64,000 bases of DNA from Cytophagales bacterium (lineage in GTDB: Bacteria > Bacteroidota > Bacteroidia > Cytophagales > Thermoflexibacteraceae), in the NCBI GenBank assembly GCA_013298985.1, contig JAAFJS010000005.1, forward strand, positions 1-64,000, read 5' to 3'. Below, piece after piece: positions 1 to 64,000 of the stretch. The stretch's first letter is position 1; every line of letters starts with the position of its first letter. The notes under the pieces were generated by a model. It did no database searches. It worked only from the letters and a program-made list of their open reading frames with translations, and had not been told where the DNA came from. A program made the position numbers and the translations under genes.

Positions 1-1532
1 CAAAAGAGATGAAAATTTGGGCAAAAGCAATGAATAAAACCAAATAACCTTCTTTACGCACGCCCGAAAGCCCAAAATTAAAGCCACAGAAAATCAGTGC
101 AATCGCTTCTATTGCCCAGAAAATGCCTTTGAGGTTGCGTTCTAAAAGCGCAGGGACAGCCAAACCCGCAAAAGTGCCTATCATAATAAAAAACAAAACT
201 TGCATCTTGGGCGTGAGCTGTTTTCTGAGCATCAAATATCCAGCTACAAAGACGGCGGCATTTGCCAGATAGACCAGACCTAAGCTAAACCGCAGATTAA
301 CAGGCTCATACAACCAAAACAAATTGAGCAAGAGCAAACTTCCTGCGCCCGCCAAAATTCCAATAGAGGCTTTGTCCAAATCTTCTTTGGGTTTGCGATT
401 TTCAAACAAACTTACATAGAAAAATAAATAGCCAAATGCACTGATTATCAAGGTGTAAACTGCGGTGGGCAAAATAGCATTGCCCACACTCAACGCGATT
501 TCCAGCGCAGTCGAGGCAGTGATAAAGGTCAGAAATTCAGCGATTTGCCACTTGATTTTGTGAGCAATATAAATAGAAGCCACGCAAAGCAACCAGAGGT
601 ACGCAAAATAGAAAACGGGAATAGAAGGCGAATTGAGGTAAAATGGAGAAAAAACGCCACCTAAGAGGCTGATAGTCAGCACTACTTTGGTTTCATAGCG
701 CAGGGCAAGCCACTTGGCAAAAATAGTATTCAGTAAGATTAGCCCAAAGCTGACAAAAATATTGGCGAAAATGGGAAAAATCGTAGAATCAGATAAGTAG
801 AATATTGGCGAAAATGGGAAAAATCGTAGAATCAGATAAGTAGTACAAAATCAAGAAGTTAATGGCAATACCCAGCCCCAGCAGTGCCGAACCAAATTCG
901 TGGTATTTTTCTTCTTTTTTGTGCAAAACCAAGCCACCAAACAAAATACCAAAAGAAGCCAAAAAACTGCCGCTAATCTTGAAAACCTCAAAATAAACGT
1001 CAGGGATAAACTGCATTAAGTAGCTGAAACCGAGCAACAAAGCAATCACACCGCCCAAAGTCATAAAAAAAACAGGCAAGCGATTTTGTGCTTTGTAGTG
1101 CGTGTAAGTATCCTCAAGCATGGTGCGGAACTGCGCCAAAGGCAGAAACAAATCGGTAATAAAGGCAGGAAGTTCGATTTTTTCAGTCGCCGCTTGTCTT
1201 TTCTTGTGCGAATTGCCATCAAAATCCTCAGTTGTGGGCTGGCTTACTTTATGTGAATCGTCGCCTAATTCTTCAACAGTTGATGATTTTTTGCTTCTTT
1301 CTTTTTCTTGGAAAGTTTTGAGAAGTTCGGCAAGTGTAGGGATTCTTTCTGTGCTTACAGGCTGCTCAGTAACTGAAATAATTGGCTCAATATCTTCATT
1401 TTCAATTACTTGACTTTCCAACTGCCTTTCCATTTCGCTTACGCGTGCGCGCAGGAAGTTTATTTCTTTGCTGAAATGTTTTTCTAATTGGGCGAGTTGC
1501 GTCTTAATTTGTTCGAGTTCGTTTTTTTCCAT
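1..1532 (-). CDS. DUF2339-type multi-TM membrane protein, 3' end beyond window; frame broken by a 43-bp tandem duplication at 758-843
   Basis: ORF 789..1532 (N-terminal coiled coil then TM helices). Reverse complement of 1..757 continues as TM protein (..FANIFVSFGLILLNTIFAKWLALRYETKVV..) once one 43-bp copy is removed. Confidence 0.75.
758..843. repeat. Perfect 43-bp direct tandem duplication (758-800 / 801-843)
   Basis: aatattggcgaaaatgggaaaaatcgtagaatcagataagtag occurs twice back to back. Confidence 0.97.
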
Positions 1533-1958
1533 GAGGACTATTTTTTTAGAAAATTAGTGATTTGATTGAATTTTAACAAATAAGTCTTGCTATAATTTTG
1601 CTGGAAGGGTTTTGAGCATAGAGTTGAAACGCCTCCTTTATCATTTTTTTTACGCATTGTGGCAAGTTTTGTTGGTGATTAATTTTAGAAAAAAGACTTT
1701 TGAAAACGTAGAAAATTATGTTTAAATTTTTGATAATCAAATAATTAAATAGTTAAAATACAGACTTGATTTTAAAATGAGCAATTCAGCTATTTGGTGA
1801 TAATTCTAATTGTATGATAATCTCCTCACACCCCACACTGCGAGGAAAAGCTGTTTTCCCCCTTGAGGCGCAGTGCAACTGGGGGTAGGGGCGACCGTCG
1901 CTACGGGAGGTGAAAATTTTGAGCATCATACATTTGAAAGCACTAACGACCATTTATA

Positions 1959-2027
1959 CAACTCCTAATGGAGTTGGTAATATTCTGGGGAATGATAGCT
2001 GTTACCAATATTTAACACCTACGGTGT
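1959..2027. repeat. REP-like cluster of short palindromes
   Basis: caactcc-taat-ggagttg (1959-1976), ttggtaa...ttaccaa (1974-1980/2002-2008), acacc-tac-ggtgt (2015-2027) in non-coding DNA. Confidence 0.6.
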
Positions 2028-2539
2028 ATTTTTATAAAGAAGTTTATTTTTGTTGTTATGCTTATAATAGTGTTTTTACTTCCCAAAAAAAGGATTCAGT
2101 AATTGATTTTTCTTAATTTTTCCTTACTTGTTGAAACACAGACATTTCACTAATTAAATAATGATTTGAAAAAATAATATACTTTTTTATTGATTTTCTG
2201 ATTTCTTATTCCTTACCTTTGTATCAATAATTATTAATAATTAAATGTGTGGCAAAGATTTTTGATAATCTATAAAATCAAAACACTCATTTTAAGTGCT
2301 TTAAGGTGTAAAGGTGGGGAATACACTTATTTTATTTTTGAACAGATTAAAATTTATTGAAAAAACTTGTTGAATTTTTTGTTTAATATATAATTATTGA
2401 TAATTTTGAATCGAGAAATAAATTCAATAAAAAAGGAATTAATATGAATGGCTAAATTGTTATATGGTTAAATTGCTCAGAAATAAAACAATTCGGCTAT
2501 CATCAATAAACCATCAAACCATATAACCATTTTAAAACT

Positions 2540-3781
2540 ATGAATGAGGTATTCGTAAAACTTAAACGCAACTTTGGATTGACGCTGATTTTGGCGATTG
2601 GTTTGGGCGTAGAGTTCACCAACTTCCAAAGTATGTTTTTCAGATTCATGCTGGAATACCGCCCTGATTGGGGGGCTATCAATCACGTTCCTGCGATGTT
2701 TCTGAGTGCTTTTTTGCTCTTGTGCATTGTCATTTATGGCATTCGCAAGCAGGTAGTGCTGTCTTGGTTCTTGGCGATGCTCACTTGCATTGTGTCGTTT
2801 ACGGTGTATAGCCGCATGGAACTGAGCTGGGAATGGGACAAAATGGACGAGCTAAACTTTGTGGTGCTGGTACTGAGCGCGATGCTCCCGATGCTGGTCG
2901 CGTACAGCACGCACCAAATCGCACACGACGAGGAGGAAGACATGAACGATATGATGGTGGAACTGGAACGCCGTAAACGCCGCCAAATGCAAAGCGAACT
3001 GGTGCGCCAAAAAGAAATGCAATATACGCAGGAACGCAAGCAACTCAAAGCCTCCTTAGCAAAGGCTTTGCGCGAGGAAGAGCGCATGAAAATCAATGAC
3101 TTATACAATCAGCGAAACAATTTTAGCCACTACGAACAAGAGGACGACGAAATGCCTGTGTATCAAAAAGCCAACTATAATACACAGCCTCAGAAGGACT
3201 TGACCGAAAAATTTGTGATGAGTAAGCAGTATAATTCTGCGGGCTTTGTGCCTGTGCGCGACAAATCATTCAAACAACCTGAAAATAAGGTAAATGTAAA
3301 AGAAAATCAAAGTTTTCAGCAGGAAAGTAAGCTCAAAACTACGCCCAAAATTACCAAACCAACCCCTCTGGACGAGGAAAAGGTAGAAGTAAAAAGCAAA
3401 ATGGAGGTCTATGTGCAGCAGGAAAGAGAAAACTTCTCTAAGCGGTTCATGCAGGAAATGAAGCAAGAAAATACGCCAGAGCCTGAAAGAGAGATAGTTT
3501 TCAACTTTGCACCAAAGAAAGAAACTGTAAATAAGGTGTTTATGCAAGAGGAAAGTACACCCCAAAAGGTAGCAGGTGGCTACAAAATCGCCTGCGCGCA
3601 CTGCGGCAAGGAAACGGTAAAGAAGTCTAAAACAGCCAAATACTGCTCTACGGCGTGCAGAGTAGCGCACAATAAGGCAACAGGCATGGAAGATGATGGC
3701 AAACATTCTTCTTTTTACTTGGTCAAAGACGACTTTGACAAGGCGGGTGTCATCGAGTGGGCAAACTCAGAAAGCCTTTGA
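2540..3781 (+). CDS. Membrane protein: N-terminal TM segments, long charged coiled coil, C-terminal zinc finger CAHCGKETVKKSKTAKYCSTACR
   Basis: Complete 413-aa ORF with hydrophobic N-terminus and CxxC...CxxxC motif. Confidence 0.8.
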   Translation: MNEVFVKLKRNFGLTLILAIGLGVEFTNFQSMFFRFMLEYRPDWGAINHVPAMFLSAFLLLCIVIYGIRKQVVLSWFLAMLTCIVSFTVYSRMELSWEWDKMDELNFVVLVLSAMLPMLVAYSTHQIAHDEEEDMNDMMVELERRKRRQMQSELVRQKEMQYTQERKQLKASLAKALREEERMKINDLYNQRNNFSHYEQEDDEMPVYQKANYNTQPQKDLTEKFVMSKQYNSAGFVPVRDKSFKQPENKVNVKENQSFQQESKLKTTPKITKPTPLDEEKVEVKSKMEVYVQQERENFSKRFMQEMKQENTPEPEREIVFNFAPKKETVNKVFMQEESTPQKVAGGYKIACAHCGKETVKKSKTAKYCSTACRVAHNKATGMEDDGKHSSFYLVKDDFDKAGVIEWANSESL

Positions 3782-4026
3782 TGTTTAGAAAACTGTCGGC
3801 AAAGTTTTCAACTGTTGCCGAAGTTTTCTAAGGGCAATATGGTTTTTAAAAGAATTTTTTTGCTAAATACCTGAATTTGAAAAAAGTCAAATTGCATCTT
3901 TCGAAGAAGTGAGGAAAGCAGCGAACTAAGCAAGCGAAAAAGCAGTTTTCCCCATAAATCTAATACTTTCACAAATTATTATCGCACTCTTTTTGGCAAC
4001 GAGGAGAAACTAACAAAGCTAAAACT

Positions 4027-4446
4027 ATGGCAAAGGTAGAGAACAATAGCACAAAAAAAATAGTAGAGAAGCGTTTGGTGGAGAACCCCAAAGCGGCTTC
4101 GCTTGGCAATAAATGTTGCAAATATTGCGACAAACCGATTCAGTATTTCACTGATGACAGGCAGGTGTACTGCTCTAATACTTGCCGTAGCTTGGCAAAT
4201 CAGGCACAAAAAGCGGCAAAAACGGAAATAGCAGAACTGAAAAAAGAAACTATTTCTATCGCCAAACGACTGCCAAACGGAAACGCGGCTATCAATTCCG
4301 CGCAAGGCATGACCAATGACCAGCTTTGGAAATTGGTGGAGGCTATGATGACCGAACTGGCTACTGAAAAATCCAAAAATGTTACCCTTTCCAAAGAACT
4401 GGGGAAGTTCAAAAAAGTAGCTTTTAATCTGTATGTGAGTGAGTAA
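4027..4446 (+). CDS. Small zinc-finger protein (CKYCDKPIQYFTDDRQVYCSNTCR)
   Basis: 139-aa ORF; zinc-finger motif resembling 2540..3781 and 48157..49458. Confidence 0.7.
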   Translation: MAKVENNSTKKIVEKRLVENPKAASLGNKCCKYCDKPIQYFTDDRQVYCSNTCRSLANQAQKAAKTEIAELKKETISIAKRLPNGNAAINSAQGMTNDQLWKLVEAMMTELATEKSKNVTLSKELGKFKKVAFNLYVSE

Positions 4447-4522
4447 GTAAAAGAATAAGTAATTTTTTAACAAACGCTTTCAACCAACTTTAACATATAA
4501 AAGTATTTGACAATGAAGCGCG

Positions 4523-4562
4523 ACGCGTTACAAGGATATTTTTCTTTGTAACGCGTTGTTTT
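4523..4562 (+). terminator. Intrinsic terminator
   Basis: 11-bp perfect stem acgcgttacaa / ttgtaacgcgt followed by a T-rich stretch. Confidence 0.75.
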
Positions 4563-4751
4563 TCAGCTACAAATACTACTTTAACACTTTTTAAAGCAAC
4601 ATTTTTCAAAAATTAGTGTTAGTTTTGTGGCAACATTTCAAAGGCAGGGCTGTCTTTGGATTTTAAAACTACTCAATCATATTTCTTATTCGCATTTTTT
4701 GGTTTCTATACTGCGAAAGTAAAAATCAACACATTTCTAACATTAAAATCA

Positions 4752-7133
4752 ATGAAAATTACGGTTATCGTTTATTTTTTAATCTTGTCTATCTCGCTTT
4801 CAATCAATCACCTACACGCCCAGCAAGCCGAAAAAAGTACGGTCAGTGGCTACGTGAAAGACAGCAAAAACGGTGAAAAACTAATTGGCGTGAACGTTTA
4901 TATCAAAGGCACGACCATCGGCACAACCACCAATGAATACGGCTTTTATTCACTCACCTTGGCAAAAGGTAAGTACGAATTAATCGCTTCCTACATCGGG
5001 TATCTCTCTGTTAATAAGGAGCTTGACCTCAGTACCAACACAAAGATTGACTTCGAAATAGCCGAGCAAGACATACAGCTCCAAGAAGTTGTGGTCAAGG
5101 CAGAGGCAGAAGACCAAAACGTCAAAAATATAGAGATGAGTACCAATAAGCTGGATATCAAGGCAATACAAAAAATCCCTGCCTTTCTGGGCGAGGTAGA
5201 TGTTATCCGCAGTATTCAGCTACTCCCAGGCGTAGCAACCGTAGGCGAAGGTGCTACGGGTTTTAACGTTCGCGGGGGCGCGATAGACCAAAACTTGGTT
5301 TTGCTCGACGAAGCACCCGTTTACAATTCTGCTCACTTGTTTGGCTTTTTCTCCGTATTTAATCCTGATGCTGTCAAAGACGTAAAACTCATCAAAGGCG
5401 GAATTCCTGCACAGTATGGTGGGCGACTTTCTTCGCTACTGGACGTGCGTATGAAAGAAGGAAACAGCAAAAGATTTGCCATACAAGGCGGTATTGGGGC
5501 TATTTTTAGTCGTGTGGCTATCGAGGCTCCGATTATCAAGGACAAAGCCTCTTTTATCATTGCGGCGCGACGTTCTTATATTGACGTTTTGGCAAAGCCT
5601 TTTCTCTCTGGCGATTTCAAAAATGCTCAATTTTATTTTTATGACTTGACGGCAAAAGTAAATTACACGATTAACCCCAAAAACACCGTTTTCATTTCAG
5701 GTTATTTTGGGCGAGATGTTTTTGGCAGTGGTTTTAAGTTTAACTGGGGCAATGCCACCAGTACCATTCGCTGGAATCACCTGTTCAGCGACCGATTATT
5801 TATGAATTTGACGGCATTTTATAGTAATTATGACTATTTGCTCGGTTTTGGGGGAACAACAGCCAATGACGCTACTTCCTCGCAGTTTGACTGGACATCT
5901 AATATCATCAATTACAGCGTTAAACCTGATTTTACCTACTTTTTAAATGCAAAAAATACCATCAAATTTGGCGCACAAAGCATTTATTACGATTTCCGCC
6001 CTGGCAAGGCAATCATCACCAGTGGCAACAACCGAAGCGACATTAGCTTACCTCCCAAATATTCCTTAGAAACAGGGTTTTACATAGACAATGAGCAGAA
6101 AATAGGCGATAAATTGACTATTCAGTACGGAATGCGTTACTCTATTTTCAACTACTTGGGTAAGGGTGAAGCCTACGAATTTAGCCAAGAACTCCCTAAC
6201 GTGCGCCGTAGTGTTACCAATACCACTACGTATGGAAGTTTTGAAAGTATAAAGCAATACGGCAACTTTGAGCCAAGATTTTCCATGAACCTCGAACTCA
6301 ACGCAACTACTTCATTAAAGGCAAGTTATAACCGAATGGCTCAGTATATTCACTTGGTTTCTAATACGGCGGCTTCTACGCCCTTAGACGTTTGGACACC
6401 AAGTACAAACAATATCAAACCCCAACTGGCTGACCAGTTTGCGCTTGGTTTGTTCAAAAACTTTAAAGACAATACCTTTGAAACTTCCGTAGAAATTTAT
6501 TATAAAGACCTCCAAAATCAGTTGGACTTTATCGACAATTCCGATTTGCTATTGAATCGTTACTTAGAAGGCGATTTATTACAAGGCATTGGCAGGGCGT
6601 ATGGCGCAGAGTTTTATGTAAAAAAGAACAAAGGAAAACTTACAGGTTTTGTGAGCTATACACTTTCAAGAACCGAACGCCAGGTAAGCGGACTTAACAA
6701 TAACGACTGGTTTCCTAATCGCTTTGACCGTCCGCATAACCTCAATATGTCAGTTAGCTACGAATTTAATGATTATTGGAGTGCTTCTGCCAACTTTGTG
6801 TTGCAATCTGGCACGCCTGTAACCTTCCCGACCAGTCGCGTGCAGGTACAAGACTACACGATTCCGTACAATATCGAGGCTACGCGTAACAATTTTAGAG
6901 TACCGACCTATCACCGTTTGGATTTTGCCGTTACAAAAATTAACAAGAAAAAACGCCCTAATCAACGCTGGGAGAGCAACTGGGTATTCTCGATATACAA
7001 TGCGTACAATCGCAGAAATCCGTTTACCATTTATTTCCGTAGAAACCAAACTGAGCCACTCAATACCGAAGCTGTCCGCTTGGCTATCATTGGTTCTATC
7101 GTTCCTGCGGTATCTTATAATTTCAAATTTTAA
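4752..7133 (+). CDS. TonB-dependent receptor with CarboxypepD_reg-like N-terminal domain
   Basis: Signal peptide MKITVIVYFLILSISLS; VSGYVKDSKNGEKLIGVNVYIKGTTIGTTTNEYGFYSL; plug (VRGGAIDQNLVLLDEAPVYN); aromatic C-terminal strand. Start moved from 4656 to 4752. Confidence 0.9.
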   Translation: MKITVIVYFLILSISLSINHLHAQQAEKSTVSGYVKDSKNGEKLIGVNVYIKGTTIGTTTNEYGFYSLTLAKGKYELIASYIGYLSVNKELDLSTNTKIDFEIAEQDIQLQEVVVKAEAEDQNVKNIEMSTNKLDIKAIQKIPAFLGEVDVIRSIQLLPGVATVGEGATGFNVRGGAIDQNLVLLDEAPVYNSAHLFGFFSVFNPDAVKDVKLIKGGIPAQYGGRLSSLLDVRMKEGNSKRFAIQGGIGAIFSRVAIEAPIIKDKASFIIAARRSYIDVLAKPFLSGDFKNAQFYFYDLTAKVNYTINPKNTVFISGYFGRDVFGSGFKFNWGNATSTIRWNHLFSDRLFMNLTAFYSNYDYLLGFGGTTANDATSSQFDWTSNIINYSVKPDFTYFLNAKNTIKFGAQSIYYDFRPGKAIITSGNNRSDISLPPKYSLETGFYIDNEQKIGDKLTIQYGMRYSIFNYLGKGEAYEFSQELPNVRRSVTNTTTYGSFESIKQYGNFEPRFSMNLELNATTSLKASYNRMAQYIHLVSNTAASTPLDVWTPSTNNIKPQLADQFALGLFKNFKDNTFETSVEIYYKDLQNQLDFIDNSDLLLNRYLEGDLLQGIGRAYGAEFYVKKNKGKLTGFVSYTLSRTERQVSGLNNNDWFPNRFDRPHNLNMSVSYEFNDYWSASANFVLQSGTPVTFPTSRVQVQDYTIPYNIEATRNNFRVPTYHRLDFAVTKINKKKRPNQRWESNWVFSIYNAYNRRNPFTIYFRRNQTEPLNTEAVRLAIIGSIVPAVSYNFKF

Positions 7134-7218
7134 TTTATGTAATTGATTTTAAAGAAGTTGAATAATTTTTTGAAATCAAAAATCATGTATTTACCAAATA
7201 ATTTAACCATTAATTAAA

Positions 7219-8136
7219 ATGAAAATCAATAGAGTAATCATATATTTTATCTTTTTCCTTCCACTTTTTTGGTCGTGTGAAGATGTTATCAATGTAAACT
7301 TAAATAATAGTGTTCCCATTTTGACGATTGACGCTTTCATCAGCCAAGAAATCGCCAAGCAGACCATTCGCGTGTCCACGACTGCGCCCTACTTCCAAAA
7401 TCAAGCAACGCCGCCTGTAAGTGGCGCAGTGGTAACGGTTACAAATATTTCTGACGGTAAAGTGTTCATTTTCAATGACAAAGGCAAAGGAAATTATGAA
7501 TATGTATCGCCTAACAACACATCTATTGGGCGCGTGGGGAACAGCTATTTGCTTTCTGTGCGCTACAATGGCGAAGAATATACCTCGCGATGTACCTCCA
7601 CACGCACTACGGCTATTGACTCTATCGTGTATGAGTTTGAGGAAGTCCCAGAGAGCAATACCAATGCAAAAACAGGCTATTATGCCGAATTTTATGGGTT
7701 TGATGTAAAAGGCGCAGTAGATTTTTATTGGGGACGTGGCTACAAAAACGGTGTTTTTAACAGCAACCCTAATGATGTGAACTACATCGCAGATGCCACC
7801 CGAAACTTTGCCCCTGGCGTACAAGGCTCTGACGGTCTGCCATTTATCAATCCAGTTCGCAACCGCATGACCAACAGTTTAGACCCTTACCAAGTGGGCG
7901 ACAGCGCGGTGATAGAGCTATGGTCTATCAATGAAGCTACTTATGAGTTTTTGCGCCAAGTAGAATCTCAGATGAACAATGGCGGTCTTTTTGCTCGTAT
8001 CCCCGAAAATGTGCGTACAAATATCAATGCGCGCAATGCAAACAGCAAAGTGCTTGGCTGGTTTTGTGTTTCTGAAATTAGTCGTAGAGGTTTGAAAATC
8101 AAACAAGTCGAAAAAGGAAAGAAAGGCAAAGGATAA
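7219..8136 (+). CDS. DUF4249-type lipoprotein
   Basis: Lipobox (LPLFWSC), downstream of a TonB receptor as typical for DUF4249; sequence style DAFISQEIAKQTIRVSTTAPYF. Confidence 0.75.
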   Translation: MKINRVIIYFIFFLPLFWSCEDVINVNLNNSVPILTIDAFISQEIAKQTIRVSTTAPYFQNQATPPVSGAVVTVTNISDGKVFIFNDKGKGNYEYVSPNNTSIGRVGNSYLLSVRYNGEEYTSRCTSTRTTAIDSIVYEFEEVPESNTNAKTGYYAEFYGFDVKGAVDFYWGRGYKNGVFNSNPNDVNYIADATRNFAPGVQGSDGLPFINPVRNRMTNSLDPYQVGDSAVIELWSINEATYEFLRQVESQMNNGGLFARIPENVRTNINARNANSKVLGWFCVSEISRRGLKIKQVEKGKKGKG

Positions 8137-8150
8137 AAAAATAAATATTT

Positions 8151-8184
8151 TAGCCTTTGTTGGTAAAAAACACCAATAAAGGCT
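8151..8184. terminator. Bidirectional intrinsic terminator between convergent genes
   Basis: tagcctttgttggt-aaaaaac-accaataaaggcta. Confidence 0.8.
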
Positions 8185-8223
8185 AAAACCTAATAAAAAT
8201 ATTAAAAAATCCCCCAAGCATAT

Positions 8224-9147
8224 TTAACGCTTGGCGACTAACTCCTCCAATGCCTTTTCAATTTCTGAGAACTGGAATTGATAGCCTGCTTCTTGCAGTC
8301 GCGTAGGCACAACCCAACGGCTTTTCAAAATCAACTCTGTTTCTGTTTGGATTAATGCTGCCCCTATTTCCAGTAAAAAACGTGGTGCAGGAAGTCCCAA
8401 AGGCATTTTCATTGTTTTTCGCAAGGAAGACATCAAAAATGAATTGGTAGTGGCATGAGGAGCAGCACAATTATAAAAGCCTGTCGCACTTTCATTATTT
8501 ATCAGAAAATCAACAATTTGAACAAAATCTTTTTCATGTAGCCACGAAAACCGTTGTTTCCCACTGCCTTGCGTACCGCCCAAGCCCAGACGCACCAGAT
8601 TTTTTAGCGGGTGCATTGCGCCACCACCTTTGCCCAGCACAATCGCAATGCGGAGAATGACTTTTCGCGTACTTGGCGTAGCCATTTCATTGAAAGTTTT
8701 TTCCCATGCCCTGCAGACCTCCACCGAAAATCCACTGCCAATTTCACCAGTGATTTCGTCCATTGGGTGGTCTTCGGCGTGGCGATAAATCGTAGCAGAA
8801 GCGGCATTTAGCCAGCACAGAGGCGGTTTTTGGCAAGACTGAACCGCCAGCCCAAGCGCATGCGTGGAGTCCAATCTCGATGCAAAAATCTCTGCTTTAT
8901 TCTTTTCAGTATATCTGCAATCTACCGATTTTCCTGCCAAATTAATCAGTGCGTCTGCGCCTTCCAACTCCTCTTTCCAAGCTCTCACCGTCTTGCCGTC
9001 CCACTTTACAAAGCGGACATTTTCAAAAGAAGGAAATTTCGAACTTCTGCCCAAAATCACAATTTCTCGTGCCTTGTCTTTGAAATAATTTGCCAAGGTG
9101 ATGCCCAAAAAGCCCGTTCCACCCGCCAATACGATTTTGTTTTTCAT
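8224..9147 (-). CDS. TIGR01777-family SDR/epimerase-like protein (YfcH-like)
   Basis: MKNKIVLAGGTGFLGITLANYFKDKAREIVILGRS Rossmann motif; start trimmed from 9273. Confidence 0.85.
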   Translation of the reverse strand: MKNKIVLAGGTGFLGITLANYFKDKAREIVILGRSSKFPSFENVRFVKWDGKTVRAWKEELEGADALINLAGKSVDCRYTEKNKAEIFASRLDSTHALGLAVQSCQKPPLCWLNAASATIYRHAEDHPMDEITGEIGSGFSVEVCRAWEKTFNEMATPSTRKVILRIAIVLGKGGGAMHPLKNLVRLGLGGTQGSGKQRFSWLHEKDFVQIVDFLINNESATGFYNCAAPHATTNSFLMSSLRKTMKMPLGLPAPRFLLEIGAALIQTETELILKSRWVVPTRLQEAGYQFQFSEIEKALEELVAKR

Positions 9148-9182
9148 TGAAATTAAAATTATTTTTATTTCAGAAATTTTTG

Positions 9183-10613
9183 TCAAAGAAATTTGCTTAT
9201 TTCTTCTTTTATTTTTTCTACAAATCCGTTCATTGTTGTCAAATCTCTTTCCCAAAGATGGGTATTTTTGCAAATTTCATCTACAAAAGTTGCAGGGTTT
9301 TCCCACGCCTTTGCCAATTCTTTTGCCAAATCGTCCTTGATTGGGTATTCATTTGCACCTCTTTTGCCATAAAAAATACCATTTTCTTCGCGTGAGGGCT
9401 TCATAAACACCAAGTAAGCGGCAAAGCCTTGCGTAAGTAATGGTGGAATCTTTCCAAATTTTTCATAATAACGGAAAAAAGTAGCCACATTTCGCATTTT
9501 CATCTTTGAGGTCGCTTGTAGCGTGATATTGAGCAGATAATGAGCCGTATAAGGATTGGCAAAGCGGTCTAAGACCTCATGGGCAAAGGCTGTATTTTGC
9601 GCCTCACTCCCCAAAGAAAGCGACGGTACGATTTCCTCTAACATTACCCTACGTATAAATGTCTGCATATCAACATTTTGCATACAGTCCAGCACCGTAT
9701 CAAACCCACGCAGATAACCCAAACAAACGCTAATAGTGTGCGTACCATTCAAAATTCGCAATTTTCTTTCCCTATAATAATCAATATTTTCGCTGATGAT
9801 AATTCCCTCGTCCGCGCTGGCAAAACTAAGAATTTGCCTCACTTTTTCGCCGCCTTCTATCGCCCAAAGTTTGTAGGGTTCGGTCTGGATTGCCAGCCCA
9901 TCTTGATAAGGTAAGTTTGCTTTTATTTCTGCGGTAGCATTGGTTACTATCCTATCTACCAGCGAGTTACAAAAAATATTCTCTGTATTTATCCAGTTTT
10001 CAAACTCAATTCCCAGTTGGTTAAAGTTTGATAGTTGGAGGATAATTTCCTTCAATTTCTTGCCGTTTTCGGGAATAAGTTCGGTGGGAATAATCACAAA
10101 ACCTGTCCAGTTTTTATTGTCAAATTGAATAACATTCTTATTTTTGAAGCGTTCCCACAAAATCGCCAACAGCTTTGCAGGAAAAGAGGAAGGCGGATTT
10201 GCTACAATAGATTCTGCCACATACTGAATCCCAACTTCGGTGGTATTAGATATAATCACTTGAAAATAAGGAGATTGTGCTAATTGAAGAATAGAATCCC
10301 AAGCCTCGTTTGCAGGTAAAACCCTTGAAATCGCAGTATTAATGCTGCTTTCGCTGACTTCTTTTCCGTTTTCGATGCCTCTGACACAGGTGGAAAAAAG
10401 GTGGTCTTGCGCGATAAAGTCTTCTGCACTACCCGCAGTGGACTTTACGACGACGACGCGTCCACCAAAAATCCCTTGTTTGTTTGCCTTGTCAATGAAA
10501 AAATCGGGCAAGCCCCTGAGCAAAATGCCTGTACCAAACTGCAAGATTTTTTCAGGTAATGTAGTAGTATTTATTTGATTTTGAGGGATTTGTGTTTTAG
10601 AAAGTTGTTGCAT
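9183..10613 (-). CDS. uxaB: Tagaturonate reductase / mannitol dehydrogenase family
   Basis: ILQFGTGILLRGLPDFFIDKANKQGIFGGRVVVVKST; LRILNGTHTISVCLGYL. Confidence 0.8.
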   Translation of the reverse strand: MQQLSKTQIPQNQINTTTLPEKILQFGTGILLRGLPDFFIDKANKQGIFGGRVVVVKSTAGSAEDFIAQDHLFSTCVRGIENGKEVSESSINTAISRVLPANEAWDSILQLAQSPYFQVIISNTTEVGIQYVAESIVANPPSSFPAKLLAILWERFKNKNVIQFDNKNWTGFVIIPTELIPENGKKLKEIILQLSNFNQLGIEFENWINTENIFCNSLVDRIVTNATAEIKANLPYQDGLAIQTEPYKLWAIEGGEKVRQILSFASADEGIIISENIDYYRERKLRILNGTHTISVCLGYLRGFDTVLDCMQNVDMQTFIRRVMLEEIVPSLSLGSEAQNTAFAHEVLDRFANPYTAHYLLNITLQATSKMKMRNVATFFRYYEKFGKIPPLLTQGFAAYLVFMKPSREENGIFYGKRGANEYPIKDDLAKELAKAWENPATFVDEICKNTHLWERDLTTMNGFVEKIKEEISKFL

Positions 10614-10659
10614 AAAAAAATTGGATAAAATTATTTGATGACTTAAAAATGTTTATTTT

Positions 10660-11544
10660 TTAAAATATTTCGAGCAATTCACGCAGAGAACTCACCTTGG
10701 TGGAATGTCCGAACTGCCTTGCCAGCCACTGAAAAATAGGCTGTGGCGAAGGGTTAGCGGCGCGTATTGCCTTGATAGACAGCGAGCCAGCCGATTTGGA
10801 CATTTTGTGATGCGCGCTTTCATAAAGCAGTGCATGATGCAAAAAGGTTGTGTTTGCAAATTCTTCTCTACCAAGCTGTTGCGCCAAAAAAACCTGCGCC
10901 GCAGTAGAATTTATCAAGTCTTGCCCGCGCACCACCAAGTTGATTCCATACCTCAAATCGTCTGAAAGTGAGGCAATTTGGTAAGCAGGAAGGTGGTCTT
11001 TGCCGCGCACTACAAAGTCGCCCATCTTTTCTGCCAAAGAAATCTCCATCTGTCCTTGCAAAATGTCTTGGAAAACAATAGGCGTAACTGGTACGCTAAT
11101 TCGCCACGCTGATTCAGTTTTTGGTGATGATAATTTATTCATAGTCAGTATATTACTCCTGCACGTACCCGCGTAAAGCCCATTGATAGCATTGCGCTGA
11201 ATGGTTGTTCGTGAGCAGTTACATTCAAAGATAGGTGCTTGTTTGTCAAGGAGTTGGCTTAATATATTTTCGTAATCATTGATTCGTGTTTCTTGGGAAA
11301 AATTTGCCAAAAAATCTGCTGTTCCGCTTGCTCCTTCATCATAATCCAGCCTTAACCATTCCAGCGTACTAAAAATATCGTCCAAGTATTCTATTCGGCG
11401 GCGTTTGCTGTCCAAATCGTCTATTCGCAAAAGCAAATATCCTTGTTTCTTCCTGACTATCAGCCAAGTAAGCACAAAAGAAAAGACGTTGCCTAAGTGC
11501 AAAAAACCGCTTGGCGTGGGTGCTATGCGCGAACAAATTTGCAT
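10660..11544 (-). CDS. gluQ: Glutamyl-Q tRNA(Asp) synthetase (short GluRS paralogue)
   Basis: RIAPTPSGFLHLGN (HIGH-type), HKMSKSAGS (KMSKS), 294 aa, no anticodon-binding domain. Confidence 0.8.
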   Translation of the reverse strand: MQICSRIAPTPSGFLHLGNVFSFVLTWLIVRKKQGYLLLRIDDLDSKRRRIEYLDDIFSTLEWLRLDYDEGASGTADFLANFSQETRINDYENILSQLLDKQAPIFECNCSRTTIQRNAINGLYAGTCRSNILTMNKLSSPKTESAWRISVPVTPIVFQDILQGQMEISLAEKMGDFVVRGKDHLPAYQIASLSDDLRYGINLVVRGQDLINSTAAQVFLAQQLGREEFANTTFLHHALLYESAHHKMSKSAGSLSIKAIRAANPSPQPIFQWLARQFGHSTKVSSLRELLEIF

Positions 11545-11683
11545 TTTTCTTGATTTTTAGTTTTCAAAAATAGAAATTTTTAGGGTGTTTTCCCATTTTT
11601 GTTTTGTAAATTTTTATAATCGGTCGACAGAAAATCAATTTGCATATTTTTTGCACTGAGCTTAGAAATACTTTTAGGCATAC

Positions 11684-12178
11684 ATGAAATATAAAATTTT
11701 TCTTCTTTTTTTATTATTAACGTATTCATTTTCAGTATTTTCTCAAAATAGTGAAGGCTGGGAATTTGCTTCGTGGAGCATGAAGCTCAAGCAGGTGCAG
11801 GATTCACTGTACGAAAAACAAATTGACTACACCTATTCTTTGCACGAAGGCAAGGGGGCTTTTGTGAAGGTAAGTGTGGCGGATTATCAGGGCTGGGCAG
11901 TGGATTTGCTTTTTGCAATGGAAACGCAACTGCTCTACCAAGTGTCGACCAAGAAAAAATTTGCGCGGAACGAAGTCCAAAAAGCAGAAAAAGAACTGGA
12001 AACGGTAACAGATTATATGCGTGAAAGCTGGGGTGTGCCAATAAAGGAAATGGCGGATAAATCTGCGCCTTTTTGTCAGTATGAATATGTGTGGGAGTTA
12101 GAAAAAACCAAGATTACGATTAATTACTGCAATACGTCAAGCATTGCCCTGAATGTGATATTTTTCTCTAAAAAGTAA
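11684..12178 (+). CDS. Secreted hypothetical protein
   Basis: 164-aa ORF with signal peptide MKYKIFLLFLLLTYSFSVFSQ. Confidence 0.65.
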   Translation: MKYKIFLLFLLLTYSFSVFSQNSEGWEFASWSMKLKQVQDSLYEKQIDYTYSLHEGKGAFVKVSVADYQGWAVDLLFAMETQLLYQVSTKKKFARNEVQKAEKELETVTDYMRESWGVPIKEMADKSAPFCQYEYVWELEKTKITINYCNTSSIALNVIFFSKK

Positions 12179-12205
12179 AAAACACTCAAATTTTGTTAAA
12201 AAAGA

Positions 12206-12232
12206 AAGACTTGCGCTGTGTAAGTCTTTTTT
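12206..12232 (+). terminator. Intrinsic terminator
   Basis: aagactt...aagtctt followed by T tract. Confidence 0.65.
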
Positions 12233-12289
12233 ATTTTACATTTGATTAATCAATGATACAATCCAATTTTTCCATCTTAACAAATCCAA

Positions 12290-15236
12290 ATGATGAAAAC
12301 GCTTAAAAAGTTTCACTGCTTTTTCTTGGTTTTATTATGCACGCTGTCTGCGGTTTTTGCCCAAGAAGCGACTGATTTTAAGTTGCCTGTGCCTAATGAC
12401 CCCGCAGTGCGCGTGGGCAAGCTACCCAATGGCATGACCTACTATCTCCGCAACAATGGCAAGCCTGCCAAGCGCGTAGAGATGCGACTGGCGGTCAATG
12501 CAGGGGCAATGCAAGAGGACGAGAACCAGCTTGGGCTGGCGCATTTTTCTGAGCATATGCTATTTAATGGCACTAAAAATTTCCCAAAAAATGATTTGGT
12601 GAAGTTTCTGCAATCTACGGGCGTGCGATTTGGGGCGGATTTGAATGCCTACACGAGTTTTGACGAAACGGTGTATATGCTTACACTTCCTTCCGATTCG
12701 GCAACGATTTTGGAGAAAGGCTTTCAGGTATTAGAAGACTGGGCGAGCCAAGCCTCTTTTGATGACGCAGAGATTAACAAAGAACGCGGCGTGGTGATTG
12801 AGGAATGGCGACTGGGGCGTGGTGCAAGCCAGCGTATGCGCGACAAATATTTTTCTGTACTTTTCAAGGATTCGCGTTATGCGAATCGATTGCCTATCGG
12901 GACGAAGGAAATATTGGAAACATTTAAACCCGAAACCATCAAAAAATATTACAAAGACTGGTACAGACCTGATTTGATGGCGATTGTGGTGGTGGGTGAT
13001 ATGGATTTGAACGAAATGGAAAAAAAGGTAAAAACACATTTTGGGAGAATCAAGCCTGCGGACAAAAAAGCACGCAAAAAAGAAGAATATGCCGTTCCTG
13101 ACCACAAAGAAACCTATATTTCTATCTTGACAGACAAGGAAGCGACCAATGTGCAAGTCCAAGTTCTTTACAAACACCCATCTATGAAAATGAATACGCG
13201 TGAGGATATGCGTAAGCGTATGGTTCACTCGCTTTACAACGGAATGTTTGGACAGCGATTTGACGAATTGCGCCAGTTGGCAGCACCGCCATTTATCTTT
13301 GCCGCCTCATCTTATGGTGGTTTTGTGCGTACCAAAGATGTGTATTCTTCCTTTGCCGTTGCCAGCGAAACGGGTGCGGAACTTGCTTTGAAAACTGTTT
13401 TGGAGGAAAACCAACGCGTCAAAAAATTTGGCTTTACACAAGGCGAACTTGACCGCTATAAAAAAGTATTGCTCAAAAGATATGAACAAAACTTCAACGA
13501 ACGCGACAAGACTGAATCTGAACGCTTTGCCGAAGAATATGTTGCCTTGTACTTAGAAAATGAACCTTCTCCAGGGATTGAGTTTGAGTACGAATTTTAT
13601 AAAAAATACATTGCCGAAGTAACGCTGGCAGAGGTAAACGAACTCGCCAAAAAGTGGATTACGCCTGAAAATCGCGTAGTTATCATCACTGCACCAGAAA
13701 AAGAAACCGTCAAACTCCCTACGGAAGAGCGCGTGCGTGCCATGCTTTTGCAAACGGCAACGGCATCTTTGAAACCGTATGAGGACAAGGCAGTGGCTAC
13801 TTCGCTGATGACGCAACTCCCTACCGCAGGGAAAGTTACGGCGGAGAAAAAAGTGGAAGCTGTTGGCGTTACCGAACTTACACTTTCTAACGGCGTAAAA
13901 GTAATTTTGAAACCTACGGACTTCAAAAATGACGAAGTTTTGGTTTCTGCGTACAGCCTTGGCGGTCAGTCGCTGTATGCTGATGCAGAAATGTATGATG
14001 CTCAGTATGCCAGCCAAATTATTGCCCAAAGTGGCGTTTCTACTTATTCCACGCCCGATTTGACCAAAATGATGTCAGGCAAAACGGTAAGAATCAGCCC
14101 TTCTGTCGGACAGCTTACCGAAGGTTTCAGTGGCAACTTTTCACCTGCCGACACAGAAACTGCCTTGCAGATGATAAATCTATATTTCACGCAACCGCGC
14201 AAGGACGATGAGGCTTTTAAGTCTTTCGTGAGCAAAAACAAGGCGCAGTGGCAAAACATGATGTCCAATCCTCAGTTCTTTTTCTTGGGAGAACTTTCAA
14301 AAATTACTTCTCAAAACCACCCACGCGGCGGCGGATTGCCCAAGCCAGAGGATTTTGACAAAATAAACTACGAACGTGCTTTCCAGATTTACAAAGAACG
14401 CTTTGCAGATGCCAGCGATTTTACTTTCCTTTTTGTGGGGAGCTTTGAGGTAGAAAAAATGAAACCCCTCTTAGAAACCTACTTAGGAAGTTTGCCTTCT
14501 ACCAATCGTAAAGAAACATGGAAAGATTTGGGCATCAGACCGCCCAAAGGTATGCTGGAAAAAGAGATTCTAAAAGGTACTGACCCCAAAAGTCAGGTAG
14601 CCTTGATTTTTACGGGCGAGGCGGCGTACAGCAGAAAAGAAGCGTATTTGCTTTCTTCTTTGGCTGACTTGCTCAATATCAAGCTGATAGAAAGTGTACG
14701 CGAAGACTGACCCCAAAAGTCAGGTAGCGTTGATTTTTACAGGCGAGGCGGCGTACAGCAGAAAAGAAGCGTATTTGCTTTCTTCTTTGGCTGACTTGCT
14801 CAATATCAAGCTGATAGAAAGTGTACGCGAAGAGCAGGGCGGCGTGTATGGAATCAATGCTTTTGGTGGACTCAACAAGTTGCCTTACAACAGTTTCTCC
14901 TGCCAAATTCAGTTCCCCTGCGCGCCTGAGAATGTGGACAAGCTGATTAAAGTCGCGCTGGGAGATGTGCAGAAAATCCAAGAAAAAGGACCCGAAGAAG
15001 CCGACGTAAACAAGGTCAAAGAAACGCAAAGACGCAGTAGAGAAACCAACTTGAAAGAAAACCGCTTCTGGCTGAACCAGTTACAATCTTATTATTTTCA
15101 GGGTGAAGACCCCTCTCAAATTTTGGGTGGCGAAAAAAGCACTGAGGGCTTGACGGCAAAAGATTTGCAAGAAACTGCAAAAAAATATTTTAACTTGAAT
15201 AGTTATATGAAGGTGGTTTTGAAACCTGAAAAATAG
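12290..15236 (+). CDS. M16 family metallopeptidase (PqqL-like); frame broken by a 127-bp tandem duplication
   Basis: HFSEHMLFNG (HxxEH), two-domain M16 layout. ORFs 12290..14710 and 14694..15236 merge when one copy of 14579-14705/14706-14832 is removed. Confidence 0.9.
14579..14832. repeat. 127-bp near-perfect direct tandem duplication
   Basis: 14579-14705 vs 14706-14832; two mismatches seen by eye (gcCttg/gcGttg, acGggc/acAggc). Confidence 0.95.
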
Positions 15237-15335
15237 GGATATTAATTTTTTTCTATCTTAGCGCAAACTACTTGTTTTTGAGGGAGTTTGCGCTAAATTT
15301 TTTTGTTTGCCTATGTTTTTTTATTAGGTTTGAAA

Positions 15336-16628
15336 ATGAAAAACTCATTCCTCCGTCTGTGGCTTTCCAAAGCCAGTCCGTTTATTTTTTCCCTTTATGC
15401 AAGTGTGGTTGCGTTTTGCGCCTATACGTGTATTTTCTCATTCAGAAAACCTTTTACTGTCGCTACTTTTGAGGGGCTGACCTTTTTAGAAATTGACTAT
15501 AAAATTTGGCTCATCAGCGTCCAAGTCCTTGGTTATATGATTTCTAAGATTATTGGCATTAAAGTCATCGCTGAAATGTCAGGCGAAAAACGGGCGTTGG
15601 GCATTTTTCTGATGATTGCCGTTGCAGGCTTGTCTTTGGTGGGATTTGCCTTTGTTCCTGCGCCGTATAATATTGCTTTTATGTTTTTGAATGGATTGCC
15701 TTTGGGCATGGGCTGGGGGTTTATGCTCGGATATTTGGAGGGAAGGCGCGTTACCGAAGTGCTAAGTGCTGGATTATCAGTGAGTTTTATTTTTTCATCA
15801 GGGTTTTCCAAAAGCATTGGAAAGTTGGTGATGGAAAGCTGGGGTTTCTCTGAGTTTATGATGCCTTTGGTCGTAGCAGGCTTATTTTCAGTACCTTTGG
15901 TGGGATTTGTGTATCTTTTAGACCAGCTTCCGCCGCCTTCGGCACTCGACGAACAGCAACGCACCAAACGCCAACCCATGAACGCAAAAGAACGCATTAC
16001 TTTTGTGAAAACTTTTTTGGGAGGCTTGGTTTTGCTAATCCTAAGTTACATATTTCTAACTGTTTACAGAGAATTTCGGGACAACTACGCCGCAGAGATT
16101 TGGAAAGCACTGGGCTATGGCTCCTCCGCCAACATTTTCACCTTGACCGAAACGCCCGTCGCACTTTGTGTGATGTTTTGCGTCAGCTTGGTGATGGCAG
16201 TCAAGGACAATCTTAAAGCATTGATAATTAATCACTTGATGATTTTGACGGGTTTTATGCTGGTAGGATTAAGCACGTTTGCCTTTCAGCAAGGATTTAT
16301 TAGCCCGATTTGGTGGATAATGTTGGTAGGATTGGGCTTGTATTTGGGCTATGTCCCCTTCAATAGCGTACTTTTTGACAGACTCATTGCCACCTTCCAG
16401 TACGTGAGTAATGTGGGTTTCCTGATTTATTTGGCAGATTCCTTTGGTTATTTGGGCAGTATTAGCGTGCTTTTTTACAAAAACTTTGGCGGGCTGGAGG
16501 TCAGTTGGTTAGATTTTTTTATTCGCATGAGCTATATCGTTTCCTTTGCTGGCAGCCTACTCGTGGCTGGCTCGCTGTGGTATTTTTTGAGGAAATACAG
16601 TAAAAATGCCAATCCAGTTGCGAATTAG
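15336..16628 (+). CDS. DUF5690-type MFS-like membrane protein
   Basis: About 12 TM segments; MKNSFLRLWLSKASPFIFSLYASVVAFCAYTCIFSFRKPFTVATFEG. Confidence 0.75.
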   Translation: MKNSFLRLWLSKASPFIFSLYASVVAFCAYTCIFSFRKPFTVATFEGLTFLEIDYKIWLISVQVLGYMISKIIGIKVIAEMSGEKRALGIFLMIAVAGLSLVGFAFVPAPYNIAFMFLNGLPLGMGWGFMLGYLEGRRVTEVLSAGLSVSFIFSSGFSKSIGKLVMESWGFSEFMMPLVVAGLFSVPLVGFVYLLDQLPPPSALDEQQRTKRQPMNAKERITFVKTFLGGLVLLILSYIFLTVYREFRDNYAAEIWKALGYGSSANIFTLTETPVALCVMFCVSLVMAVKDNLKALIINHLMILTGFMLVGLSTFAFQQGFISPIWWIMLVGLGLYLGYVPFNSVLFDRLIATFQYVSNVGFLIYLADSFGYLGSISVLFYKNFGGLEVSWLDFFIRMSYIVSFAGSLLVAGSLWYFLRKYSKNANPVAN

Positions 16629-16667
16629 CGCATGAGTAAATGTAACATTAGCCTGCCCAATATGTAA

Positions 16668-17066
16668 TTAGGGATTAAAAGTAAAAAAATAATTGGCAAA
16701 GAAATTCCAAAAAGCGGTAATGCCTATGGCTACTAACTTGGCAATATAAAACTTGACTTTCAGTTTTTGATGAACAATATAGACAATCAAATTGTTGATT
16801 ATCAGCCCAATACCATAAATACCAATAAAGCTACTGTACTCACCAAAAATATCTTTGTTATTACTTTCAAAAGTCAGCACTTTATTGATAAAATAAACAT
16901 TGGTAGCTCCCAGCAGAAACCCAATGCTATTTGCTACATATTGATTCCACTTTAATTTGTCCTTCACAAAGTAAGTAGCCGTAAAATCTATGACCATGCC
17001 ATTGACCCCTACCACCGTAAACTTGATAAATTTGATAATTATCTCAATACTAATAATGTCGGTCAT
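16668..17066 (-). CDS. GtrA family membrane protein
   Basis: Four TM segments, FIKFTVVGVNGMVIDFTATYFVKDKLKWNQYVANSIGFLLG. Confidence 0.85.
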   Translation of the reverse strand: MTDIISIEIIIKFIKFTVVGVNGMVIDFTATYFVKDKLKWNQYVANSIGFLLGATNVYFINKVLTFESNNKDIFGEYSSFIGIYGIGLIINNLIVYIVHQKLKVKFYIAKLVAIGITAFWNFFANYFFTFNP

Positions 17067-17068
17067 AG

Positions 17069-17806
17069 CTATGATTTAAAGATTTTTTTGCTGAATAAAT
17101 TGTATTTTAGGATACAGTAAATAGCTCGAACACCATCTTTCCAGCCAATTTTTTTCCCTTCCTCGTAGGTTCTGCCGTAGTAAGAAATACCTACTTCATA
17201 AATGCGAATATTAGGCACGCGCGCAATCTTAGCTGTAACCTCTGGCTCAAACCCAAACCTATTCTCTCTCAGATATACACGCTGAATAATATCTGTTCGG
17301 AACATTTTGTAGCAGGTTTCCATGTCTGACAGGTTCAAGTTGGAGTGCAGATTGGAAAGGAAAGTAAGAAATTTGTTCCCAATGGTGTGCCAAAAAAACA
17401 AAATACGGTGAGCATTCCCACCCATAAAGCGCGAGCCATATACCACATCAGCAAAACCGTCAAGAACGGGTTGAAGCAAAATATTATATTCTTGTGGGTC
17501 ATATTCTAAGTCCGCATCTTGGATAATCAGATATTCGCCTGTCGACTTCATAATACCTGAATGTAGAGCTGCCCCCTTTCCTTTATTGACCTCATGCTTA
17601 AAATATTGAATATCCAACTCAGGATTTTCTTTCATGTAGTTTAAAATAGCCTCCTCTGTATTATCCTTTGAGCAATCATTGATAATAATAACCTCCTTGG
17701 CAATATCCGCAGTGAGCTTGACCGCTTTTACTTTGTTTAGTATCCTATGTATGGTTCTTCCCTCATTGTACGCGGGAATAACTATTGAGAGCTTTTTTAT
17801 TTCCAT
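17069..17806 (-). CDS. Glycosyltransferase family 2 (polyprenyl-phosphate mannosyltransferase-like)
   Basis: LSIVIPAYNEGRTIHRILNKV; IQDADLEYDP; METCYKMFR. Confidence 0.9.
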   Translation of the reverse strand: MEIKKLSIVIPAYNEGRTIHRILNKVKAVKLTADIAKEVIIINDCSKDNTEEAILNYMKENPELDIQYFKHEVNKGKGAALHSGIMKSTGEYLIIQDADLEYDPQEYNILLQPVLDGFADVVYGSRFMGGNAHRILFFWHTIGNKFLTFLSNLHSNLNLSDMETCYKMFRTDIIQRVYLRENRFGFEPEVTAKIARVPNIRIYEVGISYYGRTYEEGKKIGWKDGVRAIYCILKYNLFSKKIFKS

Positions 17807-17994
17807 TGTAGATATAAAACAAATTTGATATTATTGTGCGCTAATTAGCTGGATTGTCAGTAATTATGATGTTGAAATACAATTTTTGGGTCAAAAATAT
17901 CAAAATTAGTTTTAAAACCACGTACATCTCGCTTTTTCGTGTATTATTTTTATTTGAAAGTGTAGTTCTAATTACCGCTTTTCAAAAATTTCAT

Positions 17995-18002
17995 TAACTT
18001 TG
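17995..18002 (+). promoter_or_regulatory. Putative Bacteroidota -7 element (TAnnTTTG)
   Basis: TAACTTTG about 30 nt upstream of ATG 18031. Confidence 0.5.
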
Positions 18003-18030
18003 TTTTCAATCATTTAGCGCAACAGTAAAT

Positions 18031-19464
18031 ATGAATATGACTGATTTTACACTCTTTTTGGGCAGATTTCACCCTACATTCTTACACCTGCCCATTGGTT
18101 TCTTGCTCATCGCTTTTGGCATGGAAATTTTTTCACGTTTCCATAAGTACGCACACCTGCGCTACTCGGTCAGTTTTGTACTTTTCTTTGGTACGGTGTC
18201 TGCCATTATTGCCGCACTCATGGGCTATTTTTTGGCAAAAGAAGGAGGCTATAATGAAGATTTGCTATTGATACACAAATGGTTAGGCATTGGTACGGCA
18301 GTAATGTCTGCCTTTTTGCTTTTCCTCAGATGGCGCATGAATAATCGCCCCGAATTGATTTTTTCCAAGAGCTACATTTCTCTTTGGCTAATGCTGATTT
18401 TGACGCTGACCTTTGCAGGACATTACGGCGGCTCGCTGACACATGGCGAAAATTATCTCACCGAACACCTCCCTTCTCCACTCAAACAGATGGCAGGAAT
18501 CTCCCAAACGGTGAAAAAAGACCGCAAAAAACCTGAAAATATCAACGAAGCAGTCGTATTTGAAGATGTAATTTTGCCAATTTTGGAAAAAAAATGCCAA
18601 CAATGCCACAATGACGAAAAAACCAAAGGCGGTTTGAAAATGCTCAACGCAGAAACTTTGATGAAAGGTGGCGAACATGGCGAAGTTTTCAAAGCGGGCA
18701 ATGCCAAAGAAAGTGAACTTTTTATCGTGGTCAATTTGCCTCGCCAAGATGACCATGCCATGCCCCCTGACGGCAAAGAGCCACTAACAGAAGACGAAAT
18801 CAAGCTCATGGGCTGGTGGATAGACCAAGGCGCAGATTTTAAGAAAAAAGTCATGGAACACACTGTTTCTGAGGAGATTGCAAAGGTACTGGGCGTGAGT
18901 GGCGCACCCGCGAGCGCGATGAAAGCAAGCGTGCCAGACATCTTGCCTACATTACAAGCCAAACCTGCGGAAAATGCTGTGATTGAATCACTTAGAAAAC
19001 AAAACATAGACATCAATCCCATTGCCAATGAATCATCTTTCTTACAGGTAAAAATAAATCAAGACCTCACTGACCAACAACTTGATGCTCTCCAAAAGAT
19101 TGCAGAACAAATTACTTGGCTGGATTTGAAACGCACTAATATTAGTGATAACCAATTAGTTAAACTCAAAAACTTCAAAAATCTAACTGAATTGCGATTA
19201 GAACTCACTGCCATCACTGACGACGGATTGAAGCACTTAGAAACCCTGACCAACTTGCAGTATCTCAATCTCTACGGTACAAAAGTCAGCAACAAAGGAT
19301 TAAAATCATTAGGACAATTCCCACACCTGCGAAGTGTGTATTTGTGGCAAACAAGCGTAACCCAAGAAGGCATAAAGGAATTGCAAACAGAAAGACCTCG
19401 TTTAAAAATAGAGTTGGGGTTAGACAAAATAGCATTAGATAGCTTGACTACCAAGAAGTTATGA
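18031..19464 (+). CDS. DUF2231-like membrane domain + c-type cytochrome (CHND) domain + leucine-rich repeats
   Basis: Multi-TM N-terminus; ILPILEKKCQQCHNDEKTKGGLKM; C-terminal LRRs (LKNFKNLTELRLELTAITDDGLKHLETLTNLQYLNLYGTKVSNKGLK). Confidence 0.85.
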   Translation: MNMTDFTLFLGRFHPTFLHLPIGFLLIAFGMEIFSRFHKYAHLRYSVSFVLFFGTVSAIIAALMGYFLAKEGGYNEDLLLIHKWLGIGTAVMSAFLLFLRWRMNNRPELIFSKSYISLWLMLILTLTFAGHYGGSLTHGENYLTEHLPSPLKQMAGISQTVKKDRKKPENINEAVVFEDVILPILEKKCQQCHNDEKTKGGLKMLNAETLMKGGEHGEVFKAGNAKESELFIVVNLPRQDDHAMPPDGKEPLTEDEIKLMGWWIDQGADFKKKVMEHTVSEEIAKVLGVSGAPASAMKASVPDILPTLQAKPAENAVIESLRKQNIDINPIANESSFLQVKINQDLTDQQLDALQKIAEQITWLDLKRTNISDNQLVKLKNFKNLTELRLELTAITDDGLKHLETLTNLQYLNLYGTKVSNKGLKSLGQFPHLRSVYLWQTSVTQEGIKELQTERPRLKIELGLDKIALDSLTTKKL

Positions 19465-21011
19465 AAAATGAAAAATATTTTGTAGGGCTTGCCTTTTTCC
19501 TCATTTGGTTTTGTCTGTTTTATTTTTCAGGCATTTTGAATGCAGGATTTCATTTGACTGATGACCACGAAATTGTACTTTTTAATGATTTGCTGAAAAA
19601 TCAAAACCCTTTTTCATTGACAATAGATGAAACAAAAGCAGACTTTCTCACACGCTTTCGTCCTTTTTATTATGCACATAGAATACTGATTACGAGCCTC
19701 ATAGGAACAAATACGACACTCTGGGCTTCTTATTTCTGCTTGCTTGCAGTGCTGACTTCCTACTTTTTTTTCAGAGCCTTGCGGCTGCTTGGTTTTTCCA
19801 TTTTGCCTGCATTATTGTTTCCACTTTTTGCGTTTTGGGGAGAGCAAACAGCAGTATGGTGGCGGCTGGGTACTGCTGAAACATTAGGAATATTATTTGC
19901 CTCATTATCAGTCTATTGCATTGGTAAAAAGTCAAATATTGGTTTTATTATTTTCACTATTTTTGCTTCTCTGAGCAAAGAATCTTTTATTTTGATGATT
20001 CCAGCCTTAGTTTTTTGGAAAATTTGGACGGAAAGTTCATTTTCAGGGAAGGACGCAATACTGACAGCCATAAAAACAAATCTTTTGTCCATTATTTGTT
20101 TGGGAATAGTGGCACTTACTGAAATTTATTTGATTCAATCACAAACCAAATCAGAGGAAACTATATTTAATGCGACAGGTGAACAAGATGTAAGTTTTAG
20201 AAATACAATCGCAGTATATATTTTTGTTAAAATACTTACTTTTAATAAGTTAAACATTTTATTTTTAGGATTTTTGGCAGTGGTACTTTTTGCAATTTCT
20301 GATGATTTCAAAAATAGTAAACCAAAAATTATCAAAATTTTGAAAGAAATTTTCCCTGCTTTCTTGCTGGTTTTACTGATTGTCGTTCCACAGTTTGTTT
20401 TGTATGCCCGCACAGATTTGTACGAAAGATATTTGATTCCTACCACCGTAGGTTTGGCTTTTTTTGCTGTATTTTTAATACAACTAACACTGAAACAGGA
20501 TTTTATAAAACCATATTTGAAAATTGCTTTTTGTCTATTGGGCTTGGCGGGGCTTTATTTTCCTTTGGGCAAGGCATATTTTAATGGTGATGATTTTGCC
20601 CAGCAAGGCGTACAGTCCAATGCTTTTTTGCGCTTTATCAAAACCGTAACTAAGGAGGAATCAGGTATTTTGCTGGTGGTAAACCCAATGCAACACAATG
20701 AGTGGATTCATTCTTTTTACCGATTTTTAAACTCCTCAGCGTACAATCGCAAAAATATTTATCTCCAACTTTACACTTTTCCTGACTCCAATACACCGCA
20801 GGATTTGGCAGAAGCGCATAAAGCCCATGTAAGTAAATTGTTTGAAAATCAATTATTTGACTTGGCACGCGACAAAGACAAAATTAAGTGCATTGCATTT
20901 TTTCCTGCCAAGGAGGTAGAAACCAAGTTTTTGGACGAGCAAAAAGATTGGCTACAAAGCATCAATTTGGGCAAAAACGTTTTTGGAAACTTTGTAATTT
21001 ACTCCAAATAA
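19461..21011 (+). CDS. Multi-TM glycosyltransferase-like hypothetical membrane protein
   Basis: ATGA overlap with previous gene; 516-aa polytopic protein. Confidence 0.65.
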   Translation: MKNEKYFVGLAFFLIWFCLFYFSGILNAGFHLTDDHEIVLFNDLLKNQNPFSLTIDETKADFLTRFRPFYYAHRILITSLIGTNTTLWASYFCLLAVLTSYFFFRALRLLGFSILPALLFPLFAFWGEQTAVWWRLGTAETLGILFASLSVYCIGKKSNIGFIIFTIFASLSKESFILMIPALVFWKIWTESSFSGKDAILTAIKTNLLSIICLGIVALTEIYLIQSQTKSEETIFNATGEQDVSFRNTIAVYIFVKILTFNKLNILFLGFLAVVLFAISDDFKNSKPKIIKILKEIFPAFLLVLLIVVPQFVLYARTDLYERYLIPTTVGLAFFAVFLIQLTLKQDFIKPYLKIAFCLLGLAGLYFPLGKAYFNGDDFAQQGVQSNAFLRFIKTVTKEESGILLVVNPMQHNEWIHSFYRFLNSSAYNRKNIYLQLYTFPDSNTPQDLAEAHKAHVSKLFENQLFDLARDKDKIKCIAFFPAKEVETKFLDEQKDWLQSINLGKNVFGNFVIYSK

Positions 21012-21015
21012 AAAC

Positions 21016-23337
21016 CTACCATTCCCATTTCAGACTGATGCCTATGGTGGTGTTTCTGGGCAAACCTGAATAATAATAACGTGGCGGCGCGGTGGGTGTG
21101 CCTGTGGCATTGATGAGTAGCATAGAAGCGTATTTTTCATCAAAAACATTGCTGATAAAATAGAAAACATTGATTTTGAGGTGTTTAACTACTGTTTTCT
21201 GCCAACCTATTTTCAGGTTTACAAGCTGATATGCCTCAGAAAAAAGTTGGTTATTGTCCAATATCGGCATTTTGCCAATGCGCTGAAAATTGAGATTGGT
21301 GTAAAAACCCCAACGAATGTTTGCGTCCAAGCCTGCATTAAACGTATGGCGTGGCGTACCCGTCAGTTGGTTGCCTGAAAAATCATTATTCCCATCAATA
21401 AATTCCATGAATTTGTAGTGAGCAAAAGTATAATTAGTGAAAAGGAATAAGCTGGTTATCAAGCCTTTACTGTTTTGAATTACCTGATAATTGAGGTTGG
21501 TTTCTATGCCATTGTGCTGGGTTTTGCCTGCATTGACTCCCACAAAAGCGTCATCACCTGTCCGACGTGCCACGAGCAGGTTGCGAATCTGCATGGAGTA
21601 AGCAGAAATATCATAAAAAAGCCTGTTTTTCAGCAAGTTACCTCTACTGCCTATTTCGTAAGTGTAGCCATCTTCGGGCTTGATGTCTGGATTAATTGCA
21701 CCAGAGGGGAGTAGGGTTTCGCTGAGGGTGGGCGGAGAAAATCCATGACTAAAACTGCTGTGAACTGACTGGTTTTCAGTGAGTTTGTAGTTAAGTGCGA
21801 GGCGCGGAGAAGGGATAGTGTTGAAGCCGTAGCTTCCCGAAAGGTCTTTGCGGTCGCCTACAAAAAGGTCAGTGTATTGGTAGCTGGTTTGGTTAAGGTT
21901 TAAGCCCAAAGAAAGATTAAGTTTTTGATGAATAGGCAAATCGGCTTGGGCAAAAATATTGACATAATTTCTGCGTTCTTCTTGGTCGCTGAGGCTACTG
22001 CCCAACACTCGATTGTTGTTCTGGTAAGTGCGCCAAGTATAAAACTCATTGAAATATTCCATGCCTAAGCTAAATAAAGGCTTGAAATTGTTGATGTTAG
22101 GCGAGAAACTGAGTCGATTTCTAAATCCAAAAGTATAGGCACTTTCTCGCAAAATATTGAAAGGTCTTAGCTCGTCTGCGCTGCGAAAGGTGGAAAATAG
22201 ACTGAGTATATTTTGTACTTGGGGGCTAAACTGGTGGTTGATGGTAACTCCTAACATTCCTTTTTGGTATTCTTCGTAGCCTTCGGTGCGTTTCCAAGTA
22301 GGCGCGGCGGCACTTGGATTATTCCGAAAAGTAGTGGCATCTATCGAGCTGGGTAAGAAGGATTTGAGTTTGATAAAATTGGTCAGGAGGGCAATGGTTG
22401 TTTTTTCGCTACTGGCAAACTGCGCGGTAAGCCCGACAGATTGGCGGTCAGTTTGATTGTTTTCGCGGTAGCCATCAGAGTATAAGTTGCTGAAAGTGAG
22501 GTTAAAATTTCCATTTGCATTGGCTGTTTTGAAATTGACTACATTCCTGTGAAAACCATACGCCCCCATAAAAAAATCTGTACTCAGAGAAGTCTTATTA
22601 AAGTCTGCTTTTTGTGCATTTAGTAAAATTGTTCCACCTAAGCCTGCGCCGTAAATGCTTGAATTAGTGCCTTTTAAAACTTCTACTCGGTCTATCAGGC
22701 TAAGGTCTATGTCTTCAATAGTCGTTTCTCCGTCGCCTGTTGTGAGTGGGATTTCATTAAAATATGCCCTGACTTTGTTTGTACCAAAAAGGGAGCGCGA
22801 ACCAATGCCGCGAATCGTAATTCTGTTGGTGGTGAGTGTGGCAGAGTGCATATAAACGCCCGCTATCCTGTTAAGTGCGGGGGTAATAATTGCGTCATTA
22901 TCGCGGCGCAACTCCTTGGCGGTGAGGAGGGAAACTGCGCCTGCTACATCTAAAAATTTTTGTGTATTGGCGTAAGTTGAAACAATTACTTCACCGAGTT
23001 GGGTTGTATTTGCCTGTAAATCAATAAGGTAGAAATTTTGATTATTGCGTATGCTCACTTCTTGGGTTTCGTAGCCAAGATGCGAAACTATCAGATAATC
23101 TGCGATTGCTGGTTTTTCGTTTGTGTTTTGTAATTGATTTGTATTAAAAATAAGTTCAAACTCTCCTCTTTGGTTAGTAATTGTTTTGCTTTCTGCATTT
23201 TTTATCATAATCACCGCACCAGCAATGGGGAGTTGGTTTGCTTGGTCTATCACTTTGCCTTTGAGGGCAGTTTGGGCATGGGTAATATAAAAATTGAGCA
23301 GAAGAAAAGGGAGTAAAAAAGTATATTTTTTCATTTG
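21016..23337 (-). CDS. TonB-dependent receptor (siderophore-type)
   Basis: ALKGKVIDQANQLPIAGAVIMIKN; plug RITIRGIGSRSLFGTNKVRAYFNEIPLTTGDGETTIEDIDL; C-terminal aromatic strand. Confidence 0.9.
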   Translation of the reverse strand, partial: QMKKYTFLLPFLLLNFYITHAQTALKGKVIDQANQLPIAGAVIMIKNAESKTITNQRGEFELIFNTNQLQNTNEKPAIADYLIVSHLGYETQEVSIRNNQNFYLIDLQANTTQLGEVIVSTYANTQKFLDVAGAVSLLTAKELRRDNDAIITPALNRIAGVYMHSATLTTNRITIRGIGSRSLFGTNKVRAYFNEIPLTTGDGETTIEDIDLSLIDRVEVLKGTNSSIYGAGLGGTILLNAQKADFNKTSLSTDFFMGAYGFHRNVVNFKTANANGNFNLTFSNLYSDGYRENNQTDRQSVGLTAQFASSEKTTIALLTNFIKLKSFLPSSIDATTFRNNPSAAAPTWKRTEGYEEYQKGMLGVTINHQFSPQVQNILSLFSTFRSADELRPFNILRESAYTFGFRNRLSFSPNINNFKPLFSLGMEYFNEFYTWRTYQNNNRVLGSSLSDQEERRNYVNIFAQADLPIHQKLNLSLGLNLNQTSYQYTDLFVGDRKDLSGSYGFNTIPSPRLALNYKLTENQSVHSSFSHGFSPPTLSETLLPSGAINPDIKPEDGYTYEIGSRGNLLKNRLFYDISAYSMQIRNLLVARRTGDDAFVGVNAGKTQHNGIETNLNYQVIQNSKGLITSLFLFTNYTFAHYKFMEFIDGNNDFSGNQLTGTPRHTFNAGLDANIRWGFYTNLNFQRIGKMPILDNNQLFSEAYQLVNLKIGWQKTVVKHLKINVFYFISNVFDEKYASMLLINATGTPTAPPRYYYSGLPRNTTIGISLKWEW

Positions 23338-23365
23338 GGGTTTTATGTGTAACAAAATGGGGTAT

Positions 23366-24708
23366 TTACGAAGATTGGAGGTTAAGTATTTTTTGTTCTT
23401 CTGCCTTTTGTTTTTCTTCTTCTGCTTTTTGAGCTTTTAGATGCGCTTCGGGGTCTTTTTCTAAGATGGCAATACCGTAGCCGAGTAGAGATGCGCTTCG
23501 GGGTCTTTTTCTAAGATGGCAATGCCGTATCCAAGTAGCCCATACATGGCTACACTCCAATCATAAGAGTATCCATAAAACAGATAGGTAAATAGAAAAG
23601 ACACCATAGTAACTTGTTCCAAGGATAAAAATTTTCTTGTTTTGAACACCAGAATTAGAAAATGTAGTACCATAGGGGCAAGATAAAGGATTAAGCCCAC
23701 ATAGCCAAAATAAAATAGTTTATCAACATAAAAGCTATGAAAGTGATGCCCTGTCATTGGACCCCACGTTTCTGTGCCTCCATCATGGAATTGGAGGGGA
23801 AGTTCAAATCCTTTGAGCCTCATGCCTATCAAAAAGTTTTCATCAATAAATGGCTGGTAGGCTTCTCGCTGTCTTCTTCGCCATGCCGCAGTGCCGCCTT
23901 CTTTGTCGTCATCTGATTTGGAAAAATCTTTTACGCTATCGCCGAGCCTTTCCATAATCTCTTCGTTGGTAACGATAAAAGAGGAAACAAACATAAATAC
24001 AATGGCAAACATAATGAAAATAGGAATGAGCGCGCCTACGTCTATTCTAAAATTTGAACGCTTCATAAAAATAAGATTGAGGATAAAAACAGAAGCAAGC
24101 ATTGCCCAAACTGTTCTTTGCTGTGAAAAGCAGATGTAACCAAATACCAATAAGAAGACAAGAAAATTCCAAAAATTTTTGTTGGAAAAATAGCGATTAA
24201 AAAAATAGAAACAAGGCACTAATAACATATAAACAGAGGGGGAGTGATGCCCTCGGTCATTGCCCAGAAAAGCGGATAAAGTAAAAGTATGGCTATACAC
24301 AAAAATAGAACTGAGTAGCCAAAAAACAACAATGATACTCGATATGAGCAAAAGATTAATTTTATCGCCAAATTTTTTATAAAAAGCATAGACAAAAAAC
24401 ATCAAGAAAAGACAAAAAATAATGGAAAATACGTGTGGATACTGCAAAGGATTATGGTAATCGTGATAAGACTCTAATGTGTGCAAAAATAACCAGATAG
24501 CAACTACAATAAACCAATTTCGCATCACAGGGCTCATTTCTTGGATAAGGAAGAAGGAAAGAAGTGTATAAAGCACCATCACTGGTTTTGTCAAGGGATT
24601 GTCGGTATCTTTTATAAAAGTAGAATAGAACATATCATCAAGAAAAAGCACCAAAAAAATCACAATCACATATAGGAATCTAAAACTTACATTTACTGGT
24701 TTTGCCAT
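23366..24708 (-). CDS. O-antigen ligase/polymerase-like membrane protein, frame broken by 50-bp tandem duplication near 3' end
   Basis: Polytopic protein; collapse of the duplication gives ..LGYGIAILEKDPEAHLKAQKAEEEKQKAEEQKILNLQSS*. Confidence 0.75.
23439..23538. repeat. 50-bp near-perfect direct tandem duplication
   Basis: 23439-23488 vs 23489-23538; three mismatches at the distal end. Confidence 0.95.
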
Positions 24709-24825
24709 TATTCTTTTATTTAGTCGTATAAAAATATTACATTTTTAATATATTTGCAAAATATTAATTACTTTTATTTCTTGATGTAAAACCATCTTCT
24801 TGTATAAAAAAGCACTTTATCTATT

Positions 24826-27183
24826 ATGAGCCAGTATTTCAAAAACGATAGCATTAATCTTAGTTTCCTTATTAGAAGAATCTTAACGCACTGGTATTAT
24901 TTTTTGGTCATTGCTCCTATTGTAGTTAGTTTGGCTTTTATTCACCTCAGAGGTGCTGATGTCAAATACGCTTTTAGTGGCTCACTACTGATAGGCTCTA
25001 ACCGTACTGGAGCGCAGACAGAGGAAGAACTATTAAACATCATGGCTGGTTCGTCTGCGGAAAATAGAAAAGTTACCTCAGAAAATGAAATCATTATCCT
25101 TAGCTCTTGGACGATGGTGAGGAAGACAGTCGCAAAGTTAGATTTTGGAGTAAGCTATTTTTTTGAGAAAAACCTGAGAAAAGTAGAGCTTTACCACAAT
25201 AACCCGTTTGAGGTCAAGGTTGATTCTGCGGCTACCCAGATTGTGGGTACAAAAATGTCCATCGACCTTCTTTCTGATACTGAATATCGACTTTATTTCG
25301 AAAGAGAAAGCCCTGCCGAGCTTTACCTTCCCGCGCAAGACAAAAAAACAGGTGAGTGGACAGGAAAATTTGAGAAAACACTCAAATTTGGGCAACCATT
25401 CAAAAGCCCTGAACTAAACTTGACCATTTACAAGAACCCCACCATTGGCGCAGACGCGAAGGCAAAGTATTATTTCTTCCTTAATTCGCTGTCCTCAATT
25501 ACAGATACCTACAAAGCCAGACTAAAAGTAAAAGAACTGGTAAAAGAGGCAAATGGACTTGATATCAGAACGGAAGGAACTACTCATGCCAAAGAACTTG
25601 TTTTTATCGACTCTCTGATGGAAACATTCATCAAAGATGAGCTATATAATAAAAACCTCAAAGGTTTAAAAACATTGGATTTTGTAAAACAGCAATTTGA
25701 GCAAGCAACACGCGAGCTTCTAAATTCACAGCAGCAGTTGGAGGCTTTCAAGTCAGGCAAAGGAATTGTACTGTTCGATAATCAGAGTGGAAATACTATC
25801 AATAATGTAGCGCAATTTGAGAAAGACAAGGAAGATTTGCTATTGAAGATTGATTACTACAAGGACATACTAAATGTCATCAATGATGATAAACAACTTG
25901 CCAATATGAGAATTCCCTCGCTTTCCAACATAAATAATGATGGCACACTCAGTAATTTGCTTACTGATTTTACCAAGATTTATCAAGAAAAAGTAAAGCA
26001 AGAAGTCTATGCTAAGGAAAAGAATGTACAGATTCAAGAGCTTAAAACGAGCATGGATGCATTGAGAGGACTGCTGAAGGACTATCTATCCAGCTCTATA
26101 CAGACCATGACCAACCGCTCACTCAAAGATATTAATAATAGAATCAGTCGGTTTTCTAACCAAGCAAGCACGCTGCCGCAAAGCCAAAGAATGCTTATAG
26201 AGTTAGAGCAGAAAGCTGAGTTTAATCGAAATAGATACGAATTTTTCTTACAAAAGAAAGAGGAAGCTGAGATTGGCTTGGCTACCAGTACGCCTGATAG
26301 CAGGGTGGTCGACACCGCCAAAACAATCGGAAGAGTCGCCCCCAATGCCCAATTTATCTATTTCATGGCGATTCTTTTTAGTGGACTGATTCCTATTTCG
26401 CTTATTATCATCAAGGACGTGGTGAATGACAAAATAAGAAATAAGGAAGAGTTGGTAGAATTTTCTAAAATTCCATTCATCGGTACGATAGCCAAGGGAG
26501 ATAAGAAAAGTAAGGTGATATTGGTAGAAAAACCTAATTCCCTCATTGCCGAAACCTTCCGTACCCTACGCACTAATTTGGATTATTTGAATGACAAAGA
26601 CGGCAAAGTGATTGCGCTTACCTCTGCGATTGCTTTTGAGGGCAAGTCTTTCTGTACTGTCAATATCAGCACCGCCTTTGCCTTTGCGGGAAAGAAAACC
26701 TTGCTGGTCTGTGCTGACTTGCGAAAATCGACCATCAAAAATTATTTTAGGCTCGAGGAAGAAGGACTTACAGAGTTTCTTTCAGCAAGCAATAGCTTTC
26801 CGTTGGATAATTTTATTCAAAAAACAGAAATTCCTAATTTAGATATTATTGCCGCAGGAAAGCCAAAACCCAACCCGTCAGAGCTACTGTGTTCTGAGCG
26901 CATGAGCCAATTTCTGGAAGAGGTCAAAGGTAAATATGATAAAATCGTAATTGATACGCCGCCCATTACCTTTGTAGCTGATTATTTCAACCTCAGCCAC
27001 CACATAGATTTCACACTTTACATCGTCAGGTCTAATTTTACTAAAAATAGCTCGTTAGAAGATATTAATGAGATGTATGAAAAAGGCAAAGTAAAAAATA
27101 TCAGATTGGTGCTGAATGACTACAAATTCCCTTCGAGCTACGAAAATACCTATCTCAGAGGCGGTTATGCTACGAATACATAG
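24826..27183 (+). CDS. Polysaccharide co-polymerase / BY-type tyrosine kinase (Wzz + CpsD-like ATPase)
   Basis: N- and C-flanking TM of Wzz domain, coiled coils; ALTSAIAFEGKSFCTVNISTAFAFAGKKTLLVCADLRKS Walker motifs; IVIDTPP. Confidence 0.9.
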   Translation: MSQYFKNDSINLSFLIRRILTHWYYFLVIAPIVVSLAFIHLRGADVKYAFSGSLLIGSNRTGAQTEEELLNIMAGSSAENRKVTSENEIIILSSWTMVRKTVAKLDFGVSYFFEKNLRKVELYHNNPFEVKVDSAATQIVGTKMSIDLLSDTEYRLYFERESPAELYLPAQDKKTGEWTGKFEKTLKFGQPFKSPELNLTIYKNPTIGADAKAKYYFFLNSLSSITDTYKARLKVKELVKEANGLDIRTEGTTHAKELVFIDSLMETFIKDELYNKNLKGLKTLDFVKQQFEQATRELLNSQQQLEAFKSGKGIVLFDNQSGNTINNVAQFEKDKEDLLLKIDYYKDILNVINDDKQLANMRIPSLSNINNDGTLSNLLTDFTKIYQEKVKQEVYAKEKNVQIQELKTSMDALRGLLKDYLSSSIQTMTNRSLKDINNRISRFSNQASTLPQSQRMLIELEQKAEFNRNRYEFFLQKKEEAEIGLATSTPDSRVVDTAKTIGRVAPNAQFIYFMAILFSGLIPISLIIIKDVVNDKIRNKEELVEFSKIPFIGTIAKGDKKSKVILVEKPNSLIAETFRTLRTNLDYLNDKDGKVIALTSAIAFEGKSFCTVNISTAFAFAGKKTLLVCADLRKSTIKNYFRLEEEGLTEFLSASNSFPLDNFIQKTEIPNLDIIAAGKPKPNPSELLCSERMSQFLEEVKGKYDKIVIDTPPITFVADYFNLSHHIDFTLYIVRSNFTKNSSLEDINEMYEKGKVKNIRLVLNDYKFPSSYENTYLRGGYATNT

Positions 27184-27363
27184 GCAAATTTCTTGTTAGA
27201 GCTTTCACCATTGTTCTAACGTATCGCTTAGATTTCAGTAAAATGGGTTTGCTGCCCAGCGTAGGATTATAAGAAAATTGCTTTTTCTCAATGATTTATG
27301 AAAGGGTTTATCAGGTAGGTAAGTAAAAATCATAAATCCTCTGTTTTCCTTTTCACTTTTTTG

Positions 27364-27371
27364 TATCTTTG
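27364..27371 (+). promoter_or_regulatory. Putative Bacteroidota -7 element
   Basis: TATCTTTG 25 nt upstream of ATG 27396. Confidence 0.5.
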
Positions 27372-27395
27372 TAAAAATAAAAAATAGCAGAAACT

Positions 27396-28211
27396 ATGCT
27401 TGGCAACTTAGATAATGAGGTTATTTTTAAAAAGGCATTTACCAATAAAATAGTCTTTAAGGCTTTCGTGCGTGATATTTTAGGTATTGAAATAGAGGTA
27501 GATAAAATAGAAACTGAGAAAAAATTTGAACCCAAGATTGGCTATGTAGATTTTGAATTAGACATTTTTGCAGAGTCAGTAGATAGAAGAATAGTGATTG
27601 AGATTCAACGAGTAGAATACGATAGCCACTTCGACCGTTTTTTGCATTATTTCTTGATGCTGATTGCAGAGCAACAAAGAAACGCCAAAACTTACAATAT
27701 AGACCAAACTGTTTATGTGATAGTAGTTTTGACTGCGCCTTACACCATTAGCGAGAAAAATGGGAAGCCTATCCTTGACGAGGTACTTTTGATACAGATG
27801 AACCCGCAGACCTTAAAAGGGGAAATCAGAGATTTATATGGACACAAGTCGGGCGGCGTTCCGCTCGTGTGCCTTAACCCCAATCACCCTGACAAAGACA
27901 CCCCCAAACAGATAAGAGATTGGTTAGACTTGATTTATCAGTCCATTCACAATCCGCAAAGACCTTCGTTAAACACTGAAAATGAGGGAATTAAAAAGGC
28001 GATAGAACTGATTAGTTTTGAAAACTTGACCCCAGAGGAACGCAGAGAAGCGAAAGACAATGAGTCCAAAAGAGTTACGATTGCACGAATTGAAAATGCA
28101 AAAGTGATAGAAATTGCCAAAAATATGCTAAAGAAAGGTTTTGATAATGAAACGATTGTAGAACTCACAGGCTTAACTCCCAACCAAATAGAAAAACTAA
28201 GGGAGAATTAA
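27396..28211 (+). CDS. Rpn/PD-(D/E)XK (PDDEXK_2) family nuclease/putative transposase
   Basis: MLGNLDNEVIFKKAFTNKIVFKAFVRDILGIEI..; IVIEIQRVEYDSHFDRFLHYF; C-terminal NETIVELTGLTPNQIEKLRE. Confidence 0.85.
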   Translation: MLGNLDNEVIFKKAFTNKIVFKAFVRDILGIEIEVDKIETEKKFEPKIGYVDFELDIFAESVDRRIVIEIQRVEYDSHFDRFLHYFLMLIAEQQRNAKTYNIDQTVYVIVVLTAPYTISEKNGKPILDEVLLIQMNPQTLKGEIRDLYGHKSGGVPLVCLNPNHPDKDTPKQIRDWLDLIYQSIHNPQRPSLNTENEGIKKAIELISFENLTPEERREAKDNESKRVTIARIENAKVIEIAKNMLKKGFDNETIVELTGLTPNQIEKLREN

Positions 28212-28376
28212 AACCCAATTTATCTGTTTGTAAAAATGATAGCTTGAAGTTGAAAGACAGATAAAATTTTGATTTTTCAAACACTATTTTTATGATTTTT
28301 TAATTATCAATGCGGTTAATAAACAATAGTTTTTTTATAGCAAAAAATGTCAGTAGGGACACTTACATAAATATAG

Positions 28377-28448
28377 TGAAGGTAAAAGGACTCGAACCAA
28401 TAAACCACTATACTCGACATAGCTGCTCTACCATTGGCATATACCTTC
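28377..28448 (-). ncRNA. Degenerate tRNA-like cloverleaf (possible tRNA pseudogene or tRNA mimic; apparent CGA loop triplet)
   Basis: GAAGGTA TA TGCCAATGGTAGAGCA..GCTAT GTCGAGT ATAGT..ATTGG TTCGAGT CCTTT TACCTTC A: perfect 7-bp acceptor, 5-bp anticodon stem with one G-T, canonical T-loop but two T-T mismatches in the T stem; short variable loop. Confidence 0.5.
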
Positions 28449-28454
28449 TTTTTC

Positions 28455-28488
28455 AAAAAAAGTCGCAGGTTCTCTGCGAACCTGCGAC
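28455..28488 (-). terminator. Strong intrinsic terminator on minus strand
   Basis: GTCGCAGGTTC-gcaga-GAACCTGCGAC then TTTTTTT (minus strand). Confidence 0.85.
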
Positions 28489-28536
28489 GTAAAATTAACC
28501 CCCTCTTCAAGATATCCTATGAGGAAGGAGGCTCTT

Positions 28537-28722
28537 GCGGTTACTCATGTTCAGCAAATTTTATGTTTACCTATTCTTCATTCCACCACTGAATTAATCT
28601 GCCTTTGAAATCATACTAAATAAGAGGCAGATGTGGGATTCGAACCCACGACAAAGAATGTTCTAATTCACTGACTTTCACCTATCAAACTAAACTTGAC
28701 GCTTTGACTACGAATCTAACGC
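28537..28722 (-). ncRNA. Circularly permuted tRNA-like RNA; candidate bacterial Y RNA (YrlA-like)
   Basis: Minus strand order: ATTCTT (28659-28654), T arm GTGGG-TTCGAAT-CCCAC (28649-28633), ATCTGCC (28632-28626), loop, GGCAGAT (28603-28597), TA, D arm ATTC-AGTGGTG-GAAT (28594-28580), AAGAAT (28578-28573). Acceptor strands pair 7/7, ATTCTT/AAGAAT 6/6; weak outer pairing GCGTTA (28722-28717)/TAACCGC (28543-28537). Confidence 0.65.
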
Positions 28723-28778
28723 TAAATTATCGAGTATTTTGACGCTAAGAGTTAAAGCTGAAGTTATAGTCAAGATTT

Positions 28779-29558
28779 TTATAATTTACCCAAATGAATA
28801 TAATCAAACACTTTTTCACCCAGGTCCGAAGAAATTAGTTCGGCATTATTTGCCTCTTCCAAAGCGGTAATGGTCGCTTGTAAGAGCTTTTCGTACCTCA
28901 CCAGCAGTTCTGCACGCTGATACATACTGAACTCGCCGCTAAATTGCTGCGAAGTATAAGTACCAATCAACACTTGCATAGATTTATCTGCCACTACGGG
29001 TTGCCTGTTTTTGTCAGGGTGCGGGTCTGTTAAGATGTACTGCTCCTTGATGGTTGTTTTTGCCTCACCAGTTTCGAGGGCGGTGCTAAAAATACCTTTT
29101 GCCCTAAAAGCTTCCTCCTCCGCCAATGCCCAAATGGATTGCTCGCTTCTCACAGGAATTTCTTTGTACAAATCACGCAGTTTACCTTCTAAAATAGATT
29201 TCAAACGTAGCAGTTCCAGCGAGCTATATTCGCCCACAGTCTTGTCGCCAATCACTAATTTACCTTTTACAGTACCAGAGGAATTGGTTTTTTCTATGTT
29301 AAACACCGTAGTCAGGTAGCTTTTTGAGTTAGTATTCATCCACTCTAACTGCTCAGAAACCGTAGAAACCACATTTACAAAACTTCTTTTGCTCGGTTCG
29401 TCCAAATAGCCTTCCTTGGCGATATACGTTTTCCTTTCTCCTTTGAATAGCGTTTGCTTAGATTTGAACTTATTAAATAAGTCATCAATCATATTTTTAA
29501 ACTCTTTTTCGGCTCTCTCTCGCAAGGCTAATGCCACACTTAGTTTGATAATTTTCAT
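28779..29558 (-). CDS. Uncharacterised protein, upstream of and co-oriented with the tRNA-like RNA
   Basis: 259-aa complete ORF MKIIKLSVALALRERAEKEFKNMIDDLFNKFKSKQTLFKGERKTY..; stop at 28779. Confidence 0.75.
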   Translation of the reverse strand: MKIIKLSVALALRERAEKEFKNMIDDLFNKFKSKQTLFKGERKTYIAKEGYLDEPSKRSFVNVVSTVSEQLEWMNTNSKSYLTTVFNIEKTNSSGTVKGKLVIGDKTVGEYSSLELLRLKSILEGKLRDLYKEIPVRSEQSIWALAEEEAFRAKGIFSTALETGEAKTTIKEQYILTDPHPDKNRQPVVADKSMQVLIGTYTSQQFSGEFSMYQRAELLVRYEKLLQATITALEEANNAELISSDLGEKVFDYIHLGKL

Positions 29559-29644
29559 GTTTATTCTAAATTAGTGGGAACAAATATAAGAATACTATCA
29601 GACATTACATAAATAAGAATATGTTTTTTTTACCTGCTGTTTTG

Positions 29645-29652
29645 TATCTTTG
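29645..29652 (+). promoter_or_regulatory. Putative Bacteroidota -7 element
   Basis: TATCTTTG about 17 nt upstream of ATG 29669. Confidence 0.45.
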
Positions 29653-29668
29653 TCAAACATCTGATACT

Positions 29669-30316
29669 ATGAAATATAAAAGGAATACCAATATCACCGT
29701 AGGCTTAATCGTTGGGATTGTGTTTTTGGCAATCATTTTTTATATGACGCTTTCGCCAGGCATCAAGGCTGCAAATGATAAAAATTGCTTACAATCAGGT
29801 GTTTGGCAACTCAAAAAAGTATATTTGGATAGCTTGCTTTACGTAAATGGAGAAGAAACAAAATTGTTGCAACGATTAGACGTTTCTGCTATTTTTATGG
29901 ATAGTTTATCTATAACGCTTGATTTTGAGGCAGATATTAATAGAAAAATCAATAATGGCACAGCGCAGATTCAGTACGAAGGGCAGGACTACGGAATAGC
30001 TCTAAGCGCAGAGGGGCTAACGCGGGAATACTCAGAGTGCCACAAAATAATGAGGTTAACGTGGGGAACAACTACTTTCAGAGGGGGCAAAGTCCAAGAT
30101 ACTACCCAAAACGCCAATCATATCAGTATCTCCACAGAACTTAATAAAGACTACGAAGGTAGCTATCTGCTTCAAAATGACACGCTTACCAATAGTTATT
30201 TACCTTCTTGGTCTGCGCCTTTTCACCCCAAAAACCCAGCTAACAACCGATTTATCAATTACAGAAATGGAAATAAAATTTTTCGCTTTCTATGGGTAAA
30301 AATAAAATCCTCTTAA
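29669..30316 (+). CDS. Hypothetical membrane-anchored protein
   Basis: MKYKRNTNITVGLIVGIVFLAIIFYMTL N-terminal TM; ORF 29621..30316 trimmed. Confidence 0.6.
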   Translation: MKYKRNTNITVGLIVGIVFLAIIFYMTLSPGIKAANDKNCLQSGVWQLKKVYLDSLLYVNGEETKLLQRLDVSAIFMDSLSITLDFEADINRKINNGTAQIQYEGQDYGIALSAEGLTREYSECHKIMRLTWGTTTFRGGKVQDTTQNANHISISTELNKDYEGSYLLQNDTLTNSYLPSWSAPFHPKNPANNRFINYRNGNKIFRFLWVKIKSS

Positions 30317-30350
30317 ATTGCTGTATAAAAAACGCATACAAACCAATTTA

Positions 30351-30974
30351 TTACAACATAAACTTGACCATCAAAACCATCAATATAATATTAAGTCCTA
30401 CCACTACCCAAAACGGCTTCACATCAGGTTCGAGAATGTCTATTGTTGTCTTTTCATCTAATTTTTTTGCCACAGATTCGCTAATTGTATTAATATTTCC
30501 CATATTAATATCCTGACTTTTAACTACTTCCAGCAGTGTTTCGTTAAACGGTACTTTGCCTATTAGGTACTGAGCCACCCATCTGAACGGTTGGGGCAAT
30601 GTGTTTAGCCAAGAAGCGGTATTCACAAGTTGGTTTTTTAGTCCTTCATAATTCAAGTTTGTAGCTTGGCTTGTTTCCAACATTTTGCCAATAATGTATT
30701 GAAAAAAAGCAATTTTTTGTTCTTTTATTACATAGCTCAATCCTCGACGAATCCCATACGTTTTTCCTATCAAAAAATAGACCATAGGCAAGCCCAGTAC
30801 AAACACCAAAACAAGCAAACCAATCGCCAAAGCTGAAAGATGCGAAGCAGTAATCGCCGCCACTATCGCAAAAATCCAGTTCAGTAGCACACCAAAGCCA
30901 AGTACCACCATGATACTTCTCAGGGTGATAAACCCTGTTTTAGTAGCGATTTTCAAGTTTTCTTTGATGTCCAT
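30351..30974 (-). CDS. Hypothetical multi-TM membrane protein
   Basis: 207-aa ORF with N- and C-terminal TM segments. Confidence 0.65.
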   Translation of the reverse strand: MDIKENLKIATKTGFITLRSIMVVLGFGVLLNWIFAIVAAITASHLSALAIGLLVLVFVLGLPMVYFLIGKTYGIRRGLSYVIKEQKIAFFQYIIGKMLETSQATNLNYEGLKNQLVNTASWLNTLPQPFRWVAQYLIGKVPFNETLLEVVKSQDINMGNINTISESVAKKLDEKTTIDILEPDVKPFWVVVGLNIILMVLMVKFML

Positions 30975-30984
30975 ATCTCCTTGA

Positions 30985-31659
30985 CTATTGGTTAAGTTTC
31001 AAAATCTTATGTGCCAACTCCGCAATCAAAAAATCAATTTCTTCATCAATGTCTATTGCCTCCTTGCGGTCAATCTCAAACAAATAAGGTCTGTTGCCTA
31101 TTCGGTTGTGTTTTTCCTTCAAAATCTGCTTTGTAAAAAGATAAAGACAAGAATTTTCCTCGTAAATGGGTGGCAAATCTTGCGTTCGGAGCAAAATATT
31201 TGGATTGTGATTTACTGCACGCGCAAGCCCGTCCCAAAGTCTTGTTTGTAAGCGAGTTACACTAAAAAGCGAATCATAAATTGGATAGTTTTTTAGGAAA
31301 AAATTAATCCCTTCTTCAATCGTATCCGAGCTTAACAAAGGGTTGGTGCTATGCGTTTGGAGGTAAAAATCAGATTCCACTTGGCTAATGATATTGAGCA
31401 GTACGTCGTTCATAGGAATCCCGCCATCGCGCAAATGTTCGGGTCTTTCGAGCAAAATCACGCTGGGCATATTTGCCTTGGCATACTGCATGATGCTTGG
31501 GCTGTCCGTATCAATCACGATTTGGGTGATGGAAGGGCAGTTCAAAAGCGTTTCTGTAATGTAATGAAAAAGTGGTTTGCCATTGAAAAGGCGATAGTTT
31601 TTGCCCTTAACGCGCTCGCTGCTGTGGCGCATAGGCACGATAGCTGTGATGGTTTTCAT
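30985..31659 (-). CDS. Acylneuraminate cytidylyltransferase family protein
   Basis: MKTITAIVPMRHSSERVKGKNYRLFNGKPLFHYITETL; IDTDS; LQTHSTNPLL. Confidence 0.85.
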   Translation of the reverse strand: MKTITAIVPMRHSSERVKGKNYRLFNGKPLFHYITETLLNCPSITQIVIDTDSPSIMQYAKANMPSVILLERPEHLRDGGIPMNDVLLNIISQVESDFYLQTHSTNPLLSSDTIEEGINFFLKNYPIYDSLFSVTRLQTRLWDGLARAVNHNPNILLRTQDLPPIYEENSCLYLFTKQILKEKHNRIGNRPYLFEIDRKEAIDIDEEIDFLIAELAHKILKLNQ

Positions 31660-31841
31660 CTAATAAATCATTAATTTTTGTGGTAAAATTAAAGGAAATT
31701 TGTATTTTTATTCATCTAAACCAATATATTTGTTTTATTCCTTAGTTTATCGTTTTTGAATTTCTTGTTTTTAGTGTTTATTTACCATACATTAAGGCAA
31801 ATACTTATCAACTATATTAACCATTTAACAATATATTATTC

Positions 31842-32840
31842 ATGTTTTTGGAAGTACGAAACCTCTCTAAAAAATATTACCAACAAGCTGAAAAAGCGGT
31901 AGATAATCTTTCTTTTTCTTTGCAGGAAGGTGAAATCTTGACAATCGTGGGCGAAAGTGGTAGCGGGAAAACCTCCCTCTTACACATCATTGGTGGCTTG
32001 TTAGAGCCTGACGCGGGCGAGGTCTTTTTGGAGTTGGGCAAGGTGCTGCCGCCCTCGGCGCGATTAGTAGCGGGCAATCCTTTCATCAATATTGTCCACC
32101 AGAACTTCAAGATGTTTCCGCTTTTTAACATTTATGACAATATTTCTTACTTTCTTAGGCAGTACAAAGCTGATTATCAGCGCAAAAGAGTAGCTGAATT
32201 GCTGACACTTTGCAGGCTGGAAGGTACAGAAAACAAACTTCCCTACGAACTTTCGGGCGGGCAGTTACAGCGTGTTGCTTTGGCTGTGGCACTGGCAAAC
32301 AAACCCAAATTACTGTTGCTGGACGAGCCTTTTAGCAATTTGGACGCAAGCCTCAAGCTGTATTTGAAAAAAGAAATTTTACATATTTTGAAGGAAAGCA
32401 AGACTGCCGCCATCATGGTTACGCACGACCCCCAAGACGCTTTTGGGCTTGCTGACCGCGTGGCTGTCATGTATAAAGGCGAAATTTTGCAGATAGACAA
32501 ACCACAGTTCGTCTATCAACACCCTGTCAATCTGTACGTTGCGGGGCTTTTTGGCGAAGTAAATGTCTTGGATTCTGCCCTCATCAAACTTTTCCAACTC
32601 TCAGAGGCATGGGGCGCGGTTAGGATTATGATTCGCCCTGCCGACATCAAGATTGGCAATAAAAACAATAGTATTTTTGAGGTAACAATCCTGTCTATTG
32701 ATTTTATGGGTGCGTTTTACCGAGTAGAGGTGCAAACAGCTATCAATCAGATACTTATTATTCATACACCTTTCATTGATGGCGCAGTGGGAGAGAAAAT
32801 TTTTATTCAGTTAGACAGACAAAAACTACTTATTTTTTAG
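31842..32840 (+). CDS. ABC transporter ATP-binding protein (PotA/ModC-like with TOBE-like C-terminus)
   Basis: GESGSGKTSLL Walker A, LSGGQLQRVALAVALANKPKLLLLDEPFSNLD, MVTHDPQDAFGLADRVAVM. Confidence 0.9.
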   Translation: MFLEVRNLSKKYYQQAEKAVDNLSFSLQEGEILTIVGESGSGKTSLLHIIGGLLEPDAGEVFLELGKVLPPSARLVAGNPFINIVHQNFKMFPLFNIYDNISYFLRQYKADYQRKRVAELLTLCRLEGTENKLPYELSGGQLQRVALAVALANKPKLLLLDEPFSNLDASLKLYLKKEILHILKESKTAAIMVTHDPQDAFGLADRVAVMYKGEILQIDKPQFVYQHPVNLYVAGLFGEVNVLDSALIKLFQLSEAWGAVRIMIRPADIKIGNKNNSIFEVTILSIDFMGAFYRVEVQTAINQILIIHTPFIDGAVGEKIFIQLDRQKLLIF

Positions 32841-33252
32841 TCTTAAAAAGAATAATTTTAAAGTCTTTGGGGAAAAGTTCGGTGAAATACAGTATGATAA
32901 TCAGCAACATAGGCGCGGCAGAGGTGAAAACAGTAACCAACCAAATGCCTAAAAAACTATTGATTCGAGCATCAGACGAATCTGATTTTTGAAAACGAAT
33001 GGACATAGTTTCTTTGGGTGCGTACTCTACATTATCAGGTCCCTTAAAAGTTACGTTTTTTGTGCCATCAAAAAACTGAATGACAGGGTAGCTGTGCATG
33101 AAATCTGAGCCTCCTACCAAGCTCTGCCCCTTGAATAAATACGTGCCTGTCGTTTCTTCGGAGTTCACAAGCCAGTAAATCCGATACAAATAAAACGGGC
33201 TGACGAGCAGCAGGAACAACAGTACGAAAAATAAGTTTTTTCTGATTTGCAT
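32830..33252 (-). CDS. DUF3592-like membrane protein
   Basis: Two TM segments flanking a beta-rich extracytoplasmic domain; start trimmed to M at 33252. Confidence 0.6.
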   Translation of the reverse strand: MQIRKNLFFVLLFLLLVSPFYLYRIYWLVNSEETTGTYLFKGQSLVGGSDFMHSYPVIQFFDGTKNVTFKGPDNVEYAPKETMSIRFQKSDSSDARINSFLGIWLVTVFTSAAPMLLIIILYFTELFPKDFKIILFKTKK

Positions 33253-33302
33253 GGTTTTTTCAAATTTCTGCAATTTAAGCAAATTTAATGAATATAAAAT
33301 AA

Positions 33303-34265
33303 ATGAAAACAACATTTGCCGTAGTTTTGGTCTTGTCCAGTTTTTCAGTTTTTTCCCAAGCAAAGCTCGATTGGCGGGCGCGTGCAGACATCAACAAAGA
33401 TTTGCCCGAAACTATCCAAGTCTTTGAATTTGAGGGAAATATGCCCACTACTCAGCGAAAAATACACGCTTTTTATGCCAAAATAAACCTCAAAGACAGG
33501 AAAATAGAAGTCAAAAGCATAGCCTCAGAAAACGGAAAAGGACTGGAAACCACGCCCGAATTGGCACTGAAAAGTAAAGCCATTTTAGCCATTAACGGCG
33601 GCTATTTTACCTTCAAACCCGATACGGTCAGTGGCGGACTTTCTTCGGTCAGTTTGCTGGTTTCTGATGGAAAAACCATCGCGACTAATCAAGAAATAGT
33701 AAGCAGAAAAAATGACAATGGAAAGCTAAATGCCTGTTACCCAACGCGTAGTGCCTTCGGACTCAAAGGCAGAAAGGCAGACGTGGCTTGGGTATATTCT
33801 GAAAATGGAAAAACGTATTTTTACCAACAACCAAATCCTGTTTCTGATGATTTTGTTCAGCCCAAACCCACAGAAAAAATGCCTTCTAAACGCAAAAAAT
33901 GGAAAATGAAAGAAGTGATGGGCGGAGGTCCCGTTTTGGTGGAAAATTTTGAGAAACGCATTACCGACAAAGAGGAATTATTGGCGCAAATAGCAGGCGT
34001 AAACCCCAGAACAGCAGTAGGTTATACAGACAAAAATGAACTTATATTTTTGGTAGTAGATGGGCGACAGGAAATCAGTGAAGGCGTAACTTTTGAAGAA
34101 TTGGCAGCTATTTTTGTTGGGTTGGGGGCAAAAGAGGCGATTAATCTGGACGGCGGCGGTTCTTCTACTTTTTGGGCAAACGGGCAAGTGCTAAACAAGC
34201 CCTCTGACAAAACTGGGCTGAGAAAAGTTGCCTCTATTTTGATAATAAAGAATAAAAATGACTAA
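33303..34265 (+). CDS. Phosphodiester glycosidase (NAGPA/DUF2233) family secreted protein
   Basis: LAINGGYFTFKP; LIFLVVDGRQEISEGVTFEELAAIFVGLGAKEAINLDGGGSSTFW. Confidence 0.85.
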   Translation: MKTTFAVVLVLSSFSVFSQAKLDWRARADINKDLPETIQVFEFEGNMPTTQRKIHAFYAKINLKDRKIEVKSIASENGKGLETTPELALKSKAILAINGGYFTFKPDTVSGGLSSVSLLVSDGKTIATNQEIVSRKNDNGKLNACYPTRSAFGLKGRKADVAWVYSENGKTYFYQQPNPVSDDFVQPKPTEKMPSKRKKWKMKEVMGGGPVLVENFEKRITDKEELLAQIAGVNPRTAVGYTDKNELIFLVVDGRQEISEGVTFEELAAIFVGLGAKEAINLDGGGSSTFWANGQVLNKPSDKTGLRKVASILIIKNKND

Positions 34266-34314
34266 ATTGTACTTTCAAAACTTTGATTTTAAAACCGTTT
34301 AATATAAAAATACT

Positions 34315-34494
34315 ATGAAATCTCTTTTGAAATTGATTGCCTTTGGCGGCTTGTGTTTGACTGTTATTCCTTCATTTTTGGTTTTCAATGAATTGATAAC
34401 CATAGATTTGCACAAAAATTTGATGTTTGTGGGAATGTTGCTTTGGTTTGTAAGCATACCATTTTTGCTCAAAAAGACAAAAGCAAAAGTGTAG
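34315..34494 (+). CDS. Small two-TM membrane protein (59 aa, not in supplied ORF track)
   Basis: MKSLLKLIAFGGLCLTVIPSFLVFNELITIDLHKNLMFVGMLLWFVSIPFLLKKTKAKV*. Confidence 0.55.
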   Translation: MKSLLKLIAFGGLCLTVIPSFLVFNELITIDLHKNLMFVGMLLWFVSIPFLLKKTKAKV

Positions 34495-34522
34495 TTTTAT
34501 CATTTTTTAAATTTGTTGTTTT

Positions 34523-35212
34523 ATGACTATATCAATAGACAGAATTAATACTAATTTGAAAATGTCGATTCCTTATGAAACTTTTTTATTTTTTTTAGAA
34601 AAAACAGAAGAAGGCGGAGTCGAGCAAAAATTTCAATATTTTGAGGGAGAGATTATTCCTATGCACAGCGAAAAGCCTGTGCCTGAGTGGTTTGTGCGCT
34701 ATGTTTTAAGCAATGATTTTGGAACACAACCCATAAAACTTCTATTTGAGATGGCAACAATCAATCATGGACAAATTATTTCAAATCTTCATATTCTCTT
34801 GGGCATGGTTTCCAAGACAAAAAATATAAAAATCTACTCACAAGGCACATTTGTCTATGTAGAAATTACGGGCAACTCCTTCCTTCCTGATTTATTTTTT
34901 ACAAATGCGGCAAATCAGCAAAAAAAAGATAAGCAGACTTTGCTCAACCCACTAAGTGTTTTTGAAGTGCTTTCTAACTCTACCAAGAAAATAGATAAGG
35001 TGAATAAACTCGATGAATACCAGCAAATTGAAAGCGTCTTAGAATACATTTTGATTGACCAATACAAACCCCATGTTACTATTCATCGCCGCATCAGTGA
35101 AAATATGTGGAAACAGGAGTTTTTGACCTCTATGAGTAGTGCTATCCACTTGGAAAGTATTGATTATAGCATTAGTTTGGCAGAAATCTATGACGGTGTA
35201 GAATTTGAATAA
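34523..35212 (+). CDS. Uma2 family endonuclease-like protein
   Basis: NHGQIISNLHILLG; FLPDLFFT; SVFEVLSNSTKKIDKVNKLDEYQQIESVLEYILIDQ. Confidence 0.8.
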   Translation: MTISIDRINTNLKMSIPYETFLFFLEKTEEGGVEQKFQYFEGEIIPMHSEKPVPEWFVRYVLSNDFGTQPIKLLFEMATINHGQIISNLHILLGMVSKTKNIKIYSQGTFVYVEITGNSFLPDLFFTNAANQQKKDKQTLLNPLSVFEVLSNSTKKIDKVNKLDEYQQIESVLEYILIDQYKPHVTIHRRISENMWKQEFLTSMSSAIHLESIDYSISLAEIYDGVEFE

Positions 35213-35409
35213 AATTAGGCTGTTAGTTCAAACAAAGGCGGGCGTATAGTTAAAAAAATAACCTTCTGTATAAATTTTTAGTTAAATAATTGTACTTACA
35301 AAATCACAAAAAAAGACTAATTTTGCAACCAATTAGGCTCTTAGTTACGTATTTACTTCATGCTACATTAAGGATTTATTATTTATTCATCAATTATTTT
35401 ATCTCAAAA

Positions 35410-36747
35410 ATGACAAATAAAAATTCGTTTTACAATGCTTACAAAGGCATTTCCGTTTTTTTCTTATTTGTAATACTTTCATTATCAGCCTGTAAAAAAG
35501 ATAATGATGTGGTAGAAACCATACCACAGCCTACGGACGATTTGAGCAAGGCAAAGTTGGCTTTGCTGGACACGATGCGCGACGTATATTACTGGAACGA
35601 GCGCGTGCCAGTGGCGAGTATGGTCAATATCAAAAATTATGCGACGGTCAAGGCAACTTTGGACGCATTTCGCCACCCCTTAGACAAGTTTAGCACCATT
35701 GCAGACTTAGAGGTAATTACCAAAGAGTTTGCAGGAACGCCCCAAGATTATGGTATGGGTGCTTTCAGGGCAGACGCGCAGGGAAATGTACGCATTGGCT
35801 ACGTTTATGCGGACTCCCCAATGGGCAAGGAAGGCGTTACGCGTGGGTGCATTTTGCAGAAAATTGGCGGACAAGTTCCCTCTAACAATAACTTAGGTGC
35901 TGAACTGGGAAAGACACAAAACACCTTTGAAATCAAGTTTTTAGATGGTACGGTGCGAACTTTTACAGCCTCACAAGCCACCTACAAAGTCAATCCTGTG
36001 ATGGTCAAAAAGATAATTACTGAGGGGAATAAAAAAATTGCGTATTTGGCATACAATTCTTTTTTGGGGACTCCTGCTGAGGAGCAAGCAAGATTGAATA
36101 CCATTTTTGCCGAATTTAAGCAAGCAGGCGTGAGTGAATTGGTGCTTGACCTTCGTTACAATGGCGGCGGCTACGTAACTACGATGGGCTACCTCGCCAG
36201 CCTGGTGGCACCTGCCTCTGCCAATGGAAAAATTCTTTCACAGCAAAAGTGGAATGCTACCATTCAAGCGCAGTTTGGGCAACAAATTCAGCAAAATGCA
36301 CTTAGAGTTACTACAAGGTCAAATACATTAACTTTGCAGAGAGTAGTTGTTATCACTACGAGAAACAGTGCCTCTGCCAGTGAGCAGATTATCAATAACT
36401 TAAAGCCTTACATGAATGTAGTTACAGTAGGAAGCACCACTTACGGCAAGCCCGCCTTCAACAATCTTTACAGCTTTAAGCCTTATGGATTTTACCTCAC
36501 GCTTGGTGTGATGGCAAATGCCAATGGTGAAGGCGACTTTTTTGAGGGGATTCCTGCGACTATCGCGGCAAGTGATGATGCTTCCAGAGATTTTGGAGAT
36601 GTAAACGAACTTTCGCTAAAACAGGCGTTGAGCTATATCAATACAGGTTCTACCATGCCTATCAATGGTAGAATCGAGGCAGAAACTCAGTCCGAATTGC
36701 TAAATATGGAGAATCTGCGTACTTGGAATATTTTAAATGTTTTTTAA
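35410..36747 (+). CDS. S41 family peptidase (lipoprotein)
   Basis: Lipobox LSLSAC; PDZ-like; VLDLRYNGGGYVTTMGYLASLV; ITTRNSASASEQIINNLKPY; VGSTTYGKP. Confidence 0.9.
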   Translation: MTNKNSFYNAYKGISVFFLFVILSLSACKKDNDVVETIPQPTDDLSKAKLALLDTMRDVYYWNERVPVASMVNIKNYATVKATLDAFRHPLDKFSTIADLEVITKEFAGTPQDYGMGAFRADAQGNVRIGYVYADSPMGKEGVTRGCILQKIGGQVPSNNNLGAELGKTQNTFEIKFLDGTVRTFTASQATYKVNPVMVKKIITEGNKKIAYLAYNSFLGTPAEEQARLNTIFAEFKQAGVSELVLDLRYNGGGYVTTMGYLASLVAPASANGKILSQQKWNATIQAQFGQQIQQNALRVTTRSNTLTLQRVVVITTRNSASASEQIINNLKPYMNVVTVGSTTYGKPAFNNLYSFKPYGFYLTLGVMANANGEGDFFEGIPATIAASDDASRDFGDVNELSLKQALSYINTGSTMPINGRIEAETQSELLNMENLRTWNILNVF

Positions 36748-36771
36748 AGGAAAAAGAGTTCTGTATTTATC

Positions 36772-36819
36772 AAAAAAATTGACCTCTTGCGGACTTAATC
36801 TGCGAGAGGTCAATTTTTT
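36772..36819. terminator. Bidirectional intrinsic terminator
   Basis: aaaaaaattgacctcttgcgga...tctgcgagaggtcaattttttt. Confidence 0.85.
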
Positions 36820-36834
36820 TATTGTCCTAACAAA

Positions 36835-38370
36835 TCACTTCCCTTGGTTTAACTCGCCCTCGCGTAGCGGCAATGCCCAAACCAAAGAAGTGCTGTTAAA
36901 GGGTATTGTACTTGTATTGCGGTCGCCATTAGGGATAGGCAGGCGCAGTGCTTGTAGGTAATACACCCTGTCGCCCTCAAAAGCCAATTCTACCATGCGT
37001 TCACGATGAATGTCAGCGGCAGTAAGTGCAGTGAGTGGGTTTACACCTGCCCTGCGGCGTACGGTGTTTACGTCTTCCAAAGCCCCTGTTGCATTGTTTT
37101 TATTAAAGCGGATAATAGCACGTGTAAGAAGCATTTCGGGTAATCGGAAAAGCGGAATACTGGTTACGCCGCGCTGTGCCGTACTACGGAAATAGCGGTC
37201 GTTCCATGTATTTGTGGTGCGTATATTGCGAAAAGTGGGGTCTTGTCCAGCAGGTATCCTTCTAAAAAGTTGTGTATAGCGGCGGTCGGCTTGTGCTTCT
37301 GCGGTTAATGTGGTATCGGGGTTTACCCAGCCCGCACTGCGTAAGAAGCTATAACTTGTGGATAGAGTGCGCTGATTTGGGTTTACGCCTCCATCAAAGT
37401 TCCCTACGGTGAAGTTAAAAAAAGAAAAACGGCGTGGCACTTTCCAGCTTGACGTAGTGCCGCCCAGCCCATTGGAGCGTGCGCCATTGCCAAGCGCATA
37501 GTACCAGATTACTTCGCGTGCGTTTATCTCGAACGCCTGATTCCAAGCCCTGATAGGTTCTTCGCTGAGGTTGTATCTGTTGCTATTAATGACGGCATCA
37601 CATTCGGCTTCTGCACCATTAAAATCGCCCATCTGAAAAAGGACACGAGCCAGCAAAAAGGAAGCCGCAAAACGATTTACTCGCCCAATCTGATAGGAAG
37701 GGAACTGACCCGCACCATCAAGCGGGAGCAACTCTTTTGCTTTACGCAAATCACTCACTACAAGGTCGTATATCTCTTTGGTAGTAGCAGGCGGCGCATT
37801 GATTGCATCTGTAATTCCTTTCAGAAATTCAGTGCGTAGGGGTAGCACACGCTTGTCGTTTGTGCCTGATGCCTCGAAAGCGGGGCAGAATATTTTTGCT
37901 AAGTTCCAATAAGCGTATGCCCTAAGGAAATGAGCCTCTCCTTGAATACGGCTTACTTGATTATTATTGGGTAGCTGAGTAACTGTGCCGTTATTGATTG
38001 CCTGAAAAATAGAATTAGAAGACAGGATTACTTGATATGCCGCCGCATAAGCATTATTGAGCCAGCTACTTTCATTGACATTGTTCCGATTATAGAAGTC
38101 TAAGATGTTGGGGTCATTGCCCGCAAGTGGGCTAAAATTACCCTCATCACCTATGGCACTTGCAAAGGCATTGAAGTTTTCTATGATAGAACCATTGCCA
38201 CCATTGCCTGTGAGCGCATAATAGGCACCGCCTACGGCATCATCTAAATTTTGAACTGAAAGCTCAATTCGGTTTTCTACGGGATTGGTCAGTTCAAAAA
38301 ACTTATTGTTATTGCACCCACTCAAAATAAAAAGACCGAATGCAAGGAATGTTATTTTTATTATTTTCAT
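36835..38370 (-). CDS. RagB/SusD family nutrient uptake outer membrane protein
   Basis: Lipobox FILSGC; RIQGEAHFLRAYAYWNLAKIF; RRRAGVNPLTALTAADIHRERMVELAFEGDRVYYL. Confidence 0.95.
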   Translation of the reverse strand: MKIIKITFLAFGLFILSGCNNNKFFELTNPVENRIELSVQNLDDAVGGAYYALTGNGGNGSIIENFNAFASAIGDEGNFSPLAGNDPNILDFYNRNNVNESSWLNNAYAAAYQVILSSNSIFQAINNGTVTQLPNNNQVSRIQGEAHFLRAYAYWNLAKIFCPAFEASGTNDKRVLPLRTEFLKGITDAINAPPATTKEIYDLVVSDLRKAKELLPLDGAGQFPSYQIGRVNRFAASFLLARVLFQMGDFNGAEAECDAVINSNRYNLSEEPIRAWNQAFEINAREVIWYYALGNGARSNGLGGTTSSWKVPRRFSFFNFTVGNFDGGVNPNQRTLSTSYSFLRSAGWVNPDTTLTAEAQADRRYTQLFRRIPAGQDPTFRNIRTTNTWNDRYFRSTAQRGVTSIPLFRLPEMLLTRAIIRFNKNNATGALEDVNTVRRRAGVNPLTALTAADIHRERMVELAFEGDRVYYLQALRLPIPNGDRNTSTIPFNSTSLVWALPLREGELNQGK

Positions 38371-38403
38371 TTTATTTATGATTAAGATGTTTTGTTTAAA
38401 ATA

Positions 38404-41400
38404 TTAAAATCCAATATTTAGACCAAAACTCCAAGTTCGGAGCTGTGGTAACATAGGGCTAACGGCACCTTGCTGAAGGTTGCGCGACTGTGCGCCTCCG
38501 TCAAAGATAAGTTGTTCTGGGTCCCAGCCTTTGTAGCCTGTAAAAGTAAGCAAGTTATTCCCCGAAATAAAGATACGAATGTTTTGCATTTTTAGTTTTT
38601 GGACCACATTTTTGGGTAGATTGTAGGCAATTTGCAGCGTACGCAAACGCACAAAGTCGCCTTTGAATAAGTACCTATCAATGCTTTGCTGCGTATAGTT
38701 TTGGTCATTGTTTGGCTGACCATTAGGCAGTAAGCGTGGCAACCCTGCGTTGTCAATATTAAATCGGTTGTTCCACATCAGCCTTGGATACTCGGCATTT
38801 CGGTTTTCGGGAGTCCATGTATTATCAATGATGTTGGTGCGCGCCAGCCCTAATCCGCCAGGCTGCGTCCAGCCCTGCTCGCCAAAGTCATAAATATAAT
38901 TACCACCCTGGAAGGTAAACTGGGCAGTAAGTTCTATGCCTTTATAAGAAAAATTATTGGTAAAACCACCGTACCAGCGCGGTAGCCCTGTTTTATTTTG
39001 CTGTACTATTCGATGGTTGGCAATATTGGCAGTGGTGGCAGGAATCATATTACCTGTTTTTACGGTTTCACCTGTTCGCCCAAACAAATCTCGGTCAATC
39101 TCATAAATCATGGGGATACCATTCTCGGAATTAATTCCTGCAAACTCAGCAACCCAAAAAGTACCTAATCGGTAGCCTGCTATGTTCCTTGTTAGCCCTG
39201 CATTGATGCCTTGCCCGCGTGCGTCTAAGCTGGGGTTAAGTGCTGTAATTTTATTGTCATTGGTGGTAAAATTAAAATTTGTTGTCCATTTAAAGCCGCC
39301 CTTGTCAATATTGATAGTATTGATTTCGAACTCCCACCCAAAGGTTTTCATATCACCAATATTAGCCCAAATGCTGTTGCCCTGAAACTGCAAACCAGCC
39401 GAAGGGGGCGTAGGGGTGGTGAGTAATAAATCGCGTACGTCGCGCATATAGTAGCCTAAGCTACCTGTAATTCTGTTGTTGAGGAAACCATAATCCGCCG
39501 CAAAGTCATAGGCATTAGTGGTTTCCCATTTGAGTTCGCGCACGCCAATATTAGAAACAATTAAGCCATTGGTAGTGTTTGCATAGGCGGGCCAGTCCAA
39601 GAAAGTAGTTTCCGTTGCCAAGGGAATATTCTGGTTGCCCGTTACTCCATAGCTTGCACGAAGTTTTAATAAAGAAACATTTTTATTATTCTTCAAAAAA
39701 TTTTCCTCTGACATAATCCAGCCCGCCGAGAGTGCAGGGAAGTTACCCCAACGGTATTCTTGTGCAAAAATAGAAGTAGCGTCACGTCTAAAACTTAGCC
39801 CTGCCAAATATTTTTCTTTGAAATTATAGTTTACACGCCCAAAATAAGAACGAATATAGCGTTCGCCACCAAAGCCACCACTTGCAGAAAGAATAGTTCT
39901 TGGTGAGCCAATTTGAGGGGCTACACCAGGGAGGTCTTCGCCTCGGACAAAAAGGCTTTGTGTATTAAAACGTTGAGATTCAGTGCCTACAACAGCATTG
40001 ATACTGTGTTCGCCAAAAGACTTGGTATAAGTACCGAAGGCATTGTAGTTAAAATTACGACGTGTAGCTTGTGTATCTTCGGCATAGGGGATATTAGAAG
40101 GGCGCAAAAAAGCACCTGCCCAAAAATTGGTGTGGTCTTGGTTGATGTCTGCCGAAAACTCTGTTCTTAAAGAAAGTCCTTTCAAAAAGGGGACTTGATA
40201 GTCTAAATAACCACCGCCTAATACGCGGTAGTTGCGAAAACGATTGAGGTAATATTCGCGCTGGCTTGCCGCCACAGGGTTTGCGCCTGATTTCGGATTC
40301 CAATACGCCCCGCTTGCCAAACTGATAGGGAAGATAGGAAGCGTGTTATTAGCTACCCCAAAACCTCCATTTGCCACATTGTCATTGCAGCAAGGAGTGC
40401 CTATCCCACTGGCAGGAATACGGTTGTTTTCTGAATAGGCTAAGGTGAATCGTACTCCTGTGGTCAGGTGATTGATAGGCTGAAACTCTATATTGGCTCT
40501 GGCTGATGCCCTGGTGAAGTCATTGCCTTTCAGCACGCCATCGTCCTTGCGCCAGTTCCCCGAAACAAACATACTGCCCTTGTCGAAAGCCCTTGAAATG
40601 GAAACGTTTGCTTCTCGGAAAGCCCCTGTGCGTAATATTTCATTAAACCAGTTGGTATTTGCCAAGCTATTTCTGTCTATGCGCGAGTTAGGGTCAATAT
40701 TGGTGTTAATTTGGGAAAGCAAGGGGTTAATGTCAGTAGCCACAGGTAGCCCGCTATTTACCCTTGATTGGTCTAACAAACTAAGCCACTGCTGGGTATT
40801 GACAAAACCCATATCGCTGGCAGTACGCGTGAGGGACTGAACGCCTGAAGTATAGTCTATGTTTAAACCACCCTTTCCTTTTTTACCTGTTTTGGTGGTA
40901 ACTAAAATGACACCATTTGCCCCTCTGGAACCGTAAATAGCGGTGGCGGCGGCATCTTTTAATACCTCAATAGACTCAATATCGTTGGGGTTAATGGTGG
41001 CTAAGGGGTTTTGGGGAATTATATTTCTGGAACTGCCTACCCCGCTTGGGCTACCATCAAAAATAGGAATCCCGTCCAGCACCCAAAGAGGTTCAGCACC
41101 CGAAGAAATAGAACCTGTACCGCGTACCATCACGCGAACAGGGCCCCCAGGCGTGCCAGAGGCTTGGTTTACTTGAATACCCGTACCTCGCCCCTGCAGC
41201 ATTGCGTCCAGTGTGGGGGCTTGGAACTGTACTAATTCTTCGCTTTTTACTTGGGAAATAGACCCTGTTACTTCGCGCTTATTCTGTGTACCATAACCAG
41301 TAACTACTACCTGCTGCAAGGCACGAACGTCGGGCGTAAAACTTAGGTTGATAATTGCCTGATTGTTAATTGCCCGTTCCTCTGTGGTATAGCCAATAAA

Positions 41401-42021
41401 AGAGAAAATTAAAACCCCCGACGATTTGATTTCGTCAGGGATAGAAATGGCATACTTCCCGTCCAAATCTGTAATAGTGCCTGTCCCTGTCCCTTTCAAT
41501 AGAATACTTACCCCTGCCAAGCCCACTCCGTTTTCGTCAGTAACCTTACCTGTAATCTTAAAAACAACAGGTAAAAGATTTGCGAAGGGTGTTTGTAAAG
41601 CAATAGTGGTATTGGACAACAAGGATAGGTAGGCATCATTGGTTTTGGGGGTTACATTTTCAGTTTGTAAAGATAGTTGGCGTTCTATCTTTTTGGGGTG
41701 AATAATATAAAAATTATCACCCACTTTTCTGAAATCTAACTGAAAGGGAGAAAGCAAATCATTTAAAGATTCACTCAAATTATTGTTTATTTGAAAGTTA
41801 GCATTGACCGACTTCCCTGCAAGCAAGCCACTTTCATAGTTGAGGTAAATGTGGAACTTTTCCTCTATTTCCTTCAATACCAATTTTAAGGTACGCGTTT
41901 TTTGGGAACTATTGCCCTCTATGGTGTTTTTTGAAGAGGCTATTTGGGCAAAGCTGGGCAGCATAAGTGTAAACACCAGTAGCCAAGACAGATGAAAAAA
42001 TAAGTAGCGTGTAGTTTTCAT
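38404..42021 (-). CDS. SusC/RagA family TonB-linked outer membrane protein with STN domain
   Basis: STN-like N-terminus; GKVTDENGVGLAGVSILLKGTGTGTITDLDGKY; VVVTGYGTQNKREVTGSIS; AAATAIYGSRGANGVILVTTKTGKKG. Confidence 0.95.
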   Translation of the reverse strand: MKTTRYLFFHLSWLLVFTLMLPSFAQIASSKNTIEGNSSQKTRTLKLVLKEIEEKFHIYLNYESGLLAGKSVNANFQINNNLSESLNDLLSPFQLDFRKVGDNFYIIHPKKIERQLSLQTENVTPKTNDAYLSLLSNTTIALQTPFANLLPVVFKITGKVTDENGVGLAGVSILLKGTGTGTITDLDGKYAISIPDEIKSSGVLIFSFIGYTTEERAINNQAIINLSFTPDVRALQQVVVTGYGTQNKREVTGSISQVKSEELVQFQAPTLDAMLQGRGTGIQVNQASGTPGGPVRVMVRGTGSISSGAEPLWVLDGIPIFDGSPSGVGSSRNIIPQNPLATINPNDIESIEVLKDAAATAIYGSRGANGVILVTTKTGKKGKGGLNIDYTSGVQSLTRTASDMGFVNTQQWLSLLDQSRVNSGLPVATDINPLLSQINTNIDPNSRIDRNSLANTNWFNEILRTGAFREANVSISRAFDKGSMFVSGNWRKDDGVLKGNDFTRASARANIEFQPINHLTTGVRFTLAYSENNRIPASGIGTPCCNDNVANGGFGVANNTLPIFPISLASGAYWNPKSGANPVAASQREYYLNRFRNYRVLGGGYLDYQVPFLKGLSLRTEFSADINQDHTNFWAGAFLRPSNIPYAEDTQATRRNFNYNAFGTYTKSFGEHSINAVVGTESQRFNTQSLFVRGEDLPGVAPQIGSPRTILSASGGFGGERYIRSYFGRVNYNFKEKYLAGLSFRRDATSIFAQEYRWGNFPALSAGWIMSEENFLKNNKNVSLLKLRASYGVTGNQNIPLATETTFLDWPAYANTTNGLIVSNIGVRELKWETTNAYDFAADYGFLNNRITGSLGYYMRDVRDLLLTTPTPPSAGLQFQGNSIWANIGDMKTFGWEFEINTINIDKGGFKWTTNFNFTTNDNKITALNPSLDARGQGINAGLTRNIAGYRLGTFWVAEFAGINSENGIPMIYEIDRDLFGRTGETVKTGNMIPATTANIANHRIVQQNKTGLPRWYGGFTNNFSYKGIELTAQFTFQGGNYIYDFGEQGWTQPGGLGLARTNIIDNTWTPENRNAEYPRLMWNNRFNIDNAGLPRLLPNGQPNNDQNYTQQSIDRYLFKGDFVRLRTLQIAYNLPKNVVQKLKMQNIRIFISGNNLLTFTGYKGWDPEQLIFDGGAQSRNLQQGAVSPMLPQLRTWSFGLNIGF

Positions 42022-42074
42022 ATTTAAAATAGTTTATGTGTGTTATTTGTCAAATCATTTTGTATAGCCAAAAG

Positions 42075-43088
42075 CTATTCTAATACAATTATTTTTTCTT
42101 TTTGAATCGCTTTTAAATCATAAATACCAGCAATAGATTCCAGCACGATAGCTAAGTTGTTGTTGGGCAACGCCCCAGAAAATTCACGTGTGGCGAGTGT
42201 GATGTCTTTAAGTATAATCTGTACGCCATAATGGTCTTCTACTGTCTGCAAAATTTGTTTAAGAGGCGTTTTATCGAAGGCTAATTGATTATTGCGCCAA
42301 GACAGGAAAATTTCAGGTCTGACGCTTTTTTTCTTAAAATTGGTATCCTCGTCTGCAAGTTCTACGTACTCCTTGGGCAACATCAAAACAGGCAATATTT
42401 TGGGGTTCATACTCGCAGAAACCTTAATTTTGCCTTCGTCAAGCACTACTTTGGTCTTGCCTCTACGGTTATTTACGTTAAATTTTGTCCCCAACACCTC
42501 TACCTTCAAGTGATTAGTATGCACCCAAAACTTGGTTTTAGAAGCATCTGCCTTTACGTGGAAGAAGCCCTCTCCTTGTAGCCAAACTTCACGTACTGCG
42601 GTTGCTTTCCACTGGTCAGAAAAAGTAAGCGTTGAGTTTGCATTTAAAATAACTACCGAGCCGTCAGGAAGCACAATTTCCTTAGAGCCTCCATTGCCCG
42701 TTTGGTAAACCACTGTTTTTGATGATTGCCAAAAAATAATAGCTACCAAGCACAAGCAAACCGAAGCAGCCAACGCCCACCAAACCAGTGCGCGGGGACG
42801 GATAGACGCTTGCTTTGTACCTATACGCATAGGTTGCTTTTTCAAAACCTCTATGCGCTCCAAAAGTAGATTTTTCTGCCTCTGAGTCTGTATATCAGAA
42901 GGCATTATCTCTTGTAAACCAAGTAGTTGCAATAGCGCAACAGCCCTATTTACTTCTTCTTGCTTTTCAGGATATTTTTTTAGCCAATCTTCCCAAAATT
43001 CCATAGCTTTGGCATCATTTTGCTCTTGCCACGCTACAAAAGAAGCATCAGAGAGAAAATCCTCTACTTGATAATCTTCGTAGTTCAT
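42075..43088 (-). CDS. FecR family anti-sigma factor
   Basis: YQTGNGGSKEIVLPDGSVVILNANSTLTF; C-terminal DUF4974-like; single TM. Confidence 0.9.
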   Translation of the reverse strand: MNYEDYQVEDFLSDASFVAWQEQNDAKAMEFWEDWLKKYPEKQEEVNRAVALLQLLGLQEIMPSDIQTQRQKNLLLERIEVLKKQPMRIGTKQASIRPRALVWWALAASVCLCLVAIIFWQSSKTVVYQTGNGGSKEIVLPDGSVVILNANSTLTFSDQWKATAVREVWLQGEGFFHVKADASKTKFWVHTNHLKVEVLGTKFNVNNRRGKTKVVLDEGKIKVSASMNPKILPVLMLPKEYVELADEDTNFKKKSVRPEIFLSWRNNQLAFDKTPLKQILQTVEDHYGVQIILKDITLATREFSGALPNNNLAIVLESIAGIYDLKAIQKEKIIVLE

Positions 43089-43278
43089 ATTTTTGTAAGT
43101 TTTTTTGAAGTAGTTTATGACAGATTTACAGTGATAGAACAAACAAGTCTATGTATATTTGCTAACAAGTGCAAAAAACATGGGTGCTTATAATGATTTT
43201 TTTAAAAATTAATTTTTGTTTTTGTATTTCGTTTTTTTTTGGGTACTCTAACTTAATAAAATATCAACTCATCAAAAT

Positions 43279-43809
43279 TTGGACAGTGAAGCAACCTTGT
43301 GGCAGGAATGTAGGAAAGGAAGCAAACGCGCCTTTACTGACCTTTTTGTGCTTTACCATAAAGCACTGTTTGCCTACGGCACAAAAATTATGAATAACAG
43401 AGAAGTGGTTGAGGATACTATCCAAGAACTTTTCATTGAACTTTGGCAAGGCATAGAGAAGCTAAACGAGGTTACTTCGTTCAAGGCATACCTATTTAAG
43501 TCCCTCAAATACAAGCTATTTAGGCTTTATAAGCAACAATTACAGATGCTGCCAATCAAAGAAGATGAAGAAACCTTAGTTGAATTTAGCTATGAAGCCG
43601 TTTTGATAGCCACACAAACCGATTATGAACTGAAAGAAAGGCTAAAAACACATATTCAAAGCCTTACCAAACGCCAGCAAGAAGCCATCTATTTGCGCTT
43701 TTTTAACCAAATGGAGTACGAAGAAATCAGCGAGGTGATGTCCATTACTTACCAAGGAGCTATCAATCTTATCTATCAAGCTATCAAGACTTTAAGGGAG
43801 AAAAAATAA
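43279..43809 (+). CDS. ECF-type RNA polymerase sigma-70 factor
   Basis: VVEDTIQELFIELWQ; FKAYLFKSLKYKLFRLY; LTKRQQEAIYLRFFNQMEYEEISEVM; apparent TTG start. Confidence 0.9.
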   Translation: MDSEATLWQECRKGSKRAFTDLFVLYHKALFAYGTKIMNNREVVEDTIQELFIELWQGIEKLNEVTSFKAYLFKSLKYKLFRLYKQQLQMLPIKEDEETLVEFSYEAVLIATQTDYELKERLKTHIQSLTKRQQEAIYLRFFNQMEYEEISEVMSITYQGAINLIYQAIKTLREKK

Positions 43810-43889
43810 AATCACAAAATCGTATTTCATTTTTTGAATATCAATGCCTTAAATTCATACTTTTGTAGCAAATAAAATAAAAAAAGAAA

Positions 43890-44630
43890 ATGCAAAAAGG
43901 AATTATTGCTATCATAAACCACAAAGGCGGCGTAGGAAAAACCACCACCACCCTGAATCTGGGCAAGGCACTCTCGATGTGCGGCAAGAAAACACTGGTC
44001 ATTGACATAGACCCACAGGCTAATCTTTCGCAGTCTATCGGCGTGGAAGAGCCTGATATGCACGTTTATCAGGCTATGATAGACAATACGCCCCTGCCTA
44101 TCGTAAACTTGGCGGAAAACTTTGATTTGATTCCTGCTGATTTGGACTTATCGGAGGCGGAAGTAAAGCTACAAAATGATGTCAATGGCTATTTCAAACT
44201 TCGCAACGCCCTCAAATCTGCCAAAGAAAAGTACGATTTTATCTTGATAGACTGCCCGCCGTCTTTGGGTATCCTCACCACCAATGCCCTGATTGCCGCT
44301 ACGCATATCCTGATAGTGGTGCAGTCCGAATACTTGGCGGTCAAGGGACTACAAACCATTCTAAAATTGGTTGAGAGTGCGCGAGAAAACCTAAATCCTG
44401 ACTTGGAAGTGGCAGGAATGTTAATTACGCAGATTAATAAAACTGTTTTTCGTCAAAATATAGCAGAAACACTGCGAAATATTTACCAAGGGAAAGTATT
44501 TCAAACGGCGATTCGTCAGAATATCAGCTTGGCAGAGGCTTCTTCGGTGGGGCAAGACATCTTTTCGTACAGCCCTAAGTCCGCAGGCGCAGAAGACTAT
44601 ATGGCACTTGCTAAGGAACTACTCAGTTAA
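43890..44630 (+). CDS. ParA family ATPase
   Basis: IIAIINHKGGVGKTTTTLNLGKALSMCGKKTLVIDIDPQANLSQSIG; deviant Walker A; IDCPPSLGIL. Confidence 0.95.
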   Translation: MQKGIIAIINHKGGVGKTTTTLNLGKALSMCGKKTLVIDIDPQANLSQSIGVEEPDMHVYQAMIDNTPLPIVNLAENFDLIPADLDLSEAEVKLQNDVNGYFKLRNALKSAKEKYDFILIDCPPSLGILTTNALIAATHILIVVQSEYLAVKGLQTILKLVESARENLNPDLEVAGMLITQINKTVFRQNIAETLRNIYQGKVFQTAIRQNISLAEASSVGQDIFSYSPKSAGAEDYMALAKELLS

Positions 44631-44631
44631 A

Positions 44632-44860
44632 TATTTAAGGTTTAATGTTTAGGGTTTGAGGTTCAACGTTGAAGGTTTAAAATTCAACGTTGAAGTTCCA
44701 ATATTATAATTTTGAGTAAAAAAGTTCTCATTTAAGGTAAAAAGATTCAATGTTTAATATTTAAAGTTTAACGTTTAACTTCAAAGAATATAATTTTGAG
44801 TAAAAAGGTTATAAATTGAAGTAAAAAAGTTCAAACGAGATTATATATAGCTATCAAATA
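44632..44860. repeat. Low-complexity repeat cluster (TTCAACGTTGAA palindromes; AAGGTTTAANGTTTA; ATAATTTTGAGTAAAAA)
   Basis: TTCAACGTTGAA at 44662-44673 and 44683-44694; repeated ATAATTTTGAGTAAAAA. Confidence 0.85.
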
Positions 44861-44946
44861 TGAAAAATCAACTTTATTACGAGGATAATTTAGAGGTTAT
44901 TAAACTTCATTTATTTGAAAAACAAATTCAGTATCAAACTTTATAA
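44860..44946 (+). pseudogene. Truncated 5' copy of the methyltransferase gene (MKNQLYYEDNLEVI..)
   Basis: Near-identical to first codons of 44950 gene ([14 protein letters not shown]), then diverges and stops after 28 codons. Confidence 0.75.
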
Positions 44947-44949
44947 TTT

Positions 44950-46605
44950 ATGAAAAACCAACTTTATTACGGAGATAATTTAGAAGTGTTAAGAAAATAC
45001 ATCAAAGATGAAAGTGTAGATTTATGCTATATAGACCCACCTTTTAACTCAAAGCGGAACTACAATCAAATTTATAATAATATAGGCACAGAAGATAAAG
45101 CCCAAGCGCAGGCTTTCATTGATACTTGGACATGGACTCAACTGTCAAATGATGAACTAAAAGCAATCCAAGAAACTCAAAATAAGTTATTAACTAAGCA
45201 AAGTATTAGCTTGATTACTGGACTTGAAAACGTATTAGGAAAAGGGAGTTTATTTGCTTATTTGGTAAGTATGACACATCGTATTGCAGAGATTCACAGA
45301 GTCTTAAAACCTACAGGAAGTTTTTATTTACACTGCGACCCTACGGCAAGCCATTATTTAAAATTGATTCTGGATAGCATTTTTTGTTCGCAAGGAGGCG
45401 AATTTGTCAATGAAATTACTTGGAAACGTTCTACAGCCAAAGGTGATGCCAAGCAAGGAGCAAAACACTTTGGTCGGATAACAGATATTGTTTTATATTA
45501 TGCAAAAAATGTAGATGAATACTTATTTAATGCACAATATGAAGCATACACAGAAGAAGCATTAAAAAGAGATTATAAATATATAGAAGAAGGAACGAAT
45601 CGTATCTATCGTTTAGCACCTTTGGACGGACCTGGAGGGGCATCTAAAGGAAATCCTTATTATGAGTTTTTAAATGTAAAAGGTTATTGGCGTTTTTCAC
45701 AAGAAAAAATGCAAAAAATGTATGAAAAGGGCTATATTATAAGGTCTAAAACAGGTAAAACATTAAGCCAAAAAATGTATTTAGATGAAAGTAAAGGCAG
45801 ACAAATTGATAATTTTTGGTATGATATAAATAAAATAGCTCCTACGTCAAAAGAAAGGCTCGGCTATCCTACCCAAAAGCCCGAAGCACTGTTGGAAAGA
45901 ATCATCAAAGCGAGTAGCAATGAAGGTGATGTGGTTTTGGACGCTTACTGTGGGTGCGGGACAAGCATCGCAGTAGCAGAAAGGCTCAAACGAAATTGGT
46001 TAGGAATAGACATTACCTATCAATCTATTTCGCTAATTCTAAAAAGGTTAGAAGATAGTTTTGGGAAAAGCCTTTTAGATGATATTATACTCTCAGGAGT
46101 ACCAAAAGACTTTTCAAGCGCAGTGGCACTGGCAAATAAAAAAGACGATAGAGTCAGAAAAGAGTTTGAGAAGTGGTCAGTGCTTACTTTTTCAAGCAAT
46201 CGTGCTATCATTAATGACAAAAAAGGGGGTGATGGAGGCATAGATGGCATAGCCTACATGGTCGACTTTGATGAAAGTAATAAAGTAGCTTATAAACAAG
46301 TCATCTTTTCAGTCAAATCAAGCAAAACACTTTCACCGACAGTCATCAGAGATTTGTTTGGCACAATGGAAAGAGAAAAAGCAGAGATAGGATACTTGAT
46401 TACACTCTACCCTATGCCTAATTTGGTCAAGGAAGCTACCAAATACGGCACGTATCAAAATAAAATGTTTGGGCATACGTATCCGAAAATCTCCGTTGTC
46501 AGTATCCAAGAATTATTAGATGGACTGAGAATGAATTTACCTACGGCGGAAGTCCTCAAAAGTGCAGAAAGAAAAAGTGGAAATGATGCACCTACCATAT
46601 TTTAA
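44950..46605 (+). CDS. Site-specific DNA methyltransferase (DPPF) with C-terminal PD-(D/E)XK-like domain
   Basis: [42 protein letters not shown]-terminus [36 protein letters not shown] resembling Mrr-like nuclease cores. Confidence 0.85.
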
Positions 46606-46663
46606 GATTTAAGGTTCAATGTTTTAGATTTAAGGTTCAATATTGAGGTAAAAAGGCTATAAT

Positions 46664-46930
46664 ACAGTCATCAGAGATTTGTTTGGCACAATAGAAAGAG
46701 AAAAAGCAGAAATAGGATACCTGATTACACTCTACCCTATGCCTAATTTGGTCAAGGAAGCAGCTAAATACAGCACGTATCAAAACAAAATGTTTGGGCA
46801 TACGTATCCGAAAATCTCCGTTGTCAGTATCCAAGAATTATTAGATGGACAAAGAATGAACTTACCTACGGCGGAAGTTCTCAAAAGTGCAGAAAGAAAA
46901 AGTGGAAATGATGCACCTACCATATTTTAA
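46664..46930 (+). pseudogene. Partial duplicate of the 3' end of the methyltransferase gene
   Basis: Starts at acagtcatcagagatttgtttggcaca (also at 46339) and encodes [82 protein letters not shown]; 325-bp offset. Confidence 0.9.
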
Positions 46931-47070
46931 GATTTAAGGTTCAATGTTTTAGGTTTAAGGTTCAAAGTTTAAGGTTTAAAATTCAACGTTGAAGTAAAAA
47001 GGTTATAATTTTGAGTAAAAAGGTTGTAATTTTGAGTAAAAAGGTCATAATTTTAAGTAAAGAAGTTCAA
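46922..47070. repeat. Repeat cluster, same families as 44632-44860
   Basis: TTCAACGTTGAA 46982-46993; three tandem copies of about 22 bp AAAAAGGT(T/C)(A/G)TAATTTTGAGT between about 46995 and 47060. Confidence 0.85.
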
Positions 47071-47180
47071 GCAAAAGCCTTTGAACTTCTTTTGTTTTAT
47101 TCATAGCTAATAAATATATACTCGCATCATCTTTTTTGTTTAAAAAAGATATTTTCTTTAATTATATTGTAATTAAATTC

Positions 47181-47339
47181 TATTAATTATCCATTTTGCA
47201 GTAGGAGATAGCCCCATGCCTTAAAAGGCGTAGTTAAAAATAACCCCTCGCTTTAGCGGGGGGAGCTACGAGAACAAATATTTTTTAATATAAAATTAAA
47301 GTGTAAAACAACTTACTACCGCAAAATGTCTAATTTAAT
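47181..47339. mobile_element. MITE-like palindromic element
   Basis: Outer inverted repeats CATTTTGCaGTAG (47192-47204) / CTACcGCAAAATG (47316-47328), partly extended outward; internal hairpins gcctt-aa-aaggc and cccctcgc-ttta-gcgggggg enclosed by GTAG/CTAC. Confidence 0.55.
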
Positions 47340-47380
47340 AAAACGCAATTACGCAGAGAAAATAAATAAAATAAAAAACA

Positions 47381-47477
47381 TTCAACGTTGAACCTTAAAC
47401 CCTAAACGTTGAACCTTAAACATTCAACGTTGAACCTTAAACCCTAAACGTTGAACCTTAAACCCTAAACGTTGAAC
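47381..47477. repeat. Repeat cluster in opposite orientation (TTCAACGTTGAACCTTAAACCCTAAACG)
   Basis: TTCAACGTTGAA at 47381-47392 and 47423-47434; several GTTGAACCTTAAA(C) units. Confidence 0.85.
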
Positions 47478-47482
47478 CTAAT

Positions 47483-47968
47483 TTACACAAAATAGACATT
47501 TTCAAAATTGCTTTTCAAAAAATTAGCATCAGGCAGCACTTGCATCAGGTGATGTTTGAGATGTTCTGCATAATCTTTCATGATAAATTCCAGCGAAAAC
47601 AAGCCCACACCATTGATGGTGATGGTATTTTGCAAAACTTTGGGGTTCACATTCTCAATGACGTGTGCCAAATGCAGGTTATAAAACTCCCAGAGTTTGA
47701 GCAAGTTAGTCCAAGAATCGGTATTGTAGTGCTGTGCATTTACCCAAAAATCTTGGTCATACCCTACAAAGTCCAAATGCGGCTGCGCCATTATTCTAAC
47801 AAATTTTTGTTGGTTATTACACGCTGAGTCAATCAGATGTCCTATAATTTCCTTTTTAGACCATTTATCGGGGGAGAGTTTTTGGCTGGCAGTTTCGTCT
47901 GTAATATTTTTCAAAAAAGGAAGTACCTGCCGAATGGTTTTCCTCAAATGATTTGCGGTTTGTTGCAT
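47483..47968 (-). CDS. DinB family protein
   Basis: PDKWSKKEIIGHLIDSACNNQQKFVRIMAQPHLDFVGYDQDFWV..DYAEHLKHHLMQVL. Confidence 0.8.
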   Translation of the reverse strand: MQQTANHLRKTIRQVLPFLKNITDETASQKLSPDKWSKKEIIGHLIDSACNNQQKFVRIMAQPHLDFVGYDQDFWVNAQHYNTDSWTNLLKLWEFYNLHLAHVIENVNPKVLQNTITINGVGLFSLEFIMKDYAEHLKHHLMQVLPDANFLKSNFENVYFV

Positions 47969-48156
47969 AATTTAATAAATAAGTGATAGATATTTTGTAT
48001 TCAATAGCTCATTTTCTCAGGCAAAGATAAGAAAGTTGGAGAACAAAACCATAATTTTTTGTTTCCAGTTTGTGTCCGCGCAAATAATTTTCCACATAAA
48101 TCGAGTTTTTTAAGCCAAAAAAAGCTGACAAATTTCCTTTGCCAGCTTTTTTGTGA

Positions 48157-49458
48157 TTAATCCTTTCGTGTTTTTTTCAGCATTTTGCCTGTTTTTTGTT
48201 GCCAAGCCTCCACTCGGCACTTTTCAGAGCAGTATTTTTGGTTATGAATTTTGTATTCATAGACCGCCCCGCAGTGTAGGCAAATCTTATTTCCTTCCCT
48301 TTGTACGAACTCATGCCTTGTGTTGGGCATTTCCATTTCGTTTTTAATCGTCTGCAAGCCAAATTTATAGCCTACTTTCTGTGGCGGAATCGGTGAGCTG
48401 GTGCTGGCAATTTGGAAGTTTTGTTGCTGTCCGTTGATGACTTGTTGCAAAACCTCTCGCATCTTATCGTATTCATTATCAAGTTTTTCTGTCTTAATTT
48501 CAGGCTTTAACACTTGCTTTTTTTCTGATTCCAACACCTGAAAATTCACCGCTTCCGATTTGACCTCCGCCCTGTATTCCCACTGAAAACTGTACGCCCA
48601 AAGCAATAAAATTTCTAAGACAAAAACCAAGCCTGCCACCACCCAAGCCGCATTTGAGCTTTGTACCAGATTTTGCGTTACATCTCCTTGATAATCAGAT
48701 TTTAAGCCCGTCAGGTCAGCCTGCAACTGATTTTCCAGCTTTGCCAGTTGCGCTTTGTTATGGTTTAGCGTATTGCTTTCCTCTTTGGTCAGCCCCCACA
48801 TAGGCGAACGCTTTAACCTGCTTGTTTTCAGTTGGTTAGTAGCATTAATTTCCGTTTGCAAAGCCTTTACTTTGGCATCATAATAATTCCTCAAACTGTC
48901 TGATTGGCTGTGGTAAGCGGTCTTAATTTCTGAGGTTTTATCACTGGTTTTGAGGCTAATGACTGCGCCACCCACCGCCGAAATAAAAATACTCACCACC
49001 ATCATTCCTACCAGCCCAATCATCATGGGCGATTTGGTCTTGTTTCGTACCGCCTTATTCCTAAAAATCGTCGTTGCCAAATTGCCTTTGACCATCTCAA
49101 TCCCCACCAGCAGCACGACGAGCAGGGTTGCCAGCAAAATTCCCATTCCCCACAGTACGATTGGGTGTACGCCCTTGGGCATATTTTCAAACCCAACAAA
49201 CACATTTACAAGCAGATACACACACGCCAAGCCCAGCAAAGCAGAAATAATATGGTACGCACCAGCATATAATTTTGCCAAAAGAAATACAAAACGATAG
49301 CTGATAGCGTAAGGCGCAGGTTCGAGGTCGCGAATAGCTTCCTCATAATAGCCTAACTCCTTGCTCTGCCGCGCAGATTCGGCAAACTGATTTGGCTGAT
49401 GTATCTGCGAAGGGGCTTTCGCAGAAAACTTAGAAAAATAGGTACTAAATTTAGACAT
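48157..49458 (-). CDS. Multi-TM membrane protein with coiled coil and C-terminal zinc finger (CLHCGAVYEYKIHNQKYCSEKCR)
   Basis: 433-aa ORF; two TM regions, coiled coil and a terminal CxxC/CxxxC motif. Confidence 0.8.
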   Translation of the reverse strand: MSKFSTYFSKFSAKAPSQIHQPNQFAESARQSKELGYYEEAIRDLEPAPYAISYRFVFLLAKLYAGAYHIISALLGLACVYLLVNVFVGFENMPKGVHPIVLWGMGILLATLLVVLLVGIEMVKGNLATTIFRNKAVRNKTKSPMMIGLVGMMVVSIFISAVGGAVISLKTSDKTSEIKTAYHSQSDSLRNYYDAKVKALQTEINATNQLKTSRLKRSPMWGLTKEESNTLNHNKAQLAKLENQLQADLTGLKSDYQGDVTQNLVQSSNAAWVVAGLVFVLEILLLWAYSFQWEYRAEVKSEAVNFQVLESEKKQVLKPEIKTEKLDNEYDKMREVLQQVINGQQQNFQIASTSSPIPPQKVGYKFGLQTIKNEMEMPNTRHEFVQREGNKICLHCGAVYEYKIHNQKYCSEKCRVEAWQQKTGKMLKKTRKD

Positions 49459-49542
49459 GGCACTTTTTGGGTTTATTCGTATAGATATTTTCCTTTCGCT
49501 TTCCCCTCACCACGATAGCAGGGGCTATAAACAAGGCAAAAT

Positions 49543-49878
49543 CCATTATATTTTTTTACACATTTTGGGCAAAAAAAATGTTGCTTTTTCGCCCAAAAGA
49601 CTGTTAAAAACCACATTCTGACCTCATACACACGTTTGGCACGCCTATATGAGTAAAGGAGATACATGAAAAAAATTCCGTTATAAATCATTACACAAAT
49701 TGGGCAGACCGCGCCCATACCCAACCCCCTCACGTACACGCACTTACCCTCTCCATAATAGGAGTGTTATAAAATCATACACAGCGAAAGCTCGCTAATG
49801 CTCATCTTTTCCACTTCCCACAGGCTTCAAAAGGCGTTCCCATGCTGAGAAATTACTGTATTATAAAATCGTACACAG
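49543..49878. repeat. Four spaced imperfect repeats of TTATAAAATCRTACACA type
   Basis: About 49543, 49679, 49767 and 49861; the last two are ttataaaatcatacacag / ttataaaatcgtacacag. Confidence 0.45.
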
Positions 49879-50605
49879 TTACAGCCTTCCTAATTTTGTC
49901 CCTTACCGAGCCGCCTGCCCGCGAGCAGACGACTACAATAAAGGATTCCCTTTTACAATTTTTGCGTTTAACCTTGGTTAGCTGGTTGATTGAAAGAAAT
50001 CCAAAGTTTCCAAATGAATTTATACCTAAAAGGAGAAGACCGTCTATCTTCGTTTCTATGCACCAAATTCAAAGTTGCTCTGAATCAGTTACTTCTGCTG
50101 GTTGAAGATTTTTCCCATCACTTGTATTTTTTATTGTAAAAGGTCAAAAGTATAAATGTATCGTTTAATACTTTTAGGCTTTCTCACTTTCACACTAATA
50201 ATTTAAAAGTTTAAGCAAAAGAAATAATTTAGTAGAAATAAGTATTTATAATGCTATTAACCTAATAACTAATAAACTAATGACATTATAATAATTACCA
50301 ACAATTTAATTTCAAGACAAATTTAAAAGAAATACTTTTAATTTAAAAATTTTTTGACAAGTTTTTTTGAAATTTTTTTTCAGTTAAAATTTTTAATCTA
50401 ATAAACTTGCTCACACTAAAAACTAAATATCTCTTTTGACCGTATATTTTATTGTATAATATTGCAGAGTGTAAAAATAAAAAGTGCTTTATTTTTTTAT
50501 ATTTGAATAAAAATTTATATTTTTGGTCGTGAAGGATATAAAAAAAAACGTAAAAGCACTTAACTAACTCATTGTCAAATACTTTTAAATTAAATTTTGT
50601 GTTTT

Positions 50606-50791
50606 ATGAAAATCAAAGGAATCAAAATCAAGGAAGACACGCACACTTCTCTGCTCAAAAAGCAGATTGAGGTGATGGAAAAAACAGGTGATAAGCCAAA
50701 TATCGTGGATTTGGCAAGCGACCTGATAGAAAAAGGCTTAGATGCACTTGACGACCCTCAAATGAAGGCGTTATTGAAATCTAAAAAATAA
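50606..50791 (+). CDS. Small hypothetical protein (ribbon-helix-helix-like?)
   Basis: MKIKGIKIKEDTHTSLLKKQIEVMEKTGDKPNIVDLASDLIEKGLDAL. Confidence 0.6.
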   Translation: MKIKGIKIKEDTHTSLLKKQIEVMEKTGDKPNIVDLASDLIEKGLDALDDPQMKALLKSKK

Positions 50792-50863
50792 TCATGTCAA
50801 AACCCTATGAAAATGGTAGGTTTTTGTAGGGTTCATCTAAAAAAATTCAACATCAATACGTTT

Positions 50864-51286
50864 ATGACTACTGACGACTTAGCCGTTTTCTCTGAGCTTC
50901 TCCGCAAAGTAGATAGAATAGGAGATGCCCAACTCATTACGAACGAACGCTTAGAAAGTATAGAAACTTCGCTAACAGTTCATAATGAACGATTTGAACG
51001 AATAGAGAATATTTTGCTCGATAATAGCAAGATTATGATTCGTATGCTCGACCGCATGGAATCTATGGAAAATCGCCAAGAAAAATTTGAGGGCTATCTC
51101 AATGAGTTTTCTAAGCGATTTGACAAGTTGGAAACCACTATGAGCAAGGTCAGTGAGGCTTTGGCGCGCTTGATAGACTTTAATGAGAGCTTCGCACACT
51201 TAGACCAGCGCGTGATGCAGCTCGAAAATGCCCGACTCTTACAAAGATTGGCTCGCTTAGAAAAAATTATTTTGAAGGAGAGTTAA
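50864..51286 (+). CDS. Coiled-coil hypothetical protein
   Basis: Heptad-rich ORF MTTDDLAVFSELLRKVDRIGDAQLITNERLESIETSL. Confidence 0.65.
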   Translation: MTTDDLAVFSELLRKVDRIGDAQLITNERLESIETSLTVHNERFERIENILLDNSKIMIRMLDRMESMENRQEKFEGYLNEFSKRFDKLETTMSKVSEALARLIDFNESFAHLDQRVMQLENARLLQRLARLEKIILKES

Positions 51287-51819
51287 TTTTGCTTGACTAA
51301 ATGCTTGATAGTGAGCTTGTGATGATGCTCCACATGATAAATCGTAAAATACATCATTTCGCGTAAAGTAATTTTGCCCAAAAGTGGGTGTGGCGCAATA
51401 AAAGTGTCAAGTTCTTCCTCCGTATAGCGATTTAGGCTTTTGCAAATTACTTCTATCGCACGTAATACCTTCTTTTTCAATACATTCCTATCTTTCAAAA
51501 GTATATTTTTGGGTATAAACTGCGCGGTTGCTTTGCCACCACTTTCGAGCTTGCCCTGATATTTTTTTACTAAGGCATCATAGTCTTTGGAAGGGCGATT
51601 TGCCTTTCCCCAAAGCATTTTGAGCAAGAATTTTGGTAGTTTCAAACCCAAGGCAAGTGGAGAAACACTGCGATAAATATGGTCAAACTGCTGCCCTGCC
51701 GTCCATTTTCCATTTGCAGCAAACATAAAATCTGTATCACTCAAAGAAAAAATATAAGCTGCAAAATCTTGGTAGCGAGAGGTGAGCATAGCGATAATTT
51801 CTTGTTTATTCATACTCAA
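51283..51819 (-). CDS. DinB-like superfamily protein
   Basis: NGKWTAGQQFDHIYRSVSPLALGL...MMYFTIYHVEHHHKLTIKHL. Confidence 0.75.
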   Translation of the reverse strand: MSMNKQEIIAMLTSRYQDFAAYIFSLSDTDFMFAANGKWTAGQQFDHIYRSVSPLALGLKLPKFLLKMLWGKANRPSKDYDALVKKYQGKLESGGKATAQFIPKNILLKDRNVLKKKVLRAIEVICKSLNRYTEEELDTFIAPHPLLGKITLREMMYFTIYHVEHHHKLTIKHLVKQN

Positions 51820-52268
51820 ATCGTGGTTGCTAAAAGCCTTCTGTGGTAATTGATTTGACCTAAGTGGTAGGTCAGGTGTGTAGCCAAATGTACTAAAAAG
51901 AACATAGTTGAGGTTTTTTCCTTCAATACCAATAGCGGATATTCCTCAAGTAGCTGTGCCTCACTCACTTTGTCTAAGGCATTTTGTATGACGACAATAG
52001 TATCATCAATTTTTTCCAGTAACTCACTTTGTGGAACATCTTTGCTGGAAAATTCGAGTTCGCGATGACGCACAAAATCAGTTCCTCCCAGTTCCTTGCC
52101 AATAAATGTGTTCAGATTCCCAATCAGGTGCAGGCACAGATTTCCTGCTGAGTTCGCTATTCCCTTCTCGACAATCCACAGTTTTTTTTCGTCTTCGTAC
52201 AAACTGATTTCCAACTTTAGTTTTTCGAGTTCTCTGCTGAAAAGTGATTTTAAAGTATTAATGAGCAT
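51816..52268 (-). CDS. DUF1572/DinB-like protein
   Basis: GNLCLHLIGNLNTFIGKELGG; LVHLATHLTYHLGQINYHRRL; overlaps 51283..51819 by 4 bp. Confidence 0.8.
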   Translation of the reverse strand: MLINTLKSLFSRELEKLKLEISLYEDEKKLWIVEKGIANSAGNLCLHLIGNLNTFIGKELGGTDFVRHRELEFSSKDVPQSELLEKIDDTIVVIQNALDKVSEAQLLEEYPLLVLKEKTSTMFFLVHLATHLTYHLGQINYHRRLLATTI

Positions 52269-52366
52269 GGTAATAATGAGTAGTCTATAAAATTCAAAAA
52301 ATTGATAATAAGGTATTTGCAAAAAAATATTTTTTGTTTTTGATGATGTAAGATTTTAGGCAAAAT

Positions 52367-53035
52367 TTACTTCTTCTTAAAAAGCGTTCTCAGGTTCAAA
52401 GCAAAATTTTCCAGCACCTCTTCGCCTGACAGCGTTTCGTCAAAAGATTGGGAAGTGTGCTTGCCATTCAAGCGATAAATATAGGCAGTTTCGCCCTGTG
52501 GGTCAAGTAGCCAGCCCAGCCTTACTCCATTGTCAATGTAATCTAACATCTTGTCTATCAAGTCTTTGAGTGCATCACTATCTGAACGAAGTTCGAGGAC
52601 AAAATCAGGAGCTATTTTGCGGTAGCCACTATCAGCAGGAAGTTTTTCCAAACGTTCTTTCAAGATAAAACTTACATCTGGCGACTTTAACGAGCCATCT
52701 TTGGGCATACGAAACCCTGTACTGGAGTCATACACATTCCCTTTTTTATCTTTACGATTCCAAATCACCAATTCGGCGTTTAGTTCTGAATTAATATTTC
52801 CTGTTTCGTCTTTTGTAGGCATAGTGATAATAAGTTGATGATTTTTGTCGACCTCAAATCGGAGTTCGGGATTTCTTGAGGTGAGTTGGAGCAGGATACG
52901 GTCGTCAGCCAAATCAAGCAATGTGGACAAATCCAAGGCGATTTGCCTGCCTTTTTCCTTTGTTTGCACCGCTACTTCCTCCATTTCAATTTCTTCCAAT
53001 TCCAGTATTTCCATACGCATTTTGTTTTTCTGCAA
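52367..53035 (-). CDS. Uma2 family endonuclease-like protein
   Basis: NAELVIWNRKDKKGNVYDSSTGFRMPKDGSLKSPDVSFI; PDFVLELRSDSDALKDLIDKMLDYIDNGVRLGWLLDP. Confidence 0.9.
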   Translation of the reverse strand: MQKNKMRMEILELEEIEMEEVAVQTKEKGRQIALDLSTLLDLADDRILLQLTSRNPELRFEVDKNHQLIITMPTKDETGNINSELNAELVIWNRKDKKGNVYDSSTGFRMPKDGSLKSPDVSFILKERLEKLPADSGYRKIAPDFVLELRSDSDALKDLIDKMLDYIDNGVRLGWLLDPQGETAYIYRLNGKHTSQSFDETLSGEEVLENFALNLRTLFKKK

Positions 53036-53303
53036 TTTACTACATTTTGACCTCTTTTTGTGCCAAAATCATAAAATTATTTCTGCGACAAAGCCAATTC
53101 TTAACCAATACTTGTCCAATACCGCACACTTATTGCTTGTTTTCGCACACTTTTTTTGAGTTTAGTTTTTCAAAAATAGTTGTAAAAATTTGATTAACAG
53201 TGGTTTATAAATCTTGGCACGTGCTTGGTATAATAGATTCATGTATCAAATTAATTAAAACAAAAAATAAACAATTTATATAAAAACTTAAATTTTAAAA
53301 AAA

Positions 53304-53669
53304 ATGAAAACTTCAAAAATATTTTTCGCTTCTGTTCTTTCTTTTCTTTTGATGAGTGCTACCTTTTTTAATGCAGTAGCGGCAGATAATCCTAAAAAAG
53401 ATTCCCTGAAAAATGACGAAAAGCAACGCAAAGAAAAAGTAGCTTATAGCCAAGAAGAAGTAAGTTTTATCGCAGAAATGGACGCTTACTATGCCAAAAA
53501 ATACGGAAACCCGATGAACTTGGTACAGCACAAAATCGAGAAAATCATTGTAAGCAATGTAGCAGGTACGATTATCCAAGAATTAGACAGCACATCACAG
53601 GAGAAAATAGCGACAGGTGCAGAGAAATTAATGGTCAAAGGCAATACCGCTTACTATATCGCTTTCTAA
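53304..53669 (+). CDS. Secreted hypothetical protein
   Basis: Signal peptide MKTSKIFFASVLSFLLMSATFFNAVAA. Confidence 0.65.
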   Translation: MKTSKIFFASVLSFLLMSATFFNAVAADNPKKDSLKNDEKQRKEKVAYSQEEVSFIAEMDAYYAKKYGNPMNLVQHKIEKIIVSNVAGTIIQELDSTSQEKIATGAEKLMVKGNTAYYIAF

Positions 53670-53734
53670 GATAAACAATAAGAGTCGGAATGACTCAGTC
53701 GTTTCATTCCAATAGTTTGAAAATCAGTATGTTA

Positions 53735-53766
53735 AACCTCATTCTTTTTGAGAATGAGGTTTTTTG
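53735..53766. terminator. Intrinsic terminator
   Basis: aacctcattct-ttttg-agaatgaggtt + T tract. Confidence 0.85.
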
Positions 53767-53782
53767 TTTTTCAAAAAAGGGA

Positions 53783-54487
53783 TTACCCCAAGTTTACCAC
53801 TTTCCATCTTCTCCAACCTTCTCTTATCATTACTAAAAGTGAGGCTATTAGATTGTAAAACAACAGGTTAGGGAAAATTATGGAAGGCAAAAGCAATAAA
53901 CTTCCTATCAGTAAAATGGTGATTTGATGACCTAAATAGGTGATTGTTTTTTCGTGATTATCTTTGAAAGCTGGGCTGACCAAGCCAAATATCACCTGCG
54001 CCACCCAATACACCCAAAATGATGCAAATTGATTGAAATAAATCGCAAAACCTCCTACTACGTAGAGCATGACCAAAATGTATAAAGCCCTGTATTTGAG
54101 GTTAAAATCGGGATTACATGATTTTTCAGTCTGATACAAAGAAGGAGCTATGATTTTCCGATTATAAGAAATAAAATAGTATAATTGCTTGATTATCAAA
54201 AGAAACCACTGTTGTCTAAATAGTAAATTTAAAGCTGGAAAGCGATTTTCCAAAATATAGAACAAACTTTCCAGCCCATAGCGAACTTCCTGTTTTTCTG
54301 TGTCTAACAAGGCGATTTCGTGCCTTGCGCGGTCTTTGTCAATCAGTTGGTGGGTGGGAAATTCAGGTAAATCTGCGTATTTATATCTACCGTTTTTGTC
54401 TAAAAGTTCAAATTTGACAAATGCACCCGTATAGGCTACGCACATAGGACATTCGTGGTCGTAAATAATGACGTTATTTTTTAACAT
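53783..54487 (-). CDS. DCC-like (DUF393) protein with TM segments
   Basis: NNVIIYDHECPMCVAYTGAFVKFELLDKNGRYKYADL; ALLDTEKQEVRYGLESL. Confidence 0.75.
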   Translation of the reverse strand: MLKNNVIIYDHECPMCVAYTGAFVKFELLDKNGRYKYADLPEFPTHQLIDKDRARHEIALLDTEKQEVRYGLESLFYILENRFPALNLLFRQQWFLLIIKQLYYFISYNRKIIAPSLYQTEKSCNPDFNLKYRALYILVMLYVVGGFAIYFNQFASFWVYWVAQVIFGLVSPAFKDNHEKTITYLGHQITILLIGSLLLLPSIIFPNLLFYNLIASLLVMIREGWRRWKVVNLG

Positions 54488-54679
54488 AAAAAATTTATAT
54501 TTTCGTATTTTCAAAAAATATTGAAAGTTCTTATAAATTTATACGTATAGTGTTGTAAAAGGTTTCAGGAGATTAAACAATGTTTTTTTATCGTTTTATC
54601 GTTTATTTTCTTAGATTTAGTGCTTATTTGATGAAAAAAACCAAAATTTGCCAAAAACAGTCATTAAGTTTCAAAAGGT

Positions 54680-55300
54680 ATGAGAATTGTTTGTTTGTCC
54701 GATACACATGGCTTGCATGAGCAGGTAGAAGTTCCCGAAGGCGACATTTTGCTTCACGCAGGCGACCTGTCCAAAAGAGGTAAAGCACACGAAATCAGTG
54801 CATTCAATGAGTGGCTGGGTACACTTCGCCACCCATACAAAGTCGTCATTGCGGGAAACCATGACTTTTTGCTCGAACAAAATCCTGCGCTTGCCGAGCC
54901 GCTTCTCACCAATGCTATTTACCTGAATGACAGCATGATAGAAATAGGAAACCTCAAAATATGGGGTTCGCCTATCTCGCCATGGTATCACGACTGGGCA
55001 TTTAATCGCGCACGAGGCAGTGAAATCCGCAAGCATTGGGATTTGATTCCTGAGGGCATAGATATTTTGATTACGCATGGTCCGCCTTTTGGAATATTTG
55101 ACTTGACTGTAAGCGGGCATACTGTTGGCTGTGAGGAACTTAGCAAGGCAATCGCACGCGTACAGCCTCGCGTACACCTATTTGGGCATATCCACGAAGG
55201 CTACGGAATGATGGAAGTAGGCAAAACACTTTACATCAATGCCAGCAATCTGGATTTGGACTATCGTGCTGTAAATAAGGCTGTTGTGATAGAGATGTAA
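54680..55300 (+). CDS. Calcineurin-like metallophosphoesterase (MPPED-like)
   Basis: MRIVCLSDTHGLHEQVEVPEGDILLHAGDLSKRG; VIAGNHDFLLE; LITHGPPFGIFD; HLFGHIHEGYG. Confidence 0.95.
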   Translation: MRIVCLSDTHGLHEQVEVPEGDILLHAGDLSKRGKAHEISAFNEWLGTLRHPYKVVIAGNHDFLLEQNPALAEPLLTNAIYLNDSMIEIGNLKIWGSPISPWYHDWAFNRARGSEIRKHWDLIPEGIDILITHGPPFGIFDLTVSGHTVGCEELSKAIARVQPRVHLFGHIHEGYGMMEVGKTLYINASNLDLDYRAVNKAVVIEM

Positions 55301-55530
55301 GTAAGAGGACAAATTTATCGGACACTTTAAAAGTGTCCGATAATTGATTTTCAAGGAGTTACAAAAATAAAAAAGCACTTTTATTTTGTGCATTTACTTA
55401 AGTAATGAATTGATTTCTTTTTTTATGTTGGATTTGAAAAATTAAAATTAAATGACCAAAAATAGGATTATGTTTTCAAAAAAATATCTCTTTACTTTGA
55501 CTTGTGCTTTTTACTACAAAATCTAATTCT

Positions 55531-56904
55531 ATGAAAATGAAAGAAACTACAATCTCTGAAAAACTTGATGCGATTGACGAATACGAAAGAGAAACTGTCC
55601 CTGCCCACAAGCTGAAAAGTACGCGAAGTTTTGTGGGAATGTTTGCGGGGGAGCATACGGCGGGGACTGAATTTGTGATTGGACCCTTATTTTTGACGCA
55701 TGGAGTAACTGCGCTTGACCTTTTTCTGGGTTTAATTGTGGGCAATCTGATGGCAGTGATGAGTTGGGCATTGGTTTGCGCGCCGATTGCGGTACGGCTT
55801 CGGGTTACGCTTTATTATCAGTTAGAAAAAATTTGTGGAAAAAGTTTGGTCAAATATTACAATGTTGTAAATGGAGTCATGTTTTGCTTTTTGGCAGGCT
55901 CGATGATTGCCGTTTCTGCGACTGCGGTGGGGATTCCTTTTGATATTCAGATGCCTGCGCTCAATGACTGGTTGCCGAATAGCTTGGGCTGGATTATGAC
56001 GGTAATGGCTGTTGGGGCAGTCGTTACGCTGGTTTCCATCTTGGGTTACGAGGAAATCTCGCGCTTTGCGAACCTTGCTGCGCCTTGGATGAGCTTGGTT
56101 TTTGTTGCGGCGGCTTTTGCGGTCATGCCAAGTTTGGGAATACACAGATTATCAGACTTTTGGGAGGTGGCGCAGACCAAAATTTGGACGGGTGTACCTT
56201 TTGAGGGACAGAGCAAATTTACTTTTTGGCACATTGCTTTTTTCGCTTGGCTTTGCAATATGGCGATGCACTTGGGCATGGCAGATATGTCCGTTTTTCG
56301 CTACGCAAAGCACTGGAAAGCTGGTTTTGCGCCGATTGGAGGCATATTTATTGGACATTTTGTGGCGTGGATAGCTTCGGGGATTTTGTGTGCGGCGGCG
56401 CAGGGCAATATCACACCTGGCATCATAGCGTTTAATAGCGCGGGCATTGCAGGCGCAGTTTGCGTCATCATTGCGGGCTGGACAACGGCAAATCCTACCA
56501 TTTATCGCGCAGGGCTGGCGTTTCAGGCACTCAATCCTCAGTGGAAAAGGTGGAAAGTAACACTGATTACAGGCGGCGTAACTACGATTGCGGCTTGTTT
56601 TCCTGCTTTGGTGATGAAACTCCTTGATTTTGTAGCACTTTATGGCTTACTGCTTGTCCCGATGGGAACGGTGATTTTTGTAGAATTTTACTTTTTTGAC
56701 AAACTGAATTTGAAGAAAAATTTTGCCGAATTGACCCAAAAAAATGTAAACTGGGCAGCAGGCGTGGCATGGATAGCAACCTTAGTGCTTTGCTTGGGCA
56801 TTAACCTGACGCTAAATATAGAAATATTTTTCTTGGGCTTGCCTGCGTGGTTTGTGGCGGCGAGTTTGTACGTGATGTGCAGTAAAATAATGCAAAAAGC
56901 GTAA
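55531..56904 (+). CDS. NCS1/purine-cytosine permease-like transporter
   Basis: About 12 TM; FVGMFAGEHTAGTEFVIGPLFLTHGVTALDLFLGLIVGNLMAV; WTTANPTIYRAGLAFQALNP. Confidence 0.8.
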   Translation: MKMKETTISEKLDAIDEYERETVPAHKLKSTRSFVGMFAGEHTAGTEFVIGPLFLTHGVTALDLFLGLIVGNLMAVMSWALVCAPIAVRLRVTLYYQLEKICGKSLVKYYNVVNGVMFCFLAGSMIAVSATAVGIPFDIQMPALNDWLPNSLGWIMTVMAVGAVVTLVSILGYEEISRFANLAAPWMSLVFVAAAFAVMPSLGIHRLSDFWEVAQTKIWTGVPFEGQSKFTFWHIAFFAWLCNMAMHLGMADMSVFRYAKHWKAGFAPIGGIFIGHFVAWIASGILCAAAQGNITPGIIAFNSAGIAGAVCVIIAGWTTANPTIYRAGLAFQALNPQWKRWKVTLITGGVTTIAACFPALVMKLLDFVALYGLLLVPMGTVIFVEFYFFDKLNLKKNFAELTQKNVNWAAGVAWIATLVLCLGINLTLNIEIFFLGLPAWFVAASLYVMCSKIMQKA

Positions 56905-57005
56905 AAAATAATAAATTTTGCCTTTATTTGTGGGCAATCAATAACAAAAAACTATCTCAAACCATTATCACTTTTAATCAATGCTCAAAAAAAATTAGGA
57001 ATGTC

Positions 57006-58121
57006 ATGAATCAAAAAACACAAATCCGTTTTAATAACCAACTTGATAAAAATGCCTTCTATGCGACACTAAAACGCCGCGTAGATGCTTATTTCAAAGA
57101 AAACAACATTTCGAAGCACGCCAACGCCGCCATGGTCATCAAGTCTGTCGTAATGATAGCTTTGTATGTGTTGCCTTTTATTGCACTACTTTATTTTCAG
57201 CCAAGTTTTGAGATTTCCTTGTTACTTTGGGCGGTGATGGGCTTAGGCGTTTCAGGGATTGGCATGGCAGTCATGCACGACGCAAATCATGGTGCTTACT
57301 CCCCTAATCCATTGATAAACAAGCTCATGGGGCATACACTAAACATCGCAGGTGGCGCAGTGCTGAACTGGAAACTACAACACAACGTACTGCACCATAC
57401 TTACACCAATATTACACACGCAGATGATGATATTTCGGACAGACTGGTGTTGAAATTTTCACCCCACACCAAAGTAAAGCCCTACCACCAGTTTCAGTTT
57501 GTCTATGCCTTCTTTTTTTATGGTCTTTTGACGCTGTATTGGGTGTTGGCAAAGGATTTTGTGCAGTTTGTAAAGTTCAACAAAGAAGGTGTAAATAAAA
57601 ACACAAAAAAGCAAAACGCCATTTTTTTGATGAACCTCGTTTTTGATAAATCCTTGTATTTTTTCATCATTTTGGGTGTTCCTACCTTATTTTTCAACAT
57701 TCCTTTTCTATATTCTGTGGCTGGTTTTGTGCTGATGCACTTCATAGCAGGCATCATTATGACCGTTATTTTCCAGTTGGCGCACAGTGTAGAAGGCACT
57801 ACGCACCCTCTCCCAAACAACGCAGGTACGATTGAGAACGACTGGGCAATTCATCAGATGCAAACGACCATCAATTTTGCACCCAATAACTGGTTACTGA
57901 ACTGGTACGTAGGCGGGCTAAACTACCAAGTAGAGCATCACCTCTTCACCACGATTTGCCACATACATTATCCCAATATTGCGCCTATCGTCAAGGCAAC
58001 CGCAGAAGAGTTTGGCGTGCCTTACATGGTCAAAGACAAGTTTTCTGTGGCTTTGCAGGGACATATCGACTTTTTGCAGCGCGTAGGAAAACTGCCCAAA
58101 CTGGACGAAGCCTTGGGATAG
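57006..58121 (+). CDS. Fatty acid desaturase (acyl-CoA/acyl-lipid front-end type)
   Basis: Histidine boxes HDANHGA, HNVLHH, QVEHHLF. Confidence 0.9.
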   Translation: MNQKTQIRFNNQLDKNAFYATLKRRVDAYFKENNISKHANAAMVIKSVVMIALYVLPFIALLYFQPSFEISLLLWAVMGLGVSGIGMAVMHDANHGAYSPNPLINKLMGHTLNIAGGAVLNWKLQHNVLHHTYTNITHADDDISDRLVLKFSPHTKVKPYHQFQFVYAFFFYGLLTLYWVLAKDFVQFVKFNKEGVNKNTKKQNAIFLMNLVFDKSLYFFIILGVPTLFFNIPFLYSVAGFVLMHFIAGIIMTVIFQLAHSVEGTTHPLPNNAGTIENDWAIHQMQTTINFAPNNWLLNWYVGGLNYQVEHHLFTTICHIHYPNIAPIVKATAEEFGVPYMVKDKFSVALQGHIDFLQRVGKLPKLDEALG

Positions 58122-58203
58122 AAAGTTGGAGAAGGGGAGAATGATGGATACTGTAATCACAATCCTCTGTGAGTTTTTTACAATCGTGCTATGAAAAAAT
58201 GTT

Positions 58204-58278
58204 CTTACCGTTAAAACGGTAAGCTATCGCAACAGTTAATCGTTGATTATCAATACAAATCCACCGTTTTAACGGTGG
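58204..58278. repeat. REP-like palindrome pair
   Basis: cttaccgttaaaacggtaag (58204-58223) and ccaccgttttaacggtgg (58261-58278). Confidence 0.65.
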
Positions 58279-58313
58279 GGATTCCTCAATAAAGACAGCT
58301 AAAAAAGTAAATT

Positions 58314-59024
58314 CTAAAACATTATTTCTTTTTCTTGCTTATTTACAAGGTCAAAATAGCGCATTTGTCTTGCCTGCGCTTCCACGCTAACGGAGGTGAT
58401 GCTGACCGTCAGAAACTCATTGTTCCTATTCATCAATATGGCGTTGGTGCTATCTTCTTTTCCTCCAAAGCGGTGAAAATCAATGATTTGCTCCTGTCTT
58501 TGTCCGTTCTGAGAGTGCTGTAAAAATGCGGCAAACCACTGTTGTCTTTGCAAAACAACCTGAGGAGGGTACAGGGTTACAGATGACCAAATGGCAGTTG
58601 CTGAGGGATTTCGCGTAGTGATTGTTTTTTGGTTTCCGTCCCAAATTAGTTCGGTCAAAGTGAGGGGCTGATGATTGACCATGACTAAGGTAAATGGCTC
58701 AATATCAGTCAAATCATAGTCGTCTAAGAATTTTTCAAAAGAAGGAAATAAGAAACTATCCAAGACCACCTTGCCGCGACTTTGGCGGTATTTTTCTTTG
58801 GGAATGTGTGGCACAAAAGCACCATTGAGTAGGCAAACGGTACGCGTGGGCGCAGTAGCTATCCATGTCCCCTTCGCCTGTGCGTCTATGGGGCAGAGAA
58901 CTTCCAAGTCATTGATTTTGATGAAATTAGGGAGAAATGCACTGGGGCGTACTGACCTTTCGTCGCGATTGGAAGTGAGTATAAATGCTTGATTTTCAGT
59001 AGGTAAATAAGTTACAGTACACAT
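58314..59024 (-). CDS. NRDE (TANGO2) family protein
   Basis: MCTVTYLPTENQAFILTSNRDERSVRPSAF. Confidence 0.9.
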   Translation of the reverse strand: MCTVTYLPTENQAFILTSNRDERSVRPSAFLPNFIKINDLEVLCPIDAQAKGTWIATAPTRTVCLLNGAFVPHIPKEKYRQSRGKVVLDSFLFPSFEKFLDDYDLTDIEPFTLVMVNHQPLTLTELIWDGNQKTITTRNPSATAIWSSVTLYPPQVVLQRQQWFAAFLQHSQNGQRQEQIIDFHRFGGKEDSTNAILMNRNNEFLTVSITSVSVEAQARQMRYFDLVNKQEKEIMF

Positions 59025-59140
59025 AATGAAGGACTTGCTTGTTTGAGAAAATGAGATGCTTAAATTTCGGTGTCAAAATTAGATTTTTTGTTTTTGCTGA
59101 ATTGTCATTCGTGTGACATTTTTTTGAAAAATATAAAAAA

Positions 59141-59171
59141 GCGAATGTTTCTCTCCAAGAAAAACATTCGC
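59141..59171. terminator. Intrinsic terminator
   Basis: gcgaatgttt...aaacattcgc flanked by A/T tracts. Confidence 0.75.
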
Positions 59172-59249
59172 AAAAAATAGTTTTTTAGTACTTGGAATCA
59201 AGTTTGAAATGAAATTTGGGGAAAATTAAAAAAGGTTAAATACTGTCAT

Positions 59250-60290
59250 ATTTTATGTTTATTTTTGAATTGCGAAATAAAAAAATCAAAATAAAACTAT
59301 GGCACATTTAACCCTAAAACAAAGATATGAAATTTCTGCACTTTTTGCAAGGAATATATCACAAAAAGAAATTGCTTTGCAAGTTGGAACTAGCGAAAGT
59401 ACGATTTCTAATGAAAAAAAACGTAATAAAAAAAGTGATAATTTGTATGATGCAGACGTTGCAAATAATTTAGCAGCAAAGCGAAGAAAAGATAAAAAAT
59501 CGTATAAATTTAATGAAAATATTAAGATTTCTATAGAAAACTTACTTACAAAACAATACAGCCCAGAGCAAATTGTAGGCGTATTGAAAAAAGAAAATAA
59601 GAAAACAATGAGTCATGAATGGATTTATCAACATATTTATAAAGATAAGAAAAATGGTGGCAAATTGTACGAAAATCTAAGACAAAAGAGGAAATATCGT
59701 AAAAAAAGGTTGCTAACAAAGGAAAAAAGAGGAGTAATACCAAATAAAGTAATGATAGCTGACAGACCACCAGAAGTTGAAACCAAAGAAAGATATGGAG
59801 ATTGGGAAGGAGATACCATTATTGGAGGTAAACATCAGGGCGCAATTTTAACATTAGTTGATAGAAAATCAAAATTTACTTACATTGAAAAATTAGATGG
59901 AAAAACTGCAAAAAGTGTTGAAAATGCAGTGATAAATTTCTTTAAAAGAACAGGTATGCCTTGTAAAACCATCACTTTTGACAATGGAAAAGAATTTACA
60001 AACCATCAGGAAATTACAAAAGAAATTGGAGTAGCAATTTATTTTGCAAATCCATATCATTCTTGGGAAAGAGGATTGAATCGCAGCGGCGAACCGTGAA
60101 AATACAAATGGTTTGATACGCCAATATATTCCAAAAAAGTCAGATTTTAATGACTATTCTGTTGAAGATATTATAGAAATTCAGGAAAAACTTAATAATA
60201 GACCAAGAAAAACATTAGAATTTGACAGTCCAATACAAAATTTAACCAAAAATAAAATTGCATTTCAAAGTTGAATCTGCGGTTCTATAA
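59250..60290 (+). mobile_element. IS30-family insertion sequence (approximate ends)
   Basis: Transposase plus short imperfect inverted ends: tttttgaattgcgaaa (about 59261) vs reverse complement of tttcgcatttcaaa-like gcatttcaaag (about 60260-60270). Confidence 0.6.
59299..60274 (+). pseudogene. IS30 family transposase, frameshifted by a 16-bp insertion at about 60081-60097
   Basis: MAHLTLKQRYEISALFARNISQKEIALQVGTSESTISNE; YGDWEGDTIIGGKHQGAILTLVDRKSKFTYI; frame after insertion reads ENTNGLIRQYIPKKSDFNDYSVEDIIEIQEKLNNRPRKTLEFDSPIQNLTKNKIAFQS*. Confidence 0.9.
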
Positions 60291-60304
60291 AACTGAATCC
60301 GTTT

Positions 60305-61495
60305 TTATTGCCCTTGCGCCAAAGGAACTTTGATGGGAACTAAAAGCCCATCATCACTGCTACCACACGCTCCCTGCGAATCTCCATGCGCCAAGTGTGC
60401 CTGCAAAGCAGATTTGGAAACGGTAATCGTTTTGCTATTGGCTGGATTTCCTGGTGGCTTATGGCAGATAACTACCTTGTCTTTGTCCGTTTCAAGGATT
60501 TTACCAAACTGTATCTTAATGTATATCAGGACAGTAGCCGAAATAGAAATATTGGTTTTCAAATCTACGGTACACTTGGTTTTATAGAATTTAATCTTGC
60601 CTTTGAGCAAATCGCTAAATGTTCCAAAAATGGTAATGAGTTGCCTTCCACTCGCCGCCCAAATAAAACAACCGCCAGTTTGCTTTGCCATATCGCCCAG
60701 CACGCCTAAGTTTACCTCTTTCCCCAGCGCGACAATGTGTATTTTTACCTTTTTGCTTTTTGCTAAATCAATGATGGCTTTGATAGTTACGCCGCCTTCT
60801 GTGTCTTCGCCGTCAGTAAAGACGACCACTGATTTGTTGGCGTTTTTGATGTCTTTGTCCACATAGCCAATCATGGCATAAATGGCTTTGTATAAGGGAG
60901 TTGCGCCGCCTATTTTTGTCTTCAAATCGTCCAAAGTAGAGTAATACGATTTGCCGTTACTTGTAAAATTACCATAAACAGCCAAGTCAAAAGGAATCTT
61001 TCTATTATTTCCACTTGCAAAGGCAGACAATAGTACTGAATCTTTTTCTCCTAATGCGCCGCAGAAGATTTTGGCAGCTTCAATTCTCAGATTTTCGGGG
61101 TCAGTATCTGCGATGCTTCCGCTTTGGTCTAAGAGTAAGGTTGCCGCAAAATTATCAATTTTTGGACTTTCTGACTGCGACGTACCCTCTACGTTAAAAT
61201 CTAAACTTACGCCCTTCACATTGGTATCACCTAATTTGATGTCTTCATTTTTCAAGTTCGGGACTTCATTTCCAGAGCCGTTAAGCACTGCTACGTCGAC
61301 TTCAAATGTAACTTTTGTGCCATTTTTGTTCACAAAACGTGTATCTAAGACGATTCCGCAAGGGTCGCCATCTAAGTTGCGATTAGATTCTGTAGTTGGC
61401 GTAGTAGCATCATCATTAGCCTCTTTCTGCTGGCAGGCATTGAGGATAAAAACCGCAAGCAACAAAAAGGATAGTTTCTTCAACAGATTTTTCAT
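60305..61495 (-). CDS. von Willebrand factor A domain lipoprotein
   Basis: Lipobox FILNAC; AATLLLDQSGSIADTDPENLRIEAAK; VVVFTDGEDTEGG. Confidence 0.9.
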   Translation of the reverse strand: MKNLLKKLSFLLLAVFILNACQQKEANDDATTPTTESNRNLDGDPCGIVLDTRFVNKNGTKVTFEVDVAVLNGSGNEVPNLKNEDIKLGDTNVKGVSLDFNVEGTSQSESPKIDNFAATLLLDQSGSIADTDPENLRIEAAKIFCGALGEKDSVLLSAFASGNNRKIPFDLAVYGNFTSNGKSYYSTLDDLKTKIGGATPLYKAIYAMIGYVDKDIKNANKSVVVFTDGEDTEGGVTIKAIIDLAKSKKVKIHIVALGKEVNLGVLGDMAKQTGGCFIWAASGRQLITIFGTFSDLLKGKIKFYKTKCTVDLKTNISISATVLIYIKIQFGKILETDKDKVVICHKPPGNPANSKTITVSKSALQAHLAHGDSQGACGSSDDGLLVPIKVPLAQGQ

Positions 61496-61691
61496 CATAG
61501 TTTTGTTTCTTTTAATGTAAGATAATTAATTAATATGGGCAAACTAATGAGTGGTAACGTAAAAACAAGAATAATATTGTGTAGGATTTTCTATTTTTTT
61601 TGATGGTTTTTTGTAGGTCTAAGGTTTACGTTTTTTGTATTCAATCGTAGTTTATTTTACTTTTTCGTAGTTTAAAGCAATAAAAAAAACA

Positions 61692-64000
61692 CTACAATCG
61701 AATCCCCACCACTGTAATATCGTCGCGCTGAGGCTCGCCTTTTTGAAAACTGAGGAGAAAATTGCTAAGGATTTGTTTTTGTTCGTGCATCTCAAAGCCC
61801 GCGTTTTCAAAAAATAACTCTTTGAGTTTGGGCGTACCGATTTTATTTTTTTCAGGATTATTTTGGTCAGGAAAACCATCACTGCTGAGGTAAATACTGC
61901 TTCCTTTGTGCAAAAAAAGCTCTTTTTTACTGTATTTGAAATCTGCTTTTTTTCTGGAAACAATGCCAATGGACTTACTTTCGCCTTTCACTTCTTCGAG
62001 TTTGCCGATTTGTGGCACCAAATAGTACATAGACTGCCCCGCGCCCGCGAACAAAATGCGGAAAAAATCGCCATTGTCCGTATCCCTATCTATCACGCAC
62101 AGTGCCATGTCCATACCCACCTCATTGCCCACGTTATTTTCTTGATTTAGTGTGTTTTTGACCTCTTGGTCGAGCATATCCAGAATCAAATTTGGCTCTA
62201 AAATCGGTAACGTTTCTGTGATTTTGTCCAGCAAGCTATTTCCAATCATGCTCATAAACGCGCCCGAAACGCCATGCCCCGTACAATCCACCGCCGCAAT
62301 AATGGTCTGATTTCCCACCTGCTCTATCCAATAAAAATCACCAGAAACCACGTCTTTGGGCAAATAAAGTACAAAAAAGTCAGTAAAAATAGTCGATAAA
62401 AAATTTTCTTTGGGCAGAATCGCCTGCTGAATCGTTTGGGCAGCGCGTATGCTTTCATTGATTTTATTGTTTTGCAAAGCCAAAATCTTATTTTTCTCCT
62501 CAATATATCGCTGCTGCGCCTCCAATTCCTCGTTTTGCTGGGAAATAGAAAGGCTCTGCTTGGCAATCGTTTCGTTTCGCATAAACAATTCCTTGTTTTT
62601 CCGATAAGTAACATAAAGTCCGCCACCTACACCAAAAAAGAACAAAGTCCCCAGCACAATAATCGTCAAGCCGTACTTTTGCAGTCGATTGGCATTGTCT
62701 ATTTCCCGCGCCTGCTCCGCAATGAGTTCCTTGCTTCGCACATCTTGCTCTTTTTGAAATTGCATTTGCAGTTCCGTATTTTGAAGGCGCAACCTCTGCT
62801 GTTCATAATTTGACTTTTGGCGAAGCAAATCGAGCAAATGTTGTGCTTTTTCGTTTTCAAGAATCTTGTTGTTATAGGCAATAGACCTGATTTTTTGCTC
62901 TCCACGAAGAATCTCTATCTCCTTCATTTGCAGTTGGATAGAATCTTTTCGCTTCTCACTTTCGCGGGCTTGGCGGTCAGTTTCCTCCGTAAGCCTGCGA
63001 AAGCGCGAGGAGTTTTGCTCATCACTAACAATCTGTTGTTTGAGTTCCCCTTCCAGACTTTCCAGATAGACATTCCCGTCCATGATTTTCTGCGATTCTG
63101 CCCCGCGTTTTTTGTTCAGATTCACTTGCAATCTTTCTGCTTGTTTGCCATATTTTTGAGATTGATTGTCGTCATCATTTTTATACAGTAACTCCAATAT
63201 ACGATAGCTCGTTATCAAAATCTCTTCCGAATTTTCCGTACTTGCATTGATAATTGCCTGATTTACTGCATCTAACGCTTTTATCTGATTACCACTGATG
63301 TAGTGATTTGCTGCCAAATAATTATACGACTTTGCTATCTCAGCCTTATTGCCTCTTTGTTGATTGATTTTCAGGGCATTATTGAAAAACTCATCTGCTT
63401 TTTTGTGCGCTTTGAGGTTGGTGTAAGCCACACCTATATTCTCCAAGAAAATCACTGAACTGCTATCCGATAATTTTTCCTTGTTTTTTTGGTACAAACT
63501 CAATGACTTATTAAAATATTCTACCGATTGGAGCATATTGTTCATGCGCTTATACGTAAAGCCCAAGTTATTATAAACGGCTGATAAAGAGGCAATTTGG
63601 AGTGGATTTTCATAGAGTTTTGCTAATTCTAAGTAGCGTTGAGCCGCGCTTTTGAAGTTCCCATCTGCCACATCAATCTCCACCAACTGATTGAGAAAAT
63701 AAATGGATTGACTCACCTCACCTGCTTCTTTTTTGGCATCGAGTAAGGTTACAAATGACTTGTAGGCACTTTCTTTGTTGCCAAGCAGGAAGTCAATTTT
63801 AGCCAAATACTCCAATACTCGATTGGCTTTTTCGGTTTCGTAGCCTTTTTTATAAATGTTATAGGCAATCTTAAAATGCTCATTTGCTTTGAGATACGCC
63901 TTTTGTTGCTGGAAAAGAATGGCAATTTCTGTGATAATCTCTGCCGTTGCATTTTCATCATACAGATTTTCATAGCTTCGCTGGGCTTTGAGTAGCGTTT
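61692..64000 (-). CDS. TPR + TM + coiled coil + SpoIIE-type PP2C phosphatase; 5' end beyond window
   Basis: TPR repeats, DVVSGDFYWIEQVGNQTIIAAVDCTGHGVSGAFMSMIGNSLL, KGSSIYLSSDGFPDQ; reading frame stays open from 63815 to 64000 (LKAQRSYENLYDENATAEIITEIAILFQQQKAYLKANEHFKIAYNIYKKG). Confidence 0.9.
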   Translation of the reverse strand, partial: TLLKAQRSYENLYDENATAEIITEIAILFQQQKAYLKANEHFKIAYNIYKKGYETEKANRVLEYLAKIDFLLGNKESAYKSFVTLLDAKKEAGEVSQSIYFLNQLVEIDVADGNFKSAAQRYLELAKLYENPLQIASLSAVYNNLGFTYKRMNNMLQSVEYFNKSLSLYQKNKEKLSDSSSVIFLENIGVAYTNLKAHKKADEFFNNALKINQQRGNKAEIAKSYNYLAANHYISGNQIKALDAVNQAIINASTENSEEILITSYRILELLYKNDDDNQSQKYGKQAERLQVNLNKKRGAESQKIMDGNVYLESLEGELKQQIVSDEQNSSRFRRLTEETDRQARESEKRKDSIQLQMKEIEILRGEQKIRSIAYNNKILENEKAQHLLDLLRQKSNYEQQRLRLQNTELQMQFQKEQDVRSKELIAEQAREIDNANRLQKYGLTIIVLGTLFFFGVGGGLYVTYRKNKELFMRNETIAKQSLSISQQNEELEAQQRYIEEKNKILALQNNKINESIRAAQTIQQAILPKENFLSTIFTDFFVLYLPKDVVSGDFYWIEQVGNQTIIAAVDCTGHGVSGAFMSMIGNSLLDKITETLPILEPNLILDMLDQEVKNTLNQENNVGNEVGMDMALCVIDRDTDNGDFFRILFAGAGQSMYYLVPQIGKLEEVKGESKSIGIVSRKKADFKYSKKELFLHKGSSIYLSSDGFPDQNNPEKNKIGTPKLKELFFENAGFEMHEQKQILSNFLLSFQKGEPQRDDITVVGIRL

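What the first reader, a model, noticed from the sequence alone, without database searches (positions are those of the whole stretch)
28537..28722. Circularly permuted tRNA-like RNA gene: candidate Bacteroidota Y RNA (YrlA-like)
On the minus strand the 3' half of a tRNA (ATTCTT-TGTC-GTGGG TTCGAAT CCCAC-ATCTGCC) precedes the 5' half (GGCAGAT-TA-ATTC AGTGGTG GAAT-G-AAGAAT). Only 22 nt join the two acceptor strands. The acceptor strands pair 7/7 (8/8 with the flanking A-T). The T stem is 5/5 with a canonical TTCGAAT loop and the D arm is canonical. AAGAAT and ATTCTT pair where an anticodon stem should be, so the real RNA ends lie on the anticodon side. A strong terminator follows (28455-28488). 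To my knowledge this arrangement (acceptor capped by a loop, ends emerging through the anticodon position) is that of the tRNA-mimic module of bacterial Y RNAs (YrlA) that partner the Ro60 orthologue Rsr. Family assignment is inference: no Rsr or RtcB gene is visible in this window, and the outer stem is weak by eye. If it is not a Y RNA, it would be a permuted or split tRNA-like RNA, which would be more unusual.
Basis: partly seen in the sequence, partly recalled or inferred. Interest (0 to 1): 0.88.

Follow-up and report, generated by a model that had tools for sequence, protein, structure and literature searches.

The report
tRNA-mimic RNA paired with DUF7873 protein
Next to a gene for an uncharacterised protein (DUF7873) lies an RNA gene that folds like a tRNA cut and rejoined in swapped order, and the same protein-plus-RNA pair recurs in giant phages, Streptomyces and Bacteroidota, which points to an undescribed relative of the Ro60/Y-RNA particles whose function is still unknown.

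Summary
The 3' half of a tRNA precedes its 5' half (acceptor 7/7, T stem 5/5), and nothing in shuffled windows scores as high. Rfam's YrlA model matches at E 2.5e-5 but far below its cut-off (33 against 69 bits).

The family assignment is half right. The module is the YrlA-type tRNA mimic, but this is not an Rsr-type Y RNA. The genome has no detectable Rsr. Rsr-linked Y RNAs of related genomes carry a UGYCGUA...UUACUUCG signature (25/26 units for the first motif); DUF7873-linked units have it in 0/93, and the window lacks it.

The RNA instead follows a DUF7873 gene. Permuted units are about 480 times denser just downstream of DUF7873 than elsewhere, across Streptomyces, Bacteroidota and several phage groups. 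Lak megaphages and some Bacteroidota carry the RNA elsewhere in the genome.

New features: UNA repeats spaced 6 nt apart (z=16) and a second tRNA-like module (window: odd tRNA-Ser(CGA) at 28376-28448). NCCA follows all 8 units examined in proteobacterial phages. Stems covary, including an outer stem not used in selection.

I read it as a DUF7873 ribonucleoprotein displaying tRNA mimics. Protein binding and the decoy or quality-control role are inferred.

The parts
28779..29558 (-). DUF7873 protein gene (259 aa), proposed protein partner
   Evidence: Pfam PF25283, 117 bits against a 27-bit cut-off; homologues followed by the same RNA
28739..28775 (-). First UNA hexamer array (TCTTGA CTATAA .. 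CTTTAA CTCTTA GCGTCA)
   Evidence: 6-nt periodicity, whole window RNA p=0.003
28672..28728 (-). Second UNA hexamer array (AATTTA GCGTTA .. GCGTCA AGTTTA GTTTGA .. AAGTCA)
28573..28659 (-). Permuted tRNA-like module with outer helix ATTCTT/AAGAAT
28626..28649 (-). T arm and 3' strand of the acceptor (tRNA 3' half)
28604..28625 (-). Acceptor loop beginning UCU; probably excised, tolerates long insertions in relatives
   Evidence: L178 222-nt and L184 168-nt loops
28580..28603 (-). 5' strand of the acceptor and D arm (tRNA 5' half)
28499..28531 (-). Hairpin with AUAGGAUAU loop, similar in L177 and L178
   Evidence: alignments, by eye
28455..28488 (-). Intrinsic terminator
   Evidence: 11-bp stem, T7
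28376..28448 (-). Second, ordinary-order tRNA-like (reads as tRNA-Ser CGA without long variable arm, 31 bits)
   Evidence: same place in relatives

Best explanation
The locus encodes a two-component module: a DUF7873 protein and a structured non-coding RNA of about 300-420 nt. SHOWN by sequence: the RNA has a helix capped by a circularly permuted tRNA-like module; 6-nt-periodic UNA arrays beside it; and a second tRNA-like module, permuted in actino- and cyanophages, Streptomyces and a Klebsiella phage, ordinary-order in Bacteroidota and in several Vibrio, Rhizobium and Lak phages. DUF7873 and this RNA co-occur across distant bacteria and phages, usually adjacent on one strand, sometimes in trans. 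INFERRED: DUF7873 binds the RNA, plausibly one protomer per hexamer, and the particle displays tRNA mimics to tRNA-handling enzymes. The acceptor loop is probably opened by tRNA end-processing. The likeliest role is a decoy or adaptor for tRNA-cleaving or tRNA-surveillance enzymes (about 0.35 on its own), which would fit its place among phage tRNA genes and the changing tRNA identities of the modules. It works like a Y RNA in mimicking tRNA but uses a different partner. The confidence given is for the RNA being a DUF7873-bound tRNA mimic, not for the decoy role.
For: Scanner units: 1.98 per kb within 500 nt downstream of DUF7873 against 0.0041 per kb elsewhere; 59/86 loci have one there. Covariation in T and acceptor stems of 40 units, 0/500 shuffles; outer helix, not used for selection, z about 17; homology-aligned RNAs show compensatory changes. 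Near-identical Rhizobium phages L010 and L014 differ by compensatory acceptor changes. Lag-6 UNA periodicity z=16-18 with no excess at 9 or 15; 48/64 loci p<0.05; absent in Rsr-linked RNAs. Lak phages, which lack the RNA beside DUF7873, carry it elsewhere. Second tRNA-like module in relatives. NCCA in 8/8 units of proteobacterial phages; long loop insertions. No other conserved neighbour in 28 Streptomyces loci.
Against: No expression, binding or phenotype data. Some Bacteroidota with DUF7873 have no RNA within 1.5 kb, and trans copies were confirmed by inspection only in some of them; G426 has no strong hit and L180 none beside it. A terminator separates the second tRNA-like from the rest in the window. 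DUF7873 has no significant structural match, so RNA binding rests on association. Unit selection required pairing, so the T and acceptor pairing percentage is partly circular.
Confidence: 0.6

Rival explanations
1. It is an ordinary Y RNA: an Rsr/Ro60-bound RNA that tethers Rsr to an exoribonuclease.
For: YrlA model match; Rsr-linked Y RNAs of related genomes share the permuted module.
Against: No TROVE in the genome; Rsr-linked signature in 25/26 Rsr-linked units but in none of 93 DUF7873-linked units nor the window; Rsr-linked RNAs lack the 6-nt arrays.
Confidence: 0.05
2. DUF7873 and the RNA form a tethered RNA-decay or RNA-quality-control machine, functionally like RYPER, with DUF7873 in place of Rsr and the tRNA-like module docking a nuclease.
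For: Same module that in YrlA binds PNPase (PMC8394870); stand-alone protein-RNA pair.
Against: No nuclease is linked to the locus; two tRNA-like modules and changing tRNA identities are not explained.
Confidence: 0.25
3. It is a permuted tRNA gene that yields a working tRNA after end joining (for example by RtcB) and RNase P cleavage.
For: NCCA after the acceptor in phages of CCA-encoding hosts; RtcB in the genome; loop tolerates insertions.
Against: No anticodon loop: the anticodon position continues as a helix into repeat arrays; DUF7873 linkage unexplained.
Confidence: 0.06
4. It is a permuted, two-piece tmRNA relative.
For: Weak tmRNA_permuted and beta_tmRNA matches in relatives.
Against: Canonical D arm with a 4-bp stem, C3-G70 instead of G3-U70; ARAGORN calls no tmRNA.
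Confidence: 0.02
5. It is a remnant of tandem ordinary tRNA genes or a chance fold.
For: Tandem tRNAs do give weaker hits to the model in any genome.
Against: Conserved, covarying and tied to DUF7873 across bacteria and phages; no shuffled hit at this score.
Confidence: 0.01

Closest known systems
Bacterial Y RNA YrlA (Rfam RF02553) with Rsr/Ro60 (TROVE, PF05731)
   Same: Permuted tRNA-like module (T arm, acceptor, D arm) on top of a basal helix; weak but full-length model match
   Different: DUF7873 instead of Rsr; no UGYCGUA/UUACUUCG signature; UNA 6-nt arrays; two tRNA-like modules; longer RNA; encoded NCCA in some phages
Permuted two-piece tmRNA (Rfam RF04321)
   Same: 3' half of the tRNA domain before the 5' half with an intervening segment
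   Different: Canonical D arm, no G3-U70, no tmRNA call
Permuted tRNA genes of algae and archaea (from general knowledge)
   Same: Order of halves, processable acceptor loop
   Different: No anticodon loop; joined to a long helix and repeat arrays
DUF7873 (Pfam PF25283)
   Same: The window protein is a member (117 bits)
   Different: Family of unknown function; no paper found; its RNA partner appears undescribed in the sources searched

Membership tests
Bacterial Y RNA (YrlA) | tRNA-like domain resembling D, T and acceptor arms (PMC8394870) | tested here: met
Bacterial Y RNA (YrlA) | Large stem pairing the 5' and 3' ends (PMC8394870) | tested here: inconclusive
   Outer helix supported, but transcript ends unmapped
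Bacterial Y RNA (YrlA) | Rsr/Ro60 partner, which binds the lower stem (PMC4726728) | tested here: not met
   No TROVE in G000; Rsr-linked signature absent; binding itself not testable here
Bacterial Y RNA (YrlA) | Reaches Rfam RF02553 gathering score (69 bits) | tested here: not met
   33.1 bits
Bacterial Y RNA (YrlA) | Length 90-150 nt (PMC8394870) | tested here: inconclusive
   Conserved RNA spans about 300-420 nt in relatives; transcript unmapped
Bacterial Y RNA (YrlA) | tRNA-like domain binds PNPase (PMC8394870) | not testable with these tools
   needs biochemistry
DUF7873 (PF25283) | Pfam gathering score | tested here: met
   117 bits against 27
DUF7873-linked RNA (proposed here) | Permuted unit within 500 nt downstream, same strand | tested here: met
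DUF7873-linked RNA (proposed here) | 6-nt-periodic UNA arrays | tested here: met
   window p=0.003
DUF7873-linked RNA (proposed here) | Second tRNA-like module | tested here: met
   28376-28448; behind a terminator in the window
tmRNA (permuted) | G3-U70 alanine identity and D loop without a stem (general knowledge) | tested here: not met
   C3-G70, D stem 4 bp
Permuted tRNA gene | Anticodon stem-loop split at the gene ends (general knowledge) | tested here: not met
   Anticodon position continues as a helix

The most novel reading that the evidence does not exclude
DUF7873 and its RNA form a second, Ro60-independent class of tRNA-mimic ribonucleoprotein, in which DUF7873 oligomerises along hexameric UNA repeats (one protomer per 6 nt) and displays two tRNA-like modules, at least one with a processed CCA end, to counter or sense tRNA-cleaving enzymes during phage infection.
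Probability: 0.35. Interest if true: 0.93.

Novelty: new variant of a known kind. Interest (0 to 1): 0.82.

Why it matters
Bacterial tRNA-mimic RNAs of this shape are known from the Ro60/Rsr system. This points to a second, widespread protein family (DUF7873; more than 500 genome stretches, and phages up to the 540-kb Lak group) travelling with the same kind of permuted tRNA mimic. It gives an uncharacterised protein family a probable RNA partner, makes the question of what tRNA mimicry is for testable in culturable phages and Streptomyces, and the 6-nt repeat arrays predict a specific mode of assembly that one structure could confirm or refute.

Tried and rejected
Tandem-tRNA artefact: rejected. 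Rsr-type Y RNA: rejected on genome content and signature. tmRNA: rejected. Function from fold: Foldseek of both DUF7873 models gave no hit with E below 0.001; Cas7/Cascade chains recur near the top at E 0.03-0.2 with TM about 0.1, so they are only a lead. PHROGs, PADLOC, NCBIfam and PDB sequence searches were uninformative. No conserved neighbour in Streptomyces. Genome-level co-occurrence by best R1 score (24/25 DUF7873+ genomes at 54.9 bits or more against 1/15 without) is weakened, because some strong hits proved to be Rsr-linked Y RNAs; the same fact explains the exception G300. The Chen 2014 Y RNA paper is not held, so overlap of some phage modules with its YrlA list could not be checked. 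Reading the UNA arrays as codons was dropped: no lag-3 excess.

Full report
OBSERVATION. The permuted tRNA-like is present exactly as described. The T stem is 5/5 with loop TTCGAAT, the acceptor 7/7 across a 22-nt loop, the D stem 4/4, and an outer ATTCTT/AAGAAT helix sits at the anticodon position. Rfam's YrlA model matches 28674-28548 end to end at 33.1 bits, E 2.5e-5, below its 69-bit cut-off. A scanner for T arm, acceptor and D arm in permuted order gives this unit 26.5; 25 shuffled windows reached at most 24.0.

PROTEIN NEXT DOOR. The gene directly upstream on the same strand, 28779-29558, is DUF7873 (PF25283, 117 bits), a family without known function and without any paper in the library searched. 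Its best phage relatives are the Lak megaphages (40% identity), then Arthrobacter, Rhodococcus, Pseudanabaena and Rhizobium phages. A Streptomyces homologue as query adds Gordonia, Vibrio, Klebsiella and Microcoleus phages. Genome scans found more than 500 encoding stretches, the best being Streptomyces and Kitasatospora. In the window's own order 31 of 342 genomes have it, in two subfamilies.

THE RNA FOLLOWS THE PROTEIN. In phage loci DUF7873 is often set among tRNA genes and followed by a CDS-poor gap. Rfam found weak YrlA hits in those gaps. The scanner shows permuted units at 1.98 per kb within 500 nt downstream against 0.0041 per kb elsewhere in the same loci; 59 of 86 loci have one. Actino- and cyanophages, Streptomyces and a Klebsiella phage have two tandem permuted units. 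The closest relatives of the window (L177, L178, L179, L181, L182) have one, and its acceptor is followed by UCU, or UCA in L178.

COVARIATION. Over 40 distinct units the T and acceptor stems pair in every sequence, all 12 pairs have two-sided changes, and the covariation score for the whole structure is 0.851 against 0.216 in shuffles and at most 0.217 when slid. Selection demanded pairing, so two tests without that bias matter more. The outer helix pairs better within than between sequences (10.5 against 7.2, sd 0.19). A full-length alignment of 13 related RNAs shows compensatory changes in the acceptor, outer helix and long basal helix.

TRANS COPIES. Some Bacteroidota and the Lak phages have a terminator-like hairpin right after DUF7873 and no RNA there. 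Model R1 finds the RNA elsewhere in them: tandem copies about 490-530 nt apart in several Bacteroidota, and one locus in each of two Lak phages, with UNA arrays in front and a tRNA-like module behind. Not every genome was inspected; G426 lacks a strong hit.

SECOND MODULE. Where only one permuted unit exists, an ordinary-order tRNA-like follows about 50-135 nt later in most loci checked. Identities vary: Ser, Leu, Met, Val, Phe, Arg, Gly, Ile, Thr, Lys, a CUA anticodon, and some 8-nt anticodon loops. Several score as good tRNAs (44-67 bits). The window's is degenerate (31 bits) and lies behind a terminator.

SIX-NT REPEATS. With units masked, YUNA motifs in 53 dereplicated loci occur 6 nt apart 124 times against 26 expected (z=16), also at 12 (z=9) and 18 (z=7.5), with no excess at 9 or 15; the wider UNA motif shows none at 3 either. 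Of 64 loci, 48 are individually below p=0.05; the window is at 0.003. Shared ancestry means the pooled z is an upper estimate.

NOT AN RSR Y RNA. TROVE is absent from the window's genome though present in many related ones. Rsr-linked RNAs in those genomes and one Rhizobium phage carry the same permuted module but also a UGYCGUA/UUGCGA ... UUACUUCG signature: 25/26 for the first motif, 24/26 with both. DUF7873-linked units have it in 0/93, and the UNA period is absent from Rsr-linked RNAs. The signature was defined after viewing the Rsr-linked set; the 0/93 is the informative side.

MECHANISM. Shown: co-occurrence, structure, periodicity. Inferred: DUF7873 binds the RNA, and the 6-nt period reflects one protomer per hexamer. 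The predicted fold of the window protein (pLDDT 85.7) has a beta-alpha-beta-beta-alpha core with a long beta hairpin, which would suit RNA binding, but no solved structure matches significantly. Also inferred: the acceptor is opened by tRNA processing. NCCA follows 8/8 units in proteobacterial phages and 0/15 Bacteroidota units beside DUF7873, and L178 and L184 carry 222- and 168-nt acceptor loops. A decoy or adaptor for tRNA-directed enzymes is my leading role (about 0.35), tethered RNA decay next (0.25). That YrlA's tRNA-like domain might inhibit an anticodon nuclease has been suggested before (PMC7790460).

VERDICT. A real, conserved and, in the sources searched, undescribed DUF7873-linked class of permuted tRNA-mimic RNA: Y-RNA-like in module, not a Y RNA by partner.

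Noticed in passing
L240 (G000:C304:1200-3055): A cluster of UUACUUC...AAAUUACC Y-RNA-like hairpins mixed with permuted tRNA halves sits before an ORF with a CGHIIPDGTFPLERYNGCPYCGTPF zinc-ribbon-like stretch, in a genome without detected TROVE.
   Followed up: partly
L236 (W05, Rhizobium phage RHph_TM21B 111500-116000): This phage carries a TROVE gene with four signature-bearing Y RNAs about 6 kb from its DUF7873 module, so both systems share one phage.
   Followed up: partly
L023 4012-4091 (Klebsiella phage vB_KpM_FBKp24): The annotated tRNA-Sup-TTA overlaps the T arm and acceptor of the second permuted unit (4064-4142) and is probably a mis-annotation of this RNA.
   Followed up: no
L209, L210, L213, L215, L244: Several second modules have 8-nt anticodon loops that ARAGORN reads as four-base anticodons (gcag, ttcc, cgta, tttt); neighbouring paralogues differ in tRNA identity.
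   Followed up: no
L227 (G341:C1:25500-29900): Six tandem Y-type permuted units follow a TROVE gene in a Bacteroidota genome, a large Y RNA array.
   Followed up: no
window 27396-28211 (+): A PD-(D/E)XK (Rpn-type) nuclease/transposase gene converges on the RNA locus from the other strand.
   Followed up: no
models m593e18a04e7f and md5532f73f2b4: Foldseek hits of DUF7873 are repeatedly Cas7/Cascade backbone chains, not significant, yet Cas7 proteins bind RNA with a 6-nt period as the UNA arrays would require (Cas7 period from general knowledge).
   Followed up: partly
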